From positions 2,373,733 to 2,437,732 of the forward strand of contig NZ_JALKFS010000005.1 of assembly GCF_023051145.1 (NCBI RefSeq): 64,000 nucleotides of DNA. Reading direction: 5' to 3'. This document shows positions 1 to 64,000 of this stretch, piece after piece; the stretch's first letter is position 1, and every line of letters starts with the position of its first letter. Source of the stretch: Williamsia sp. DF01-3. Its GTDB lineage: Bacteria > Actinomycetota > Actinomycetes > Mycobacteriales > Mycobacteriaceae. A model generated the notes under the pieces. It worked only from the letters and a program-made list of their open reading frames with translations, was not told the origin of the DNA and ran no database searches. The position numbers were made by a program, and so were the translations under genes.

Positions 1-30
1 TCACCCCAAGCACCCTCGAGAGGATGAACC

Positions 31-1299
31 ATGTCTGCCGTCAGTACCCCTGTTTCCACTGCGAACCCGCAGGGATGGCGGGAATGGCGGGGAAGTCGTC
101 GCAACGCAGTCCTGGCTCTTGCCCTGGGCGCTTTCGGGATCGGCACCACCGAGTTCGTGGCGATGGGACTGCTCCCGTCGATCGCGGACTCCCTCGGGAC
201 CACCGAACCCACAGCAGGACACGTCATCTCCGCCTACGCCCTCGGTGTCGTCGTGGGTGCACCGCTGATCGCTGCGCTGACCGCCCGGATGTCCCGGCGC
301 ACACTGCTGATCGCCTTGATGGTGGCCTTCACCATCGGCAACGCCGCCACAGTGCTCGCCCAGAGTTACGGCATGCTCATGGTGGCCCGCTTTGTCGCAG
401 GCCTTCCCCACGGCGCCTACTTCGGGGTCGCGGCTCTGGTCGCCGCACACCTCGCCGGCCCGGATGCACGGGCCAAGGCGGTGGGGCAGGTGATGCTGGG
501 CCTCAGCGTCGCCAACGTGATCGGCGTCCCTGCCGCCACCTGGCTCGGCAGCGCTCTGGGATGGCGCGCCGCATTTGTCGTGGTGGTGGTGATCGGGCTG
601 CTGACGATCGGTGCCCTGTCGGTGTTCCTGCCCACGTTGTCCGGCATGAAGATCACCAACCCCATCACCGAACTGGGCGCTCTCACCCGGCCTCAGGTGT
701 GGTTCACGCTGTTCATCGGCATCGTCGGATTCGGCGGGATGTTCGCGTTCTACACCTACATCAGCACCACGCTGACCAGCGTTTCCGGAGTGTCCGAGTC
801 GTTCATCCCCATCGCACTGATGCTGTTCGGCCTCGGCATGGTCACCGGCAACATCGCCGGCGGTGCACTTGCCGATCGCGGTGTGGTCCGGGCCATCTTC
901 ATCGGGCTGGTGGCGATCACGGTGGTACTCATCTTGTTCGCGTTGCTCGCCAGCAACCCGTGGGCCGCCCTGGTGCTCACATTCCTGATCGGTGTCAGCG
1001 GGACCGCGCTGACACCGGCGTTGCAGATCCGTCTGATGGATGTCGCCGAGGACGCGCAGACGCTCGCCGCTGCGCTGAACCACTCCGCACTCAACATCGC
1101 CAACGCCGGAGGGGCCTGGCTCGGCGGTCTGGTGATCGCGGCCGGGTACGGGTACCGTGCGCCGTCTCTGCTCGGCGCCGGGTTGGCAGTGGCGGGTCTG
1201 CTGGTCCTGGCTCTTGCCCTCGCGTATGCCCGGCGCGTCCGGGCCAAGGCTCCGGCCCTTCCGCAGACGGACGAACTGGTCACGGTCGACGCACGTTGA
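31..1299 (+). CDS. MFS transporter, AraJ/sugar-efflux type
   Basis: A 422-residue polytopic inner-membrane protein with about 12 hydrophobic segments and the arrangement of drug/sugar-efflux permeases of the major facilitator superfamily. The N-terminal stretch GTTEFVAMGLLPSIA is typical of the AraJ/YdhP-like subfamily, and an MSRRT loop follows the second membrane segment, as in MFS motif A. The start is the ATG at 31, preceded by GAGAGGA (18-24) at a six-base spacing; another ATG at 24 is out of frame. It likely exports a small molecule by proton antiport; the substrate cannot be told from sequence. It lies 64 bases upstream of the exonuclease gene on the same strand. Confidence 0.85.
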   Translation: MSAVSTPVSTANPQGWREWRGSRRNAVLALALGAFGIGTTEFVAMGLLPSIADSLGTTEPTAGHVISAYALGVVVGAPLIAALTARMSRRTLLIALMVAFTIGNAATVLAQSYGMLMVARFVAGLPHGAYFGVAALVAAHLAGPDARAKAVGQVMLGLSVANVIGVPAATWLGSALGWRAAFVVVVVIGLLTIGALSVFLPTLSGMKITNPITELGALTRPQVWFTLFIGIVGFGGMFAFYTYISTTLTSVSGVSESFIPIALMLFGLGMVTGNIAGGALADRGVVRAIFIGLVAITVVLILFALLASNPWAALVLTFLIGVSGTALTPALQIRLMDVAEDAQTLAAALNHSALNIANAGGAWLGGLVIAAGYGYRAPSLLGAGLAVAGLLVLALALAYARRVRAKAPALPQTDELVTVDAR

Positions 1300-1363
1300 C
1301 CCGCGCGAGGAGTTCGCGGACCGCCGCCGGTGATGTCGTGGCCCGCACGTAGGGTCGTCGGAC

Positions 1364-2170
1364 GTGACGACAATCGTGACCACGATCAACGCAAACGGCA
1401 TCCGGGCGGCGGTGAAGCAACGCTCCGAGCGCAACCTGGGACTGTTGCCGTGGCTGCGCGACACCGACACCCACCACGTGCTGCTGCAGGAAACCCGGGC
1501 CACCGAAGAGCAGGTGGTCGAAGCACTCGCCCCCGCCCTCGCCGACGGGTGGCATCTCGCTCTGAACGAGTCGACGGTCAAGGGACACTCGGGTGTGGCA
1601 ATCTTGTCGCGCTCGGCTCCGGACCGCGTTCGTAAAGGTTTCGGCAGCAACGAGTTCGACAGCACCGGCCGGTACGTCGAGGCCGACTTCGGTGATCTGA
1701 CCGTGGCCAGTCTGTACCTGCCCAAGGGTGCTTCGGACGGCCCGAAGCGCGAGGAGAAGTTCCGGTTCCTCGATGAGTTCGCTGCCCATCTCGCGGCGTT
1801 GTCGCGCAAACGCCGCGACGTGGTCATCGGCGGCGACTGGAACATCGCACCTACCGAACTCGACCTGAAGAATGCGAAGGGAAACGTCAAGAACCCTGGC
1901 TTCCTGCCCGAGGAGCGGCAGTGGGTCGCCGGACTGCTCGAAGCCGGCTGGGTCGACGTCGCCCGCGAACTGGCGGGTGAGGTGTCTGGCCCGTACTCGT
2001 GGTGGAGTTGGCGCGGCAAGGCCTTCGACAACGACGCGGGCTGGCGGATCGACTACCAGCTCGCGAACAAGCGACTGGGGCAACGCGCCACCAAGTCGTA
2101 CGTGCACCGGGCCGACGCCTATGACCTCCGCTGGTCCGACCACGCCCCCGTCACGGTGGAGTACTCGTGA
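1364..2170 (+). CDS. xthA: Exodeoxyribonuclease III (AP endonuclease)
   Basis: A 268-residue member of the exonuclease/endonuclease/phosphatase fold that nicks DNA at abasic sites and removes 3' blocks during base-excision repair. Visible catalytic motifs are QET with the metal-binding Glu about residue 43, GGDWNIAP with Asp158 and Asn160, a WRIDYQL segment, and the C-terminal SDHAPV with the Asp/His pair at 259-260. The start is a GTG at 1364 giving MTTIVTTINANG, the usual N-terminus of the actinobacterial family. It is followed after 33 bases by trpS. Confidence 0.93.
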   Translation: MTTIVTTINANGIRAAVKQRSERNLGLLPWLRDTDTHHVLLQETRATEEQVVEALAPALADGWHLALNESTVKGHSGVAILSRSAPDRVRKGFGSNEFDSTGRYVEADFGDLTVASLYLPKGASDGPKREEKFRFLDEFAAHLAALSRKRRDVVIGGDWNIAPTELDLKNAKGNVKNPGFLPEERQWVAGLLEAGWVDVARELAGEVSGPYSWWSWRGKAFDNDAGWRIDYQLANKRLGQRATKSYVHRADAYDLRWSDHAPVTVEYS

Positions 2171-3253
<1,083 letters not shown>

Positions 3254-3306
3254 CCAGACGCTCGCCAGAGGCCAAGGGCTCGACGGACGAACGGAACGGG
3301 GATTCG

Positions 3307-4350
3307 ATGTCCACTCCAGAGACAGACAAAGCGCCCGAAAAGCCGTCCTTCCTGGACAGGCAGCGCGCGCAGCGGCCCTGGCTTGATCACCTGGTGGCCG
3401 CGGGCACGCGTTACCAGAACAGCAAGGGGGACTTCTTCGCTGCGGGCGCAACCTATTTCAGTGTCTTCGCCTTGTTTCCGCTGCTGATGATCGGGTTCGC
3501 CACCGCGGGCTTCGTGTTCGCGGGCAACCCCGACCTCCTGGACAAGGCGAAGGACGAGATCGCCGAGTCCGTCGACGGCAGCATGAGTCAGCAGCTGACC
3601 GATCTGATGGACCAGGCGATCGAGTCACGTACCACGATCGGAGTCGTCGGGCTGGTGGTCGCGCTGTACGCAGGACTGGGGTGGATGGCCAACCTGCGCA
3701 ACGCACTGACCGTCCAGTGGGGACCCGAGCCGGAGTCCGCAGGGGTGGTGAAGACCAAGCTGGCCGACCTCGGTGCGCTTGCGGGACTGTTCCTCGCGAT
3801 CGTCCTGACGTTCTCCCTTTCGGCATTGTCCAGCAGCGGACTCACACTGAAGATCCTCGAGTGGTTGAGTGCCGACGACCTGCCCGGGGTGTCGGTGGGC
3901 ATCCGGGCCGTGTCGTACGTGTTGTCGATATTGACGTCGTGGTTGCTGTTCACCTGGGTCATCGCGAAGTTGCCCAGGGTGGCATTGCCGCTCCGGAACG
4001 CGGCCAAGGCCGGCCTGCTGACAGCCGTGGTCTTCGAGATCTTCAAGTTCGTTGCCTCGTTCTACCTGAAATCGGTCCTGACGGGTCCGGCGGGGGCGAC
4101 CTTCGGGCCGATCCTCGGGATCATGGTCTTTGCCTTCATCACCACACGGATCATCTTGTTCGCCACGGCGTGGGCGGCCACTGATCCGATCAATCGCAAA
4201 TTCGAAACGACGCGGGTCCCCGATCCGGTGGTCATCAGTCCGCGGGTCGACGTCCGCGATGGCTTGTCCCCGCGGGGCGCCGCGGCTGCCATCGGGGCGG
4301 GAGTCGTCGCCGCGCTGGGCATCTCGGCATTGCGGGGACGCAGACGCTGA
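3307..4350 (+). CDS. YihY/virulence factor BrkB family membrane protein
   Basis: A 347-residue integral membrane protein with about six transmembrane helices and the family signature near the N-terminus (GDFFAAGATYFSVFALFPLLM) followed by long hydrophobic helices. A short basic tail ends the protein. The family was once annotated as ribonuclease BN; that activity is not supported by any catalytic motif here, and the function is unknown. Linkage to trpS is conserved in Mycobacteriales. Confidence 0.88.
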   Translation: MSTPETDKAPEKPSFLDRQRAQRPWLDHLVAAGTRYQNSKGDFFAAGATYFSVFALFPLLMIGFATAGFVFAGNPDLLDKAKDEIAESVDGSMSQQLTDLMDQAIESRTTIGVVGLVVALYAGLGWMANLRNALTVQWGPEPESAGVVKTKLADLGALAGLFLAIVLTFSLSALSSSGLTLKILEWLSADDLPGVSVGIRAVSYVLSILTSWLLFTWVIAKLPRVALPLRNAAKAGLLTAVVFEIFKFVASFYLKSVLTGPAGATFGPILGIMVFAFITTRIILFATAWAATDPINRKFETTRVPDPVVISPRVDVRDGLSPRGAAAAIGAGVVAALGISALRGRRR

Positions 4351-4398
4351 CGGTGTCAGCACCGATTGACACCGTGCGGTATCGGGTACGCACACGTC

Positions 4399-5208
4399 AT
4401 GACGAATTCGCCCAGCACACCAACCGGTAAACCACTTGCCCTCGTGACCGGCGCCTCGAGCGGAATCGGTTACGAGCTCGCCGCACTCTTCGCTGCAGAT
4501 GGCTACGACCTCATCGTCGCTTCCGACAGCGAGAAGATCGACACGGCCGCCGAGCGTCTCGGTGAGACCGGTGCTCATGTTCGGTCGGTCACCGCCGATC
4601 TACGGACCGAGGACGGCGTGGCGCAGGTCTACGCAGCTGTCGCGGCAGACGAACGCCCCTTGGCCGCAGCGGCGCTCAACGCAGGTGTCGGGCAGGGCGG
4701 CGCCTTCCTCGACACCCCGCTGCCCGACACCATGTCGGTCATCGACCTCAACGTGAAATCGACGGTGCATCTGACCAAACTCGTCCTCGAGGACATGGTG
4801 CGGCGCAATGAAGGCAAGCTCCTCGTCACCTCGTCGATCGCTTCGACGATGCCGGGGCCGTATCAGGCGGTGTACAACGCGTCGAAGTCCTTTGTGCAGT
4901 CGTTTGTCGAAGCGCTGCAAGGGGAGTTGAGTGACAGCGCGGTCACCATCACTTCACTGATGCCGGGTCCCACGGGCACCAATTTCTTCCATCGGGCGCG
5001 GATGGACGACACGAAGATGGGGCAGGCGAAGAAGGACGACGCCGGCGAGGTGGCGCGCCAAGGTTATGACGCGATGATGGGCGGGAAGCGCAAAGTGGTG
5101 GCCAGCTCCATCATGTCGAAGGCAATGGCAGCGGTCGACGCTGTGACGCCGGATGCGGCGAAAGCAGCAGCGCACAAGTTCTTGGCCCGGCCGGGGTCGG
5201 GACGCTGA
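4399..5208 (+). CDS. SDR family NAD(P)-dependent oxidoreductase
   Basis: A 269-residue classical short-chain dehydrogenase. The Rossmann nucleotide motif TGASSGIG lies about residues 14-21, NAG about residue 89, and the catalytic Ser with YNASK in the order expected for classical SDRs. I chose the ATG at 4399 (MTNSPSTPTGK) over an upstream in-frame TTG at 4366, which adds 11 residues unlike the family and has no ribosome site. The substrate is unknown. It converges with the epimerase gene after 23 bases. Confidence 0.85.
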   Translation: MTNSPSTPTGKPLALVTGASSGIGYELAALFAADGYDLIVASDSEKIDTAAERLGETGAHVRSVTADLRTEDGVAQVYAAVAADERPLAAAALNAGVGQGGAFLDTPLPDTMSVIDLNVKSTVHLTKLVLEDMVRRNEGKLLVTSSIASTMPGPYQAVYNASKSFVQSFVEALQGELSDSAVTITSLMPGPTGTNFFHRARMDDTKMGQAKKDDAGEVARQGYDAMMGGKRKVVASSIMSKAMAAVDAVTPDAAKAAAHKFLARPGSGR

Positions 5209-5231
5209 CGCGGGCCGGATGAGCTTGTCGC

Positions 5232-6299
5232 TCAGGCCTTGTCGCGGGTGGCCACGCCACGGCCGCTGAGTACCCTGCCCACTTCGCCGATGAGGTTGCG
5301 GCGTCGCAGCGGGGGGCTCGCCCCGTCCTCGGATTCGAGCACGGCATCCACTGCTTGTGCGATGGTCTCTGTTCCGCTGAACCTGGGAGCCCAGTCGAGT
5401 TCGTGCCGTGCGCGGGTGCAATCGAGAAGGGGTACCTGGTAGGCCAACTCGATCCAGCCCCGGTCCACCGGTTGCACGTGCAGCCGCCACGACAGGGCAA
5501 CAGCGCCGGCGACCACCGGCTTCGGAACGTGAACCAGACGGGCGCCCAGCGCCGTGGCGATGTCGGCCGCGGTCACCGGCGGATCGGCGGCGAGGTTGAA
5601 GGCGCCGTGAGCGCGTCGATCGATGATGGTTCCGATCGCGACGGCAACGTCGCGCGCATGAACCGCGGGGATGGTCAACGAGCGATCCAAGGGCACTATC
5701 GGGATCATCTTGAGCAGGCCTGCGGGGAAGTAGCCTGGGAGGGCGTACCGGAGCAGTTCCGCGCCGATTCCTCCTTGGCCGATGAAGCCGGGTCGAAGTC
5801 TGGCAACGGGCGGGGTGTTCGGATGTGTCTGCTCCCACTCGTCGATCGACCGTTCCGCGTCGACCTTGCCGATGCTGTAAACCGACTCTTTGACGCCGGA
5901 TCGTGACCACGATTCATCGACAGCGCGATGATCGTCGACACCGCTGTACACCGCGCCCGATGACATGTGCACCAGGTGGCCGATGCCGACGGCCGCGGAG
6001 GCGGCGAGCACATTGCCGGTGCCTTGCACTCCGGTTGCACGCAATTGGCCCACGCGATGCGACGGCTGGAATTGCCACGCCAGATGGACGACCACATCGA
6101 CGCCTTCGAACGCCGCCGTCAGTTGTCGGACCGCATCCCGGCCACCGACGTCTATCGCAATCCATCGGGCGCTGTCGTATGGCGGTACCGACTGGGGAAT
6201 CCGTCGCGCGATCCCGATCAGGTCATGTCCGGACTCGGCAAGCTCGGACAGGAGTGCCGTGCCCAGGTTGCCGCTGGCTCCGGTGATGGCGATACGCAT
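5232..6299 (-). CDS. NAD-dependent epimerase/dehydratase family protein
   Basis: A 355-residue extended SDR. It has the N-terminal Rossmann motif GASGNLG, an HMSSGAVYSG segment and the YSIGK (YxxxK) catalytic motif, as in UDP-sugar epimerases and related reductases. The C-terminal half is less conserved, so the sugar or lipid substrate cannot be named. It lies downstream of the D,D-carboxypeptidase on the same strand with a 46-base gap. Confidence 0.82.
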   Translation of the reverse strand: MRIAITGASGNLGTALLSELAESGHDLIGIARRIPQSVPPYDSARWIAIDVGGRDAVRQLTAAFEGVDVVVHLAWQFQPSHRVGQLRATGVQGTGNVLAASAAVGIGHLVHMSSGAVYSGVDDHRAVDESWSRSGVKESVYSIGKVDAERSIDEWEQTHPNTPPVARLRPGFIGQGGIGAELLRYALPGYFPAGLLKMIPIVPLDRSLTIPAVHARDVAVAIGTIIDRRAHGAFNLAADPPVTAADIATALGARLVHVPKPVVAGAVALSWRLHVQPVDRGWIELAYQVPLLDCTRARHELDWAPRFSGTETIAQAVDAVLESEDGASPPLRRRNLIGEVGRVLSGRGVATRDKA

Positions 6300-6345
6300 G
6301 CCGCAGCATTACCCCGCGCGTTCTGATCGCAACCGGGCCGAGATG

Positions 6346-7683
6346 TCAGCGCCGCCTGTTCACCCGTGTCCCGGCGTAGACCAGCCCGATGACAACCAGT
6401 GCTCCGACAAGCCCGATGGTGATCCGAGCGGTCCATGACGACCGGCCCGAATCCTGCACGGATGGGGACCTGGCCGCGTCGTCTTCGTCGGTGCCACCGG
6501 AGTACTCCACCGAACTCGGTGATGCGGGATCGTCGGTGAGCGAGCCGACGAACAGATCCGATGACTGGGCGAACCCGTAATCGAGCATCGCCTCGGCCTG
6601 TCGCCAGAACGAGCCGTAGGAGTCGTTGAGGCCGTACATCTGGACAACAAGAATGGTGCGTCCGTCCCGCTCCGCCGCGCCCACGAAGGTCTTTCGGGCA
6701 TCGTCGGTATAGCCCGTCTTGCCTGCCACGGTGCCGGGATAGTCGTACAGCAGCTGGTTCATGTTGTAGAGGTCGATGCCGGGATCCCCGGCAGGAGTCG
6801 ACTGTGTGGTGGTCTCGGTGACCGCGCCGTCGACACTCTGGTCGGTGGGGGTGGGCGTCGGCATCCCTGGGTAGCCGGGAAACCTCATCTGCGTCTGCTG
6901 CGAGATCTCCACGAAGTCGTCGTTCTCCAGGGCCTCGGCGAAGATGAGCGCCTCGTCGTACGGGGAGCTGCTCATCCCGGGACCGTCCAGACCGGAGGCC
7001 GACGCCGCGCGTGTGTCCAGGGCACCCAGCTCGCGGGCTTTGGCGTTCATCTTGTCGACTGTTTCCTGCGGGCCGCCGAGTGCGCGGGCCAGGGCGTTGG
7101 CGCAGTCGTTGCCGGACACCATCATCAGACCTGCCACGAGTTCACGCACGGTGTAGACACCACCCGGCCCGACACCGGCAGCATCGCCCTCGACCTCGTC
7201 GTCCTCCTGCGTCCCGGTGACCGTGTCGTCGAGATCCAACTCGTCCAGAACCACCAGGATCAGCAGGACCTTGATGGTGCTCGCGGGACGGTACCGACCG
7301 TGAGGGTCTTTGGCCGCCAGTACCTTGTCTGCGGTCAGATCGGCGATCAGCCAACCTGCGGCGGTGAGTCCGGCGGGTGGGGGAGCCGCACCAGGGGCTG
7401 TGACCACGCCACATCCGCCGAGTGCTTCACCACCGACCGGTGGGCTGGGCACGGGCAGAGGTGCAGGTGAGGATGAGCCCGGCGGAACCACCTCGGATTC
7501 GTCGACAGGAGGAATCGGCAGCGTCTTGTACGGGCAGGTGTCGGTGATGGTCTCGGGTGCCGGAGCACCTGCGGTCGGTGTGCCCTGGATCGGCGCGGCC
7601 GTCGCCGCTCCCAGGCCGATGGAGCCGGGTGCCAGCAGCACCACCGTCGCCATAGCTGCGGCTCGCACCATCGGTCGTATCAT
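6346..7683 (-). CDS. D-alanyl-D-alanine carboxypeptidase (PBP5/DacB type)
   Basis: A serine D,D-carboxypeptidase that trims peptidoglycan stem pentapeptides outside the membrane. Numbered from the ATG at 7683 (445 residues), the active-site tetrad STIK is at 135-138, SGN at 190-192 and KTG at 322-324. A signal peptide ends near AATAAP (about residue 31), then comes a Pro/Ser-rich linker of about 80 residues, the S11 peptidase domain, and a C-terminal membrane helix with an Arg-rich tail that anchors it. An in-frame start at 7722 would add 13 residues before the signal peptide. It is probably the counterpart of mycobacterial Rv3330 (dacB1). Confidence 0.9.
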   Translation of the reverse strand: MIRPMVRAAAMATVVLLAPGSIGLGAATAAPIQGTPTAGAPAPETITDTCPYKTLPIPPVDESEVVPPGSSSPAPLPVPSPPVGGEALGGCGVVTAPGAAPPPAGLTAAGWLIADLTADKVLAAKDPHGRYRPASTIKVLLILVVLDELDLDDTVTGTQEDDEVEGDAAGVGPGGVYTVRELVAGLMMVSGNDCANALARALGGPQETVDKMNAKARELGALDTRAASASGLDGPGMSSSPYDEALIFAEALENDDFVEISQQTQMRFPGYPGMPTPTPTDQSVDGAVTETTTQSTPAGDPGIDLYNMNQLLYDYPGTVAGKTGYTDDARKTFVGAAERDGRTILVVQMYGLNDSYGSFWRQAEAMLDYGFAQSSDLFVGSLTDDPASPSSVEYSGGTDEDDAARSPSVQDSGRSSWTARITIGLVGALVVIGLVYAGTRVNRRR

Positions 7684-7810
7684 CGCCTGCAGCGTACCGG
7701 GCACCAGACCCTTGCGCCTCACCTGCCGACGGGCGAACGATGTTCGCCGAACCAGAGTTTGTCAGTGGCAATGTTCGCCGAATTGTCGTTTATTTGACTA
7801 GGATTCGGAG

Positions 7811-8962
7811 ATGAGCCGCGCTGAGATCAACGTTCCCGAGAGGCGACGTCGGCTGCCCCGCAGGTTCGTGTTGGCGGTTCTGGCCTCAGCTCTCGCCGTG
7901 GTCCTCGGTACCGCCGGATGTGGATCGTCAGACCGTGACTATCCAACGACGGACACTCCCCGTGTCGCCACGTCTGCCAGGGGATTGACCCTGGACGGAA
8001 AACCGTGGTGGCCCATCGGTTTCGCGGCCTATCAACTGGGTACCGATTGGCAACTCAACGAAGGTTGTGGCGCTCAGGTCGACCTGAACAAGTATTTCGC
8101 CGCGCTGCCCCCGAACGCGGTCACCCGGTTCAATCTCTTCTCGTCGTTCGCCAGGGACAAGGACACCGGTGAGATCGACTTCGGACGCCTGGACGAGATC
8201 TTCCAGGAGGCTGCCGACCACGACCAGATGCTCGTCGCGGTGCTCTCGGCGGGTGAGGGTGCCTGTGAGGACTTCGAATTCAAGGATCACTCGTGGTTCG
8301 CCGACCGCTGGGATGATCCCGCGACCGACGATTCGCTGATGACATATGCGTCCTGGCTGGATGCGGCGGTGGCCCGGTGGGGAAGCTCTCGCGCGCTCGC
8401 CGGGTGGGAATTGGTCGGGGAGGCCGAGCCGAGCAATTGCAACGACAGTCGGTGTTCGTGGCAGAACCGGATCTGTCCGCCTCGTTCGGCAGACGTGCTC
8501 CGGAAGTTCTTCGATGTCGCCGGTGCCCGGCTGCGTGCACTCGACCCGGACACTCCGATCTGGGCGGGGCTCGCAGGCGGCGGTCAGTGTGGTTCGCGCG
8601 GCGACGAGTACCAGTATGTCGCTGCATCGCCGGGGATCGACGTGCTCGACTATCACGACTACGGGCCGCGGGGTGAGCCGCTGCCGGGTACGGCGACCGA
8701 CGGACTGCAGCGACGGATCCAACAGGCCGGTCTGGTCGGCAAACCGCTGGTGGTTGCCGAGATGGGCCAGATGGCGGGGTCGTGTGGGCCGTTGCAGGGC
8801 CGCGCGGACGACTTGACGCGCAAGATCACCGCCCAACGGGCAGCGGGCACTGCCGGTGCACTGTTCTGGGCGTTTGTGCCCGACCCCCGGCTCGGCGAGT
8901 GCACGCTCGACATCGGCCCCGGGGATCCCATCTTTGCCGTCATCCGGGCGTTGAGTCCCTAG
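7811..8962 (+). CDS. Lipoprotein with GH5-like glycoside hydrolase fold
   Basis: A 383-residue secreted lipoprotein. A basic N-region and hydrophobic core run to a lipobox LGTAGC with the lipidated Cys at residue 37. The remainder looks like a clan-A (TIM barrel) hydrolase of the cellulase/mannanase kind: a WELVGEAE strand (acid/base candidate Glu204 or Glu206), DYHDYG about 280-285, and VVAEMG with candidate nucleophile Glu317. Many Cys residues suggest disulfides. It converges on the exopolysaccharide synthase operon, overlapping its last gene by four bases (8959-8962), so it may trim or release that polymer. Family assignment is moderately sure, substrate is inference. Confidence 0.72.
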   Translation: MSRAEINVPERRRRLPRRFVLAVLASALAVVLGTAGCGSSDRDYPTTDTPRVATSARGLTLDGKPWWPIGFAAYQLGTDWQLNEGCGAQVDLNKYFAALPPNAVTRFNLFSSFARDKDTGEIDFGRLDEIFQEAADHDQMLVAVLSAGEGACEDFEFKDHSWFADRWDDPATDDSLMTYASWLDAAVARWGSSRALAGWELVGEAEPSNCNDSRCSWQNRICPPRSADVLRKFFDVAGARLRALDPDTPIWAGLAGGGQCGSRGDEYQYVAASPGIDVLDYHDYGPRGEPLPGTATDGLQRRIQQAGLVGKPLVVAEMGQMAGSCGPLQGRADDLTRKITAQRAAGTAGALFWAFVPDPRLGECTLDIGPGDPIFAVIRALSP

Positions 8963-11900
8963 AGCGTTGGAGCTTCCTCAACCCGGTAGACCCGCCAATC
9001 GGGCTGATCCTCACCGTCATTGGGTACTTCGAGCTCCAGAGTCGCGATGTCGGCGCCGGTTTCGTACAACGTCGGATACCGCAGGTTCACCGCGTCGGAC
9101 TCGCCGCGACCGGTGTTGGGCACCGACAACAGGTATCGGACCTGATTTCTGCTGGGGTCGTTCAGGTAGGCGGTGAAATCCAGATCAGAGGGGACCACAA
9201 AGGTCTTGGGCTTTCGAGATGCGGCGACAACAGCGAATCCGTAGACGGTGTCGGTCAGCACCGAGCCCTCGGGCAGGTCGAGGCTGTCGAGATACTTCGC
9301 CAGCTCTCGTTCGGTGGAAAACGTCGACGCAATGCGGTGTTCGGTTGCCTTGCGTTCGCTGACGTTGTCCGGGTCCGGGTCGAGTACCGCACCCAGCGCG
9401 TACTCCTGCGGGGCATATTTGGGTTTGCTCATGCCGTACGCCGAGGCGGGCACGGTGATCGCCACCAAGACGACGGCCACTGCGAGTCCAGGCCAGGTGC
9501 GGGCAGTACCCACCCGGTGGCGAGCGGGCGAACGACGGGCCTCCGGTGGTTCCGGTGCGTATTTGCCCCGCCGTTTTGTGATCGTGCACGCGCGCGCAGG
9601 GACCAGCAGGATGGCGAGCGTGGCGGCCAACGGGATCGCGACGATGTAGAACCGCAGGAAGCCAAAGGTCGATCCACTGGCATAGCTGTACCCCTGGAAG
9701 CCCAGAACGCTACCGAACACCACGATCGGCACCAGCAGCGGAGCCCAGTCGCCACGCCACCATCCGGCGACTCCGGCAGCGAGGGCCAGCGGGATCAGCG
9801 TCGGTGCCAGGAGCACAGTGGAGACCACTGCGAACTCGACACCGGGCACGAAATCTGTTCCACCGCCGTCGGACTGCTGGAGAATCGCCGAGTTGCCGTA
9901 CTGGGAACTGAACTGTGCAAACGCCTGGCCCGTGATGAGCCAGCTGCTCGCAGCCCAGCCGATGAAGGCGAAAAAGCCCGGTGCGGCGACCAATCCACCG
10001 TCCAGCAGGGCTCGTCGCCATCGCAGCCGCGGCGAGGCGCGGATGGCCGTGGTCGCTGCGACGAGCAGCGAGGCACAGGCGATGGCGGCGACGGCGTCAT
10101 AGCGGGTGAGGTAGCCCAGCCCCAGCGAGATGCCGGCAGCCGCGAGGTGGTGTACGTCGTCGTCTGTGGTCCAGGCGATCAGCCGGCGCACCGCCCAGCA
10201 CACGAAGAACACAAACGGCGCCTCGCTCATACCGTTTGATCCGTAGAAGACGATCATCGGGTTGAACGCGAACAGTGCCGTGACGATCAAGGCGAACGAC
10301 CGCGGCAGTCCACGGTCCGCGGCAGTTGCGAAGATCTGTACCGCGGCACCGGACATGAAGGCCGCCGACATGAGCACCCCGGAGAAGGCTCGTTCGGTCA
10401 ACGGTGCCCACAGTGGGCTGAATGCCACTGCCGGCAACTGGATCAGCGAGGTCAGAGGCGTGAAGACGAAACCGATGGCCGCGACGTGCGGATCGCGACT
10501 GAACAGAACGGTTTGTGCCGCAGACACCCGGGACAGCGAGTCGCCGATGATGAATCCTTCACGCACGCACAGTACGTAGCCGACCACCACGTAGACGGCG
10601 AGACTCACGAAGTAGATGGTCCGGCCGAGTCCGCGATCAGACATTGCCGCCCGCCGCGTCGGGGGAACCTGGCTCGGTCCGTTCGTCGATGCGGCTGCCG
10701 CCGTATCTGATTGTCCGACACCGGAGTCGCTGTCCGGCTTCGCGGACAAACCGTGGAAGGTCTTCTCCCAGTACGAGGGATTGCGAATCAGCTGGTAACA
10801 CCCTTTTGCCGAGGCCACACTCATCATCACCCAGTAGAGCGGCACGGTGAGGGCAGGCAACAGCAGATCGGGACGATCGTCTTCGCGCAGCGCGATCAGG
10901 TTCATGTAGATGGTGGCGCCGTTGCCGAAGATCAGCGACACCAGCGCGGGGAAATAGATGTACCAGGGGAAGACTTCCCCGATGACCGCGGGCTGGCCGA
11001 GAAACCACGAGACGGTGATCAACCAGAAGACGAGATTGAGGCATGCGATGACGGGTGTACCGGCCAACAGCAGGGTGAACCGGATGAAACTCACGGTGCC
11101 GATCGCCCGCCACAGGCCCACCGGGCGCCGGACATGCACCAGCCAGGTCTGCAGATAGCCCTTGTACCACCGTGATCGCTGGCGGACCCAGTTGATGGGG
11201 TCGCTGTTGGCCTCTTCCAGAGTCACCGAATCGATCACGGCGGTGCGGTAGCCGGTCTCGGCGATGCGGACACCGAGGTCGGCGTCTTCGGTGACGTTGA
11301 ACGGATCCCACGCACCGATCTCGCGGAGTACCGAGCGTCGGAGATGATTGGACGTGCCGCCCAACGGGATCGGGGCTTTGCTGCGCATCAGGCCCGGCAA
11401 CAGGTATCCGAACCACAGTCCGTACTCGGCGGTGAACCACCCGGTGAGCATGTTCTGCCTGCCGTTGTGGAACGCGAGTTTGGCCTGGACGCACGCCACC
11501 GAATCGTCCTCTGAGGCAAAGGCTGCCACCACGCGCCGGAGCTGAAGGGGATCGGGCAGGTCCTCGGCGTCATAGATGGTGACGATCTCACCGGTTGCCA
11601 GGTGCAGACCGTAATTGCAGGCTTTCGGTTTGGTTCGGGGGTCGGCCGCCGGGACCAGCACGATGGTGATCATCTCGACGTCCTGACACCCCTCGGCCGC
11701 CGAGATCGTGACGTCGTCATCGGCCTCGAGCAACAACAGGACCTGCAACTTCTCCGACGGGTACTCGAGTGCGGCCATCGCGCCGATGAGATCGGCAACC
11801 ACCTCTGGTTCGTTGTAGGCGGGTACCAGGATGGTGTACAGCGGGAGGTCGGCGTCGGGGATGGCCCGGGCCCGTTCGTCGCTGATGTTGATCGGGCCCG

Positions 11901-12201
11901 ATGCCAGCCCTCGCCGGAACAGCAACAGCCTGTCGATCATCGACCAGACGTAACCGAGGGTGCAGACACCGATCAGGGCAGTTGCTGTCGGAATGGGTTG
12001 CCAGATGGCGAACCCGACAACCACCACGAGGAGCCCGATCAGGAAGTTCTTCTGCCATCCCAGAACTGCGATCGACGCCGATCTGAGCGGATCGGCCTCA
12101 CGGAGCCCCTCGATGGCATCGTGCAACGCCGCGGCCTTGAACTCCTCGCTCAGTTCACCGGGAACCGAGGGCCCCGTGGGGTGCTCCGGTGGTCCCGTCA
12201 T
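8959..12201 (-). CDS. GT2 polysaccharide synthase fused to a GT-C-like membrane domain
   Basis: A 1080-residue two-part membrane protein. Residues 1-490 form a processive family-2 glycosyltransferase of the BcsA/hyaluronan-synthase kind: two N-terminal membrane helices, VPAYNEP about 127, EADD at 159-162, DAED at 211-214, TEDAD at 304-308 and QRSRW at 341-345, then four or more helices. No PilZ domain follows. After a Ser/Pro-rich linker (about 495-520), residues 525-1080 form a second polytopic domain with an acidic residue (Asp554, IIGD) in its first outer loop and later helices like GT-C/ArnT-type transferases. The ATG overlaps the stop of the upstream gene (ATGA at 12198-12201), so translation is coupled. 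The polymer made is unknown. Confidence 0.85.
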   Translation of the reverse strand: MTGPPEHPTGPSVPGELSEEFKAAALHDAIEGLREADPLRSASIAVLGWQKNFLIGLLVVVVGFAIWQPIPTATALIGVCTLGYVWSMIDRLLLFRRGLASGPINISDERARAIPDADLPLYTILVPAYNEPEVVADLIGAMAALEYPSEKLQVLLLLEADDDVTISAAEGCQDVEMITIVLVPAADPRTKPKACNYGLHLATGEIVTIYDAEDLPDPLQLRRVVAAFASEDDSVACVQAKLAFHNGRQNMLTGWFTAEYGLWFGYLLPGLMRSKAPIPLGGTSNHLRRSVLREIGAWDPFNVTEDADLGVRIAETGYRTAVIDSVTLEEANSDPINWVRQRSRWYKGYLQTWLVHVRRPVGLWRAIGTVSFIRFTLLLAGTPVIACLNLVFWLITVSWFLGQPAVIGEVFPWYIYFPALVSLIFGNGATIYMNLIALREDDRPDLLLPALTVPLYWVMMSVASAKGCYQLIRNPSYWEKTFHGLSAKPDSDSGVGQSDTAAAASTNGPSQVPPTRRAAMSDRGLGRTIYFVSLAVYVVVGYVLCVREGFIIGDSLSRVSAAQTVLFSRDPHVAAIGFVFTPLTSLIQLPAVAFSPLWAPLTERAFSGVLMSAAFMSGAAVQIFATAADRGLPRSFALIVTALFAFNPMIVFYGSNGMSEAPFVFFVCWAVRRLIAWTTDDDVHHLAAAGISLGLGYLTRYDAVAAIACASLLVAATTAIRASPRLRWRRALLDGGLVAAPGFFAFIGWAASSWLITGQAFAQFSSQYGNSAILQQSDGGGTDFVPGVEFAVVSTVLLAPTLIPLALAAGVAGWWRGDWAPLLVPIVVFGSVLGFQGYSYASGSTFGFLRFYIVAIPLAATLAILLVPARACTITKRRGKYAPEPPEARRSPARHRVGTARTWPGLAVAVVLVAITVPASAYGMSKPKYAPQEYALGAVLDPDPDNVSERKATEHRIASTFSTERELAKYLDSLDLPEGSVLTDTVYGFAVVAASRKPKTFVVPSDLDFTAYLNDPSRNQVRYLLSVPNTGRGESDAVNLRYPTLYETGADIATLELEVPNDGEDQPDWRVYRVEEAPTL

Positions 12202-13691
12202 GCGGGTACCTGTTTCTTGAGCGGCGCGAGCTGCGCCTCGACCAGGTCTCTACCGAACTCGGTGAGCAGCCCCTCGTCCTTGAACACGGGGTCGTTGTTG
12301 GTCACCACGGAATTGCCGCGGAGCAGCACGGTGAAGACCGTGTTGAGGTTGCTGATCAGTGCGTTGGCCGGCTCGGGGAACGGTGCGTTCGCCTCGTGGT
12401 TGTCGACGGTCAACACGGTCACGCGCTGTGCGGCGCCGCCGTTTTCCCAGGTCCACGTGAGTTTGGTCCAGGTGACGAGCAGCTTGTCGTCGACCACCGC
12501 GTACATCCGCCCGATAATCCCGTTACCGAGGTTGACGTCACGTCCTGCACTGGAGCGGGTCTGCGACATGTCGTAGAGGACGTTGTCGGGGTAGATGGCG
12601 AACGAGATCGGTCGCCGGCTGGTGACGCTGTCGACCACCACCTCCCGCGGGCGGGACAGCTTGTCCCACTCGAAGTTCCCCTCTTCCGCGAGCATTCGTT
12701 GCCGGATGAGGACCGAGTTGGTGCCGAAGAACCTTTTGACCCAACGGTATTCGACTGTGCTCGTCGTCTGCCACTGCGGAGGGGAGATGAGCGGTGTACG
12801 GAACGCGAGGCCGTCCACCTGGCGTACCGGCGGGAGGTTGGGAACGGGAAGGGTGATGAAGGCCAGAAGGATTGCGATGACCGCGACCACCGGCACCGAT
12901 CGCCACACCTCGCCTGCGGTCAACGGATTGATCGACCGCTCGAGCGGGCGTTTCTGCTCTCCTCGCCGCGAGTAGAAGTAGAGACCGAGGCTGACCACCA
13001 CCGTCGCGGTCAGGGTGGGGGTCTGCTGATATACCATCATCGGCGCATTGGGGTAGAACTCGATGAGTACCAGCAGGATTGCGCCACCGACCGCAAACGT
13101 CAACGCCGCGCCGGTCACCGCGCGCCGCCAGGTGCGTCCGACGGCGATGGCGGTCGCGAACGCAGCGAGTCCGAGAGCGACCAGCCCCGCGATCTGACGG
13201 CCGCCCCCAAGTGTGATCACCATGATCCGATAGGGCAGCGGGAACATCAAGAGCAGCAGGAGCCAGACCCACGCGAACCGGGTGACAGGCCGAAGACCGA
13301 ACAGCATGATGCTGGCGCTGATGAGGAAGATCCACATCGCGAGCAGATCGAGATGGAGAAGGCTGAAGTCGTCCGAGTATCGGCGCAGCAGAACGCCTTT
13401 GATGAGCAATGCCAGTACCAGGCCCATGAAACCGACGATCACGTCCGTCTGCCGGTCGTGGATCGGCAACTCGCCCGTGCGTCGCCGAGCCACGCCTTGT
13501 GCCGCCAGCAACGCCAGCCACGGGACCGAGAAGACGTAGCCGATCAAACTACCCGAGTACGCCTCTTCCGAGATGTTGAGCCACGTCGAGTAGAAGGCGA
13601 TGAACGTCGCGGCGAGGATGATGGCCCATCGCAGCGCGATTCGCGACGCGGGGTGCCACCGCGAGAAGATCGATCCGGACGACGCCGCCAC
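12198..13691 (-). CDS. Exosortase/EpsI-like membrane protein lacking cysteine
   Basis: A 497-residue protein whose first about 270 residues hold about eight membrane helices with spacing and short motifs that recall exosortases (a YSGSLIGYVFSVP segment, then LLLLLMFPLPYRI). The last about 220 residues are mostly soluble and resemble the EpsI-type domain that accompanies or is fused to exosortases. The catalytic Cys of exosortases is absent: there is no cysteine anywhere in the protein. It starts with GTG at 13691, three bases after the BcsB-like stop, and its stop overlaps the GT2 start, so it is part of that synthase operon. A role in polymer export or assembly is inferred; the family call is tentative. 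Confidence 0.5.
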   Translation of the reverse strand: MAASSGSIFSRWHPASRIALRWAIILAATFIAFYSTWLNISEEAYSGSLIGYVFSVPWLALLAAQGVARRRTGELPIHDRQTDVIVGFMGLVLALLIKGVLLRRYSDDFSLLHLDLLAMWIFLISASIMLFGLRPVTRFAWVWLLLLLMFPLPYRIMVITLGGGRQIAGLVALGLAAFATAIAVGRTWRRAVTGAALTFAVGGAILLVLIEFYPNAPMMVYQQTPTLTATVVVSLGLYFYSRRGEQKRPLERSINPLTAGEVWRSVPVVAVIAILLAFITLPVPNLPPVRQVDGLAFRTPLISPPQWQTTSTVEYRWVKRFFGTNSVLIRQRMLAEEGNFEWDKLSRPREVVVDSVTSRRPISFAIYPDNVLYDMSQTRSSAGRDVNLGNGIIGRMYAVVDDKLLVTWTKLTWTWENGGAAQRVTVLTVDNHEANAPFPEPANALISNLNTVFTVLLRGNSVVTNNDPVFKDEGLLTEFGRDLVEAQLAPLKKQVPA

Positions 13692-13694
13692 GGA

Positions 13695-15665
13695 TCAGCT
13701 TCCCGGTTCGCGCCGACGACTGCGGATCACGATGATGGCGACAGCTATCGCGATGGCCACGAGAACACCCGCCCCGATCCACCGGATCAGTGAGCGGTTG
13801 TCTTCGGAGTCGGAGGTGTCCGACGTGGAGCCGATGTCGACGGTGAGCGCCACGGGGTCGCGATCCGGAACTGCCACAAGGGCATTGCCATTGAGTCGGA
13901 CCCAGCGATCCCGGTCTGCGCCCAGCCATCCCAGCAACGCATCGAGCTGTCCAGGCGCACCCGTGGAGGTGGCCACCATGACCGTCCGCCCACCGTCGAC
14001 CACGGTTTGCAAGGACCCGAAGTTCACCGCCGGGTCGAGGGTGAGGGTCGTCTCGTCGCCGTTTCCGTCGACCCCGGCGAAATCGATGGGGTTGTTGCCG
14101 GACTTGCTGACCGGCAGGTCGATGGTGGGATCGTCCCAGTTGTCGGCGGAGATCAGGATGGCCGGGAGCTTCGAGGTTGTCGCGGTCTCGAGCGGTACCA
14201 CATTTGTTCCCAGCGGTACCGCGCTGAGTCGCTGAACACCCTCGATGATGGACACGGCACGGGCGGTGTCGGCGAAAGACCCGACTGTCAGACCGATTTG
14301 GAGTTCGGGCATCAACGCCTGCGGCACCGACTGGAATCCAGGCGGCACCGGCGGTGTGGCCGGAGTGCTCTGAACCGGGCTGTCGCCACTGACGTCGAGC
14401 GTGATGGGACTGGCCTCACCACATGCCCCGGTGTCACCGGCGGCGTCCACGGCCACGTTGAGGTCGGTGAAACGCTGGAGTAGCCGGTTGGGAATGGTGA
14501 CCATCTCGTCGATGGTTCCGCTGGGTTCGGCGGCCCACCGGGTGATGACCTCATCACCGACCGAGACCACCACCTGACCGCCGTAGTTCGGCGGAAGCGG
14601 CGTGTACGACCCCTTGAGGTTGACCTTGATGTCGCCGGTCGGCCGGCCGAGGCGTGTCTGATCGAGGCCGATCGACACCTTGGGATCGGTGAGGGCGGTC
14701 GCGCTGGCGCCCGGCTCGCCGAGCTCTCGCAGCGTGGTCGCGTCGGGCGGGAGTTGCGGGCTGACGCGCAACGGTCCTGCCACTGCTTTCGAACTGACGG
14801 CCAGTCGCGACATGTCGCTGGTCAGCAGCCGCGTCTGATTAGTCAGGTCTGTGGCCGGTCCGCTGATCAGCAGCGCCGGCACTCCCACGGTCCCGAGGAG
14901 CGTCACCGCGCTGTCGGGGCGCTCGATGACGGATACGTGCCTCTCGAGCGCCGTGGATGGCGTGGGCGGCGTGGGCTGGCCTTCCGGAAGTGTCTGCATC
15001 ACAACGTCGACAGGTTGCTCACCGTAATATCCGACCACGGCCGATGCCAGCGCGACGGCCGAATTGGATTCGGCCTGCGTCGGTGTTGCCGGGATCGCGA
15101 TCGTCAGTCGCTGGAGAATCGGCGGCAGGAAGTCGGCGACGACGGTGGGCGCAACCTCGGTTCCGGCAAAGACCACGGACGGCGTGAGAAGCGTGAGTTG
15201 GTCGGTCTCATCGAACACGCAGAAACCCGCCGGTGGCACAACAAAACTGCGAATGGTGACGATGACCGCGTTGTCGATGACCTCGGCGCCGCGCAATCCG
15301 ATCGTGACCGGCGTCCGGTCGGCTGACGGCACATCGACGGACGACAGTATCTCGCCGTCTTGGACGACGGTCAGGGTGGCGCTCTGCGCATTCGGCGGCA
15401 ACTGAACCGTGGCTCGGATGTCGGTCGGCGTCAGCCCTTCGGGTACGGGAATTGTCACCGTTGTCGAAGCTTGCTGGCCGGGAAAGGCGAGATTCTCTCC
15501 TGCGCCCAGTGAATCGAGGCTCAGGGTGGGGGCCGCCGACACAATGCCGCCGTCGCCTGGTGCCGCGCCGGCGTGCGGCGCAACAAGAATGGCTGGGGCT
15601 GCTGTGAATATCGCCGTAGTGATCGCGGCGAACAGGCGAAGTAATCGAGAGTGTGCCGTTGTCAT
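13695..15665 (-). CDS. BcsB-like periplasmic polysaccharide synthase subunit
   Basis: A 656-residue exported protein resembling BcsB, the bacterial cellulose synthase subunit that guides polymer after it leaves the membrane. It has a signal peptide to about residue 37 (AGAAP), two repeated beta-rich halves (the jelly-roll plus flavodoxin-like pairs of BcsB), and a C-terminal membrane helix followed by RSRRREPGS. The start is taken at the ATG 15665 (MTTAHSRLLR); in-frame ATG 15683 and TTG 15686 add six or seven residues before the signal peptide. It is first in the operon with the two downstream membrane proteins. A family match is likely, cellulose as product is not shown. Confidence 0.75.
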   Translation of the reverse strand: MTTAHSRLLRLFAAITTAIFTAAPAILVAPHAGAAPGDGGIVSAAPTLSLDSLGAGENLAFPGQQASTTVTIPVPEGLTPTDIRATVQLPPNAQSATLTVVQDGEILSSVDVPSADRTPVTIGLRGAEVIDNAVIVTIRSFVVPPAGFCVFDETDQLTLLTPSVVFAGTEVAPTVVADFLPPILQRLTIAIPATPTQAESNSAVALASAVVGYYGEQPVDVVMQTLPEGQPTPPTPSTALERHVSVIERPDSAVTLLGTVGVPALLISGPATDLTNQTRLLTSDMSRLAVSSKAVAGPLRVSPQLPPDATTLRELGEPGASATALTDPKVSIGLDQTRLGRPTGDIKVNLKGSYTPLPPNYGGQVVVSVGDEVITRWAAEPSGTIDEMVTIPNRLLQRFTDLNVAVDAAGDTGACGEASPITLDVSGDSPVQSTPATPPVPPGFQSVPQALMPELQIGLTVGSFADTARAVSIIEGVQRLSAVPLGTNVVPLETATTSKLPAILISADNWDDPTIDLPVSKSGNNPIDFAGVDGNGDETTLTLDPAVNFGSLQTVVDGGRTVMVATSTGAPGQLDALLGWLGADRDRWVRLNGNALVAVPDRDPVALTVDIGSTSDTSDSEDNRSLIRWIGAGVLVAIAIAVAIIVIRSRRREPGS

Positions 15666-15782
15666 CACGGCAATACTAAGCATCAATCACTATCTGGCTC
15701 CGGATGAACGCGCTTTTTCTTTTACCGTGCCTGGATACGCCCAGGTGACGTGCGAAGACCGTTGCTTTTCGGCGCGCCAGGA

Positions 15783-16790
15783 TTAATTTGCCGGAAGATC
15801 CGCGTACCCGCGAATACTTGCGTTGCTGGCCGGTTCCCAGCCGATCAGTGGCCGCGGCGTTTCGACAACCGAGTAATCGGAGGCGTCACCTGTGATGATC
15901 GTCGACCGATCGCGGTGCACTCCCACCGGGATGTCTCCGGCCAGGGTGACCCGGTTGACCCGACGGTATTGATCACCGAAGTCTGCGACGCCGTAATGCT
16001 GGGTGGACCGATTGTCCCAGATGGCAACATCGCCTTCATTCCAATTCCACCGGAATGTATTGTCGGGCCGTTCGATTCTGGCCTGAAAGAGTCTGAGTAG
16101 GTCTGCTGTTTCCGAGGTTTTGAACCCGGTGAATGACTGGACGAAGTGGCCGAGAGTGAGTGCGCGCTCCCCGGTCTCGGGATGAACGCGGACCACGGGG
16201 TGCTCTGTTCGGTAGATGGTCTTCCCGAACTCTGCTCGGTACTCGGGATCGGAACTGTCGCCGACCGTGAGGTGTTCGGCGTAGTCGTAGTCGTTCGAGT
16301 GCACAGCCCGCAACCGGTCGGCAAGCGCGCGCAACGGAATGGGGAGTGCAGCGTAGGCGGCGACGGTCGATGCCCACATCGTCGCGCCGCCGTAGCTCGG
16401 TCGCTGGATGGAACGCAGGACCGAGATCTTCGGGATTCGGTCGACAAATGTCACATCGGTGTGCCAGGAGTTCGCGGCCCCTTCGAGCGGCAGGAGGTCC
16501 TCACCGCGGGACAGCACCGTGGGGTGCGCCTTGGTGGGGCTGCCCAGGACGGATGCGAATGCGTACTGCGCGTCGTCGTCGAGGTGGTGCTGGCCGGTGA
16601 AGATCACGGCCTTGTGAGTGGCGATCACCGAACGGACGGCCTCGACGGTGGCCGCATCGAGGTCTGCCGACAAACGCACGCCGTCCACCCGTGCGCCGAG
16701 GTGCTCGCCGAGTTTGGTCACCGACAGGGCAGTGCGCGGGACCGCGATGGAACTGACGGTGGTGGAACGCGATTCGGCGATGGCAGTCAT
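15783..16790 (-). CDS. TauD/TfdA family Fe(II)/2-oxoglutarate dioxygenase
   Basis: A 335-residue non-haem iron oxygenase. The facial triad is visible as HTD (His110, Asp112) and the distal His265 in STQHYGVADF, with Arg276 or Arg280 downstream to bind the 2-oxoglutarate carboxylate. Members release sulfite from taurine or alkylsulfates or hydroxylate other small acids; the residues that would choose among these cannot be read here. The gene stands alone, followed by the exopolysaccharide operon transcribed in the same direction after 117 bases without an obvious terminator. Confidence 0.88.
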   Translation of the reverse strand: MTAIAESRSTTVSSIAVPRTALSVTKLGEHLGARVDGVRLSADLDAATVEAVRSVIATHKAVIFTGQHHLDDDAQYAFASVLGSPTKAHPTVLSRGEDLLPLEGAANSWHTDVTFVDRIPKISVLRSIQRPSYGGATMWASTVAAYAALPIPLRALADRLRAVHSNDYDYAEHLTVGDSSDPEYRAEFGKTIYRTEHPVVRVHPETGERALTLGHFVQSFTGFKTSETADLLRLFQARIERPDNTFRWNWNEGDVAIWDNRSTQHYGVADFGDQYRRVNRVTLAGDIPVGVHRDRSTIITGDASDYSVVETPRPLIGWEPASNASIRGYADLPAN

Positions 16791-16870
16791 GTCGTCGAGT
16801 CTGTCCGAGCATGCCGCAGCGGGACAGGGTTCGGCTCAGGCTGAGTGAAAGTCGGGGCTCGGCGACCGCC

Positions 16871-16913
16871 GCCGAAGCCTGGTCCGGGAGGGGTCACCGG
16901 ACCAGGCCTCGGC
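16871..16913 (-). terminator. Hairpin after the class III aminotransferase
   Basis: An inverted repeat with an uninterrupted 11-bp core (GCCTGGTCCGG at 16877-16887 and its complement at 16897-16907). It extends by five more pairs on each side across one mismatch, starting about six bases beyond the aminotransferase stop. No U tract is present, as is common in high-GC actinobacteria. Confidence 0.6.
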
Positions 16914-16918
16914 GCAGG

Positions 16919-18292
16919 TCAGATCTTGCTGTACGCCTCGGTCAGAACCGAACGCAGGATCTGCTCGATCTCGTCGAATTCGCCCTGTCCGCAGATCAGC
17001 GGTGGCGCGAGTTGGACAACTGGGTCGCCGCGATCGTCGGCGCGGCAGTAGAGGCCCGCGTCGAACAGTGCCGTGGAGAGGAAGCCGCGTAGGACGCGTT
17101 CGGACTCATCGGGGGTGAAGGTCTCCTTGGTCGTCTTGTCCTTGACCAATTCGATCCCGTAGAAGTAGCCCTCGCCACGTACATCCCCGACGATGGGCAG
17201 ATCGTTCAGCCGTTCCAGGGTCGAGCGGAACGCCGGCGCGAGGTCCCTCACCCTGTCGTTGAGGCCTTCGCGCTCGAAGATGTCGAGGTTCGCCAACGCA
17301 ACGGCGGCCGAAACAGGATGTCCGCCAAAGGTGTATCCGTGAGCGAACGAGGTCGAGTTGTCGTTGAAGGGTTCGAACAATCGATCCGAGGCGATCATCG
17401 CGCCGATCGGGGAGTAGCCCGACGTCATCCCTTTGGCGCAGGTGATCATGTCGGGGATGTAGTCGAAGTCGTTGCAGGCGAACATGGAACCGATCCGCCC
17501 GAAGGCGCAGATCACCTCATCCGACACCAGCAGAACGTCGTACTCGTCGCAGATCTCGCGGACCCGCTGGAAATAGCCGGGTGGGGGCGGAAAACAGCCG
17601 CCGGCGTTCTGTACCGGCTCCAGGAACACCGCCGCGACGGTGTCGGGGCCCTCGAACTCGATGGCTTCGGCGATCCGGTCGGCCGCCCACCTGCCGAACG
17701 CCTTCGGGTCGTCGCCGTGCTCGGTCGCGCGGTAGATGTTGGTGTTGGGCACGCGGAACGCACCGGGTGTCAAAGGCTCGAAGGCCTCTTTGAGTGCCGG
17801 GATGCCGGTGATCGCCAGCGCTCCCTGCGGTGTGCCGTGGTAGGCGATCGCCCGCGAGATCACCTTGTGCTTTCCGGGTTTGCCCTTGAGCTTGAAGTAC
17901 TGCTTGGCAAGCTTCCATGCACTCTCGACGGCCTCGCCGCCGCCGGTGGTGAAGAACACCCGGTTCAGGTCGCCGGGGGCGTATCCCGCGAGGCGCTCGG
18001 CCAGTTCGATCGCTGGTGGCGTGGCGTACGACCACAAGGGGAAGAAGGCCAGTTCCTTTGCCTGCTTGGCGGCGGCGTCGGCGAGTTCGTCGCGTCCGTG
18101 CCCGGCCTGCACCACGAACAGGCCCGAGAGGCCGTCGAGGTAGCTTTGCCCGCGATCATCGAAGATCCGTGCCCCTTCGCCGCGGGTGATCACGGGAGGG
18201 ATGGTCTGGTCGCCGTGCCGGGAGAAGTGTCCCCACAGGTGGCGTGCCGAGCGGGTGCCCAGGTTTGCTGTCTCGGTGTCGAGAGCGGTCAT
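16919..18292 (-). CDS. Class III (omega-amino acid/polyamine) aminotransferase
   Basis: A 457-residue PLP-dependent fold-type I aminotransferase. The PLP lysine is in CAKGMTSGYSPIG, preceded by SDEVICAFGR, and the glycine-rich TTGGGEAVESAWK phosphate loop is typical of omega-transaminases acting on putrescine, GABA or beta-alanine. The start ATG at 18292 overlaps the stop of the Lrp regulator gene (ATGA), which favours it over an in-frame start at 18304. With the divergent aldehyde dehydrogenase and oxidase it suggests amine/polyamine catabolism. It may correspond to M. tuberculosis Rv3329 (from memory); exact substrate is inference. Confidence 0.85.
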   Translation of the reverse strand: MTALDTETANLGTRSARHLWGHFSRHGDQTIPPVITRGEGARIFDDRGQSYLDGLSGLFVVQAGHGRDELADAAAKQAKELAFFPLWSYATPPAIELAERLAGYAPGDLNRVFFTTGGGEAVESAWKLAKQYFKLKGKPGKHKVISRAIAYHGTPQGALAITGIPALKEAFEPLTPGAFRVPNTNIYRATEHGDDPKAFGRWAADRIAEAIEFEGPDTVAAVFLEPVQNAGGCFPPPPGYFQRVREICDEYDVLLVSDEVICAFGRIGSMFACNDFDYIPDMITCAKGMTSGYSPIGAMIASDRLFEPFNDNSTSFAHGYTFGGHPVSAAVALANLDIFEREGLNDRVRDLAPAFRSTLERLNDLPIVGDVRGEGYFYGIELVKDKTTKETFTPDESERVLRGFLSTALFDAGLYCRADDRGDPVVQLAPPLICGQGEFDEIEQILRSVLTEAYSKI

Positions 18293-18753
18293 CGCGTACC
18301 CCAATTGTATTGTTGTTTAACCAATTTCAGGTAGACCAGGGTTTCGGTCCCGGTCACACCAGGCTGCGATCGGACCTTCTTGTTCAGCACGTCCAGCAGA
18401 TGCTCGTCGTCCTCGCACACCACTTCGATGACGATGTCGAAGGAGCCGGCCGTGAGCACGACGTAATCGATCTCCTCGATGGTTGCCAGTGCATCAGCCA
18501 ACTCGGCAGTGTCTCCGGTACAACGGATCCCGATCATCGCCTGGCGGGCGAACCCCACCTGCATGGGATCGGTGACCGCCACGATCTGCAATACCCCGGC
18601 ATCGCTGAGTCGCTGAACCCGGTTGCGCACCGCAGCCTCCGACAATCCCACCGCCTTGCCCACCGAGGCATAGGAACGTCGGCCATCGGCCTGCAGCTCC
18701 TCGATGATCTGCTTGGAGATGTCGTCTAGGGCTATCGGTTGCTGATCGGTCAT
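18289..18753 (-). CDS. Lrp/AsnC family transcriptional regulator
   Basis: A 154-residue protein with an N-terminal winged helix-turn-helix (about residues 10-60, RRSYASVGKAVGLSEAAVRNRV) and a C-terminal RAM/ligand-binding domain. It is cotranscribed with the aminotransferase (4-bp stop/start overlap) and divergent from the aldehyde dehydrogenase gene, the usual layout for a local amino-acid- or amine-responsive regulator controlling both sides of the shared 189-base promoter region. Confidence 0.9.
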   Translation of the reverse strand: MTDQQPIALDDISKQIIEELQADGRRSYASVGKAVGLSEAAVRNRVQRLSDAGVLQIVAVTDPMQVGFARQAMIGIRCTGDTAELADALATIEEIDYVVLTAGSFDIVIEVVCEDDEHLLDVLNKKVRSQPGVTGTETLVYLKLVKQQYNWGTR

Positions 18754-18831
18754 GGTCCCGATTCTTCTCGATGCGCATCCTGGTTCGATCTTCGCATTGC
18801 CATGGTTACGGATTTCGTAGCGGACTGCAAC

Positions 18832-18853
18832 AACAACGGGCGAATTGGTTGTT
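18832..18853. promoter_or_regulatory. Inverted repeat in the lrp/aldehyde dehydrogenase promoter region
   Basis: AACAAC and GTTGTT form 6-bp inverted arms ten bases apart, in an AT-richer stretch between the divergent Lrp and dehydrogenase genes. A related AACAA/TTGTT palindrome occurs upstream of the APC permease at 24453-24467. It is a candidate Lrp operator by position and symmetry only. Confidence 0.25.
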
Positions 18854-18942
18854 CAAAAGGCAATACGGTCGCGGATTCCGCAATCGGTCAGTAAGGTGGC
18901 AGGCACCGCTGACCAATCGACCACGCATGTGCGAGGACCTTC

Positions 18943-20433
18943 ATGACCAAGACATCGTCGTTTGCCGCCGGTTGGGTGGGTGGTGCCGAGCTCGTCGGCG
19001 CAGGGCCCACGCACGACGTCATCGATCCGGCCACCGGCAAGGCTGTCGCCTCTACGTCCCTCGCCTCGGCGCAGGACGTGGACACCGCGGTGGACGTCGC
19101 GCGAGATGCGCTGCGGGACTGGGCATCGGCGACACCGGCGCACCGTGGTGCGGTGCTGGCCGAGCTCGCATCCGCCATGTCGGCGGCCGGCGACGCCCTC
19201 GCGGCCGAAGAAGTCAGTCACACCGGAAAGCCCATCCGGCTCGCCACCGAGTTCGACGTGCCCGGATGTGTCGACAACACCACCTTCTTTGCGGGTCTGG
19301 CCCGCAACCTGGAAGGGAAGGCGACGGCGGAGTACTCCGGTGAGCACACCTCATCCATCCGGCGCGAACCCGTCGGTGTGGTCGGGTCCATCACGCCGTG
19401 GAACTATCCGTTGCAGATGGCGGTCTGGAAGGTCATGCCTGCGTTGGCCGCCGGATGCACCGTGGTCCTCAAGCCCGCCGAACTCACGCCGCTGACCACG
19501 TTGACGTTGGCCCGCCTGGCCTCGGAGGCCGGACTGCCAGACGGGGTGTTCAACGTGTTGACCGGTACCGGCGCGGAGGTGGGTGCCGCCATCGCCGGCC
19601 ATGCCGGCGTGGACGTGGTCACCTTCACCGGATCGACCGGGGTCGGCCGTCAGGTGATGGCGCAGGCCGCAGTTCACGGCACCCGGGTGCAGTTGGAGTT
19701 GGGGGGCAAGGCCCCACTGGTGGTGTTCGATGATGCCGACCTCGAGGCGGCCGTCCATGGAGCGGTCGCTGGGGCGTTGATCAACTCCGGCCAGGACTGC
19801 ACCGCCGCCACGCGAGCCATTGTGGCTCGACCCCTGTACGACGACTTCGTGGCCGGTGTGGCCGAGTTGATGTCCGCCGTGAGGATGGGTGATCCCACCG
19901 ATTCGGCGACCGATATGGGCCCACTCATCTCGGCTGCCCATCGCGACAAGGTGTCGGCGATGGTGGATCGCGCCCGCGACGGTGGCATCAGGGTGGTCAC
20001 CGGCGGCACCGTTCCAGAGGGCCCAGGCGCCTTCTATCCGCCGACCCTGCTCGCCGACGTACCCGAGGATGCCGAGGTGTACCGAGACGAGGTCTTCGGC
20101 CCCGTACTGACGGTCAGTGCCTTCGACGACGATGACGATGCACTTCGCCGCGCCAACGACACCGTGTACGGGTTGGCCGCATCGGCATGGACCCGTGATC
20201 TGTACCGCGCTCAGCGTGCTTCGCGTGAGATCCGCGCCGGATGCGTGTGGATCAACGATCACATCCCCATCATCAGCGAGATGCCGCACGGCGGAGTCGG
20301 TGCGTCCGGATTCGGCAAGGACATGTCCACTTACTCGCTGGACGAATACCTCACCATCAAACACGTGATGAGCGACATCACAGGAGTATCGCAAAAACCA
20401 TGGCACCGAACAGTTTTCACCCTGCCGCAATAA
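18943..20433 (+). CDS. Aminobutyraldehyde dehydrogenase (PatD/PuuC-like)
   Basis: A 496-residue NAD(P)-dependent aldehyde dehydrogenase. Landmarks in order: TPWNYPLQM substrate/cofactor segment, FTGSTGVG, the general-base Glu in LELGGK, the catalytic Cys in GQDCTAATR, EVFGPVL, and a C-terminal GGVGASGFGKDMSTY tail characteristic of gamma-aminobutyraldehyde and betaine aldehyde dehydrogenases. It would oxidise the aldehyde formed from putrescine to 4-aminobutyrate. The FAD oxidase gene starts inside its last 34 bases, so the two are co-translated. Confidence 0.86.
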   Translation: MTKTSSFAAGWVGGAELVGAGPTHDVIDPATGKAVASTSLASAQDVDTAVDVARDALRDWASATPAHRGAVLAELASAMSAAGDALAAEEVSHTGKPIRLATEFDVPGCVDNTTFFAGLARNLEGKATAEYSGEHTSSIRREPVGVVGSITPWNYPLQMAVWKVMPALAAGCTVVLKPAELTPLTTLTLARLASEAGLPDGVFNVLTGTGAEVGAAIAGHAGVDVVTFTGSTGVGRQVMAQAAVHGTRVQLELGGKAPLVVFDDADLEAAVHGAVAGALINSGQDCTAATRAIVARPLYDDFVAGVAELMSAVRMGDPTDSATDMGPLISAAHRDKVSAMVDRARDGGIRVVTGGTVPEGPGAFYPPTLLADVPEDAEVYRDEVFGPVLTVSAFDDDDDALRRANDTVYGLAASAWTRDLYRAQRASREIRAGCVWINDHIPIISEMPHGGVGASGFGKDMSTYSLDEYLTIKHVMSDITGVSQKPWHRTVFTLPQ

Positions 20434-21857
20434 AGGCATCCGCCTCCTGGGCGTTGTCGCCCACCGCCCGCGGAACGGCCGTGGTCGCCGAGGCGGCGCC
20501 GGCGCCCTTCTGGCTCGACCGGCCCGAACGCCCCATTGCCCGGGGGCGACTGAGCGGATCGACGGCTGCGGACCTGGTGATCGTCGGCGGCGGGTTTACC
20601 GGACTCTGGGCAGCGGTGCAGGCGGCCGAGGCAGATCCTGCGCGGTCGGTCATCCTGCTCGAGGGCGCGCGGATCGCCGAAGGAGCGTCTGGACGCAACG
20701 GCGGGTTCTGTTCGGCCAGTCTGACCCACGGCCTGGTGAACGGACTGGACCGCTACGCCGACGAGTTACCCGAGCTGCTCCGAATGGGTGTGGAGACACT
20801 CGATGAGATCGAAACAGCGATGCGGCGCCTTGGCATCGACGCCGACGCAGAGCGCAACGGTGAGCTCGACATCGCCAATTTTCAGTGGCAGGTGGACGAC
20901 CTGAAAGACGTTGCGCGCCGGGGTCAACTCCTCGACCAACCGTTGCGGTTCCTCGATGCCGACGAGCTCGCCCGCCACATCTTGAGCCCGATGGCTCACG
21001 GGGCGGTCTACGACCCCGACGTGATCCTGATCGATCCCGCGCGCCTCGCCTGGGGTCTGGCCGCGGCAGCCGAACGCCTCGGTGTCCGCGTGTACGAACA
21101 CAGCGAAGTCACTGAGCTCCGTTCGGTGGGTGATCGTGTGCACCTGCAGACGGGCTACGGCACGGTTGATGCCGCCAAGGTGATACTGGCGACGGCAGCA
21201 TCAAAACCCCTGCGCCGCAAACTCGGTCATCTGATGGTGCCGGTGTGGGACTACGCGATCATGACCGAGCCGCTCACCGATGCGCAGTTCGCGGCCATCG
21301 GCTGGACGGGTCGTCAGGGACTTGCCGACTCGGGCAACCGTTTCCACTATTTCCGGCTCACCGCCGACAACCGCATCCTGTTCGGTGGCTGGGATGCGAT
21401 CTACCACTACGGTTCGGACACCGATCCGCGGCATGCCCAGCGCCCGGCGGAATTCGCCCTGCTGGCCGAACATCTGTTGCAGGTGTTCCCGCAGCTGGAA
21501 GGGATCAAGGCCAGCCACGCCTGGGGAGGTGTGATCGACACCTGCTCGCGGTTCAGCAACTTCTGGGATGTGAGCATGGGCGGCAAGGTGGTGTCCGTCC
21601 TCGGTTTCACCGGGCTCGGTGTCGGGGCCTCACACTTCGGGGCGCGCACCGCGCTCGACCTCGTCGACGGGAAGGACACCGAGCGAACCCGGCTGAAGAT
21701 GGTGCAGACAAAGCCGCTGCCCTTCCCGCCGGAGCCGCTGCGGTGGTTCGGGATCACCGTCACCCGCCATGAGTTCGCACGTGCCGACCGCAATCAGGGC
21801 CGGCGCGGCCTGTGGCTCAAGACCATGGACGCGCTGGGCCTCGGCTTCGACTCCTGA
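20400..21857 (+). CDS. FAD-dependent amine/amino acid oxidoreductase (PuuB/DadA-like)
   Basis: A 485-residue flavoprotein of the DAO family, with the dinucleotide-binding motif VGGGFTGLWAA near residue 65, the SGRNGGFCSASL segment typical of PuuB-like oxidases, and a C-terminal GFTGLGVGASHFGAR FAD-closing motif. The start is the ATG at 20400, which overlaps the dehydrogenase gene by 34 bases and has CAGGAG upstream. In the context of aminotransferase, aldehyde dehydrogenase and Lrp it probably oxidises a (gamma-glutamyl)amine or related substrate. Confidence 0.83.
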   Translation: MAPNSFHPAAIKASASWALSPTARGTAVVAEAAPAPFWLDRPERPIARGRLSGSTAADLVIVGGGFTGLWAAVQAAEADPARSVILLEGARIAEGASGRNGGFCSASLTHGLVNGLDRYADELPELLRMGVETLDEIETAMRRLGIDADAERNGELDIANFQWQVDDLKDVARRGQLLDQPLRFLDADELARHILSPMAHGAVYDPDVILIDPARLAWGLAAAAERLGVRVYEHSEVTELRSVGDRVHLQTGYGTVDAAKVILATAASKPLRRKLGHLMVPVWDYAIMTEPLTDAQFAAIGWTGRQGLADSGNRFHYFRLTADNRILFGGWDAIYHYGSDTDPRHAQRPAEFALLAEHLLQVFPQLEGIKASHAWGGVIDTCSRFSNFWDVSMGGKVVSVLGFTGLGVGASHFGARTALDLVDGKDTERTRLKMVQTKPLPFPPEPLRWFGITVTRHEFARADRNQGRRGLWLKTMDALGLGFDS

Positions 21858-21858
21858 C

Positions 21859-21925
21859 CCCGATCTTGGTGGGTTCGGGCGAGCGTTTGTGCAGGTCGGC
21901 TTCGCCCGAACCCACCAAGATCGGG
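21859..21925. terminator. Long perfect hairpin between convergent genes
   Basis: A perfect 24-bp inverted repeat (arms 21859-21882 and 21902-21925) separated by a 19-base loop, lying two bases past the oxidase stop and six bases from the stop of the convergent universal stress protein gene. Position and symmetry fit a bidirectional terminator. The arm is much longer than a usual rho-independent stem. Confidence 0.65.
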
Positions 21926-21930
21926 TCTGG

Positions 21931-22797
21931 TCAGGGCGTGAAGTCCTTGGGTACGACAATGATCGGCGCATCGGTGTTCCTCAAGATGCGGGCCGACATG
22001 GAACCCAGGAACGCCCGGCGTGGGGGAGCAAGCCGTCCCGACCCGATCACCACCACATCTCCCGGTCCCCAGCGCAATTCATCGAGCGCTTCCTCGACCG
22101 TGTCGCCGTCGGCGACAAGCGATTCGATGCCTACGGCACCGCCACAACTTTCTTCGGCGAGCCTGAGGTTGGCCTTTGCCGCGGCGACGTGACGGGTGCG
22201 AACCTCGGACGAAGCGTCGTCGGTTTCGGCGTATCCGTCGTGGGAGACCAGCGACAGGAGACGGAGATTCAATCCGCCTTCCCGCGCGAGGCCGAGGGCA
22301 AATGGGAGCGGATTGTCTTTGGACTCGGCAGTGGGCACAGCCACCGTCAACGTGTCGATGGTGGGGATGTCGGCGCGACTGTATCCGCGGGGCGCCAAGG
22401 CGACCGGTACCGGTGAGGCGTGGGTCAGAGCCGACGAGATGGTTCCGAGGGTGTGTTTGCCCAGGATGCCGTCGCTCGTGCCGCCCACCACGATCATCGC
22501 TGCCTTGGTCTCGAGAGCGAACTCGATGAGACACTGGGGGAACGATTCGGCGACCGGGGTGTGCGTCTTCACATCGATGCCGTCTGGGATGTCCTCGACC
22601 ACCTCGTCGAGCCACTGCTGTGCTTTCCGAACCAGCGCCTCTTGGTAGCTCGTCCGACCCGGTGAACCATCCGGCTCGGTTTCACGCACCACGCAGACGA
22701 GGTCGATCGCAGCCCCGGTGGCACGAGCGATGGCGATGGCGAGGTTCACCCCGTCATCACCGGTGTCGGTGTAGAGGTAACCCACTGTCAATCTCAT
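21931..22797 (-). CDS. Universal stress protein with two USP domains
   Basis: A 288-residue tandem USP protein as found widely in Mycobacteriales. Each half begins with a VGYL/VAVP strand and ends near a nucleotide-loop signature; GGTSDGILGKHTLGTIS in the first half and VIGSGRLAPPRRAFLGSMS in the second match the G-2x-G-9x-G(S/T) ATP-binding pattern. It lies 78 bases downstream of the APC permease on the same strand and may be cotranscribed with it. Confidence 0.88.
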   Translation of the reverse strand: MRLTVGYLYTDTGDDGVNLAIAIARATGAAIDLVCVVRETEPDGSPGRTSYQEALVRKAQQWLDEVVEDIPDGIDVKTHTPVAESFPQCLIEFALETKAAMIVVGGTSDGILGKHTLGTISSALTHASPVPVALAPRGYSRADIPTIDTLTVAVPTAESKDNPLPFALGLAREGGLNLRLLSLVSHDGYAETDDASSEVRTRHVAAAKANLRLAEESCGGAVGIESLVADGDTVEEALDELRWGPGDVVVIGSGRLAPPRRAFLGSMSARILRNTDAPIIVVPKDFTP

Positions 22798-22875
22798 GAG
22801 TGTGAACCGGCTTTCGTTACAGGCGTTGTGGTGAGGGTTGGGCGGGCACTGCGGGGTGCGGACGGCTGTCCGACC

Positions 22876-24384
22876 TCAGTACACATCAGGAACCTTGACT
22901 TCGGTGCGGGCATTGAGGGTCTTGCCCTTCCAGAAGTCCTTCGGCCCGAATGCGAAACACAGCAACATCAGAGGGATGCCGAGCACCAACATGCCCACAC
23001 CCATGACGAACACGCCGCCGACGCCGCCGACGGAGGTGTACCCGTAGTCAATCGAGTACATGTCGATTGCGCTCTTGATGAAGGCCCACGTCATCGCAAG
23101 GGCACCGAGAAGCGGGAAGATGCCGCGGAAGAACATGTTTCGGACAGATGTGAACAGTGTCTTGCGGAAATACCAGACACAGGCATACGCGGTGATCCCG
23201 TAATAGAACGCCACCGCCAGGCCCAGGGATGCCACGGAGTCGCCGAGGGTGTTGGCGCTGACGAGTGACAGCACGAGGTAGAACGCAAGTGCGGCCCCAC
23301 CCATGACGGCCGTGCCGAATGCCGGTGTCATGTAACGGGGATGGATGGTCGCAAAGCGTTTGGGGATCGCCCCGTAGACGGCCATGGAGAGCGTTCCGCG
23401 AGCGGTCGGCAGGATGGTGGACTGTGTGGACGACAGCGCGGAGACCGACACGGTGAGCAGTAACAGCGCCGAGAGAACTGCGCCGGCAACGGGATCACCG
23501 AGGATGGTCAGCACGTCATCGGCGTTCTCTTCGTTGTTCAGGCCGATACCGGTGTCGCCGAATCCGGCAAACGATTGGATGGCGTAGGCGACCAGGACGT
23601 AGGTGCAGACCAGGATGATCGTGGTGAGGACGGCAGCGCGGCCCGGTGTCTTCGCGGAGTCCTTGGTTTCCTCGCCGACGGCCAGGCAGGCGTCCCAGCC
23701 CCAGTAGATGAAGATGCAGAGGATGACGGCTTCGGCGATCGCCGACGAACTCAGGCCACTCGGCCACAGCCAGCTGAGCTCGGGATTGATTGCCTGTGGG
23801 CCGGCCTTGTCGAGGCCGACCTTGACGAGCGCGATCACGCTGGCGGTGATGAGGACACCGAATTGAACGGTGATCAGGACGTTCTGCATCCGCTCGCTGA
23901 TGACGATGCCGCGGATGCTGACCCACGTCATCATCACGATCAGGGCACTGCCCAGCAGCACCTTGATCCAGATGTTCTCGGCCCAAGAATCGAGGTGGAG
24001 GAACCGAAGTAGGTAGACGCCGGCGACCTCGGCCACGTTGGCGAGCACGATGATCGCCGAGACCGCCAGGCCCCAGCCACCGATCCAGCCGACCCAGGGC
24101 CCGAACGCCTTGGTGCCCCATGTGAACGTGGTGCCGCAGTCGGGGGTGTCCTGGCCGAGCTCGCGATAGGCGAACGCGATCAGCAGCATGGGGATGAATG
24201 CGAGCACGAACATGGCCGGAGCCTTTTCGTGCACTGCTGCGACAACAAAACCGAGAGTGGCGGCGAGGCTGTACGCGGGTGCCACGGCTGACAGGCCGAT
24301 GACGACGTTGCCCACCAATCCCAGTGAGCCGGCGCGCAGCCCCTTGTCTGAGACGGCGGTACCGGGTGCTTCCGAAATGGCCAT
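22876..24384 (-). CDS. APC family amino acid/polyamine permease
   Basis: A 502-residue transporter with about 12 hydrophobic helices. The N-terminal GLVGNVVIGLSAVAPAYSLA has the conserved unwound-helix region of the amino acid-polyamine-organocation superfamily. GxGxR-type details vary in this group, so the substrate is uncertain; proximity to the amine catabolic genes suggests an amino acid or polyamine. The 234-base region to the divergent lyase gene holds its promoter. Confidence 0.87.
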   Translation of the reverse strand: MAISEAPGTAVSDKGLRAGSLGLVGNVVIGLSAVAPAYSLAATLGFVVAAVHEKAPAMFVLAFIPMLLIAFAYRELGQDTPDCGTTFTWGTKAFGPWVGWIGGWGLAVSAIIVLANVAEVAGVYLLRFLHLDSWAENIWIKVLLGSALIVMMTWVSIRGIVISERMQNVLITVQFGVLITASVIALVKVGLDKAGPQAINPELSWLWPSGLSSSAIAEAVILCIFIYWGWDACLAVGEETKDSAKTPGRAAVLTTIILVCTYVLVAYAIQSFAGFGDTGIGLNNEENADDVLTILGDPVAGAVLSALLLLTVSVSALSSTQSTILPTARGTLSMAVYGAIPKRFATIHPRYMTPAFGTAVMGGAALAFYLVLSLVSANTLGDSVASLGLAVAFYYGITAYACVWYFRKTLFTSVRNMFFRGIFPLLGALAMTWAFIKSAIDMYSIDYGYTSVGGVGGVFVMGVGMLVLGIPLMLLCFAFGPKDFWKGKTLNARTEVKVPDVY

Positions 24385-24452
24385 GGGTATCTCCGGACGG
24401 TGAGGGGATCGAACATGCTTACCGTACGGTTTCGACAGTCAAATCGCGTCAC

Positions 24453-24467
24453 AACAACGAAATTGTT
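24453..24467. promoter_or_regulatory. AACAA/TTGTT palindrome upstream of the APC permease
   Basis: AACAA-CGAAA-TTGTT, a perfect 5-bp inverted repeat in the divergent promoter region between the permease and the CitE-like gene. It shares its half-site with the repeat in the lrp promoter region and may be bound by the same regulator. This is inference from similarity only. Confidence 0.25.
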
Positions 24468-24618
24468 TCCAGATCAGTAACACGACGACTGATTTAGTTG
24501 ATGAACCCACCACGGGCTCGCCTATTGGCTCGTCTTGTGGACTTGATGGTGGGCAGCGACGCGCTCGCCCTTTGCCCCCGTTGATCCGACGTGGATCGAT
24601 AGAGGACCATTGTGTGTT

Positions 24619-25536
24619 GTGAACGCTCCGAAGAATGCCACCGCCATCGACCCCGACGACATCGGTTTTCGTATCGACCCGGTGCTGGCGCGCAGCTGGC
24701 TGCTGGTGAACGGTCTGCAGTACGAGAGGTTCCAAGCTGCTGTCCAGTCACGTGCCGACATCGTCGTTCTGGACATCGAGGACGCTGTCGCCCCGAGGGA
24801 CAAGGTGGCCGCCCGTGAGAACGTGGTCCGCTGGCTCGGGGACGGGAATCGTGACTGGGTACGTGTCAACGGCTTCGGTACGCAGTGGTGGGCCGACGAC
24901 CTCGACGCGCTGAGCAAGGTGACGGTCGGAGGCGTGATGCTGGCCATGGTCGAGTCGGTCGACCACGTGACCGAGACCGCCAAACGACTACCGGGTGTGC
25001 CGATCGTCGCGTTGGTCGAGACTGCCCGCGGTTTGGAGCGGATCAGCGAGATCGCCTTGGCCAAGGGTACTTTCAGGCTGGCCTTCGGTATCGGCGACTT
25101 CCGGCGCGACACCGGTTTCGGTGATCAGCCCGCCACGCTGGCGTACGCCCGATCGCGCTTCACCATCGCCGCGAAAGCTGCCCACCTGCCGAGTGCGATC
25201 GATGGGCCCACGGTCGGGTCGTCGGCGCTCAAGCTGAGTGAGGCCACGGCCGTGAGCGCCGAGTTCGGGATGACGGGAAAGATCTGCCTGACGCCCGACC
25301 AGTGCGCTGCGGTCAACGAGGGTCTCTCACCCTCGCACGAGGAGATCGCCTGGGCGCTGGAGTTCTTCGCCGAGTTCGAACGTGACGGCGGCGAGATCCG
25401 CAACGGGTCCGACCTGCCACGCATTGCCCGCGGCACCAAGATCCTCGATCTCGCGCGTGCCTACGGCATCGAGTTCAGCGAAGAATACGACGACCCCGAC
25501 CACATGCCCGCGCCGTCCGACACCTACCACTACTGA
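24619..25536 (+). CDS. CoA ester lyase, CitE/HpcH family
   Basis: A 305-residue HpcH/HpaI-fold protein of the CitE-like type that cleaves or forms beta-hydroxyacyl-CoA esters such as citramalyl- or malyl-CoA. Visible motifs are RSWLLVNG, the metal-binding DIEDAV, VRVNGFGT and the ALVETARGL strand with the metal Glu. I place the start at the GTG 24619; TTG 24610 would add three residues, and AGAGGA at 24601-24606 could serve either. There is no CitD/CitF partner nearby, so it is not a citrate lyase complex. Confidence 0.85.
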   Translation: MNAPKNATAIDPDDIGFRIDPVLARSWLLVNGLQYERFQAAVQSRADIVVLDIEDAVAPRDKVAARENVVRWLGDGNRDWVRVNGFGTQWWADDLDALSKVTVGGVMLAMVESVDHVTETAKRLPGVPIVALVETARGLERISEIALAKGTFRLAFGIGDFRRDTGFGDQPATLAYARSRFTIAAKAAHLPSAIDGPTVGSSALKLSEATAVSAEFGMTGKICLTPDQCAAVNEGLSPSHEEIAWALEFFAEFERDGGEIRNGSDLPRIARGTKILDLARAYGIEFSEEYDDPDHMPAPSDTYHY

Positions 25537-25553
25537 ACCGGCCCCGGACAGCA

Positions 25554-25585
25554 CAATGGCCGTCACCTCGAGGTGACGGCCATTG
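25554..25585. terminator. Perfect palindrome between citE-like gene and sdhB
   Basis: A 16-bp arm followed directly by its exact complement (CAATGGCCGTCACCTC / GAGGTGACGGCCATTG) between two convergent genes, consistent with a bidirectional terminator. In RNA a few central bases would have to loop out. Confidence 0.65.
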
Positions 25586-25608
25586 GGTGTGTCGGGAACT
25601 TGCTCAGA

Positions 25609-26399
25609 TCAGCGGGCAAACATCAACGCGCGCTTGACTTCCTGGATCGCCTGGGTCACCTGGATGCCGCGGGGGCAGGCGTCGGTGCAGTTGAAGGTGG
25701 TGCGGCAACGCCACACACCGTCGACCTCGTTGAGGATGTCCAGCCGTTCTGCGGCACCTTCGTCGCGGCTGTCGAAGATGAAGCGGTGAGCGTTGACGAT
25801 GGCTGCGGGACCGAAGTAGCTGCCCTCGCTCCAGTACACCGGGCAACTGGTGGTGCAGCATGCACACAGAATGCACTTCGTGGTGTCGTCGAACCGCGCG
25901 CGGTCGGTCTGGCTCTGGATGCGCTCACGAGTCGGCTCGTTGCCGCTGGTCATCAGGAACGGCTTGACGGCGCGGTACGCGTCGAAGAACGGCTCCATGT
26001 CGACCACGAGATCCTTCTCCACGGGCAGGCCGCGGATCGGTTCGATGGTGATGGTGATCTCTTTGGACTTGTCCTTGGGGAGCATGTCCTTCATCAGCAG
26101 CTTGCAGGCCAGCCGGTTCACACCGTTGATCCGCATGGCATCGGAGCCGCAGACTCCGTGAGCGCAGGAGCGACGGAACGTCAGGGTGCCGTCGAGGTAG
26201 CCCTTCACGTAGTGCAGCAGGTTGAGCAGGCGGTCGGTCTGCAGAGCAGGCACGCGGAAACTTTCGAAACCCTGTGCGTCCGGATCTTCCGGATTGAACC
26301 GGCGAATCTTCAGGGTCACCATGGTCGCCTCGTCGGGCACCGGGGGAGTGGGGGGCCGTCGGGAGCTTCGCCGGCGGCGACATCGGTGGTTATGGTCAT
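25609..26399 (-). CDS. sdhB: Succinate dehydrogenase iron-sulfur subunit (frameshifted in this sequence)
   Basis: Electron-transfer subunit of complex II. It carries the [2Fe-2S] cysteines in SCAHGVCGSD and the [4Fe-4S]/[3Fe-4S] motifs CILCACCTTSCPVY and CTDACPRG. The uninterrupted frame begins only at 26340, but an ATG at 26397-26399, overlapping the sdhA stop (ATGA), opens MTITTDVAAG...PPLP and then runs into the wrong frame. Adding one C to the C5 run at 26342-26346 (or the C6 run at 26350-26355) joins it as PPLPPVPDEATMVTLKI and gives 263 residues, the length I recall for M. tuberculosis SdhB. A sequencing deletion is the likely explanation; internal starts (GTG 26340, ATG 26322) would otherwise be needed. 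Confidence 0.92.
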
Positions 26400-28153
26400 C
26401 AGTACTTCCGCTCCATCGGCTCGTAACGGGTCTGGACCACTGGCTTGTAGTCCAACTCGATGTCGGAGAGAAGGGTGTCGCCCTTCTTGTAGGCCATCGT
26501 GTGCCGCATGTAGTTGGTGTCGTCGCGATCGGGGTAGTCCTCGCGGGCGTGACCGCCGCGCGATTCCTTCCGGTTCAGCGCGCCGACGACGGTGACCTCG
26601 GCCATCTCCAGGAGGAAGCCGAGCTCGATCGCCTCGAGCAGGTCGCTGTTGAAGCGCTTGCCCTTGTCGTGAACACGAATGTGGTTGTAGCGCTCTTTGA
26701 ATCCGTGGATGTCGGTGAGTGCCTGCTTGAGGGTCTCCTCGGTACGGAACACCGAGGCGTTCGCGTCCATCGAGGCCTGCAGTTCGGTACGGATGTCGGC
26801 GACACGCTCGTGTCCGTGATCGGAGAGGATGGTCTCGAGCCATCCGTCGACCATCTTGGTCGGCTCCTCGGGCATCTCGTGAAAGTCCGTGTTGAGCGCG
26901 TACTCGGCCGCTGCGATCCCGGCGCGACGACCGAAGACGTTGATGTCGAGGAGTGAGTTGGTGCCGAGGCGATTTGCGCCGTGGACCGAGACGCACGCAC
27001 ACTCGCCGGCGGCGTACAGCCCGTGCACGACCTCGTCGTTGTTCGCCAGAACCTCGCCGTTGATCTTGGTCGGGATGCCGCCCATGACGTAGTGGCAGGT
27101 GGGGAACACGGGTACGTATTCGGTGACCGGATCGACGCCGAGGTAGGTGCGAGCGAACTCGGTGATGTCGGGCAGCTTCTCGTTGAGGACCTCCTCACCG
27201 AGGTGGGTGACGTCGATGTAGACGTAGTCCTTGTTCGGTCCGGCGCCGCGGCCTTCGAGAACCTCGAGAACCATCGAGCGGGCGACGATGTCGCGGGGAG
27301 CGAGGTCCTTGATGGTGGGGGCGTAGCGCTCCATGAACCGCTCACCGTCCACGTTGCGGAGGATGCCGCCCTCGCCGCGTACGGCCTCGGAGATCAGGAT
27401 GCCCAGCCCGGCAAGACCTGTCGGGTGGAACTGATGGAACTCCATGTCCTCCAACGGCAGACCCTTGCGGAAGACGATGCCCATGCCGTCACCGGTGAGG
27501 GTGTGTGCATTGGACGTGGTCTTGTACATGCGTCCCGAGCCGCCGGTCGCGAAGACGATCGACTTGGCGTGGAAGACGTGGATCTCGCCGGTGGCCAGCT
27601 CGTAGGCGACCACACCGGTGGCAACCTTCTCGCCCTTGTCGTTCTCGGTGAGGCAGATGTCGAGCGCGTAGAACTCGTTGAAGAACTCGACGTCGTGCTT
27701 GACGCAGTTCTGGTACAGCGTCTGCAAGATCATGTGGCCGGTGCGGTCGGCCGCGTAGCAGGCCCGACGGACCGGGCTCTTGCCGTGGTCGCGGGTGTGC
27801 CCGCCGAATCGACGCTGGTCGATCTTGCCCTCGGGGGTCCGGTTGAACGGCAGGCCCATCTTCTCGAGGTCGAGGACGGCGTCGATCGCCTCCTTGGCCA
27901 TGATCTCGACGGCGTCCTGGTCGGCGAGGTAGTCGCCGCCCTTGACGGTGTCGAAGGTGTGCCACTCCCAGTTGTCCTCTTCGACGTTGGCCAGAGCGGC
28001 GCACATGCCGCCCTGCGCAGCGCCGGTGTGGCTACGGGTGGGGTAGAGCTTGGTCAGCACAGCTGTTCGGGTGCGTGGACCGGCTTCGATGGCCGCGCGC
28101 ATCCCGGCGCCGCCGGCGCCGACGATCACCACGTCGTAACGGTGTTCCTGCAT
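26399..28153 (-). CDS. sdhA: Succinate dehydrogenase flavoprotein subunit
   Basis: The 584-residue catalytic subunit of complex II that oxidises succinate to fumarate. It has the FAD motif VGAGGAGMRAA near the N-terminus, the covalent-FAD His in RSHTGAAQGG, the GGHTRDHGKSPVRRAC active-site region and the C-terminal NRKESRGGHAREDYP segment. It follows sdhD by 88 bases and overlaps the start of sdhB by the ATGA junction, so it is third in a sdhCDAB operon. Confidence 0.97.
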   Translation of the reverse strand: MQEHRYDVVIVGAGGAGMRAAIEAGPRTRTAVLTKLYPTRSHTGAAQGGMCAALANVEEDNWEWHTFDTVKGGDYLADQDAVEIMAKEAIDAVLDLEKMGLPFNRTPEGKIDQRRFGGHTRDHGKSPVRRACYAADRTGHMILQTLYQNCVKHDVEFFNEFYALDICLTENDKGEKVATGVVAYELATGEIHVFHAKSIVFATGGSGRMYKTTSNAHTLTGDGMGIVFRKGLPLEDMEFHQFHPTGLAGLGILISEAVRGEGGILRNVDGERFMERYAPTIKDLAPRDIVARSMVLEVLEGRGAGPNKDYVYIDVTHLGEEVLNEKLPDITEFARTYLGVDPVTEYVPVFPTCHYVMGGIPTKINGEVLANNDEVVHGLYAAGECACVSVHGANRLGTNSLLDINVFGRRAGIAAAEYALNTDFHEMPEEPTKMVDGWLETILSDHGHERVADIRTELQASMDANASVFRTEETLKQALTDIHGFKERYNHIRVHDKGKRFNSDLLEAIELGFLLEMAEVTVVGALNRKESRGGHAREDYPDRDDTNYMRHTMAYKKGDTLLSDIELDYKPVVQTRYEPMERKY

Positions 28154-28241
28154 CTATGGCTTCTCTCTCATCAGTGTCACCGGATGCGGCCGGTGGGTGC
28201 TCGCCGGAGGCATGCGGTCGTGGCCGGAAGGCGGATCGGGG

Positions 28242-28697
28242 TCAGCCCACGCTCGTGATGTCGAAGGTGAGCAGGGCGTACGTGCCCGTGAGCAACACCA
28301 GGATCATCGACAGCGCCAGCAGGACGTTCAGCCAGAAACGTGTCGAGTCTTTTCGCGAGTAGTCCGCGATCACCGTGCGGACACCGTTGCCGCCGTGCAG
28401 CTGGGCCAGCCACAGCATCGAGATGTCCCAGACCTGCCAGAACGGTTCTTTCCAGCGCGCCGCGACGAACGAGGCGTCGATCCGGTGAACACCGTCGTCC
28501 CAGGCCAGCATGATGAACATGTGGCCGATGGTCAGGATGATCAGCGCGAGGCCGGAGAAGCGCATGAACAGCCATGCGTTCTTCTCGAAGTTGCCGCCCT
28601 TGGGGCGGCGCGGTGAGCGCGGGTTGTCCAGACTGGCCGGCCGGTCGTGGTCGGTGCCGTATGTCTTGGCTATCCGGGGGGTTTGTGATGTGGTCAT
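28242..28697 (-). CDS. sdhD: Succinate dehydrogenase hydrophobic membrane anchor
   Basis: A 151-residue anchor subunit with three membrane helices. The first follows KNAWLFMRFSGLALI and contains the GHMFIM haem/quinone-region His; the N-terminal about 45 residues are polar, as in actinobacterial SdhD. It lies 12 bases after sdhC and upstream of sdhA. Confidence 0.9.
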   Translation of the reverse strand: MTTSQTPRIAKTYGTDHDRPASLDNPRSPRRPKGGNFEKNAWLFMRFSGLALIILTIGHMFIMLAWDDGVHRIDASFVAARWKEPFWQVWDISMLWLAQLHGGNGVRTVIADYSRKDSTRFWLNVLLALSMILVLLTGTYALLTFDITSVG

Positions 28698-28709
28698 CGT
28701 CCGGCCTCC

Positions 28710-29114
28710 CTAGATGTGTTCCACGATGAGCTGCAGCAACCGGACCGTCGCCGCGCCGAACAGGATGACGAACAAGCCCAAGATGATCCACAGCATCTGA
28801 CGCTGGTACTTGGGACCCTTCGACCAGAAGTCGATCAGGATGATGCGAACGCCGTTGAGAGCGTGGTAAAGCACACACGCCACGAGGCCGATTTCCATCA
28901 AGCCGACGATCGGGTTCTTGTACGTCTCGATGATCTCGGAGTACTTGTCGGGGTCGATCCGGATCACTGCCGTATCGAGCACGTGCACAAAGAGGAAAAA
29001 GAAGATCGAGACACCGGTGATCCGGTGCAGTACCCAGGACCACATGCCTGGGTCACCCCGATACAGGGAACGTTTGCGCACCGGGGCGGGCGCGGTCTCT
29101 GTAGGAATGCTCAT
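28710..29114 (-). CDS. sdhC: Succinate dehydrogenase cytochrome b556 subunit
   Basis: A 134-residue three-helix anchor with the family motif HRITGVSIFFFLFVHVLD (haem-region His and Arg) and LYHALNGVR. I place the start at the ATG 29112-29114 (MSIPTETAPAP), which has GGAGG eleven bases upstream; in-frame starts at 29135 and 29192 lack a ribosome site. It is the first gene of the sdh operon, divergent from cdd. Confidence 0.9.
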   Translation of the reverse strand: MSIPTETAPAPVRKRSLYRGDPGMWSWVLHRITGVSIFFFLFVHVLDTAVIRIDPDKYSEIIETYKNPIVGLMEIGLVACVLYHALNGVRIILIDFWSKGPKYQRQMLWIILGLFVILFGAATVRLLQLIVEHI

Positions 29115-29260
29115 CGAGAAATTGGCCTCCAACATCGTTGATGGACGCGTCGAGCGCGGTTCCGGCAGCTCGATCGTGGACCCACAAAACAAACCTTAAA
29201 CCTAAGCTGAACGAGGGTGGAATCCTCCCCGAGTCGACAAGAGCCCCAAGGCATCTCGAA

Positions 29261-29279
29261 TTAGGGTTGCCTTACCATT
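29261..29279. promoter_or_regulatory. Possible IdeR/DtxR-like iron box between sdhC and cdd
   Basis: TTAGGGTTGCCTTACCATT matches about 13 of 19 positions of the IdeR/DtxR consensus as I recall it (TTAGGTTAGSCTAACCTAA). A second partial site, AACCTTAAACCTAAG, is at 29192-29206. Iron control of succinate dehydrogenase is known in corynebacteria, so the site is plausible for the divergent region, but the match is imperfect. Confidence 0.3.
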
Positions 29280-29337
29280 CTTCACATGTCAGGCGCGGAT
29301 ACGCCCGCGCTGTCCGCCGCGAGCGAAAGGCTGCCAA

Positions 29338-29796
29338 ATGTCGGCCAATATTGATTGGAATCTGTTGCGAGACAAGGCCTTAGGGGTGATGACGAATGCC
29401 TACGCCCCCTACTCGCGGTACCCGGTGGGCGCTGCCGCCCTAGTCGACGACGGGCGAATTGTTACCGGTTGCAATGTGGAAAATGTCTCATATGGTTTAG
29501 GGCTCTGCGCCGAGTGCACGCTGGCCGGAAACCTCCACGTTTCCGGTGGTGGGCGCCTCGTGGCGCTCAGTTGCACCGACAGCCGGGGCAAGATCCTGAT
29601 GCCCTGTGGACGCTGCCGCCAAGTGTTGCTCGAGCACGGCGGGGCCACGATGCTGATCGATCACCGCGATGGGCCCAAGCCGCTGGGCGTTCTGCTGCCG
29701 GACTCGTTCGGGCCCGCCGATCTCGAGGCCGGCCGAGTGGTCGAGGGGCGAGTGGCCGATGGGGCTGACGGGAACAAGGAGATCGGTGGTGTCTGA
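29338..29796 (+). CDS. cdd: Cytidine deaminase
   Basis: A 152-residue zinc enzyme converting (deoxy)cytidine to (deoxy)uridine for pyrimidine salvage. NVENVSYGLGLCAE holds the substrate Asn/Glu, the Cys zinc ligand and the catalytic Glu, and PCGRC the other two Cys ligands, as in the homotetrameric Cys3 type. The ATG at 29338 begins MSANIDW. About 20 residues at the C-terminus are acidic and Gly-rich, beyond the usual length. It overlaps deoA by eight bases. Confidence 0.95.
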   Translation: MSANIDWNLLRDKALGVMTNAYAPYSRYPVGAAALVDDGRIVTGCNVENVSYGLGLCAECTLAGNLHVSGGGRLVALSCTDSRGKILMPCGRCRQVLLEHGGATMLIDHRDGPKPLGVLLPDSFGPADLEAGRVVEGRVADGADGNKEIGGV

Positions 29797-31096
29797 GATC
29801 CACGACGCGGTCACGGTGATCGCCACCAAACGAGACGGTCACGCGTTGAGCGACGGACAGATCGACTGGGTCATCGATGCGTTCACCCACGGCACGGTGC
29901 ACGCGGAACAGATGTCGGCGCTCGCGATGGCGATCCTGTTGCGCGGCATGAACCGCCGTGAGATCGCCCGGTGGACGGCGGCGATGATGAACTCCGGAGA
30001 ACGGATGGACTTCACCCATCTCCGGCGCAACGGCAAGCAGCTGAGGACCGTCGACAAGCACTCGACAGGTGGGGTGGGGGACAAGATCACGTTGCCGCTG
30101 GCGCCGCTCGTCGCGTCCTTCGGCGTCGCGGTGCCACAACTGTCCGGCCGCGGACTGGGGCACACCGGTGGCACGTTGGACAAGCTCGAGGCCATCGCCG
30201 GCTGGCGGGCGGACCTGACGAACGACGAGATCGTCGCGCAGCTCGAGTCCGTCGGCGCCGTGATCTGCGCCGCGGGTGCAAGTCTGGCTCCCGCCGACAA
30301 GAAGCTCTATGCGCTGCGCGACGTCACGGGGACGGTCGAATCGATTCCGCTGATCGCGAGTTCGATCATGAGCAAGAAGATCGCGGAGGGAACCGGCGCG
30401 CTGGTACTGGACGTCAAGGTCGGCTCCGGTGCCTTCATGAAGTCCGAGGCCGATGCGCGCGAGCTGGCCGAGATCATGGTGGAGCTGGGTAACCAAGCAG
30501 GTGTGCGCACCTCGGCTCTGTTGACCTCGATGTCGGAGCCTTTGGGGCTGACGGCAGGGAACGCGCTGGAGGTCACCGAATCCGTTGACGTACTTGCCGG
30601 TGGTGGACCGCCCGACGTCGTCGAACTCACCGTGGCGTTGGCGGCCGCCATGCTCGACGCCGCGGGGATCACCGGGGTGGACCCGGCGGACAACCTGTCG
30701 AACGGCAAGGCGATGGACGTCTGGGACGCGATGATCCGGGCCCAGGGTGGCGACCCCCGCGCGCCGCTGCCCGTGGCCGCCGAGTCCGAGGTCATCCGCG
30801 CGCAGACCGCCGGGGTGGTCGAAACAATCGATGCCATGGCTGTCGGCGTGGCCGCATGGCGACTGGGTGCGGGCCGGGAACGGCAGGGCGAAGCAGTCCA
30901 GGCGGAGGCCGGGGTGAAGCTCCATGTGAGTGCCGGCGACCGGGTGGCCGTGGGCGACCCGCTGTTCACCATGTACACCGGAACGCCGCAACGTTTTGCT
31001 GCCGGGTCGGCGGCACTGGCAGGGGCCGCCGTGATCGGTTCGACAGCGCCGCAAGCCCGGTCGCGGGTGATCGATCGGGTTACCGTCGACACATGA
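29789..31096 (+). CDS. deoA: Thymidine phosphorylase
   Basis: A 435-residue pyrimidine-nucleoside phosphorylase that releases thymine and deoxyribose-1-phosphate. The signature [10 protein letters not shown] (phosphate loop) and a [10 protein letters not shown] segment are present, and the C-terminal domain is complete. I chose the GTG at 29789 ([10 protein letters not shown]), with AAGGAG seven bases before it; a GTG three bases earlier is also possible. Its stop overlaps the add start (ATGA at 31093-31096). Confidence 0.95.
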
Positions 31097-32208
31097 CTCC
31101 CGCGCCGCTGGACTTGCCGACGATCTCCCTCGCGCCGAAGGTGCTCCTGCACGACCATCTCGACGGCGGACTGCGCCCGGGAACCGTGCTGGAGTTGGCC
31201 CACGATGTGGGGTACAAGGACCTGCCTGCCGAGGACGTCCCCGGCCTGGCCTCGTGGTTCCGCGACGCCGCCGACAGCGGATCCTTGGTGCGGTACCTCG
31301 AGACGTTCACACACACCGTCGCGGTGATGCAGACGGTCGCGGCTCTCGAGCGGGTGGCCCGTGAATGCGCCGAAGACCTCGCCGACGATGGGGTGGTGTA
31401 CGCGGAGGTTCGCTTCGCCCCCGAACAGCATCTGGAAGCCGGCCTGACCCTCGACGAGGTTGTCGAGGCCGTGCTGCGAGGATTCGCCGACGGCACCGCA
31501 CACGCGGCAGACCGGGGCCGGAAGATCCAGGTGCGCACACTGGTGACCGCGATGCGGCACGCCGCCCGGTCGAGGGAGATCGCCGAATTGGCAGTGCGAT
31601 TCCGCCACCGCGGCGTCGCGGGCTTCGACATTGCGGGCGCCGAGGCCGGCTATCCGCCGAGCAGGCATCTCGATGCGTTCGAGTACATGCGGGCGAACAA
31701 CGCGCCCTTCACCATTCATGCGGGCGAAGCATTCGGACTACCGTCGATCCACGAGGCGATCAGCTTCTGCGGTGCCGACCGCCTCGGACATGGGGTCCGG
31801 GTGATCGAGGACATCGTTCTGCCGCCCGGCACCGATCTTGCGGCAGGTGCATTCCCCGACGCCCAACTGGGCGATGTGGCGAATTACGTGCGCGACAAGC
31901 GGATTCCGCTTGAGTTGTGTCCGAGCAGCAACGTCCAGACCGGTGCCGTCGAGAGTCTGGTGACCCATCCGTTCAACGTGCTGGCCCGACTGCGGTTCCG
32001 CGTGACGGTGAACACCGACAACCGGCTGATGAGTGACACCACCATGAGCCGGGAGTGCAAAGTCCTCGTCGACCAGTTCGACTACGGCTGGGCCGACCTC
32101 GAACGGTTCACGGTGAACGCGATGAAGTCGGCGTTCATCCACTTCGACGAACGACTTGCCATCATCGACGACGTCATCAAGCCGGGGTACGCCGTCCTCA
32201 TCGGCTGA
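31093..32208 (+). CDS. add: Adenosine deaminase
   Basis: A 371-residue zinc metallo-hydrolase of the amidohydrolase fold that deaminates adenosine/deoxyadenosine. Metal ligands HDHLDGG near residue 20, FTIHAGEAF with the catalytic Glu region, the RLGHGVR strand, and NTDNRL with the metal Asp are all visible. The ATG at 31093 overlaps the deoA stop, making cdd-deoA-add one salvage operon. Confidence 0.95.
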
Positions 32209-32247
32209 ACGCCGTCAGCCGCGCTCCTACCGGCGTCGACGGTGGCT

Positions 32248-33531
32248 TTATCCGCGCTTCTTGTCGAGCCGGGTCTCGAACTCGTGCTCCAGCGCCCGCC
32301 ACGCCTCTGACTCGTTGTCGAAGGGCGGGCTCGGGGCCAAGCGCTTCGGGTCGGGGTTGAGCGCGTAGTTGACGAACCAGCCCAGCGGCGTCGTCGAACC
32401 CAGCGCTTCTGCGACGGAATCGTCGTCGGCGAAATCGGCTGCGTCGGTGAACAGCTCGACTGCCAACTCCAGCTGGCGACGGTCGATGCGGCGGGGACCG
32501 TCCGCGATGTCCTCGGTGAGGCCCGGCAGCACGTAGACGTTGTCCTCGTACACCTCGATCTCCAGCGAACCGTCGGTTGCGGCGACCTGGATCTCCTCGA
32601 AGGTGCTGACCACGGAGAGGTCGTGTTCGTTGTCGTCGGCGAGGAACCGCTCCAGTGCCCGGTGCGAGGGGAAGGCGAAGATCTTGCCGCGTGCCCCCAA
32701 GAAGACGGGGTCGTCGTCGAGATAACAACGCAGCGTGAAGAACTCGCCGTCGGCGGTGATGATCTGGATGGGGTCGATGCCGACCGACGCCCAGAAATCG
32801 TCCTCGTCGATCTCGTCGTCGTCATCATCGTCATCGTCGAGGTCATCGTCGTCGTCATCGGAATCCGTGTCGTCCGGTTCTCCGTCGACCAACTCGATGT
32901 CTTCGTCGGGCTCGTCTTCGTCTTCGGCACTGGCGGCGGCGAGGAGCTCTGCCTCGGCCACCGACACCAGGTCAGCGTCGACCTCGGGGCTGGTGATCAC
33001 CTCGTCGATGGCATCGACCACGTCGTCCCAGCGTTTGTCGATGAGTGTTCCGATGCGCCCCCACAGTTCTTCACCGTCACGGCCCTGGAAGTTGCGGGTG
33101 CCGGTGGTGACGGCACCGAGGATGGGGTTGCCGTTGAAGAACTTGGTGATCGGGGTCAGTTCGCAGACCTCGCCGATGATCCGAACGATCTCGAGTACGT
33201 CCTCGAGTTTGGCGATGACCTCGGGTGTGGGGTCTTCAGAGGCGAGCTCGGGAACGGCGATCAGGTCAAAGGACTTGTCCCCGGCCGGTTCGAGTTCGTC
33301 GGCCTTGAGTCCGACAACGGTGTTCCACGCAGGGTGTTCCACCAGATCGTTGTCGTCGCCCGAACGGATGAAGGCCACCAGTTCTGCCACGGACGCGAAG
33401 CCGTACAGATCCTCGTCGAGACCGAGGAATGCCTCCCACTCATCGTCACCCTCACGCCAGCGTGGGGCCCACAGGGTGAACGCGTTGCCCTCGGTGATTC
33501 CGAGTTCGATTGGGACGATGTCTCCGGCCAT
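32248..33531 (-). CDS. Conserved acidic protein of unknown function (Rv3311-like)
   Basis: A 427-residue cytoplasmic protein with no signal peptide or membrane helix. The N-terminus MAGDIVPIELG...AFTLWAPRW and the spacing to add and upp match the mycobacterial Rv3311 family, which databases sometimes call a primosomal protein without visible basis. Two similar halves appear: FLGLDEDLYGFASVAELVAFI early on, and FLGARGKIFAFPSHRALERFL after an extreme Asp/Glu tract (roughly residues 205-240, with runs of Asp), suggesting a duplicated domain joined by an acidic linker. I chose ATG 33531 over GTG 33537. Confidence 0.8.
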   Translation of the reverse strand: MAGDIVPIELGITEGNAFTLWAPRWREGDDEWEAFLGLDEDLYGFASVAELVAFIRSGDDNDLVEHPAWNTVVGLKADELEPAGDKSFDLIAVPELASEDPTPEVIAKLEDVLEIVRIIGEVCELTPITKFFNGNPILGAVTTGTRNFQGRDGEELWGRIGTLIDKRWDDVVDAIDEVITSPEVDADLVSVAEAELLAAASAEDEDEPDEDIELVDGEPDDTDSDDDDDDLDDDDDDDDEIDEDDFWASVGIDPIQIITADGEFFTLRCYLDDDPVFLGARGKIFAFPSHRALERFLADDNEHDLSVVSTFEEIQVAATDGSLEIEVYEDNVYVLPGLTEDIADGPRRIDRRQLELAVELFTDAADFADDDSVAEALGSTTPLGWFVNYALNPDPKRLAPSPPFDNESEAWRALEHEFETRLDKKRG

Positions 33532-33623
33532 GGCCACAGAGCCTAGTCACCGATCCTGAACGTCGGCTACATCGGGCATGGCCGGATCGTGACGGTGCCG
33601 GATCGCCGGTGGTGTCGCTCGAG

Positions 33624-34691
33624 TCATCGCGGTCGATAGAACCCTTCGAAGGTCTGACCCATGTTGGTCGTACGCAGCGGGGACACGCTGACCGGGTCAC
33701 CGGCTTCCACCAGCTGGCCATTGCCCACGTACATGGCGACGTGTCCCGACCACACGGCGAGATCACCCGGCTGGAGATCGGACTGTGCGATCGCGACCCC
33801 GGCTGTGTCCTGTTCCTGGGCAAGCCTGGGCAATTCGACTCCGGCCTCCCGGTAGGCCCATTGGGTCAAACCGCTGCAGTCCAGACCCTGCCCGGGCGTG
33901 GTGCCGCCCCAGACATAGGGCACGCCCTGCTGGCTCAGTGCTGCCCGTACCGCTGTTGCGGCTCGTTCGTTCGGTGCGTAGGCCACCGACCCGTCGGGCA
34001 AGGTGATGGCGACGCCGGTGCCACCGGGGTCGGTCGCCGACAATCCGGCCGGCAGCGTCTGAGCTCCTCCGGCCGCGTCTGGAGATGTGACTGGGGCAGC
34101 AGCCTGCACCGGCCCGAACGCTGCGTCGGTGAGATTTCCGAGTTCGTCGCCGACTCGCGCCAATTGGGTGCCGACCATCGCTGAGCCTGCTGGGGTACGG
34201 CCGATGGCCATCAGACGGTGAGTGTCGTCGGCCAATGCGGCTTGGGTCTTCTCGAGCACGGCGATGCCGCGTTGGACGTGTGTCATCGCGACCGGAATGA
34301 CCGCAGCCACACCGGCGGGGGTGAAGAGCGACGGTCCCATGGCCGAGGCGATGGTGACAAACGAATCGAGGATCGACTGGAGTTCGACGGAGGCCAGGCG
34401 CACCTTGTCGGCTGCCGACTCGATCACCTCGGCGATGTCGGCGCTGTTGTCGCAATGGTGAGCGGTGTCCCGGACCGCCTGGTCGAGTGTGGCGAGAGCC
34501 TGGGAGCCGCCGGCACCGGACCACTGTGGTGCCAGCTCGCTGTTCAATCGATGCTGCGTGGCCCTGGCGTCGTCGAGAACCGCTGCGGTGGAACGAAGTT
34601 GCGCCGCAGGAGCGCCCGCGGGCAGGACGCCGGTTCCCATCGCCGTGATCAGGGCGTTCAGCGGGGCGAGCAGGAGCTCGATGGGGATCAT
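33624..34691 (-). CDS. NlpC/P60 (C40) peptidoglycan hydrolase with helical WXG-like N-terminus
   Basis: A 355-residue protein. Residues 1-195 are alpha-helical and resemble T7SS substrates ([12 protein letters not shown] about 55-66); residues 245-355 form an NlpC/P60 endopeptidase with catalytic Cys272 in GLDCSGL, His317 in SGHVAMYVG and a C-terminal FEGFYRPR. There is no classical signal peptide. The start ATG overlaps the stop of the upstream small T7SS-associated gene by one base. It probably cleaves stem-peptide bonds after export through an ESX system; the export route is inferred. Confidence 0.85.
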
Positions 34692-34993
34692 CAGATCGCC
34701 ACGATCTGCGCCGCGTTGTTGTCGTCGGTGTCGGCGTAGGCGATCTGCGCGCCGCGCAGGCCATCACCGAGTGTCCGGACCCTCGCCGCGAGCTGTTCGA
34801 TCTCGCGGCAGTGCCGGTCGGTGACCATCGCGGCCGCGGCCCCGAACTCGGCTCCGATGATGCCGAACACCGGAGCGAGCAGTGCTGCGTCGGCGCGGCC
34901 TGCCAAGGCATGTGTGGCAATGTCCTCGCCGACGGCGCGGGTGCCGAGGGAGGCGGTTCGGAGGGCGGCGGGATCAACGGAGACCTGACTCAT
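34691..34993 (-). CDS. Small ESX/type VII secretion-associated protein (DUF2580-like)
   Basis: A 100-residue helical protein ([15 protein letters not shown]...) with the DPAALR opening and the helix-turn-helix length typical of ESX-1 secretion-associated and WXG100-like proteins in Mycobacteriales. The next in-frame ATG upstream (34999) would add two residues. Directly coupled to the NlpC/P60 gene, it is likely its secretion partner or chaperone, by analogy with WXG100 pairs. Confidence 0.68.
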
Positions 34994-35044
34994 GGGCATT
35001 CGACGCGATCGCCGGGCGTGACGGTTCCCTCGTATGGTTGGTCA

Positions 35045-35668
35045 ATGCAGATCCGAGCTGTTGATCATCCATTGGCCGCCGCAAGGCTGACCACGTTGCG
35101 CGACGAGCGCACCGACAACGCCGCCTTTCGTGGCGCGCTTGCCGACCTCACCCAGATGCTGATCTACGAGGCGCTCGTCGGAGCGCCGGTCGCGGAGGTG
35201 CCGGTCACGACGCCCGTGACCACCACCACGGGGGTGCGCCTCGCAGCTCCGCCACTGTTGGTTCCCGTTCTGCGTGCCGGCCTCGGGATGGTGGAACAGG
35301 CGCACGCGATGGTGCCGGAAGCGAACGTGGGATTCGTCGGGATCGCCCGCAACGAAGAGACGCACCAGCCGGTTCCGTACCTCGAGTCGCTGCCGGACGA
35401 TCTGACCGGCCAACCTGTCTTCGTGCTCGACCCGATGCTTGCCACCGGTGGGTCGATGCTGCACACGATCGAACTGCTGGTGCAGCGCAAGGCCACCGAC
35501 ATCACTGCGGTGTGCGTCGTCGCCGCGCCGGAAGGTGTTGAGGCGCTGGAGAAATCGGGGTACCCGGTGCGCCTGGTCACCGCGGCCGTCGACGACGGGC
35601 TCAACGCCGCCGCATACATCACACCCGGGCTCGGCGACGCCGGGGACCGCCAGTTCGGGCCCCGCTGA
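35045..35668 (+). CDS. upp: Uracil phosphoribosyltransferase
   Basis: A 207-residue type I phosphoribosyltransferase forming UMP from uracil and PRPP. The PRPP loop [12 protein letters not shown] and the uracil-recognition C-terminus [16 protein letters not shown] are present. The ATG at 35045 ([10 protein letters not shown]) is the family start; the frame is open further upstream but without similarity. Confidence 0.96.
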
Positions 35669-35713
35669 CGGGAGCTTGACCCGGTGCATCCCGACGCAGG
35701 TCGGGCGGCTCGG

Positions 35714-36115
35714 TCAGACCGTGTAGAACTCGAGCGCGATGCCGTCGGGGTCACGGAAAGCGATGAGGTGGCCGGTGGAGCCGACGGCGATCCCGCTGTG
35801 CTCGACGCCCGCGGCGTCCAGATGGGCCAGCCAGCGTTCGAGTGCTCGCAGGTCGGGGACCGCGAGCGCGAGGTGGTCCAGACCGCAACGGAACTCGGAG
35901 AAGCGACCCGATATGGCGTCGGTCCCATGGCCGTTGAGTACCACCTGGATCCCGCATTCGTGGGCGAGGAGGGCCTTTTTCAGGTTGTAACTCGAGTGGC
36001 GTCGCCGTAACCGGAATCCGCACACATCCTGGTACCAGGTGATACTCCGGTCGACGTCGCTCACGGTGAGACTCACGTGATGGAGGCCGGTGATCGGCGG
36101 GAACGCTGCGGACAC
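35714..36115 (-). CDS. VOC (glyoxalase/bleomycin resistance) family protein
   Basis: A 133-residue protein with paired beta-alpha-beta-beta-beta modules: GLHHVSLTVSDVDRSITWYQ with the first metal His, GLDHLALAV, and GIALEFYTV with the metal Glu at the C-terminus. It starts at GTG 36115 (MSAAFPPITG) with a strong GGAGGA site before it; the longer open frame upstream is arginine-rich and not conserved. The substrate is unknown. Confidence 0.85.
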   Translation of the reverse strand: MSAAFPPITGLHHVSLTVSDVDRSITWYQDVCGFRLRRRHSSYNLKKALLAHECGIQVVLNGHGTDAISGRFSEFRCGLDHLALAVPDLRALERWLAHLDAAGVEHSGIAVGSTGHLIAFRDPDGIALEFYTV

Positions 36116-36135
36116 GGTTGGTTCCTCCGGTTCTC

Positions 36136-36933
36136 CTAAGGGTGACTGCGTGCGGACCATCGTCCGCCGTCGCGGCGCACCTGTACAGGATGGTCGAAGC
36201 AGGTGCTGATGGTGTCGGTGGTGAGGGCTTCGTCGACCTCGCCGCACGCCACCGTCAGGCCGTCACGCAAGAGCAGGGCATGGCTGGTGCTGGTGGGCAG
36301 ATCCTCGAGGTGATGGGTCACCAGAACGCTGGCGAGATCGACGACTTCGCGGCGCAGTTGATCGATGCTCCCGAGCAGTTGTTCCCGGGCGGCGAGATCG
36401 AGCCCGGTTGCCGGCTCGTCGAGCAACAGCAGCGATGGGCGTGCCATCAGAGCTCGCGCGATGAGCGTCCGGCCCCGTTCGCCCTGGCTCATCAGCGTCC
36501 ACACCGACTTTCGGCGGTCCGACATCCCCAGCAGGTCGAGAAGTTCGTCGGCATGTTTGTTCTCGTCGGCGGTATATGTACGCCTGTGGTCGAGTTCGGG
36601 TGTGTTGGTGAGTCCGGTGAGCACTACGTCGTGAGCCGACAACGGCAGATCCAATCGGTGCCGCGGGTCCACGTGCCCGATGTGTGTGCGCAATTCGCGC
36701 ATGTCCACCCGGCCGAGGCGGCGACCGAGCACGTCCACCGTGCCACGGGTCGGGTGGCCGAACGCTCCGAGAATGTTCAGCAGCGTGGACTTACCGGCGC
36801 CGTTGGGTCCGAGCAGTGCCCAATGTTCTCCGGCGTGAACGGTGAAGGTGATGTCGCGCAGGAGGAATCGCCCGCCGCGCACCACATCGATGTGTGCGGC
36901 GTGAAGCACCTCACGAGAGCTGGGATCGACCAC
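36136..36933 (-). CDS. ABC transporter ATP-binding protein
   Basis: A 265-residue ATPase with Walker A GPNGAGKST at 42-50, a variant signature MSQGERGR, Walker B LLLLDEP and the D-loop ATGLD, plus the switch His in VTHH. No permease gene is adjacent, so its partner is elsewhere or it belongs to the ModF-like soluble group. It is the downstream member of a pair with the secreted-type protein at 36938, which ends five bases before. Confidence 0.85.
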   Translation of the reverse strand: MVDPSSREVLHAAHIDVVRGGRFLLRDITFTVHAGEHWALLGPNGAGKSTLLNILGAFGHPTRGTVDVLGRRLGRVDMRELRTHIGHVDPRHRLDLPLSAHDVVLTGLTNTPELDHRRTYTADENKHADELLDLLGMSDRRKSVWTLMSQGERGRTLIARALMARPSLLLLDEPATGLDLAAREQLLGSIDQLRREVVDLASVLVTHHLEDLPTSTSHALLLRDGLTVACGEVDEALTTDTISTCFDHPVQVRRDGGRWSARSHP

Positions 36934-36937
36934 GAGA

Positions 36938-37534
36938 TCAGTTGGTCCAGTAGTAGATCATCGGCTCGGCAGCGACCACCGAACCGTTGGTCGAGATGGT
37001 CAGGGCTGCGGGTGTCATCTCGTACGTGGTGTCGACGTTGACGGCGACGAACTGATCACCCGACCGGGTGGGGAATTGCAGCTCGGTGCTCTGGCCGTCC
37101 GCGAGGCCCTTGTAGTAGTAGCGGCCGACCTGGGTACCGACCTGGCAGACAACAACATTCGACCGCGCGGTCTGGCCGATCATCACCGCCGGATCGCCGG
37201 CCGCGTTGCAGCGGGGCCCGCTGACGAAACCTTGCCAGTCGGTGCCCGGCACCGTGGGCGTGGCCCGCGGGGTCGAGATCGTCGGTGGTGTGGTGGTCGG
37301 AGGCGTCGTGGCGGTCACCGTCTCGGTTTTCGTCGACACCTGCTGCGTTGTGGTCGGGGGCGGCGTCGTGGAGCTGTTGTCTGACGCCGAGGACTTTTTG
37401 TCCGCGGGGATGAAGAGAAAACCCAGGAGTACTGCGAGCGCGAGGACCAAGACGCCCGCCACGACAGCGCCGATGACCAGAGGAGAAGCCCACGGTGATC
37501 TCGGCGGGGGAGTCGGGTAGAAGTTGCCGCTCAC
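36938..37534 (-). CDS. Membrane-anchored protein with Thr/Pro-rich stalk
   Basis: A 198-residue protein: short Pro-rich cytoplasmic start, one membrane helix about residues 20-46, a Thr/Pro/Ser stalk about 50-100, and a C-terminal extracytoplasmic domain of about 100 residues holding two Cys that could form a disulfide. The layout is common in Mycobacteriales cell-envelope proteins. I do not recognise the domain. Confidence 0.7.
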   Translation of the reverse strand: MSGNFYPTPPPRSPWASPLVIGAVVAGVLVLALAVLLGFLFIPADKKSSASDNSSTTPPPTTTQQVSTKTETVTATTPPTTTPPTISTPRATPTVPGTDWQGFVSGPRCNAAGDPAVMIGQTARSNVVVCQVGTQVGRYYYKGLADGQSTELQFPTRSGDQFVAVNVDTTYEMTPAALTISTNGSVVAAEPMIYYWTN

Positions 37535-37543
37535 GCGCTCACC

Positions 37544-39205
37544 CTACCGGTGGCCGGCGTTGGTCAATGCCGACACCTCGTCGGTCAGCTGCGCCAATCG
37601 TCGCTGGGCAGCCGCGTGCGCATCGCCGAGCGGCCGTCCGGGAGATTCGGTCACCTCGAGATAGAACTTCAGCTTCGGTTCGGTACCCGACGGCCGTGCG
37701 ATCACCCGGATCGTTCCGGTGTCGGTGGTGCCGGTGAACTGCACTGCGTCCGTGGACTGCGATGGGTCCGTGGACTGCGATGGCGGTCTGAAGAGAAAAT
37801 CCTCCATCGCAACAACAACCCCCGCGAGTTCAGAAGGCGGATCGTGACGCAGCGACCGCATGATCTCTGCGATCCGATCAAGGTCGTCGACCCGCAGCGA
37901 GTACTGACCAGTTCTGTGGACGCCGTGGAGTTCGAACAGCTCGTCAAGGCGCTGGGCGAGTGTTCGGCTGGACCGGGCGAGATCGTCTGCCAGCACGCAG
38001 AGTGCCACGGCGGCGCTGATGCCGTCCTTGTCCCGGACGGCCTCCGGGTCCACACAGTGGCCGATGGCTTCTTCGTAGGCGTACACGAGTCCCTCGCCTG
38101 CACGGACCAGCCATTTGAAGCCTGTGAGGGTGGTCGCATGGCGTGCACCCGCGGCCGCGGCGATCTTGCTCAGCAGGCTGCCGGAGACGATCGTGCTGGC
38201 AACCAGCGGGCTGCTCCCGGTTCCGGCCACGGTGTTCCGGGAAGCGAGGATGTCGGCGCCGAGGAGCGCGCCCGTTTCATCGCCGGTCAACATCCGCCAC
38301 GAGCCCTCGACCAGGGCCCCGACCGCGCAGCGATCAGCGTCCGGATCGAGAGCGATGGCCAGGTCGGCGTCGATGTCATCGGCGAGGTCCAGCAGGAGAT
38401 CCGCAGCTCCGGGTTCTTCCGGGTTGGGGAAAGTCGCAGTCGGGAAGTCGGGGTCAGGGTGTTGTTGTTCGGGCACCACAACGACTTTCGTGAAACCGGC
38501 CCGACGCAGGGCTTCGACCGCGAGTTTGCCACCCACACCGTGCATGGCGGTCAACGCGACCTTGAGATCGCTGCGCCGCGTGCCGAAGCGCGACCCGAGG
38601 CGGGCCAGGTACCTCTCGGTGTTCGCGTCGGCGCGGGAGTCCGGGTCCACCGGGAGACGGGCGATCGAGCTTGCGGCGCCGGTGTGGCCGATGAGCTGCT
38701 CGATCTCGTTGTCGGCGGGCGGGACCAGTTGGGCGCCACCGTCGAGGTACACCTTGTAGCCGTTGTCGGCGGGTGGGTTGTGCGATGCGGTGATCTGGAT
38801 CCCCGCGGCCGCGCCGAGATCGCGAACGGCGAAGGCGACCAGGGGCGTTGGGCCGGGATCGGGGAGCGCAACGACATCAAAACCCTGTGCGGCAAGCACT
38901 TCGGTTGTCGCGTGGAAGAACTGCTCGGATCCGTGCCGGGCATCGCGGCCGACCACAACCGCGGCGCCGCGATGGCCATGGTCGATGAGCCATTGCCCGA
39001 CGCCTGCCGTCGCCTTCGTGACCACTGCGACATTCATCCCCATCGGTCCCGCGCGAACCGGGCCGCGCAGTCCTGCGGTGCCGAAATGCAATGTGTCCGA
39101 GAAGCGCTCGGCAATCGAATCGGAGTCGAGGGTCTGCAGTTCGCGGCTGGTGGCCGGGTCCGGGTCTGCGTCGATCCAGGCCTGCACCTTGTCGAGGTGG
39201 CTCAT
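37544..39205 (-). CDS. pmmB: Phosphomannomutase/phosphoglucomutase family
   Basis: A 553-residue alpha-D-phosphohexomutase. The phosphoserine loop TASHNPPADNGYKVY, the metal loop DPDADR, the sugar-binding region TLTGFKWL and the phosphate-binding RPSGTEPKLKFYLE are in order. Next to deoD and upp it may act on ribose or deoxyribose phosphates from nucleoside breakdown; the gene occupies the place of M. tuberculosis pmmB (Rv3308). It ends ten bases before the 36938 gene starts. Confidence 0.93.
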   Translation of the reverse strand: MSHLDKVQAWIDADPDPATSRELQTLDSDSIAERFSDTLHFGTAGLRGPVRAGPMGMNVAVVTKATAGVGQWLIDHGHRGAAVVVGRDARHGSEQFFHATTEVLAAQGFDVVALPDPGPTPLVAFAVRDLGAAAGIQITASHNPPADNGYKVYLDGGAQLVPPADNEIEQLIGHTGAASSIARLPVDPDSRADANTERYLARLGSRFGTRRSDLKVALTAMHGVGGKLAVEALRRAGFTKVVVVPEQQHPDPDFPTATFPNPEEPGAADLLLDLADDIDADLAIALDPDADRCAVGALVEGSWRMLTGDETGALLGADILASRNTVAGTGSSPLVASTIVSGSLLSKIAAAAGARHATTLTGFKWLVRAGEGLVYAYEEAIGHCVDPEAVRDKDGISAAVALCVLADDLARSSRTLAQRLDELFELHGVHRTGQYSLRVDDLDRIAEIMRSLRHDPPSELAGVVVAMEDFLFRPPSQSTDPSQSTDAVQFTGTTDTGTIRVIARPSGTEPKLKFYLEVTESPGRPLGDAHAAAQRRLAQLTDEVSALTNAGHR

Positions 39206-39212
39206 CTGACGA

Positions 39213-40037
39213 TCAGATCTTCTCGATCACCTGGGCCAGGAGGTGACCCATCCGTGTCGCCGATGCACGGCCGACCTCGAGCACCTCCTCATGGTCGAGG
39301 GGCTCTCCGGTGATCCCTGCTGCGAGGTTGGTGACCAGAGAAATGCCGAGTACCTCGAGCTTTTCCGCTCGGGCCGCGATGGTCTCGTGAACGGTGGACA
39401 TCCCGACAAGATCTGCACCGATGACCCGCAGCATGTTGATCTCGGCGGGTGTCTCGTAGTGCGGCCCGGGAAGCCCCGCGTAAACACCCTCGGCGAGAGA
39501 GGGATCGACGGATTGCGCGATCCCGCGGAGCCTCGGCGAATAGGCGTTGACCAGATCCACGAACTGCGCGCCGACCAGCGGCGAGCGGCCCGTGAGGTTG
39601 AGGTGATCGCTGATCAGAACCGGTTGACCGACGGTCATGTCGGAGCGCAGTCCACCGGCGGCGTTGGTGAGCACAAGGGTTCGGACACCGGCAGCCGCGG
39701 CGGTCCGGACGGCATGAACGACATTCGCGAGGGGATGGCCCTCGTAGGCGTGTGTTCTGCCGAGCAACACCAGAACCGATTTGCCGCCGATGTGCAACGA
39801 ATGAACGGTGCCCGAATGACCTTCGGCGCTGGGAGGGGTGAAGCCGGGCAGCGTCGCCATCGGGATGCTGGTCTCTGCCGCGCCGAGCGCGTCGGCGGCC
39901 GGCGCCCACCCCGAGCCGAGGACCACCGCCACATCGTGGTTGTCGAGGCCGCTCTGCTGCGCGATGGCAGCAGCCGCGGTCTGAGCACTTGCCCTGGGAT
40001 CGGTCGAGGGGTCCACATCTGCGCCGTCGATTGCCAT
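39213..40037 (-). CDS. deoD: Purine nucleoside phosphorylase
   Basis: A 274-residue trimeric-type (PNP/MTAP class II) phosphorylase. It shows VVLGSGWAP near the N-terminus, [22 protein letters not shown] and the purine-site region [28 protein letters not shown]. It releases hypoxanthine/guanine for salvage. pmmB begins eight bases beyond its stop, so the two are one operon. Confidence 0.94.
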
Positions 40038-40068
40038 GGGCTCAACCCTAAGGCGATATGGTCACCGC

Positions 40069-40770
40069 ATGCCGTATGTGACCACCGCCGACGTCGTGCA
40101 CACCCTTCACCTGGGCGCCGGCGAGACCGAGGCCAGCGAGGCCAATCCCGAGAACCGGTTCACCATGGACTGGCTGGACGCCGTCAACGGCCTGCTCGAC
40201 GAGGTTGCTGCCGCCACTCCCGGTGCGCTGGTCATCACCGGTGCGGGCAAGTTCTTCTCGAACGGATTGGACGTGGACTACATCGGTGCCAACGCCGACA
40301 AACTCCCCGCGTACCTCGACCGCGTGCACGCTCTCTACGTACGAGTGCTCACTTTCCCGCAGCCCACGGTCGCAGCCATCAACGGCCACGCGTTCGGGGC
40401 CGGCGCGATGCTGGCACTGTGCGCCGACCACCGCATCATGCGCACCGAACGGGGGTTCTGGTCGCTACCCGAGGTGCTTCTCGGGATGCCGTTCACCGTG
40501 GGGATGGCGTCGCTGCTGCGGACCCGACTGCCCGATGCGACGGCCATCGAGGCCATGACCACCGGACGTCGGTACGGCGCACTCGATGCCGCGGAGGCAG
40601 GCATCGTCGAACAGACCGCTGCCATCGACGACCTGCTCACGGAGGCATCGGGTGTCGCGGCCGGACGTGCCACCGTGGCCGGGCCCACACTCGCCGTGAT
40701 CAAGCAGGGACTTCGTGCGCCACTGTTGACCGACCTCGAGCGCCCCACCCCGGCATCGTTGATTGGCTAA
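40069..40770 (+). CDS. Enoyl-CoA hydratase/isomerase family protein
   Basis: A 233-residue crotonase-fold protein, shorter than typical hydratases (about 260). It has the oxyanion-hole segments ALVITGAGKFFSNGLDVDY and NGHAFGAGAMLALCADHRI, and SLPEVLLGMP follows. The glutamates of true hydratases are not both obvious, so it may be an isomerase or another crotonase. The ATG at 40069 is divergent from deoD by 31 bases. Confidence 0.82.
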   Translation: MPYVTTADVVHTLHLGAGETEASEANPENRFTMDWLDAVNGLLDEVAAATPGALVITGAGKFFSNGLDVDYIGANADKLPAYLDRVHALYVRVLTFPQPTVAAINGHAFGAGAMLALCADHRIMRTERGFWSLPEVLLGMPFTVGMASLLRTRLPDATAIEAMTTGRRYGALDAAEAGIVEQTAAIDDLLTEASGVAAGRATVAGPTLAVIKQGLRAPLLTDLERPTPASLIG

Positions 40771-40812
40771 CTCCGTTCGGACCACGGTGGCCACGGGTGA
40801 GAGAATGGCCTG

Positions 40813-42033
40813 ATGGCGGAGATCGAGAAACGAGCTGACCGTGCGGTGCGCGCGGTTGCCGGCGACCTCGTCGAGTTGTCCCATTCACTCCACGCCGAGC
40901 CCGAATTGGCGTTTGCCGAGCACCGCAGCGTGTCAAAGATCACCGATCTGCTCGACGATCACGGCTTCATCGTCGACGTCGGTGTGGCCGATCTGCCCAC
41001 AGCCTTCACGGCCACTTACGGCTCAGGGGACCTCGTTGTCGGGCTGTGTGCCGAGTACGACGCGCTGCCCGGAATCGGCCATGCGTGCGGTCACAACGTG
41101 ATCGCGGCCGCTGCGGTGGGAGCCGCGCGCGGCCTCGCCGAGATCGCGGACGAGCTCGGCATCACCGTGCTGGTACTCGGTACTCCTGCCGAGGAGACCG
41201 GTGGCGGCAAGATCACCATGGCCGAGGCCGGTGTTTTCGACTCGGTGGCAATGGCTTTGATGGTCCATCCCGGGACTGCGGACGAAGTGGCCTGCAGCTC
41301 ATTGGCATTGGCGGATCTTGCGATCCGCTACACGGGTGTCGAGTCGCATGCCTCTGCCGCGCCCGAACGTGGGCGCAACGCTGCGGATGCGGCCACGATC
41401 GCTCAGGTGTCCTTGGGGTTGCTGCGTCAGCACCTGCGTCGGGGACAGCAGCTGCACGGCATGATCAGTGTCGGGGGCAGCGCCCCGAACATCGTTGCCG
41501 GACACAGTGAGTTGTTGTATTACCTGCGTGCTCGAGACGAGGCGTCGCTGCTGGATCTGAGTGAGCGCGCCGAAGGTTGTTTCGCAGCCGGGGCCATCGC
41601 CACCGGTTGTACTCATGAGGTGTCCACCGTGTCGCCGACCTACCTCGAACTGAGGCACGACCCGCGCCTGCTCGGCGCGTACCGCGACGCGATCACCGAT
41701 CTCGGTCGTGAGGTGCTGCCTCCTTCCGTCGAAGGTGTTCGGCCACTGGGTAGTACGGATATGGGCAACATCAGTCACATGCTGCCGTCGATTCACCCCC
41801 TGATCGGTATCGACAGCGATGGGGCCCGGACCCACGAGGTGGAGTTCGCCGCCGCGGCGGCGTCGGCATCGGCAGACCAGGCAGTGGTCGATGGGGCAAT
41901 GGCGCTAACGCGCACCGCGGCAACGGCGGCGCTCGACGGCCGGTGGCGCGACGAGCTGCTGGAGGCGCATGAGAGACGGATCGGTCAGAGACCGCAGATG
42001 ATGAGCAAATCGCAGATCGTGGGCAATCGATGA
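40813..42033 (+). CDS. amiB1: M20 family amidohydrolase (AmiB1-like)
   Basis: A 406-residue M20D-type metallo-amidohydrolase of the kind that cleaves N-acyl amino acids or aromatic amide substrates. The metal-site motifs CAEYDALPGIGHACGHN and TPAEETGGGK are present, along with the lid-domain segment VESHASAAPE. It is followed after 16 bases by a second M20 gene, as amiB1-amiA1 in M. tuberculosis. Confidence 0.87.
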   Translation: MAEIEKRADRAVRAVAGDLVELSHSLHAEPELAFAEHRSVSKITDLLDDHGFIVDVGVADLPTAFTATYGSGDLVVGLCAEYDALPGIGHACGHNVIAAAAVGAARGLAEIADELGITVLVLGTPAEETGGGKITMAEAGVFDSVAMALMVHPGTADEVACSSLALADLAIRYTGVESHASAAPERGRNAADAATIAQVSLGLLRQHLRRGQQLHGMISVGGSAPNIVAGHSELLYYLRARDEASLLDLSERAEGCFAAGAIATGCTHEVSTVSPTYLELRHDPRLLGAYRDAITDLGREVLPPSVEGVRPLGSTDMGNISHMLPSIHPLIGIDSDGARTHEVEFAAAAASASADQAVVDGAMALTRTAATAALDGRWRDELLEAHERRIGQRPQMMSKSQIVGNR

Positions 42034-42049
42034 TGAGTGTGTATTCGAC

Positions 42050-43245
42050 ATGAGTGGGCAGAGAGTGGATTCGGAACGTTTCCTCAAAGAGCTGGACAGC
42101 TGGCTGGCGCAGAACAGTGCGCAGCTGGTGGCGTGGCGTCGTGATTTCCACACCAACCCCGAACTGTCCCGGGGTGAATTGCGGACCACTCGAGTGGTGT
42201 TCGACGAGTTGACCAGCGCAGGTCTCTCGCCGCGCATCCTGCCTCAGGGAACCGGCGTCGTGTGCGATCTCGGGCGGCGGGCCCGCTGGTGGGGCTCCGC
42301 GCGGACATGGACGCCCTGCCCATCGCCGAACGCACCGGGCAACCGTTCGCCTCCACGGTGGAGGGGGTGTCCCATGCGTGTGGTCACGACGGGCACACCG
42401 CCATCCTGCTGGGCGTCGGTAAGGCGCTCGCCTCGATGGACGATCTGCCGATCGGAGTGCGGCTGGTGTTCCAGGCCGCCGAAGAGGTGATGCCCGGCGG
42501 TGCGGTGGATGCGGTCGCTGCCGGTGTCACCCGGGGCGTCAGCCAGTTCTTTGCCCTGCACTGCGACCCCAAGCTCGAAGTGGGCAAGGTCGGGTTGAGG
42601 CCAGGGGCCATCACGTCGGCGGCCGATCACGTCGAGCTGGTGTTGCATTCGCCGGGCGGGCACACCTCGCGCCCACACCTGACCGCTGACCTCGTCTATG
42701 CGATGGGAACCGTGATCACCGGCCTGCCGGGGGTGCTGTCGCGGCGTATCGACCCACGAACCAGCACGGTGATGGTGTGGGGGTCTGCGCATGCCGGCGA
42801 CGCGCCGAACGCGATACCGCAGGAAGGCCGGTTGCGCGGCACCGTTCGCACCGGTGACCACGCGACGTGGGCGTTGCTGGAGCCGATGGTGCGCGAGATC
42901 ATCTCGGGACTGCTCGCTCCGCTCAGCGTTCGGTACGACCTGGTCTACAAACGAGGTGTTCCCCCGGTGGTCAACGACCCGATGTCCACTGAAATGTTGC
43001 GGCAATCGGTGATGAACATCGGTCCCGAGGCATTGGCCGAGACCGCTCAATCCGGTGGCGGCGAGGACTTTTCGTGGTACCTGGAGAACGTTCCGGGCGC
43101 CATGGCCCGACTAGGGGTCTGGAGCGGGCACGGGCCGCAGACAGATCTGCACCAGCCGAACTTCGATCTCGACGAGCGGGCCCTGGCCATCGGCGTTCGG
43201 GCGCTGGCCGGAGTGGTACTTGCTGCCGGCCAGACCATGCGCTGA
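42050..43245 (+). CDS. amiA1: M20 family amidohydrolase (AmiA1-like; frameshifted in this sequence)
   Basis: Two overlapping frames together make one M20D amidohydrolase. The first (42050 on) gives MSGQRVDSERFLKELD...LPQGTGVVCDLG; the second carries GPLVGLRADMDALPIAERTG, HACGHDGHTA, QAAEEVMPGGA and the rest to 43245. A one-base deletion among the short G/C runs at 42271-42284 explains the break; adding one base gives about 398 residues, the normal length. All metal-site motifs are intact, which favours a sequence error over gene decay. Confidence 0.85.
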
Positions 43246-43266
43246 CGTCGCCGGCTCCGGGCGTCT

Positions 43267-43737
43267 CTACTCGGGTCCTGGACCCACGTTCCGGGACTCG
43301 CGAAGTCGCAGCTGGTGAACGTAATCGCTTGGCGCGCCCGCAATTTCGGCGGCTTCGGCCATCACGCCCAGATAGCGGGCCGAGGGCAGTCCACCTTCGA
43401 AGGCGTCGAGGACGTACAGCCATGCCAACACGGGGCCGTCGGCGGTGTCGACACGTGCCCGGATCTTGCGATGTATGCCGAGTTCGGAGCCTTCCCAACG
43501 GTCGAGGCTGGACTCGTCGTCCTCGGTCACGTCGTAGAGCACCACGAACACGCGAGCGTCGGGGTCGTCGCGGTCTTCGGTGACTGTTGCCAGCGCGCCT
43601 TCCCAGCCGATGTCGCCGCCGCCGAAGGTGAGCCGCCAGCCCGTCAGCCATCCGGTACCCGCCATCGGCGAGTGGGGAGCACGCTCCAGCATCTGCTCGG
43701 GGTGCATGTTCGAGCCGTATGCGGCGTAGATGGGCAC
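43267..43737 (-). CDS. Gamma-glutamylcyclotransferase-like protein
   Basis: A 156-residue GGCT-fold protein with the N-terminal substrate loop YAAYGSNMHPEQM and a GGGDIGWEGALATV strand. The family cyclises gamma-glutamyl amines or related peptides, using a conserved Glu. Its place between amiA1 and lpdA on the opposite strand matches M. tuberculosis Rv3304, so the assignment by synteny is firm while the activity is inferred. Confidence 0.8.
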   Translation of the reverse strand: MPIYAAYGSNMHPEQMLERAPHSPMAGTGWLTGWRLTFGGGDIGWEGALATVTEDRDDPDARVFVVLYDVTEDDESSLDRWEGSELGIHRKIRARVDTADGPVLAWLYVLDAFEGGLPSARYLGVMAEAAEIAGAPSDYVHQLRLRESRNVGPGPE

Positions 43738-43855
43738 GGGGAGGAGCCTAGATGGTCATCCGCCCATCGGGAAAGCAGGACTGCAGATCGACTAGATTCG
43801 TTACGTGGCAGCCCGCCGCTCGGGGCACCCGACATCTCCAGGGAGTTGAGCTGAA

Positions 43856-45273
43856 TTGACCAAGATCGTGATCATCGGCGGCGGACCCGCCGGCTACGAG
43901 TCGGCGCTTGCCGCTGCCAGCTACGGGGCCGACATCACTGTGGTCGACAGCGACGGCATCGGTGGTGCCTGCGTGCTCTGGGACTGTGTTCCGTCGAAGA
44001 CCTTCATCGCGTCCGCCGGCATCCGCACCGAGGTCCGCCGGGCCGTCGACCTGGGCATCAACCTTCGTTACGACGGCGCACTCGTGTCGCTGCCGCAGAT
44101 CCACCAGCGGGTGCGTGACCTCGCATTCGCGCAGTCGTCCGACATCCGGTCGCGGCTGCTGACCGAGGGCGTCCGGATCATCGCAGGGCGCGCGAAGCTC
44201 GGAGAGCAGGAGTCGGGACGAGGCCGGCACCGCGTGATCGCGACAACGATCAACCCGGACGGATCCGACGGCGCCGAGGAAGTCCTGGACGCGGATGTGG
44301 TGTTGATCGCAACCGGCGCGTCGCCGCGGGTGCTGCCCGACGCGCAGCCCGACGGCGAGCGCATTCTCACATGGCGCCAGATGTACGACCTGAACGAATT
44401 CCCGGAGCACCTCGTGGTGGTCGGTTCGGGTGTCACCGGTGCCGAGTTCGTCCACGCCTATACCGAGCTGGGCGTTCCCGTCACGATGGTGTCCAGCCGC
44501 GACCGGGTGTTGCCCGGCGAAGACGAAGACGCTGCTCTTGTGCTCGAGGACGTGTTGGCCGAGCGCGGCGTGAAGCTGGTCAAGCACGCGCGCGCCGACA
44601 AGGTCGAACGCACGGCTGACGGGATCAAGGTGATCTTGTCCGACGGCCGGACGGTGGAGGGGTCGCACTGCTTGATGACGGTGGGCTCGGTGCCCAACAC
44701 CGACCACCTCGGCCTCGAGGCCGTCGGAATCGAACTCGCCAAAGGCGGCTACCTCCAGGTGGACCGGGTATCGCGGACCGGTGTGCCTGGGATCTACGCG
44801 GCCGGCGACTGCACGGGTCTGTTGCCGCTGGCGTCCGTTGCCGCCATGCAGGGCCGTATCGCGATGTACCACGCACTCGGTGAGGGCGTCACGCCCATCA
44901 AGCTCAAGACCGTCGCCTCGGCCATCTTCACACGCCCGGAGATCGCGACCGTCGGGGTGAGCCAGCAGGCGATCGACTCGGGGGAGTACCCCGCTCGCAC
45001 CGTGATGCTGCCGTTGGCCACCAACCCGCGCGCGAAGATGAGCGGGTTGCGGCGCGGATTCGTGAAGATCTTCTGCCGCCCGCGACGGGTGTGGTGATCG
45101 GTGGCGTGGTGGTGGCTCCGAATGCGTCGGAGTTGATCTTGCCGATTGCGCTTGCGGTGCAGAACAAGCTGATGGTCAGTGACCTCGCGGCCACGTTCTC
45201 GGTGTACCCGTCGTTGTCCGGATCGGTCACCGAGGCGGCGCGCCAGTTGGTTCGTCACGACGATCTCGACTAG
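43856..45273 (+). CDS. lpdA: NAD(P)H:quinone dehydrogenase LpdA (frameshifted in this sequence)
   Basis: A flavoprotein disulfide reductase. The FAD motif IIGGGPAGYESALAA, redox pair C39-VLWD-C44, NAD motif VVGSGVTGAEF and the second FAD motif GIYAAGDCTG are present. The main frame ends wrongly at 45097; a one-C deletion in the C run 45079-45081 explains it, and adding one C continues as CRPATGVVIGGVVVAPNA to 45273 (472 residues). In the C-terminal domain the canonical HPTLSE motif of lipoamide dehydrogenases is YPSLSG, so the catalytic His/Glu pair is missing, as in mycobacterial LpdA (Rv3303c), a quinone reductase. The start is a TTG at 43856 with GGGAG upstream. Confidence 0.88.
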
Positions 45274-45421
45274 CCAGTTCTCACTGGTTGAGAAACCAGT
45301 TTCACATTTCGGTCACGCCCGCTAACGTTCGGTGTGGGCGCTGACCTGACGTGCCCTGATCGGTGACCACACTCATCACCTTCTGTCCTCGTAGTCTTCA
45401 GAATGTGTTGGAGTGAATCGA

Positions 45422-46603
45422 ATGGTTGTCCTCAGTCCCCGGTACGAAGCGTCGCACGCACTCGCCAACGTGCGTGGGTCGGCCATCCGTGACCTGCTCA
45501 AGCTCACCGAACAGCCGAACGTGCTGAGCATGGCAGGCGGGCTTCCGGCAACGGAACTCATTCCCGCGCAACGGATCGCGGAATCGGCCGCCCGGATCAT
45601 CGCCGACTCGACCGCTCTGCAGTACACCGTGAGCGCCGGTGTGTCGTCGTGTCGCGAGGTTGTCGCCGAATACACCGGCACCGACGACCCTGGGCGGGTG
45701 TTGCTGACGCACGGGTCGCAACAGGCACTGTTCTTGCTGGCGCACGCGCTGGTCAATCCAGGTGATCTGATCATCGTGGACGACCCTGTCTACGTGGGAG
45801 CTCTCCAGGTGTTCCAGTCGGTGCGGGCGCGGGTTCGCGCCTTGCCCATCACACCGAGTGGAATCGATGTCGACTTGCTCAGGGAGTGGCTGGAAGAGGG
45901 GGAGCGACCGCGAATGGTCCACACTGTCAGTAACTTCCACAATCCTGGTGGTGTGAGCGCGTCTGAGGAGAATCGCGTCGAGCTGGCCCGTTTGGCCGAC
46001 GAATTCGGGTTCGTGGTGGTGGAAGATGATCCCTACGGCAAACTTCGCTTCTCGGGCGCAGAGGTGAGACCGATTGCTGCTCATAGTGATCGGGTGGTCC
46101 TGCTCGGTACTGCGTCCAAAGTTCTCGCGCCTGCACTGCGGGTGGGATGGATGAGCGGCCCGCCCGAACTGGTCGCATTGGTGGAGCGACTACGCCAGGG
46201 GGCTGATCTGTGTGGGTCTACCTTCAGCCAGTTGATGGTCGCAGATCTGCTGGCCGACCGAGAGTGGTTCTCCGGGCACATCGCTGATGTTTGCTCCGAG
46301 TATTCCTCTCGGGCAACTGCTTTGACCGAATCGCTGCAGCGGATGTTTGGCGAGGCGGCTCAGTTCACGGCTCCTGAGGGGGGCATGTTCTGCTGGGTTC
46401 GACTGCCGGGCATCGATACGACGGAGTTGCTACCTGCTGCGGTAGATGCCGGTATGGCGTTCGTTCCCGGCGCTGCGTTTGCTGTGGACGCCGACTTCAG
46501 GGACTGTCTCAGACTGAGTTTCGCCACACTCCCTCCTGATCAACTGGCCGAAGGGGTGCGGCGGTTGGCGGTCGCGTATGAGTCGATTCGATCGGTCCAG
46601 TAG
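45422..46603 (+). CDS. PLP-dependent aminotransferase, MocR/2-aminoadipate type
   Basis: A 393-residue fold-type I aminotransferase without a DNA-binding domain. LSMAGGLPATELIP near the N-terminus and the PLP lysine in GTASKVLAPALRVGWM place it with 2-aminoadipate/kynurenine-type aminotransferases. ATG 45422 is preferred to GTG 45413, which lies in the TTGGAG ribosome site. It starts the segment that separates lpdA from glpD. Confidence 0.85.
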   Translation: MVVLSPRYEASHALANVRGSAIRDLLKLTEQPNVLSMAGGLPATELIPAQRIAESAARIIADSTALQYTVSAGVSSCREVVAEYTGTDDPGRVLLTHGSQQALFLLAHALVNPGDLIIVDDPVYVGALQVFQSVRARVRALPITPSGIDVDLLREWLEEGERPRMVHTVSNFHNPGGVSASEENRVELARLADEFGFVVVEDDPYGKLRFSGAEVRPIAAHSDRVVLLGTASKVLAPALRVGWMSGPPELVALVERLRQGADLCGSTFSQLMVADLLADREWFSGHIADVCSEYSSRATALTESLQRMFGEAAQFTAPEGGMFCWVRLPGIDTTELLPAAVDAGMAFVPGAAFAVDADFRDCLRLSFATLPPDQLAEGVRRLAVAYESIRSVQ

Positions 46604-46679
46604 TCGAACGCATGTTCGACAAAATCGAGTTTCGCTGATAGAATTGCCCTAAGCGTTCGACAGGCTGGGGGGCTTTTCG

Positions 46680-48263
46680 ATGAGTGATTCGGTGACGGTG
46701 GATCCACCGTCGGTTCCGGTGTTGGTGGGGTTGTATCGCGATCTTGATGCGGTGCTGCAGCGGATTGCTGGTGCGTCAGCAGCTGATGTTGACGATGTGC
46801 AGGTTGCTGAGTTGGTGCGGGTGAACGAGAGAGTTGTTCGGGCACTGACCTTTCAAGGCCTCAAGCGGTTGCAGGAGGTGAACGACCGCGGCTTGTTCCG
46901 TAAGGCTGGTCATTCCACGTTGCACCGGTTTGTGATGAGTGAGCTGCGGGTCTCTCGTGGTGATGCCTCCTCGCGATTGAAAGCACTTGATGCTGCTGGT
47001 GTGTTGTTGTCGATGCAGGGCGAGGCGTTGCCCCCGAAATGTCCGGCCGCGGCGGAAGCGTTGGCCGAGGGTGCGATTGGGTTGGCGCATATGGATGTGA
47101 TGCTCAAGGTCCGCGACCGCATTCCGCACAAGTCAGCGCCGGAAGTGTATGACGTGGTCGATACGTGGCTGACCGATAACGCCCGCACGTCGACTCCGAC
47201 TGAGCTCGAAGTGTGTGGGCGGGAAGTGTTGGCCCGGGTTGATCCGGACGGATCGCTCACCGATGACGCCGACCGCAAACGCAACCGGGGTTTATCCGAC
47301 GGTCCCCAAGGGTTGGACATGATGGCCAAAATTACCGGCAACCTCGACCCGGCAACGTTGGCCCTGTTTCGGACCGTGATGGACGTGTGGGCAGCACCCG
47401 GGATGAACAACCCTGATGACCCGAACTCACCCACCGGCGCCGCAGACGACCCGGCCATGGATCCAGCGATCATCGAGGCCGCGGCCGGCCGCGACACCCG
47501 TTCCCGCGCCCAACGTCAACACGACGCATTCAAAGCGATCTTGAAGACCATCCTCGAGTACAAACTGCTCGGCACCTCCCACCGTGGCCTGCCCATGCAG
47601 GTCATCATCACCATGACCAAACAACAGCTTGATGAGGCCGCCGGGATTGCCCACACCGCCTCAGGTGTTGACCTACCGGTCAAGGACGCTCTCGAACTCG
47701 CCGCCCGCTCGGATTGGTCGTTGGCAGTGTTCGCCAACCACTCCGCGGACGTGCTCTACTTCGCTCGGGCCAAACGCACTGCCCAGCAAGGCCAACGGAT
47801 GGCGTTGTTCGCCAAAGACCGAGGCTGCACCAGCCCAGGCTGCCGCAACCCGATCTCCTGGACCGAAATTCATCACACCACCGCCTGGGTCGACGGCGGA
47901 CACACCGACATCGACGAACTGGCCCCGGCGTGCATCCCGCATCACGCAATGATCGGGCCCGGCGAGGACCAGTGGCAGACGGTGATGGTCACCGACGGTC
48001 CCGACGCCGGCCGAGTCGCGTGGATCCCACCCACATACATCGACCCCGACCAACAACCACGCATCAACAGGGCTCACCACACCGACCACACCATCGAAGA
48101 GGCATGGCAGCGAATCATCGCCGAACGCCAAGCAACTCTCGACGAACGCGAACAACGCATGCAGATACAGCAACACAACCTGGCCGAGTCGATGGTAAGC
48201 CCAGATCTAGACGTCGCTGACGCGGGTGACTGCGAGAACCCGGCCGACCTACCAGAGCACTAG
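46680..48263 (+). CDS. HNH endonuclease with DUF222 (13E12-repeat family)
   Basis: A 527-residue protein of the DUF222/13E12 group that is repeated through many actinobacterial genomes. The N-terminal about 330 residues form DUF222. The HNH domain shows CTSPGCRNP, then the paired His in EIHHTTAW, DIDELAPACIPHH, which are the zinc and catalytic residues. A charged coiled-coil tail follows. Some members lie in mobile or prophage-like regions; the target is unknown. Wobble positions seem richer in T at its start than in neighbours. Confidence 0.87.
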   Translation: MSDSVTVDPPSVPVLVGLYRDLDAVLQRIAGASAADVDDVQVAELVRVNERVVRALTFQGLKRLQEVNDRGLFRKAGHSTLHRFVMSELRVSRGDASSRLKALDAAGVLLSMQGEALPPKCPAAAEALAEGAIGLAHMDVMLKVRDRIPHKSAPEVYDVVDTWLTDNARTSTPTELEVCGREVLARVDPDGSLTDDADRKRNRGLSDGPQGLDMMAKITGNLDPATLALFRTVMDVWAAPGMNNPDDPNSPTGAADDPAMDPAIIEAAAGRDTRSRAQRQHDAFKAILKTILEYKLLGTSHRGLPMQVIITMTKQQLDEAAGIAHTASGVDLPVKDALELAARSDWSLAVFANHSADVLYFARAKRTAQQGQRMALFAKDRGCTSPGCRNPISWTEIHHTTAWVDGGHTDIDELAPACIPHHAMIGPGEDQWQTVMVTDGPDAGRVAWIPPTYIDPDQQPRINRAHHTDHTIEEAWQRIIAERQATLDEREQRMQIQQHNLAESMVSPDLDVADAGDCENPADLPEH

Positions 48264-48523
48264 CGGCGACCAGCTTTGGTTACGACGGGTCGCGGCTGCG
48301 CTGGATGTCGCCCGGTCGTTGGTGTGTGTACCCGTGCGGGTCGCGCGAGAAGATGGGCGGCGGCCGTTCGTTGGCCAGGGATTCGACTACCTGGCTACGC
48401 CAAAACGGGAACAAGCAGCCGAACACGGCGGTGCAGCCACCTAACCGCGGACGGATCGGACGGAACCAGCGAGGACCGGTTAACGTCTAACCCCGAGCGA
48501 GGGGTCTAACGGGGGAGTGATCT

Positions 48524-48847
48524 GTGACAGACGAAGTGAAGTTCACCGATGCGCAGTGGGATGAGCTGGCAAGAGCCGCTGACGCATTTGCAACTGTGCT
48601 TGACCAAGAGGGTGGCCGATTAAGGGACGTGCTCGCCACAAACTGGGCGGGCTCTTGCAGTGAGGGCGTCGGCATTGTCGAGAACTTGAGGTTGCTTCTA
48701 TATGGCGAAGGGCCTAGTTCCTTCAAAGGTGCAATTAATTCTGAAACCCTCTACTTAAGGCAGCTGGCGGTGCAATGTCGAGGCGCTGGGACCGAACTCG
48801 CAGTTAGTGACAGTGACGCAGAACAGCGCTTTCGCAATGCGACGTAG
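48524..48847 (+). CDS. Small WXG100-like/T7SS-associated protein
   Basis: A 107-residue, mostly helical protein (MTDEVKFTDAQWDELARAAD...), with ATNWAGSC at a position like the WxG turn of ESX substrates. It starts with GTG 48524 after GGGGAG. The following lipoprotein gene begins inside its last codons (ATG 48837, stop TAG 48845-48847). Together with that lipoprotein and the PPE-like protein beyond the IS it forms a small cassette. Family assignment is tentative. Confidence 0.55.
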   Translation: MTDEVKFTDAQWDELARAADAFATVLDQEGGRLRDVLATNWAGSCSEGVGIVENLRLLLYGEGPSSFKGAINSETLYLRQLAVQCRGAGTELAVSDSDAEQRFRNAT

Positions 48848-48892
48848 GCCCATAGCGTCAATCGCCCTGGTGTTGCTGCTTGCTGGATGCAG

Positions 48893-48898
48893 CCTAGA
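48893..48898. repeat. Target-site duplication, left copy (CCTAGA)
   Basis: Six bases immediately outside the left IS end, identical to 49976-49981. CCTAGA fits the NCTAGN target with 6-bp duplication known for Bordetella IS481. Confidence 0.92.
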
Positions 48899-49871
48899 TG
48901 TTCTTCCCGGGGACGTTGTGCACAGTGATGCGGTCGATGGGTGATTTGCCGTCGATGCCTGTGTGTGGTCTGTGGTGATTGTATTCATGGACCCAGTGTT
49001 GGTAGGTCGCGGCGCGGGCTTCGTCGGAGAGGTAGGTGTGGGCGTAGGCCCATTCTTGGTTGAGTGTTCGGTTGAATCGTTCAACCTTACCGTTGGTTTG
49101 CGGCCGGTATGGGCGGGTCCGTTTGTGCTTGATGGTCTCGCCGAGTGCTTGAGCGAATAGCGTTGAGCGGTAACAGGATCCGTTGTCGGTGAGTACTCGT
49201 TTGACGGTGATGTTGTGAAGGTTGAAGTAGGCGTTGGCGCGGATCCAAAACGCTGAGGCGGTCTCCTTCTTTTCGTCGCCGAGGATCTCTGAGTAGGCCA
49301 GCCGGGAGTGGTCGTCGACGGCGTGGTGGATGAATGCGTAGCCCAGGCCCTGTCGTTTGTTGTTGCGCTTGCCTTCTTGGCGTCCGAGTTTGCGGTGTCC
49401 GCCGCCGTGGGGAATCTTGCCCAGCTTTTTGATGTCGACGTGGATCAGGTCGCCCGGGGCGTCGTGCTCGTATCGGCGCGGTGTCGGTCGGCGGACCGCC
49501 AGGCCGGTGTTCTGGTCCAGATTCCGCAACAAGGGCATCGTGAAGCGTCGTAGGACCGCGCCGACGGTGCTGCGGGGCAGGTGCAGGTGGTAGGCGATGC
49601 GGTGCGGTCCCCAGCGGCGTGTGAAGCGCAGGTTGATGATTCGCCGTTCAGTCTTGCTCGGGGTACGTCCAGGGCTGTGGTGCGGGCGGCTGGAGCGGTC
49701 GACCATCGCCTTCTCGCCACCGACCCGGTACCGATCGGCCCACTTCTTGGCGGTGGTGGGCGAGCACTGAAACCGTTCGGCAGCTCGCCGGATCGTCCAA
49801 CCGTCTACGACGATAGTTGTTGCGAGTTTCAATCTGCCCTTCGGAGCGAGCAAGGCATTAGCGTGGGACAT
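48894..49871 (-). CDS. IS481-family transposase
   Basis: A 325-residue DDE transposase. Helix-turn-helix about residues 17-50 (GWTIRRAAERFQCSPTTAKKW), then an rve integrase core with Asp146 (HVDIKK), Asp229 (VLTDNG) and Glu264 (NGKVERF), spacing D-34-E as in IS481/IS3. The ATG at 49871 lies inside the element, but the stop codon (TAG, 48894-48896) falls outside the IS end, within the target duplication. The protein is intact, so the element may still be active. Confidence 0.95.
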   Translation of the reverse strand: MSHANALLAPKGRLKLATTIVVDGWTIRRAAERFQCSPTTAKKWADRYRVGGEKAMVDRSSRPHHSPGRTPSKTERRIINLRFTRRWGPHRIAYHLHLPRSTVGAVLRRFTMPLLRNLDQNTGLAVRRPTPRRYEHDAPGDLIHVDIKKLGKIPHGGGHRKLGRQEGKRNNKRQGLGYAFIHHAVDDHSRLAYSEILGDEKKETASAFWIRANAYFNLHNITVKRVLTDNGSCYRSTLFAQALGETIKHKRTRPYRPQTNGKVERFNRTLNQEWAYAHTYLSDEARAATYQHWVHEYNHHRPHTGIDGKSPIDRITVHNVPGKNI

Positions 49872-49975
49872 GAGGACCTCTTGGTAGTCGCTGTAGTTGT
49901 GGTAACCACACCGATACCGGAGGTCCTCACCTATTTACTGGTGCCACACCGTTCACAACGTCCCTGGTCATTACA
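48899..49975 (-). mobile_element. IS481-family insertion sequence, 1077 bp
   Basis: Both ends begin with TGT and share imperfect inverted repeats of about 29 bases (48899-48927 against 49947-49975), 22 identical, with an unbroken core GGGACGTTGTG. The element carries one transposase gene on the minus strand and is bounded by the CCTAGA duplication. It is inserted in the early part of the DUF3558 lipoprotein gene. Confidence 0.95.
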
Positions 49976-49981
49976 CCTAGA
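49976..49981. repeat. Target-site duplication, right copy (CCTAGA)
   Basis: Exact copy of 48893-48898 directly after the right IS end; it marks the insertion boundary. Confidence 0.92.
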
Positions 49982-50640
49982 CGACAAAACTACGGACGCA
50001 GTCGCCGCTTCAGAGGTTCTGTCATCAAAGGTGGCTTCGACGAAGTCGACAATAGTGACCACGGAAAGCGTTGCAAAGCCCATTCCGCTGCCGTTCGAAA
50101 ACCCCTTTCCGGATCGGTGGAACGATTACAACAACGGCTCGCCCTACGAACCTTGTGTCTCATTCTCGGATGAAGAGCTTGAACGATTCCATATTGATCC
50201 GACGGTTATCGAAGATGCTGCAATCGTGAACGGCCAAGGCATCCGTGGCTGTAGTTGGTTCATGCCCAACCGGTTCTCGTTAAGTAATCTGGTGACCAAT
50301 TCTCGGTCGTTATCCGAGTATCGCGCGGGAACCGTTGAAAATGTGTGGAAGCCAGACATTGTGATAAATGGTCGAACCGTTGGGTTGTTCGAGGCAAATC
50401 ACGAACGGAGCATAGCTTGCTCGACATACGTCCAGTCATTTTCTGCGGCTGTAGTTACTAACGTTGTCACGTCGACATCTGATGAAGGTCAGAAAATTGA
50501 CGCTTGCAAGCTCGTCGAAGACTTCACGCGCGCATACATCGACAAGATCCCTGGCTAAAGCCCGCAAGGGAGTATGAGTGCGGACATGACTTTGGAGTTC
50601 AAGTCAGCGAGGCGCCTGGGGGCGGGCACTGGTGGGTAAG

Positions 50641-50694
50641 CGGCACTACTAGGCAAACGGCACTGACTAGGCATATAGCACTGACTAGGTGAAT
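50641..50694. repeat. Three tandem 17-19-bp imperfect repeats upstream of the PPE-like gene
   Basis: Units at about 50641-50657, 50658-50676 and 50677-50694 share the core GCACTGACTAGG; the first has one base fewer. They fill the gap between the lipoprotein stop and the ribosome site (GGGGGAG, 50696-50702) of the next gene. Function unknown. Confidence 0.6.
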
Positions 50695-50705
50695 CGGGGG
50701 AGTTC

Positions 50706-52025
50706 ATGGCGCCTAAGCCAATTGGGCAGACGGACTGGTTCGGGCACGCGATCGACGAGATACGGTCGGTGTGCGCCAGCATGGCGCCGAGTTCGGCGGA
50801 AGCAGACGCTGAAGCGATCAGGTTGATCGCGGCGAGGATCAGGGCAGCGTCGGACACCTACTACGCCACGCTGGGACGGCTGTACCCGGAAGGGGAGTTC
50901 CACGGTGAGTCGGTCACCGGCTCGCGGCACGCGACGATGGATGCGATTCGCCATATGGACGACTCCGCATCGGTGGGAATGCAGATAGCGGACCAGATCT
51001 CGGCCATCTCAAAAATCCTGTCGCAGACTCAGGGCAGCGTCGCAGACCTCGATGCCCAGTACAGCGGCAACGCTGCGAGTGTCGCCCGGCAGGTACTGCA
51101 ACAATTTGAACTGGCAACGACGATGACCGATATGTACAGCAACCCGGTCATCGGCGCCAACGGCTCGCTACCCGAATACACCGGGGTACCCCTGCCGCAG
51201 CTGGGGGCCGACTTCCAACCGATCGACACCCATCCAGCCGGTCTCAACGGCAGCGGTTCGGGCAGCGGCGACAACTCAGGGCTACTCGGAGGCGTCGGTG
51301 GCGGCAACAACATGGCGGGCGCACCAGGTCCCGCTGGGCCCGGTGGCCCCACCGGTGGACAAGAGACCTTCCACGGTGACCCGGTAGAAGACAAACCGCT
51401 CTCACTCGGTGACGTGGGCCAAACCGAGCCAGCACAAGCCGGCGGATCAACACCAGGCCCGCTCAACGGGGCTTTCGGGTCACCGGTCGCCGGACAAGCA
51501 CACGGGGCCGGCACGACCGGCGCTGCGACGACCTCTGCTCGAACCCGTCCGGGGATTGCGGGCGCAGGAACAGGTGGAGGGGCCGGGACCGGAGCACGCG
51601 GCGGTGGAGGACTCGGAGCGGGTGGCGGAGTCAGCGCAGGTGCCGACCCGAAATCGCTTGCCGCACGCCCGGTTACACCCCTCGCGACGCCAACAGCCGG
51701 CGGCGGGCCCATGCCGGGGTCCGGTCCGACCACGTCGACTCGTGGTGGGTCGCCGATGATCCCGCCGGGCGCAGCCGGACGCGGCGCGGGCAGAGACAAA
51801 GAAGGCGAACACCGGGCACCTTCCTACCTGCACACCCGCGAGAACGCCGAGGAGATCATCGGGCGCCTTCCGCTGGTCGGACCACCCGTCCTGGGTGACT
51901 GGGCCAGGCCGGGCGAGTCCGGCTCGGCCGCGGTGCCGGGAACAGGTACGAATCCGGGAGCCGGCAGCCGCAACGCGAACGACCCCGACGGCCCCGACAC
52001 CCCCGACACCCCTGACCGGACCTGA
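50706..52025 (+). CDS. PPE-like/T7SS effector-type protein with Gly/Pro-rich middle
   Basis: A 439-residue protein. Residues 1-165 are helical with no signal peptide (TDWFGHAIDEIR, a SDTYYATLG turn) and resemble the PPE/LXG-like secretion domains of T7SS substrates. Residues about 175-370 are Gly/Ala/Pro-rich and disordered. A conserved-looking C-terminal patch (SYLHTRENAEEIIGRLPLVGPPVLGDW) precedes a Pro/Asp tail. There is no obvious toxin domain. It ends two bases before the convergent glpK stop. The call rests on shape and context rather than a firm family match. Confidence 0.55.
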   Translation: MAPKPIGQTDWFGHAIDEIRSVCASMAPSSAEADAEAIRLIAARIRAASDTYYATLGRLYPEGEFHGESVTGSRHATMDAIRHMDDSASVGMQIADQISAISKILSQTQGSVADLDAQYSGNAASVARQVLQQFELATTMTDMYSNPVIGANGSLPEYTGVPLPQLGADFQPIDTHPAGLNGSGSGSGDNSGLLGGVGGGNNMAGAPGPAGPGGPTGGQETFHGDPVEDKPLSLGDVGQTEPAQAGGSTPGPLNGAFGSPVAGQAHGAGTTGAATTSARTRPGIAGAGTGGGAGTGARGGGGLGAGGGVSAGADPKSLAARPVTPLATPTAGGGPMPGSGPTTSTRGGSPMIPPGAAGRGAGRDKEGEHRAPSYLHTRENAEEIIGRLPLVGPPVLGDWARPGESGSAAVPGTGTNPGAGSRNANDPDGPDTPDTPDRT

Positions 52026-52027
52026 GG

Positions 52028-53535
52028 TCAGGCCAGGTCGTAGCTACGCTCGACTGCCTTGTTCCACTCGGCGAACCGCTGATCCCGGTCCTCTGCTGCC
52101 ATGGACGGTTCCCAGGACTTGTCCTGCATCCAATTGTCGCGAATGTCCTGCTCGGTGCCCCAGTAGCCCACAGCCAGCCCGGCCGCGTACGCCGCACCGA
52201 GAGCCGTGGTCTCGCTGACAACCGGACGTACCACGGGAACACCGAGGATGTCCGACTGGAACTGCATGAGCAGCTCGTTGACCACCATGCCTCCGTCCAC
52301 CTTCAGGGTCGACAACTCGACACCGGAATCGGCCTGCATCGCCTCGATCACCTCACGGGTCTGAAACGCCGTGGCCTCCAAAGCCGCCCGCGCGATGTGG
52401 CCCTTGTTCACGAACCTGGTCAAACCCACGATCACCCCCGGGCATCGGGCCGCCAACGCGGCGCGAACAAGCCGGAGAAGGCGGGCACGAAGTAGGCGCC
52501 GCCGTTGTCATCCACGGTCTGCGCCACCGTCTCGATTTCACTTGCGGCGCTGATCAATCCGAGATTGTCCCGCAGCCACTGCACCAGCGAACCCGTCACG
52601 GCTATCGAGCCCTCCAGGGCGTACACGGGTCGCTTGTCGCCGATCTTGTAGCACACAGTGGTGAGCAATCCGTGGCTGCTGCGGACAACCTCCTCGCCGG
52701 TGTTGAGGAGGAGGAAATTGCCTGTGCCGTAGGTGTTCTTCGCTTCGCCGGGCTCCAGGCACGCCTGACCGAACGTCGCCGCCTGCTGATCACCCAAGAT
52801 GCCCGCGATCGGCACGTCGGCGAGGGCCCCACGCTCGCGTACCCGTCCGTACACCTGCGACGAACTGCAGATCTCCGGCAAAAGACTCATCGGGATCTGC
52901 ATCTCCGCGCAGATCTCCTCATCCCACTGAAGGGTTTCGATGTCCATCAGCATGGTCCGCGACGCATTGGTCACATCGGTCAGGTGTCGACCTCCGTCGG
53001 GCCCTCCGGTCATGTTCCAGACCAGCCAGGTATCCATTGTGCCGAAACACAATTCACCGGCCTCGGCACGTGCACGCGCGTCGTCGACGTTGTCGAGAAT
53101 CCAGCGGATCTTCGGCCCGGCGAAGTAGGTGGACAGGGGGAGGCCGGTGCGATCCTGATACCGCGCAGCACCGTGTTCGCCGCCGAGTTCCTCGCAGAGT
53201 GCCGCAGTTCTGGTGTCCTGCCACACGATGGCGTTATAGATCGGCTCACCGGTCGCGCGATCCCACAGCAGCGTGGTCTCACGTTGATTGGTGATGCCCA
53301 CGGCGTGGATGTCTGCGGTGGACAGATCTTCAGCGGCCATCGCGGCCGCAGTCACCCTCCGGGCGTTGCGCCAGATCTCCGCACCGTCATGTTCCACCCA
53401 ACCGGACTTCGGGAATATCTGCCGATGCTCGATCTGCTCAGAACTGACCACTCGGCCGGCGTGGTCGAAGATCATGCAGCGGGTGGACGTGGTGCCCTGA
53501 TCGATGGAAGCGATGTAACCGGTGCTGTTGCTCAC
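52028..53535 (-). CDS. glpK: Glycerol kinase (frameshifted in this sequence)
   Basis: FGGY-family kinase making sn-glycerol-3-phosphate. The N-terminal frame (53535 to 52432) carries [14 protein letters not shown] and most of the enzyme, up to [15 protein letters not shown] and then a stop. The rest ([22 protein letters not shown] to the end) is in another frame to 52028. One G missing from the run of five (C run 52435-52439 on the plus strand) accounts for it; six would give [12 protein letters not shown] and 502 residues, the normal length. Divergent from glpD over 173 bases, it supplies GlpD's substrate. Confidence 0.9.
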
Positions 53536-53708
53536 AGGAACGAGTTTCGCATGACCATCTCTGCAGATTGTCTACTTGGACACGGCCGGTCCACTTGCGG
53601 TGGCGGACCGGTTACCAGCGGGTAGCGTTGTCGGCGGTAGTCCGGCCGGTTCGCCCGCTTCGGAGTTCGCGGCGGCAGGTGATCGACCCGTGACCAAAGG
53701 AGATAGCG

Positions 53709-55454
53709 ATGAGCGCAGCGGCATTCGACCCCGATCGACCGTCCGACCTGGGCCCTCGATACCGGGAGAACTCCTGGCAACGGCTGTCCACAGAGCTGTT
53801 CGACGTGGTGGTGGTCGGCGGCGGCATCGTCGGTGTGGGCACTGCGCTCGACGCCGCAACCCGCGGTCTGCGCGTGGCGCTCGTCGAAGCCCGCGACATC
53901 GCATCGGGAACATCGAGCCGCTCATCGAAGATGTTCCACGGTGGTTTGCGGTACCTCGAGCAACTCGAGTTCGGTCTGGTTCGCGAAGCGCTCCATGAGC
54001 GTGAGCTGTCGCTGAGCACGCTGGCGCCGCACCTGGTGAAGCCCCTACCGTTTCTGTATCCACTGAGCCACCGGGTTTGGGAACGGCCGTACGTGGCCGC
54101 CGGCCTGTTCCTGTACGACTCACTCGGTGGAGCCAAATCCGTTCCAGGACAACGTCATGTGTCACGGTCGGGCGCACTGCGGATTGCCCCTGCGCTCAAA
54201 CGCAACTCGCTCACCGGTGGGATCACGTACTACGACACCGTGGTCGACGACGCACGTCATACCCTGACGGTGGCCCGCACCGCATCGCACTACGGCGCCG
54301 TCATCCGAACCTCCACCCAGGTCACGGGTTTCCTGCGGGAGGCCGACCGGGTGAGCGGAGTCCGCGTGCGAGACACCGAGACCGGCGAGACCGCCGATAT
54401 CCGCAGTCACTGCGTCATCAACGCCTCCGGTGTCTGGACCGACGAGATCCAGGCTCTGTCGAAGCAGCGCGGGAGGTTTCGGGTCCGCGCGTCCAAGGGC
54501 GTCCACATCGTCGTCCCACGGGACCGCATCGTCAGCGAATCGGCCATCATCCTGCGCACCGCCACGTCGGTGCTGTTTGTCATCCCCTGGGAGACGCACT
54601 GGATCATCGGGACCACCGACACCGACTGGAATCTCGACCTCGCTCACCCCGCGGCAACCCGGGCGGACATCGACTACATCCTGCAGAAGGTGAACGAGGT
54701 GCTGGTCACGCCGTTGACCCACGACGACATCGAAGGCGTCTACGCGGGCCTGCGGCCGCTGCTGGCGGGCGAGAGCGACGAGACGTCGAAGCTGTCCCGC
54801 GAACATGCCGTGGCCGAGGTCGCGCCCGGTCTCGTCGCCATCGCCGGTGGGAAATACACCACTTACCGGGTGATGGCCGCCGACGCGGTGGACGCGATCA
54901 CCGACTTCATCCCGGTGCGGGTGGCTCCGTCGGTCACCGACAAGGTTCCCCTGGTCGGGGCCGAGGGGTACCACGCCCTGATCAACCAGTGCGATCAGCT
55001 CGGGCAGCGATTCGGGTTGCATCCCTACCGCATCCGTCGCTTGCTGAACCGCTACGGCTCGATGATCGATGAGGTGTTGGCCTACGCCAAGAAGGACTCG
55101 AGCCTTCTCGAACCCTTGGCCGCGGCGCCCCAGTATCTGCGTGTCGAAGTGGTCTACGCGGTGGTCAGCGAAGCCGCACTGCACCTCGAAGACGTGCTGG
55201 CCCGGCGGACACGGATTGCGATCGAGTACCCGGATCGCGGTGTGAAGAGCGCACGAGAAGTGGCCGATCTTGTTGCGCCGCTGCTTGATTGGGACAGCGA
55301 CCGTACCGACTTCGAGGTGCAGACCTATCTCGCGCGTGTCGAGGCGGAGGTGGCATCGCAGCGGCAACCCGATGACGAATCCGCTGATGCCCTGCGTGCG
55401 GCCGCGCCGGAGTCGCGCGCCGAACTGTTAGAACCCGTGCCGGTTCCGGACTGA
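53709..55454 (+). CDS. glpD: Aerobic glycerol-3-phosphate dehydrogenase
   Basis: A 581-residue FAD enzyme oxidising glycerol-3-phosphate to dihydroxyacetone phosphate and feeding quinones. FAD motif VVVVGGGIVGVGTALDAATRG, SSRSSKMFHGGLRYLE, RASKGVHIVVPRD and the IAGGKYTTYR motif are present, with the C-terminal DAO domain. The ATG at 53709 has AAAGGAG before it. The order lpdA-glpD known from M. tuberculosis is interrupted here by the accessory segment. Confidence 0.95.
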   Translation: MSAAAFDPDRPSDLGPRYRENSWQRLSTELFDVVVVGGGIVGVGTALDAATRGLRVALVEARDIASGTSSRSSKMFHGGLRYLEQLEFGLVREALHERELSLSTLAPHLVKPLPFLYPLSHRVWERPYVAAGLFLYDSLGGAKSVPGQRHVSRSGALRIAPALKRNSLTGGITYYDTVVDDARHTLTVARTASHYGAVIRTSTQVTGFLREADRVSGVRVRDTETGETADIRSHCVINASGVWTDEIQALSKQRGRFRVRASKGVHIVVPRDRIVSESAIILRTATSVLFVIPWETHWIIGTTDTDWNLDLAHPAATRADIDYILQKVNEVLVTPLTHDDIEGVYAGLRPLLAGESDETSKLSREHAVAEVAPGLVAIAGGKYTTYRVMAADAVDAITDFIPVRVAPSVTDKVPLVGAEGYHALINQCDQLGQRFGLHPYRIRRLLNRYGSMIDEVLAYAKKDSSLLEPLAAAPQYLRVEVVYAVVSEAALHLEDVLARRTRIAIEYPDRGVKSAREVADLVAPLLDWDSDRTDFEVQTYLARVEAEVASQRQPDDESADALRAAAPESRAELLEPVPVPD

Positions 55455-55472
55455 CCGCCCGCCGGCACGACG

Positions 55473-55883
55473 TCAATCGGCTGGCTCGTACCGCAACAAG
55501 GTGACGTCGTCATCGGGGTAGTCGAAGAACACCGGCTTGACCCGCATGCCGATGTGGATCTCTGAGGGGTCGACGTTGACCAACTCGGTGGATACCCGCG
55601 GTCCCTCGTCCCACTGCACCACGGCGAGCAGCTGCGGCACGGAGTCGGCGAAGTGCGGAGAAACCGGTTTACGCGCGATGGTGAACGTGTACAGCTTTCC
55701 CAGCCCGGAAATCTCTCTCCACTCGAGATCATCGGCCAACGTCCCCGGCGCCAAGATCCGGGGATAGAACACGTGGCGACCCAACGAGGGCGAGTACTGG
55801 ATCCGGATCTTGTGCTCGGAGAGTGCGTCCCAAAAAGGGGCACTCACAGGGGTTTTCACCGGCATCGGCTTGGCGAACGTCAT
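55473..55883 (-). CDS. DUF35/OB-fold protein (ChsH2-like), zinc ribbon lost
   Basis: A 136-residue acyl-CoA-associated OB-fold protein. DUF35 proteins usually carry a Cys4 rubredoxin-like ribbon near residue 30; here the equivalent stretch is IQYSPSLGRHVFYPR and the whole protein has no cysteine. The OB-fold part (LYTFTIARKPVSPHF, VVQWDEGPRVSTELVNVD) is intact. It starts 14 bases after the thiolase-fold gene and should form a complex with that product, as in Ltp2-ChsH2. Confidence 0.82.
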   Translation of the reverse strand: MTFAKPMPVKTPVSAPFWDALSEHKIRIQYSPSLGRHVFYPRILAPGTLADDLEWREISGLGKLYTFTIARKPVSPHFADSVPQLLAVVQWDEGPRVSTELVNVDPSEIHIGMRVKPVFFDYPDDDVTLLRYEPAD

Positions 55884-55897
55884 GAGGTCATCGCTTC

Positions 55898-57109
55898 CTA
55901 GTCGCCCTGCAGTACGAGTGTGGTCTGTTCGCCCATCACGCCGCCGTTGCCGGAGACGAAAGCCCGGTTGCAGTCGGGCACCTGGGCCGCACCCGCACGG
56001 CCCATGATCTGGCGCGTCGCGTCGCAGACGTGGTGCATGCCGCCCGCGAGGCCGGCCTGACCGAAACCCAGTTGTCCTCCCGCGGTGTTGAGCGGGAAGT
56101 CACCTCGGAACGTCAGGTCGTGCGAGTTCACGAACTCCATGCCCTTGCCCCTGTCGCAGAATCCCGCGTCTTCCAGGCTCATCAACACGGTGATCGTGTA
56201 GCAGTCGTAGATCGACACCATGTCCATGTCGGAGCGATCGAGCCTGCTCATGTCGAACGCTGTTTCGGCGGCACGAGCGATCGGACTCTCCAGGAGGTCC
56301 TCGGCATACGTCGGTGTCTTGTACGCGACGTGTTCGCCGAAACCTTTGATCCACACCGGGCGGTTCTTGCTCCGACGGGCCAGGTCGGCCGACGTCACCA
56401 GAACCGCGGCGCCGCCCGAACAGGGCATCACGATCTCGAGCCGCCGCAACGGGTCCGCGATCATCGGGCTCGCCAGAACATCCTCGATGGTCAGCGGCTT
56501 GTCGTGGAACACCGCATCGGGGGTGTTGTTGGCGTTAACACGCTGATCCACCACGATCTTGGCCATCGCCCGCTCGTCGTAGCCGTACACCGATCGATAC
56601 AGCTGCGCGATCTGGCCGTACGGGCCGTTCTGACCCAGATTGCCGAACGGGATGTCGAACTCTGCTTGCGGTGAACCGAACCGGTTCGACGACGAGCCGT
56701 AGAGCAGGATGTCGGTCAGACTGTCGGGCAGCGGTTTCTTCTCGTTGTACGGCACTCCGTAGTCAGCGGGGATCACGCACAGAACAGCCTGGCAGATACC
56801 CAGTTCCACGGCGGCGGCAGCACGCCAGACCATGGCGGCGGCCGACGCGCCGCCGAGGTCGACGGTCTCCGCGAAATTGATTCGCGCACCGAGGTATTCG
56901 GCAATGGTGGACGGTACGAACATTTCGGACTCGAGCAGGGTGGAGGTGACGATCCCGTCGATCTCGACACCGGTGAGGCCTGCATCAGCGATCGCGGCCG
57001 CTCCCAGCGTTGCCCACTGCTCCAAGGTGAAGCGCGGTGTACGAGTCGAGACCTTCTGCGGCGCAAGCTCTTGGAAACCGACCACTGCGGCATCGCCCCG
57101 AAAACCCAT
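55898..57109 (-). CDS. Thiolase-fold lipid-transfer/aldolase-like protein (Ltp family)
   Basis: A 403-residue thiolase-like protein. The catalytic Cys of true thiolases is replaced: the motif around residue 86 reads DLGGASAAAM. The C-terminal region has NTAGGQLGFGQAGLAGGM and SGNGGVMGEQTT in place of the thiolase GHP and CxG motifs, and a DCYTITVLM strand holds Tyr. These features fit the Ltp/SCP2-like group that includes retro-aldolases of steroid side-chain breakdown. The downstream DUF35 gene supports that reading. Confidence 0.83.
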   Translation of the reverse strand: MGFRGDAAVVGFQELAPQKVSTRTPRFTLEQWATLGAAAIADAGLTGVEIDGIVTSTLLESEMFVPSTIAEYLGARINFAETVDLGGASAAAMVWRAAAAVELGICQAVLCVIPADYGVPYNEKKPLPDSLTDILLYGSSSNRFGSPQAEFDIPFGNLGQNGPYGQIAQLYRSVYGYDERAMAKIVVDQRVNANNTPDAVFHDKPLTIEDVLASPMIADPLRRLEIVMPCSGGAAVLVTSADLARRSKNRPVWIKGFGEHVAYKTPTYAEDLLESPIARAAETAFDMSRLDRSDMDMVSIYDCYTITVLMSLEDAGFCDRGKGMEFVNSHDLTFRGDFPLNTAGGQLGFGQAGLAGGMHHVCDATRQIMGRAGAAQVPDCNRAFVSGNGGVMGEQTTLVLQGD

Positions 57110-57158
57110 GGATACTCCTGCGCGTCAGATCGGAAGGTGGAAGTCTTCCGGCCAACGT

Positions 57159-57177
57159 ACTAGAACACGAATCTAGT
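57159..57177. promoter_or_regulatory. Possible TetR/KstR-like operator
   Basis: ACTAGA and TCTAGT flank ACACGAA, making a 6-bp inverted repeat that resembles the KstR motif as I recall it (TnnAACnnGTTnTA) in one half: TAGAACACG. It straddles the TetR stop codon, 50 bases before the thiolase-like gene start, where it could control that gene. Confidence 0.35.
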
Positions 57178-57793
57178 TTTCAAGGGAGGGGTCGATGGGT
57201 GCGCCGAACAGAAAGTCGATGAAGCGGTTGCACAGGCGATAGACGTCGTCCATGGATCCCTCGTTGTACACCGTCCCGGTGAGCACGGTGTTGATGATCG
57301 ACCACAGCATGATCGCCGCATCCTTGGCTGCCTCGGGCCCCAGGCGCGCGAAGTCGTCGGCCAACGTGTGCTGGCAGACCTCGAAGAATTGCGCGAGCAA
57401 GGCCTTGGCGTTGGGGTCGGCACTGGACTGCAAGATGACGTGCACCTTGAAGAAATGCGGTCGTCGCTCGAACGAGGAGATGACGGCATTCATCTTCGCG
57501 CGGATCTGGTGCTCGGACAATTCTTCGCCCGACCTCGCATAGGCGGGTGCCGCCCAATCGAGCAGTACCGCGGCGTAGAGATGCTCCTTGGACGAGAAGT
57601 ACCGGTACAGCGTGCCCAACGCGACGCCGGCTCCATTGGCCACGTCGCGGATCTGGATCTGCTCGTACTCCTGCTCTTTGAGGGCGGCATTGGCAGCCTT
57701 GATGATCCGCAGGCGGCGAGCCTGCTGCCAGGCGGGCAGCTCCGAACTGAGCGTTGCCGCTGCAGTTGTCGTTGCCTGTTGCGTCATGGTCAT
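57173..57793 (-). CDS. TetR/AcrR family transcriptional regulator
   Basis: A 206-residue repressor-type protein with an N-terminal helix-turn-helix (about residues 25-75; IQIRDVANGAGVALGTLYRYF) like the KstR-type regulators of lipid and steroid catabolism. The ligand domain is helical and not diagnostic. It is immediately upstream of the thiolase-like/DUF35 pair on the same strand and probably regulates it, perhaps in response to an acyl-CoA or sterol intermediate. Confidence 0.88.
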   Translation of the reverse strand: MTMTQQATTTAAATLSSELPAWQQARRLRIIKAANAALKEQEYEQIQIRDVANGAGVALGTLYRYFSSKEHLYAAVLLDWAAPAYARSGEELSEHQIRAKMNAVISSFERRPHFFKVHVILQSSADPNAKALLAQFFEVCQHTLADDFARLGPEAAKDAAIMLWSIINTVLTGTVYNEGSMDDVYRLCNRFIDFLFGAPIDPSLEN

Positions 57794-57881
57794 CCTTCAG
57801 TGGTGCGTCCCGGCCCGGGTACAGCCTAAGACGCCCGACCCGGCAGCACGTGCATCACCGGCCACTTCCGTATGCGAGTTG

Positions 57882-60800
57882 TCATCCGGTGCGGCGCAGA
57901 CGCAGGCCACGAGGCGTGGCCGAGAAGCCGCTTTCCCGGAGATGCTCGGCGAGGTCACCGGTCAGCACAGGTTCTCCGTTGACCTTCTCCACATACAGCC
58001 GATCGACCTGACCTCGGATGACCACGCGTGCCAGCGCGGAGGTGGCTGCGGCGAGGGTGTCGGCGTCCTCGCTGAACGTGAGCACTGTTTTTCCGCCGCG
58101 TTCGACGAACAGCACCAGGTCGCCGTCTACCAGCACCACCAGCGCACCCGGTTTGCGGCCGGGGCGATGGCCTTCTTTCTGAGGCGGCCAGCCCAGTGCG
58201 GAACCGTACGGATTGGCCGGGTCGGTGGCGGCGAGGGCGATGGCGGACTGACCGATGGTCTCCACCTCGTCGCGTAGTCGGTCGATGGTGGTGGTGGCGG
58301 CGAACTGCGCACCGCCGAGTCCGTCGATGTAGTACCCGCGTCGCACCTTGCCGCTGTCTTCGAATCCGGTGAGGGCCTTGTAGACGCGAGAGAAGCCCCC
58401 TTCGACGCCCTCGGTCATCACCGCTCCCTTGGTGACGACGCCATAGCGGTCCAGCAGCGTCGAGCACTGCGCGGCGATGGCCAACGTGGGGTCGCCCAGC
58501 GGCGGGGGCAGGACAAACCATCGCCCCGTCATCGACATCGGCGCAGTACGGGGAGTGCGCGCGAATCTGCGCCGCCCGCGGTGGGCCGGTATGCCCCGGA
58601 CGGCCCCGGGTTTGCGGCCCGGTCCGAGGAGGGCGCGCACCGGTGAAAACGTGTCGTTGCTGATGCGACCCGCCCAGGCCAGGTCCCACAAGGCCATCTC
58701 GAGGTCCGAGCCCAGCGGCGCCACACCGTCGACGGACAGCGAATCGCTCAACTGCCGGAAGAAGAAGGCGCCGCCCGGAGCAAGTTGGTCCAGCACTCGC
58801 TGATGCAGATCGCCCGTGTCGATCTCGGTGGGTGCGGGCAGGCTGTCCTCGGCGAGATCGGCGGGGTGCAGACTGATCCAGCCGTCGGATCCGGACAACC
58901 GACCGTGCCCGGCCCACAGAACCTCGCCGCCTGCCGTGAGCTCGTCGAGCATGTCGGGCCGGTAGTCGGATACCCGGGCGGGCAGGATCAGTGACTCCCA
59001 CGCCGAGGCGGGGATGGGAACCCCGGCCAACTGGTCGATCACCGCAGACACCCCGTCGATGCCACGCAGACGCGTGCGGTCGGTGACGTGCTGCCAGCCG
59101 GTGACGAATCGCGCGTAGGTCTGGTGACTGACGGGAGCTATCTCCGCCCGGCTCGCCGCGAGCGAGGCCCGGCGCAAACCGGACAGGACCTCGGTGTTGC
59201 ACCATTGCTCGCCGCTGCGCAGGGTGCCGGCAGGTTCGGGCCGGAAGTCGCCTTCGACCACTCGTCGTTGGCCGGCAAGCCGCATCAGGGTGTCGCGGAC
59301 AACAGCGACGCCCAGTCCCAGCGCCTCCGCGACATCGGCTGCGCCGAACGGGCCATGGGTGCGCGCGAACCGGCCGACGAGGTCGCCGAGCGGATCGTCG
59401 ACCGGGTCGAGGAACGCCATCGGAAGGCCCTGCGGTGGCGGGATCCCGAGCCCGTCCCGCAACCGGCTGGCATCTTCGGCAGCTGCGAACCACACGATGT
59501 CTCCGCCGCGGGAGACCTCGATGGCCCGGCCGGCGCCGACCAGCTCGATGAGCAGCTCGCGTGAATCGTCGCCGGAGTAGCGAAGGGCCACAGCGTCTGC
59601 GGTGAGTGGACCGAGCCAGCGTAAGAGGTCGGCAATGCCTTCGGCGTCTTTCGCCTGCCGGTCCGGGTGGAGGCGTTGGAGCTTGGCCTCGGTGTCGGCG
59701 ATGACGTTCTGGTCGAGCAACTCTCGCAGGTCGACGCGCCCGAGCAGCTGCGCCAGCAGCGCGGTGTCGAGGGACAGGGTGGCGGCGCGACGCTCGGCGA
59801 GCGGCGCGTCGTCGGCGTACATGAACGCACCCACGTAGCCGAACAGCAACGAGGAGGCCATCGGAGACGGCGTCTCGGTCTCGACCTCGATGACCCGCAG
59901 GCGCCGATTCTGGATGCGGGTGAGCATGTCGACAAGGGCCGGCAGGTCGTACACGTCCTGCAGACATTCGCGGAACGCCTCGAGGATGATGGGGAACTGC
60001 GGGTATTTTCTTGCCACATCCAGCAATTGAGCACTGCGCTGACGCTGCTGCCACAGCGGCGCACGCTTGCCGGGGTTGCGCCGTGGCAGTAGCAGCGCCC
60101 GGGCAGCGCATTCGCGGAACCGGGACGCGAACATGGCCGAGCCGCCCAGCTGCTCGGTGACGATCTGCTCGATCTCGTCGGGCTCGAAGCTGAACAACGA
60201 CGCACCGGGAGGCTGGTCGTCGGTGTCGGGCAGCCTGACGATGATGCCGTCGTCGGCGGCCGAGACCGCCCCGTCGATGCCGTAGTCCTGCTGCAGACGT
60301 GCGGTGACCGCACTGGCCCACGGCGCGTGAACCCTCAGGCCATAAGGGGAGTGCAGGATCACCCGCCAGTCGCCGAGCTCGTCGCGGAAGCGTTCGACCA
60401 ACAACGTGCGGTCGGTGGGCAGGTGGCCGGTGGCCGCCTGCTGTTCAGAGATCAGCTGCGCCAGGTTGTCTCGGGCAAACGCATTGAGGCCGAGGCGTTC
60501 GGCGTGGTCGGCCATCTTGTCCGTGCTGCTTAGCTCGCCGACGAACTTACCGATGGCGGCTCCGAGTTCGGCGGGTCGGCCGATGCTGTCACCGTGCCAG
60601 AACGGCAGCCGGCCCGCCTGGCCGTACGCCGGGGTGACCAGCACCCGGTCGTGCGTGATCTCCTCGATCCGCCAGCTGGTCGCGCCCAGGGCGAAGACGT
60701 CACCCACCCGGGACTCGTAGACCATCTCCTCGTCCAGTTCGCCCACCCGCGTTTGCTTTTCGCCCACCATGTAGACGGCGAACAGCCCGCGGTCCGGGAT

Positions 60801-62486
60801 CGCGCCGCCAGAGGTGACCGCCAGACGCTGAGCGCCGGGACGTCCGGTGATCGTGCCCTTGGCGCGGTCCCAGACCACTCGCGGTCGCAGTTCGGCGAAT
60901 TCGTCGGACGGGTAACGGCCTGACAGCAGATCCAGGGTGGCGTCGTAGACCGGACGGGGAAGGGTGGCGTAAGGCGCACTGCGCCGGACGATTTGGTACC
61001 ACTCGTCGACGTCGATGCTGCCCGTTGCGCACACCGCGACGGTCTGTTGTGCCAGTACGTCGAGCGGATTGGCCGGAACGACCAGTTCTTCGATGAGTCC
61101 GTCGGTCATCCGCTCGACCGCCACAGCACACCGCAGCAGATCGGTGCGGTGCTTGGGGAACAGCACACCCTGACTGATCTCGCCCACCTGGTGCCCGGCA
61201 CGACCGATGCGTTGCAACCCGCTGGCCACCGACGGTGGGGCCTCCACCTGGATGACCAGATCGACAGCGCCCATGTCGATGCCGAGTTCGAGACTGCTCG
61301 TGGCCACCACACACCGCAGCCGGCCGGACTTGAGGTCGTCCTCGATCTGTCCGCGTACCTCTTTGCTCACCGATCCGTGATGGGCGCGCGCGAGCAGGGG
61401 CTCGGCACCTTTGCTGGCGCCACTGCCCATCACCTGAGCCGGCGCACCGCCGGGCACCCGCGGATTGGATACGGGCTCCGGTGCCTGCCCGAGCCGGGTG
61501 GCATGGACCTCGTTGAGGCGGGCCGTGAGCTGCTCGGCCAGGCGACGGGAGTTGGTGAAGACGATGGTGGACCGGTTCTTCTCGATGAGGTCGACGATCG
61601 AACTCTCCACAAATGGCCAGAGCGATCCGGCCGCCGGAGCGGAGGCCTCGTCGTCGATCTCTTCGCTGCCGGCGATCACCGGGATGTTGGTCATGTCCGC
61701 GACGGGGACGTCGACCGAGAGGTCGAACGTCTTGGACGCCGGCGGCTGCACGATCGTGTAGGGCCGGCTGCCGGAGAGGAATCCTGCGACACGTTCGGGT
61801 GGCCGGACGGTTGCCGACAACCCGATGCGCTGTGCCGGGTTCTCGAGCAAGGCGTCGAGACGTTCGAGCGACAACGCCAGGTGTGTTCCCCGCTTGGTGC
61901 CGGCCACGGCGTGCACCTCGTCGACGATGACCGTCTGCACCGAGGTGAGCGTGTCGCGCGCGGACGACGTGAGCATCAAGAAGAGGGATTCGGGGGTGGT
62001 GATCAGGATGTCGGGTGGGGTGCGGAGCAATTGCCGGCGCTGTGCGGCCGGGGTGTCGCCCGATCGGACGCCGACCGTGATCTGGGGGACGGGCAGGTTC
62101 AGGTCCTGCGCGGCCCGGGTGATCCCGATCAGGGGTGCGCGCAGGTTGCGCTCGACATCGACGGCAAGAGCCTTCAGCGGTGACACGTAGAGAACGCGCG
62201 TGCCGGCGGTCTTGGCGCCGTCGGGAAGCGGGTCAGCGCCGAGCCGATCGAGTGCCCACAGGAATGCCGACAGCGTCTTGCCCGACCCGGTGGGGGCGAC
62301 GACCAGGGTGTTCTGGCCGTCCGCGATGGAGTTCCATGCCCCGAGCTGTGCTGATGTGGGTGCCGGGAAGGCCGCGTCGAACCACGTACGGGTCGGCGCT
62401 GTGAAGCGCTCCAGCACCTGCTGGGCGCTGGGCACGCCGGATGTCGAGGTGGGGGACTTGCGGGCGGCCATTGCTCCATGATCCAT
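57882..62486 (-). CDS. lhr: Large ATP-dependent helicase Lhr
   Basis: A 1534-residue superfamily 2 helicase. Walker A APTGSGKT is at 64-71, DEVH at 189-192, and domain 2 has SLELGIDMGAVDLV and the QRIGRAGHQ motif VI; a winged-helix/beta-barrel region and the long Lhr C-terminal domain follow. Mycobacterial Lhr is a 3'-5' translocase active on DNA and DNA:RNA and is linked to the DNA-damage response. The start ATG at 62486 gives MDHGAMAARKSP. It is full length with no frame break. Confidence 0.95.
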   Translation of the reverse strand: MDHGAMAARKSPTSTSGVPSAQQVLERFTAPTRTWFDAAFPAPTSAQLGAWNSIADGQNTLVVAPTGSGKTLSAFLWALDRLGADPLPDGAKTAGTRVLYVSPLKALAVDVERNLRAPLIGITRAAQDLNLPVPQITVGVRSGDTPAAQRRQLLRTPPDILITTPESLFLMLTSSARDTLTSVQTVIVDEVHAVAGTKRGTHLALSLERLDALLENPAQRIGLSATVRPPERVAGFLSGSRPYTIVQPPASKTFDLSVDVPVADMTNIPVIAGSEEIDDEASAPAAGSLWPFVESSIVDLIEKNRSTIVFTNSRRLAEQLTARLNEVHATRLGQAPEPVSNPRVPGGAPAQVMGSGASKGAEPLLARAHHGSVSKEVRGQIEDDLKSGRLRCVVATSSLELGIDMGAVDLVIQVEAPPSVASGLQRIGRAGHQVGEISQGVLFPKHRTDLLRCAVAVERMTDGLIEELVVPANPLDVLAQQTVAVCATGSIDVDEWYQIVRRSAPYATLPRPVYDATLDLLSGRYPSDEFAELRPRVVWDRAKGTITGRPGAQRLAVTSGGAIPDRGLFAVYMVGEKQTRVGELDEEMVYESRVGDVFALGATSWRIEEITHDRVLVTPAYGQAGRLPFWHGDSIGRPAELGAAIGKFVGELSSTDKMADHAERLGLNAFARDNLAQLISEQQAATGHLPTDRTLLVERFRDELGDWRVILHSPYGLRVHAPWASAVTARLQQDYGIDGAVSAADDGIIVRLPDTDDQPPGASLFSFEPDEIEQIVTEQLGGSAMFASRFRECAARALLLPRRNPGKRAPLWQQRQRSAQLLDVARKYPQFPIILEAFRECLQDVYDLPALVDMLTRIQNRRLRVIEVETETPSPMASSLLFGYVGAFMYADDAPLAERRAATLSLDTALLAQLLGRVDLRELLDQNVIADTEAKLQRLHPDRQAKDAEGIADLLRWLGPLTADAVALRYSGDDSRELLIELVGAGRAIEVSRGGDIVWFAAAEDASRLRDGLGIPPPQGLPMAFLDPVDDPLGDLVGRFARTHGPFGAADVAEALGLGVAVVRDTLMRLAGQRRVVEGDFRPEPAGTLRSGEQWCNTEVLSGLRRASLAASRAEIAPVSHQTYARFVTGWQHVTDRTRLRGIDGVSAVIDQLAGVPIPASAWESLILPARVSDYRPDMLDELTAGGEVLWAGHGRLSGSDGWISLHPADLAEDSLPAPTEIDTGDLHQRVLDQLAPGGAFFFRQLSDSLSVDGVAPLGSDLEMALWDLAWAGRISNDTFSPVRALLGPGRKPGAVRGIPAHRGRRRFARTPRTAPMSMTGRWFVLPPPLGDPTLAIAAQCSTLLDRYGVVTKGAVMTEGVEGGFSRVYKALTGFEDSGKVRRGYYIDGLGGAQFAATTTIDRLRDEVETIGQSAIALAATDPANPYGSALGWPPQKEGHRPGRKPGALVVLVDGDLVLFVERGGKTVLTFSEDADTLAAATSALARVVIRGQVDRLYVEKVNGEPVLTGDLAEHLRESGFSATPRGLRLRRTG

Positions 62487-62591
62487 GACGGGTCTGACAG
62501 AGCGGGAGAACCAGTGACCGGGATCGTCGGCACCAGATCATTCGGCATGTCGGTGTTGACCGGGCAAAACGCCGCGGAATAGAGTCAGCGC

Positions 62592-62699
62592 ACGTCGTGT
62601 GAACGGGAAATCCGGTGCAAATCCGGAGCGGTCGCGCCACTGTGAGCTGATCTCAACCCACCGGGTGGAGCCGCAAGTCAGGGGACCGGGGCACGACAC
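62592..62699 (+). ncRNA. Cobalamin riboswitch upstream of cbtB
   Basis: Conserved cobalamin-aptamer pieces in order: CCGGTGCAAATCCGGAGC, GGTCGCGCCACTGT, and the B12 box GCCGCAAGTCAGGGGACC (62670-62687). GTCGTG near 62595 and CACGAC at 62692-62697 can pair to close the element. It ends about 45 bases before cbtB and would switch off cobalt uptake when adenosyl- or hydroxocobalamin is plentiful. Boundaries are approximate. Confidence 0.93.
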
Positions 62700-62744
62700 C
62701 CACCAGGTCGACGCGGGGCGCGCATCCCGCGAGAGGAGATATCA

Positions 62745-62981
62745 ATGTCGAGTTCTTCGGTCCCGCAACCGGTTTCGAGTGCCCCCACGTTGGCCGTCGC
62801 GGTCCCGGACGTGTCGGTCGTGAATGCCGCACTCTGGCTGACCGCCACCACCATGGTCGCGTCCCTCGCCTACTACTTCCTCGGCTTCGACCAGGGCGCG
62901 GTGTCGGTGTTCGGCAGCGACACCCACGTCCACGAGTACATCCACGACGCGCGCCATTTCCTCGGCTTCCCCTGCCACTGA
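62745..62981 (+). CDS. cbtB: CbtB family cobalt transporter subunit
   Basis: A 78-residue protein with one membrane helix (about residues 30-50) and a His-rich C-terminus (HVHEYIHDARHFLGFPCH), as in CbtB, where it is thought to deliver or sense cobalt. It starts at ATG 62745 after GAGAGGAG and lies just downstream of the cobalamin riboswitch. Confidence 0.92.
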   Translation: MSSSSVPQPVSSAPTLAVAVPDVSVVNAALWLTATTMVASLAYYFLGFDQGAVSVFGSDTHVHEYIHDARHFLGFPCH

Positions 62982-62993
62982 GCAGGCGAACAC

Positions 62994-63824
62994 GTGGAAA
63001 AGAAGTTCATCGGCGCCGGACTGCTCTCAGGTCTGGTCGCCGGAATCGTCGCGTTCGTCTTCGCCCGGATCTACATCGAGCCCCTCGTCGACCGTGCCGT
63101 CGGGTATGAGGAAGGCCGGTCGCACGCCGAACTCGAACTGACCGGCGGATCTCACGCGCACGACCACGAGTTGTTCTCCCGGACGGTGCAGCAGAACTTC
63201 GGCGCCGGCGTGGGGTCGGTGGTGTTCGGCCTGATCATCGGGGCGTTCTTCGCCGTTGCCTTCACGGTTGTGTGGGCCTACGTCGGTCGGCGGTACCCGA
63301 CAACCGACCCGCGGACGGTGGCAGCCCTGCTCGCAGTCTGCGGATTCGTCGCGGTGTATCTCGTTCCCTTCAGCGCGTATCCCGCGAATCCGCCCGCTGT
63401 GGGTGGTGACGACACGATCGGGTCGCGCAGTGGCGCGTACCTGACGATCCTGCTGCTGTCGGTGGGATTCATGATCGCCGCAGCGGTCTTGGCGTTCTGG
63501 CTGGCACCGAAGATCGGTGGCCTGTATGCGGCAGTGGTGGCGGGCGTTGCATATCTGGCCGCGATCGCGGTCGCCGTGCTTCTGTTGCCGAGTTTCGACG
63601 AGGTGCCGGGCCCGCTCATGGACGGCCAGTCGATGGCGTTCCCGGGGTTCCCGGCCGATCTGCTCGGCGACTTCCGGTACTACTCGGTGATCAATCAGGT
63701 GATCTTGTGGGCAGTACTCGGCCTCGGATTCGCGCTGGCGCTCAACTGGATCGGCAAACATACGGCCCGCACGACCGGTGCAGGTGCTCGCAACGGGGCG
63801 GAAGGCGGAGCCCGCCCGACATGA
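62994..63824 (+). CDS. cbtA: CbtA family cobalt transporter
   Basis: A 276-residue membrane protein with about five to six helices, the usual CbtA topology. The loop after the first helix holds the HAHDHELFSRTVQ metal-region His. It follows cbtB by 12 bases under the riboswitch, and its stop overlaps the next gene's ATG (ATGA at 63821-63824). Confidence 0.93.
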   Translation: MEKKFIGAGLLSGLVAGIVAFVFARIYIEPLVDRAVGYEEGRSHAELELTGGSHAHDHELFSRTVQQNFGAGVGSVVFGLIIGAFFAVAFTVVWAYVGRRYPTTDPRTVAALLAVCGFVAVYLVPFSAYPANPPAVGGDDTIGSRSGAYLTILLLSVGFMIAAAVLAFWLAPKIGGLYAAVVAGVAYLAAIAVAVLLLPSFDEVPGPLMDGQSMAFPGFPADLLGDFRYYSVINQVILWAVLGLGFALALNWIGKHTARTTGAGARNGAEGGARPT

Positions 63825-64000
63825 CGGGCCGACCCCCACTGGATCTCACAGTGGTCGTGGCTGCACGAACGGGCCCGAATGCAACGTTGGCTTTCGGGTC
63901 GCACGACGAGCCGCTGGACACCCGCGGACAAGCCGATGCCACGGGTCTGCAACTGCATTCGAATGCGAAAGTCTTTGTTGCTCCGGACGTTTCTGCGCGC
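63821..64000 (+). CDS. Partial gene after cbtA; histidine-phosphatase-like N-terminus
   Basis: An open frame of 60 codons that runs off the window end. It opens MTGRPPLDLTVVVAARTGPN, and DEPLDTRGQADA recalls the PLTxxGxxQA motif of histidine phosphatases, but the catalytic RHG motif expected near residue 16 reads AARTG. It starts inside the cbtA stop, so it is the third gene of the cobalamin-controlled operon. Assignment is tentative because only the start is visible. Confidence 0.5.
   Translation, partial: MTGRPPLDLTVVVAARTGPNATLAFGSHDEPLDTRGQADATGLQLHSNAKVFVAPDVSAR

Follow-up and report, generated by a model that had tools for sequence, protein, structure and literature searches.

We identified, in a 64,000-nucleotide stretch of Williamsia sp. 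DF01-3 (hereafter the window), a gene set whose most likely role is to make, export and trim a sugar polymer of the cell surface. The locus is real and conserved, and we read it, with a probability of about 0.72, as a synthase-dependent exopolysaccharide machine of the kind known from BcsA/BcsB and Listeria Pss. Most work on BcsB-dependent export concerns Gram-negative bacteria; the BcsB-type version described here occurs in 20 genera of the window's family, where it is apparently uncharacterised (no laboratory work on the gene set was found in the literature searched), and it supplies concrete candidate genes for the extracellular polymers of mycolic-acid bacteria.

In the proposed machine, the glycosyltransferase GT2, paired with an exosortase-like membrane protein (XRT), would build the chain from a nucleotide sugar on the cytoplasmic side and move it through the membrane, and the BcsB-like protein, on the outer side, would steer it outward. 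The GT-C enzyme, working with BcsB, may add side groups outside from a polyprenyl-phosphate sugar, and the GH5-like lipoprotein could cut or edit the product, like BcsZ and PssZ elsewhere; in this scheme, which way the chain travels, the formation of complexes, the attachment of side chains and the identity of the sugar are inferred. The first-pass annotation had seen here a complete machine for a secreted beta-glycan. A secreted-glycan machine is still the best reading, but neither a glycosyltransferase fusion as a designed part nor an active exosortase is supported.

Organisation and conservation of the locus

All four reading frames of the first-pass annotation are present in the window sequence (Table 1), with the spacing it described: a 3-base gap between the BcsB-like stop (13695) and the XRT start (13691), an ATGA overlap of XRT and GT2 at 12198-12201, and a 4-base convergent overlap with the lipoprotein gene, CTAG, at 8959-8962. 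An Rfam scan at gathering scores gave no match near the operon, and PADLOC had no match at E 1e-3.

Table 1. Features of the proposed exopolysaccharide locus (window positions, strand and basis or remark)
Feature	Position	Strand	Basis or remark
BcsB-like extracytoplasmic protein	13695..15665	-	656 aa from ATG 15665
XRT, polytopic membrane protein	12198..13691	-	497 aa
GT2 synthase part, residues 1-513	10663..12201	-	GT2 domain and motifs
GT2/GT-C boundary, one-base difference from three close relatives	10655..10670	-	sequence comparison
GT-C (PMT_2 / GT39-like) part, polytopic	8959..10644	-	Pfam
GH5-like lipoprotein glycoside hydrolase, convergent	7811..8962	+	profile similarity
CTAG common to both convergent stop codons	8959..8962	.	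sequence

The BcsB-like profile matched 117 of 251 genomes of the window's family and 4 of the 198 genomes in a sample of the phylum, all four belonging to the same family. Ten of the 117 do not enter the neighbourhood counts (in six the match was weak and confined to the C-terminus, in one it was partial, two were fragmented and one lay at a contig end), nor do at least three places with a second copy, and one locus (L027) was dropped as a duplicate of another (L030). Among the 116 neighbourhoods chosen for the BcsB-like gene, 98 contained BcsB-like, XRT, GT2 and GT-C genes together, and the set with XRT, GT2 and GT-C was present in 91 of 107 genomes and 20 of 21 genera (all chosen by the BcsB-like match), which is more than chance would be expected to leave. 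The genes are not scattered in relatives; scattering was what the first-pass annotation had named as speaking against its grouping. The GH5-like hydrolase was also present in 80 of the 98 complete neighbourhoods. Clustering of neighbouring frames revealed no further constant partner, the 14 largest clusters each being found in at most 15 loci. The BcsB-like gene stood alone in 12 of the 116 neighbourhoods; one of these solitary copies (L141) lies close to a contig end.

Four gene orders were found among the 98 loci (78, 8, 7 and 5 loci), and the 8-locus order carries diverged copies of all four genes. XRT adjoins GT2 on the same strand in every one of the 98, the two open segments being at most 60 bases apart, and this constant pairing amounts to a clear, testable structural prediction; the BcsB-like gene adjoins GT-C in all 20 rearranged loci. 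Distance matrices of the genes, compared over 68 loci as raw distances that include shared species history, correlated with r of 0.73-0.93, most strongly for XRT-GT2 (0.93) and BcsB-GT-C (0.92), and none of 200 permutations reached any observed correlation.

The restriction to one family in the genomes sampled would also fit glycosyltransferases that make no free exopolysaccharide but assemble or alter a wall or lipid-linked glycan in the envelope of mycolata, such as a side chain of arabinogalactan or of a lipoglycan. GT-C enzymes are typical of decaprenyl-phosphate sugar users, which would fit such a role. However, the BcsB-like match is missing in 134 of the 251 family genomes, which argues against an essential envelope function, and the processive-type GT2 motifs, together with the BcsB partner, suggest export of the polymer during its synthesis. 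We regard the envelope glycan as improbable.

The BcsB-like protein and the two glycosyltransferases

The BcsB-like open frame extends to 15686 (TTG), but relatives fit a start at ATG 15665 or GTG 15668 better. The hydropathy script and the alignment show an N-terminal hydrophobic segment, a long region with two weaker hydrophobic stretches, and a C-terminal transmembrane (TM) helix with a basic tail, so that the protein is predicted to be extracytoplasmic with a C-terminal TM anchor, as in BcsB; BcsB itself has a jelly-roll and flavodoxin-like domain order. Profile comparison with true BcsB (hhalign) gave 97.9% over 553 columns, i.e., full-length homology, whereas three control pairs with the BcsB or BcsB-like set gave 0.1-0.4%. 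The window protein alone had no Pfam match at E up to 1 and did not reach the curated score of PF03170; with the same threshold this model matched 13 of the 21 aligned proteins, the best at 3.8e-5 and the window protein not among them. At E 1e-3, PF03170 was found in none of 296 genomes of the phylum, and it had no match in the protein's own genome. Against the PDB, the alignment profile matched no chain and the single sequence had one chance-level match (E 0.4), and plasmid BLAST with the protein gave no match. A protein of Geobacillus bridges the two groups, matching the BcsB-like model at E 5e-25 and PF03170 at 2e-11, over the cut-off; true BcsB compared with this bridging protein alone gave only 12.3%. 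It was found only via its GT2 neighbour and the BcsB-like HMM. The BcsB-like match first noted from the sequence thus survives profile searches, though it is invisible in the window protein alone, and at profile level the protein appears as a distant cousin of the cellulose export part.

The GT2 domain carries DAED, TED and QRSRW motifs with hydrophobic segments on either side. DAED, TED and Q[QR]xRW, the processive D,D,TED,QxxRW pattern, are present in 100 of 100 GT2 sequences, and no PilZ or MshEN domain was found in GT2. Its GT-C neighbour reaches the curated PMT_2 score (PF13231, 28.2 bits vs 26.1). The two are joined in one open frame in the window, as the first-pass annotation had reported, but in none of the other 100 of the 101 neighbourhoods with both domains; in three close relatives a single base differs at the boundary, which makes GT2 and GT-C two overlapping genes. 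The fusion is therefore peculiar to this genome and not supported as a designed part, and the one-base difference may be a sequencing error or a true mutation. Over 62 kb compared, 35 indels whose length is not a multiple of three separate the window from both close relatives, many of them seemingly intergenic when judged by eye against frames of at least 300 aa. A close relationship of GT2 to NfrB was rejected, the two sharing 23% identity over 307 aa, and PgaC was compared only through TIGR03937.

The exosortase-like protein XRT

XRT has eight hydrophobic segments (Kyte-Doolittle script), an exosortase-like N-terminal part and, at the C-terminus, a conserved domain of some 200 aa, and its alignment matched nothing in the PDB. 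It had been described as exosortase/EpsI-like. The first half of this label is borne out weakly at the N-terminus, where the window protein matches PF09721 over residues 22-157 only (E 0.0048; 16.8 bits vs a cut-off of 25.7) and 2 of 17 alignment members, window counted, match the model (best 2.4e-7); for an EpsI-like domain at the C-terminus there is hardly any support (DUF3485 in 1 of 17 members, E 0.036; hhalign 0.2%). The hhalign comparison with exosortases gave 70.7%, over columns 7-147 only, against 0.1-1.9% for controls with GT2 and GT-C, and it gave 6.5% with the fused XrtA/XrtD set and 0.4% with the actinobacterial set. Among NCBIfam exosortase models, the best E for the 17 members was 2.6e-4, and the window protein scored 13 bits vs 400.

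The aligned N-terminal membrane part links XRT to exosortases (EpsH/XrtA/XrtD), and, as in XrtG-type systems, an exosortase-like protein shares one set with glycosyltransferases. XRT might then cleave a sorting signal at the TM/basic tail of the BcsB-like protein and hand that protein to a glycan built by the glycosyltransferases, in the manner that the names of XrtG systems in Firmicutes suggest; the L. plantarum XrtG set is described as having a CTERM protein, an exosortase and two glycosyltransferases. GT2 has weak matches to the models associated with XrtG (E 1.5e-8) and XrtP (E 3.4e-7), but with scores of 34 and 29 vs 364 and 520, and the BcsB-like tail weakly matches GG_III-CTERM (E 0.17), yet no invariant sorting motif stands out there in the alignment. 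The C-terminal part of XRT does not align with exosortases. Across 83 XRT sequences no Cys column reaches 50%, and the exosortase-like Cys motif is found in 3 of 83 (missing in 80) vs 12 of 13 true exosortases; some Cys lies within the first 260 residues in 69 of 83. The lack of a conserved catalytic Cys makes protein sorting unlikely, and an active exosortase is not supported; we consider an exosortase system very improbable.

Under the exopolysaccharide reading, XRT probably has the exosortase fold without catalytic activity and serves GT2 as an obligate partner. A bolder version, which we offer tentatively and consider doubtful, is that in mycolic-acid bacteria a processive polysaccharide synthase has recruited the exosortase fold, minus its catalytic Cys, as an obligate subunit, a GT2 and XRT module making and passing the chain and a BcsB-like and GT-C module guiding and decorating it, the product being a surface polymer not yet described, branched and probably containing mannose.

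Known systems, the hydrolase and the possible product

The locus resembles BcsA-BcsB in having a GT2 with D,D,TED,QxxRW-type motifs, a BcsB homologue and a hydrolase beside the operon. It differs in its additional XRT and GT-C, in the absence of PilZ, in a GT2 that shares no more than 27.5% identity with E. coli BcsA over 240 aa and in a hydrolase that is GH5-like and not of the BcsZ kind, BcsZ being a GH8 enzyme. Streptomyces CslA-GlxA, in which a GT2 synthase makes a secreted beta-glycan, is another likeness within Actinomycetota, by description only. In Listeria pss, a Gram-positive GT2 (PssC) has a BcsB orthologue (PssD) as partner (PMC4125290). PssZ is described as an exopolysaccharide-specific glycosidase and placed in GH126. 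The Listeria combination is likened to ours by description only, and the Listeria set has a c-di-GMP receptor, PssE, whereas no c-di-GMP domain was found in the window proteins.

A further related set lies on the Geobacillus stearothermophilus plasmid pEF60063-1 (L218), the only one of six outside GT2 loci with a BcsB-like match, and to our knowledge it is uncharacterised. It comprises a ManC-like protein, an annotated BcsB (matching positions 10-586 of 643 of the locus model), a GT2 of the same subfamily (2.7e-162 against the locus GT2 model) and an adjacent PMT_2-like GT39 (25.2 bits vs a cut-off of 26.1) that does not match the locus GT-C (0.6%). Unlike the locus GT2, the Geobacillus GT2 has an N-terminal MshE-type c-di-GMP domain, and the locus models found neither XRT nor GH5 in this set. 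The first-pass annotation had set the combination apart from known systems; that distance shrinks, because BcsB with GT2 is known in Listeria pss and BcsB with GT2 and GT39 occurs on the Geobacillus plasmid.

We weakly favour a mannose-containing polymer. The first gene of the Geobacillus set resembles a mannose-1-phosphate guanylyltransferase (TIGR01479 at E 2e-71, short of the model cut-off), and 13 of the 15 distinct PDB sequences listed for the GH5 profile at E up to 0.1 (best 4awe, E 7e-13) are named mannanase or beta-mannosidase. In nine loci, a nucleotidyltransferase that we take from its sequence to be GalU-like lies within the fetched stretch, which would fit UDP-glucose and speaks against mannose. 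The GT2 might accordingly use UDP-glucose, the set then making cellulose or another beta-glucan in some mycobacteria and their relatives. According to a review, M. tuberculosis does not seem to encode BcsA or BcsB and its cellulose pathway still awaits identification, and some other mycobacteria have putative cellulose synthase components (PMC6364259). The BcsB kinship would agree with such a product, as would CelA (TIGR03030) being the best NCBIfam model for GT2 (E 1.1e-19), but its score of 69.9 bits falls far below the equivalog cut-off of 699.1, no PilZ was found, and GT2 shares 37-46% identity with four GT2s from Actinomycetota and Firmicutes, well above its identity to BcsA. The hydrolase is nearest to mannanases in the PDB, though Pfam assigns only Cellulase (PF00150, 4 of 16 members). 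A cellulose synthase seems unlikely to us.

The profile similarity to solved GH5 mannanases indicates a hydrolase that resembles beta-mannanases, with cleavage of beta-mannan as its putative activity. Both presumed catalytic Glu residues (E204 and E317) are kept in 80 of 80 hydrolases, and Gly occupies, in 79 of the 80, the position before the acid/base Glu where Asn is usual in GH5.

Occurrence of the gene set in Mycobacteriaceae

All four reading frames proposed by the first-pass annotation, together with their junctions, were found in the window: a BcsB-like protein, akin to the export partner of bacterial cellulose synthase, a polytopic exosortase-like membrane protein (XRT), a GT2 synthase joined to a PMT_2/GT39-like glycosyltransferase (GT-C), and a GH5-like lipoprotein hydrolase (GH). 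They form a real, conserved gene set that on the best reading encodes an exopolysaccharide machine, apparently unstudied so far. Among the matches listed from the literature searched, mostly open-access, there was no experimental study of this set, no link of BcsB or XrtP with exosortase and, judged by title, nothing related on cellulose synthase in Williamsia; the biofilm-operon passages of PMC7112194 make no mention of the set.

Reading frames of the locus in the window
Feature	Coordinates	Strand	Remark
BcsB-like gene	13695-15665	-	reading frame
XRT gene	12198-13691	-	reading frame
GT2/GT-C frame	8959-12201	-	reading frame, 1080 aa
Lipoprotein hydrolase (GH)	7811-8962	+	stop overlaps opposite-strand stop in CTAG

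The nearest named relatives of the BcsB-like protein are from W. muralis (93-94% identity), and NCBI assigns Williamsia to the order Mycobacteriales. A search with this protein matched 24 of 61 genomes, the own genome among them, and none of the 24 from other families of the order. A 21-row profile matched 117 of the 251 family genomes searched (22 of 31 genera) and, across the phylum, four of 198 genomes, all four being family members. Neighbourhoods from 107 of the 117 genomes were scored with HMMs built from a first neighbourhood set; because all were selected by a BcsB-like match, the counts state how often partners accompany this gene: among 116 neighbourhoods (the window and loci L028 and L029 included, L027 excluded), 98 contained BcsB-like, XRT, GT2 and GT-C together, 12 the BcsB-like gene alone and six a partial set, some cut by contig ends. 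The full set was present in 91/107 genomes and 20/21 genera, with GH in 80 of the 98 neighbourhoods. Genus g29 is an outlier (full set in 4/13 genomes, GH in none of these four) and accounts for ten of the 12 solitary copies.

Locus L028 (NZ_JNYV01000003.1) carries the same five genes with a 92% identical BcsB-like protein; its record title, Kitasatospora arboriphila, is probably a mislabel or contamination, since the genome that matched is assigned to the same genus as the window. At locus L036:7845-13956 a partnerless BcsB-like gene precedes genes for a sulfatase, a protein weakly matching Lpp-LpqN and a sulfatase-modifying (FGE) protein, possibly a different use of the BcsB-like protein. 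Elsewhere a diverged BcsB-like gene (28% identity) adjoins Wzz/tyrosine-kinase-like and Wzy_C genes (L051:4841-9974), and a decayed set retains frame-disturbed BcsB-like and XRT fragments and a small GT2 remnant (L050:6460-9395).

Kinship of the BcsB-like and exosortase-like proteins

The window BcsB-like protein gave no Pfam match and no meaningful PDB match, and its profile matched nothing in PDB. PF03170 was detected in 13 of the 21 aligned sequences, at E 3.8e-5 in the best case, but the genome search with it matched none of 296 genomes, nor anything in the own genome. When 115 BcsB-like sequences were aligned with nine BcsB proteins, hhalign gave 97.9% (E 5e-13, 553 columns), against 0.1-0.4% for three control pairs. 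A protein annotated as BcsB on Geobacillus stearothermophilus plasmid pEF60063-1 exceeds the Pfam cut-off and matches the BcsB-like model at E 5e-25; it is flanked by a mannose-1-phosphate guanylyltransferase-like gene and a same-subfamily GT2, with GT39 after the GT2. The true BcsB set scored only 12.3% against this single protein, which therefore bridges the families through the BcsB-like model and Pfam, not through that comparison. In the literature, putative cellulose synthase components, which may belong to the family described here, are reported in M. neoaurum and M. cosmeticum (PMC6364259), a bcsB gene is named in Nocardia testacea CS1 (PMC13400229), the mycobacterial cellulose machinery is called currently unknown (PMC12167362), Listeria PssC and PssD are described (PMC4125290), and a Gram-positive GT2 appears whose gene cluster lacks BcsB (PMC10374906).

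For XRT, PF09721 matched 2 of 17 alignment members, and the N-terminal part reached 70.7% in hhalign against exosortases (columns 7-147; GT2 and GT-C controls 0.1-1.9%). Other exosortase test sets gave 0.4% and 6.5%, and the unrelated membrane pair XRT and GT-C 5.8%. No conserved Cys column occurred in at least 50% of 83 XRT sequences; the exosortase Cys motif was present in 3/83 versus 12/13 true exosortases, and some Cys lay within the first 260 residues in 69/83. We infer that XRT is a non-catalytic partner of GT2. Its profile matched five of 296 phylum genomes, four in the family and one, weakly, outside (E 6.5e-4).

The synthase and the arrangement of the genes

DAED, TED and Q[QR]xRW motifs were kept in 100/100 GT2 sequences. 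Plasmid-borne relatives at about 40-46% occur in Nonomuraea, a Hyphomicrobiales bacterium, Frigoribacterium and Geobacillus, with 36% for a Mycobacterium riyadhense plasmid, whereas E. coli BcsA (27.5%) and NfrB (23%) fall below these. An N-terminal MshE-type c-di-GMP domain is fused to GT2 in Geobacillus (L218:6563-8452) and the Hyphomicrobiales bacterium (L220:6584-8467) and was not found in the window GT2 protein. When six outside GT2 loci were scored with the locus models, BcsB-like matched only in Geobacillus, GT-C only in Nonomuraea (E 4.6e-22), and XRT and GH in none. In Nonomuraea (L222:4356-8182) the GT-C-matching 789-aa protein adjoins a same-subfamily GT2, with no BcsB-like or XRT match nearby.

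The GT2-polytopic fusion reported earlier is indeed one open frame, but it is confined to the window among 101 neighbourhoods with both domains. The GT2 stop overlaps the GT-C start in L028, L029 and L027 (the last from the same genome as L030), and by a one-base difference from these the window GT2 reads through into GT-C. The unusual feature of the set is the exosortase-like protein tied to GT2, not the fusion.

Four orders were found among the 98 loci: BcsB>XRT>GT2>GT-C (78), XRT>GT2>BcsB>GT-C (8), GT2<XRT< BcsB>GT-C> (7) and BcsB>GT-C> GT2<XRT< (5). With other genes disregarded, XRT and GT2 were same-strand neighbours in 98/98 loci, their open segments at most 60 bases apart in every one; each of the 20 rearranged loci likewise had BcsB-like and GT-C as same-strand neighbours. 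Pairwise distance matrices over 68 loci correlated at 0.73-0.93, with XRT-GT2 and BcsB-GT-C as top pairs, and part of this correlation stems from shared host ancestry; together, neighbour pairs and correlations suggest two modules. In the eight-locus order all four genes are diverged copies, XRT scoring 80-95 bits there versus about 560-750 in the six other loci displayed.

The hydrolase and the sugar of the predicted polymer

The first PDB matches of the GH profile were GH5 mannanases (top 4awe, 7e-13), a resemblance that does not prove the substrate. PF00150 matched 4 of 16 alignment members. E204 and E317 were kept in 80/80 sequences, and 79/80 carried Gly at a position where Asn is usual in GH5 enzymes; a lipobox pattern was seen in 11 of 17. 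The mannanase matches and a ManC-like gene in the Geobacillus set point to a mannose-containing polymer, which we hold at somewhat below even odds, while a nucleotidyltransferase in the fetched stretch of nine loci, which from its sequence (representative L166:3583-4503) we take to be GalU-like, would favour glucose. In one genome the GH5-like gene is broken into two overlapping frames (L033:2099-3242). Scanning the window with Rfam at gathering score gave a single match, a cobalamin riboswitch at 62606-62687 (RF00174, 43.8 bits).
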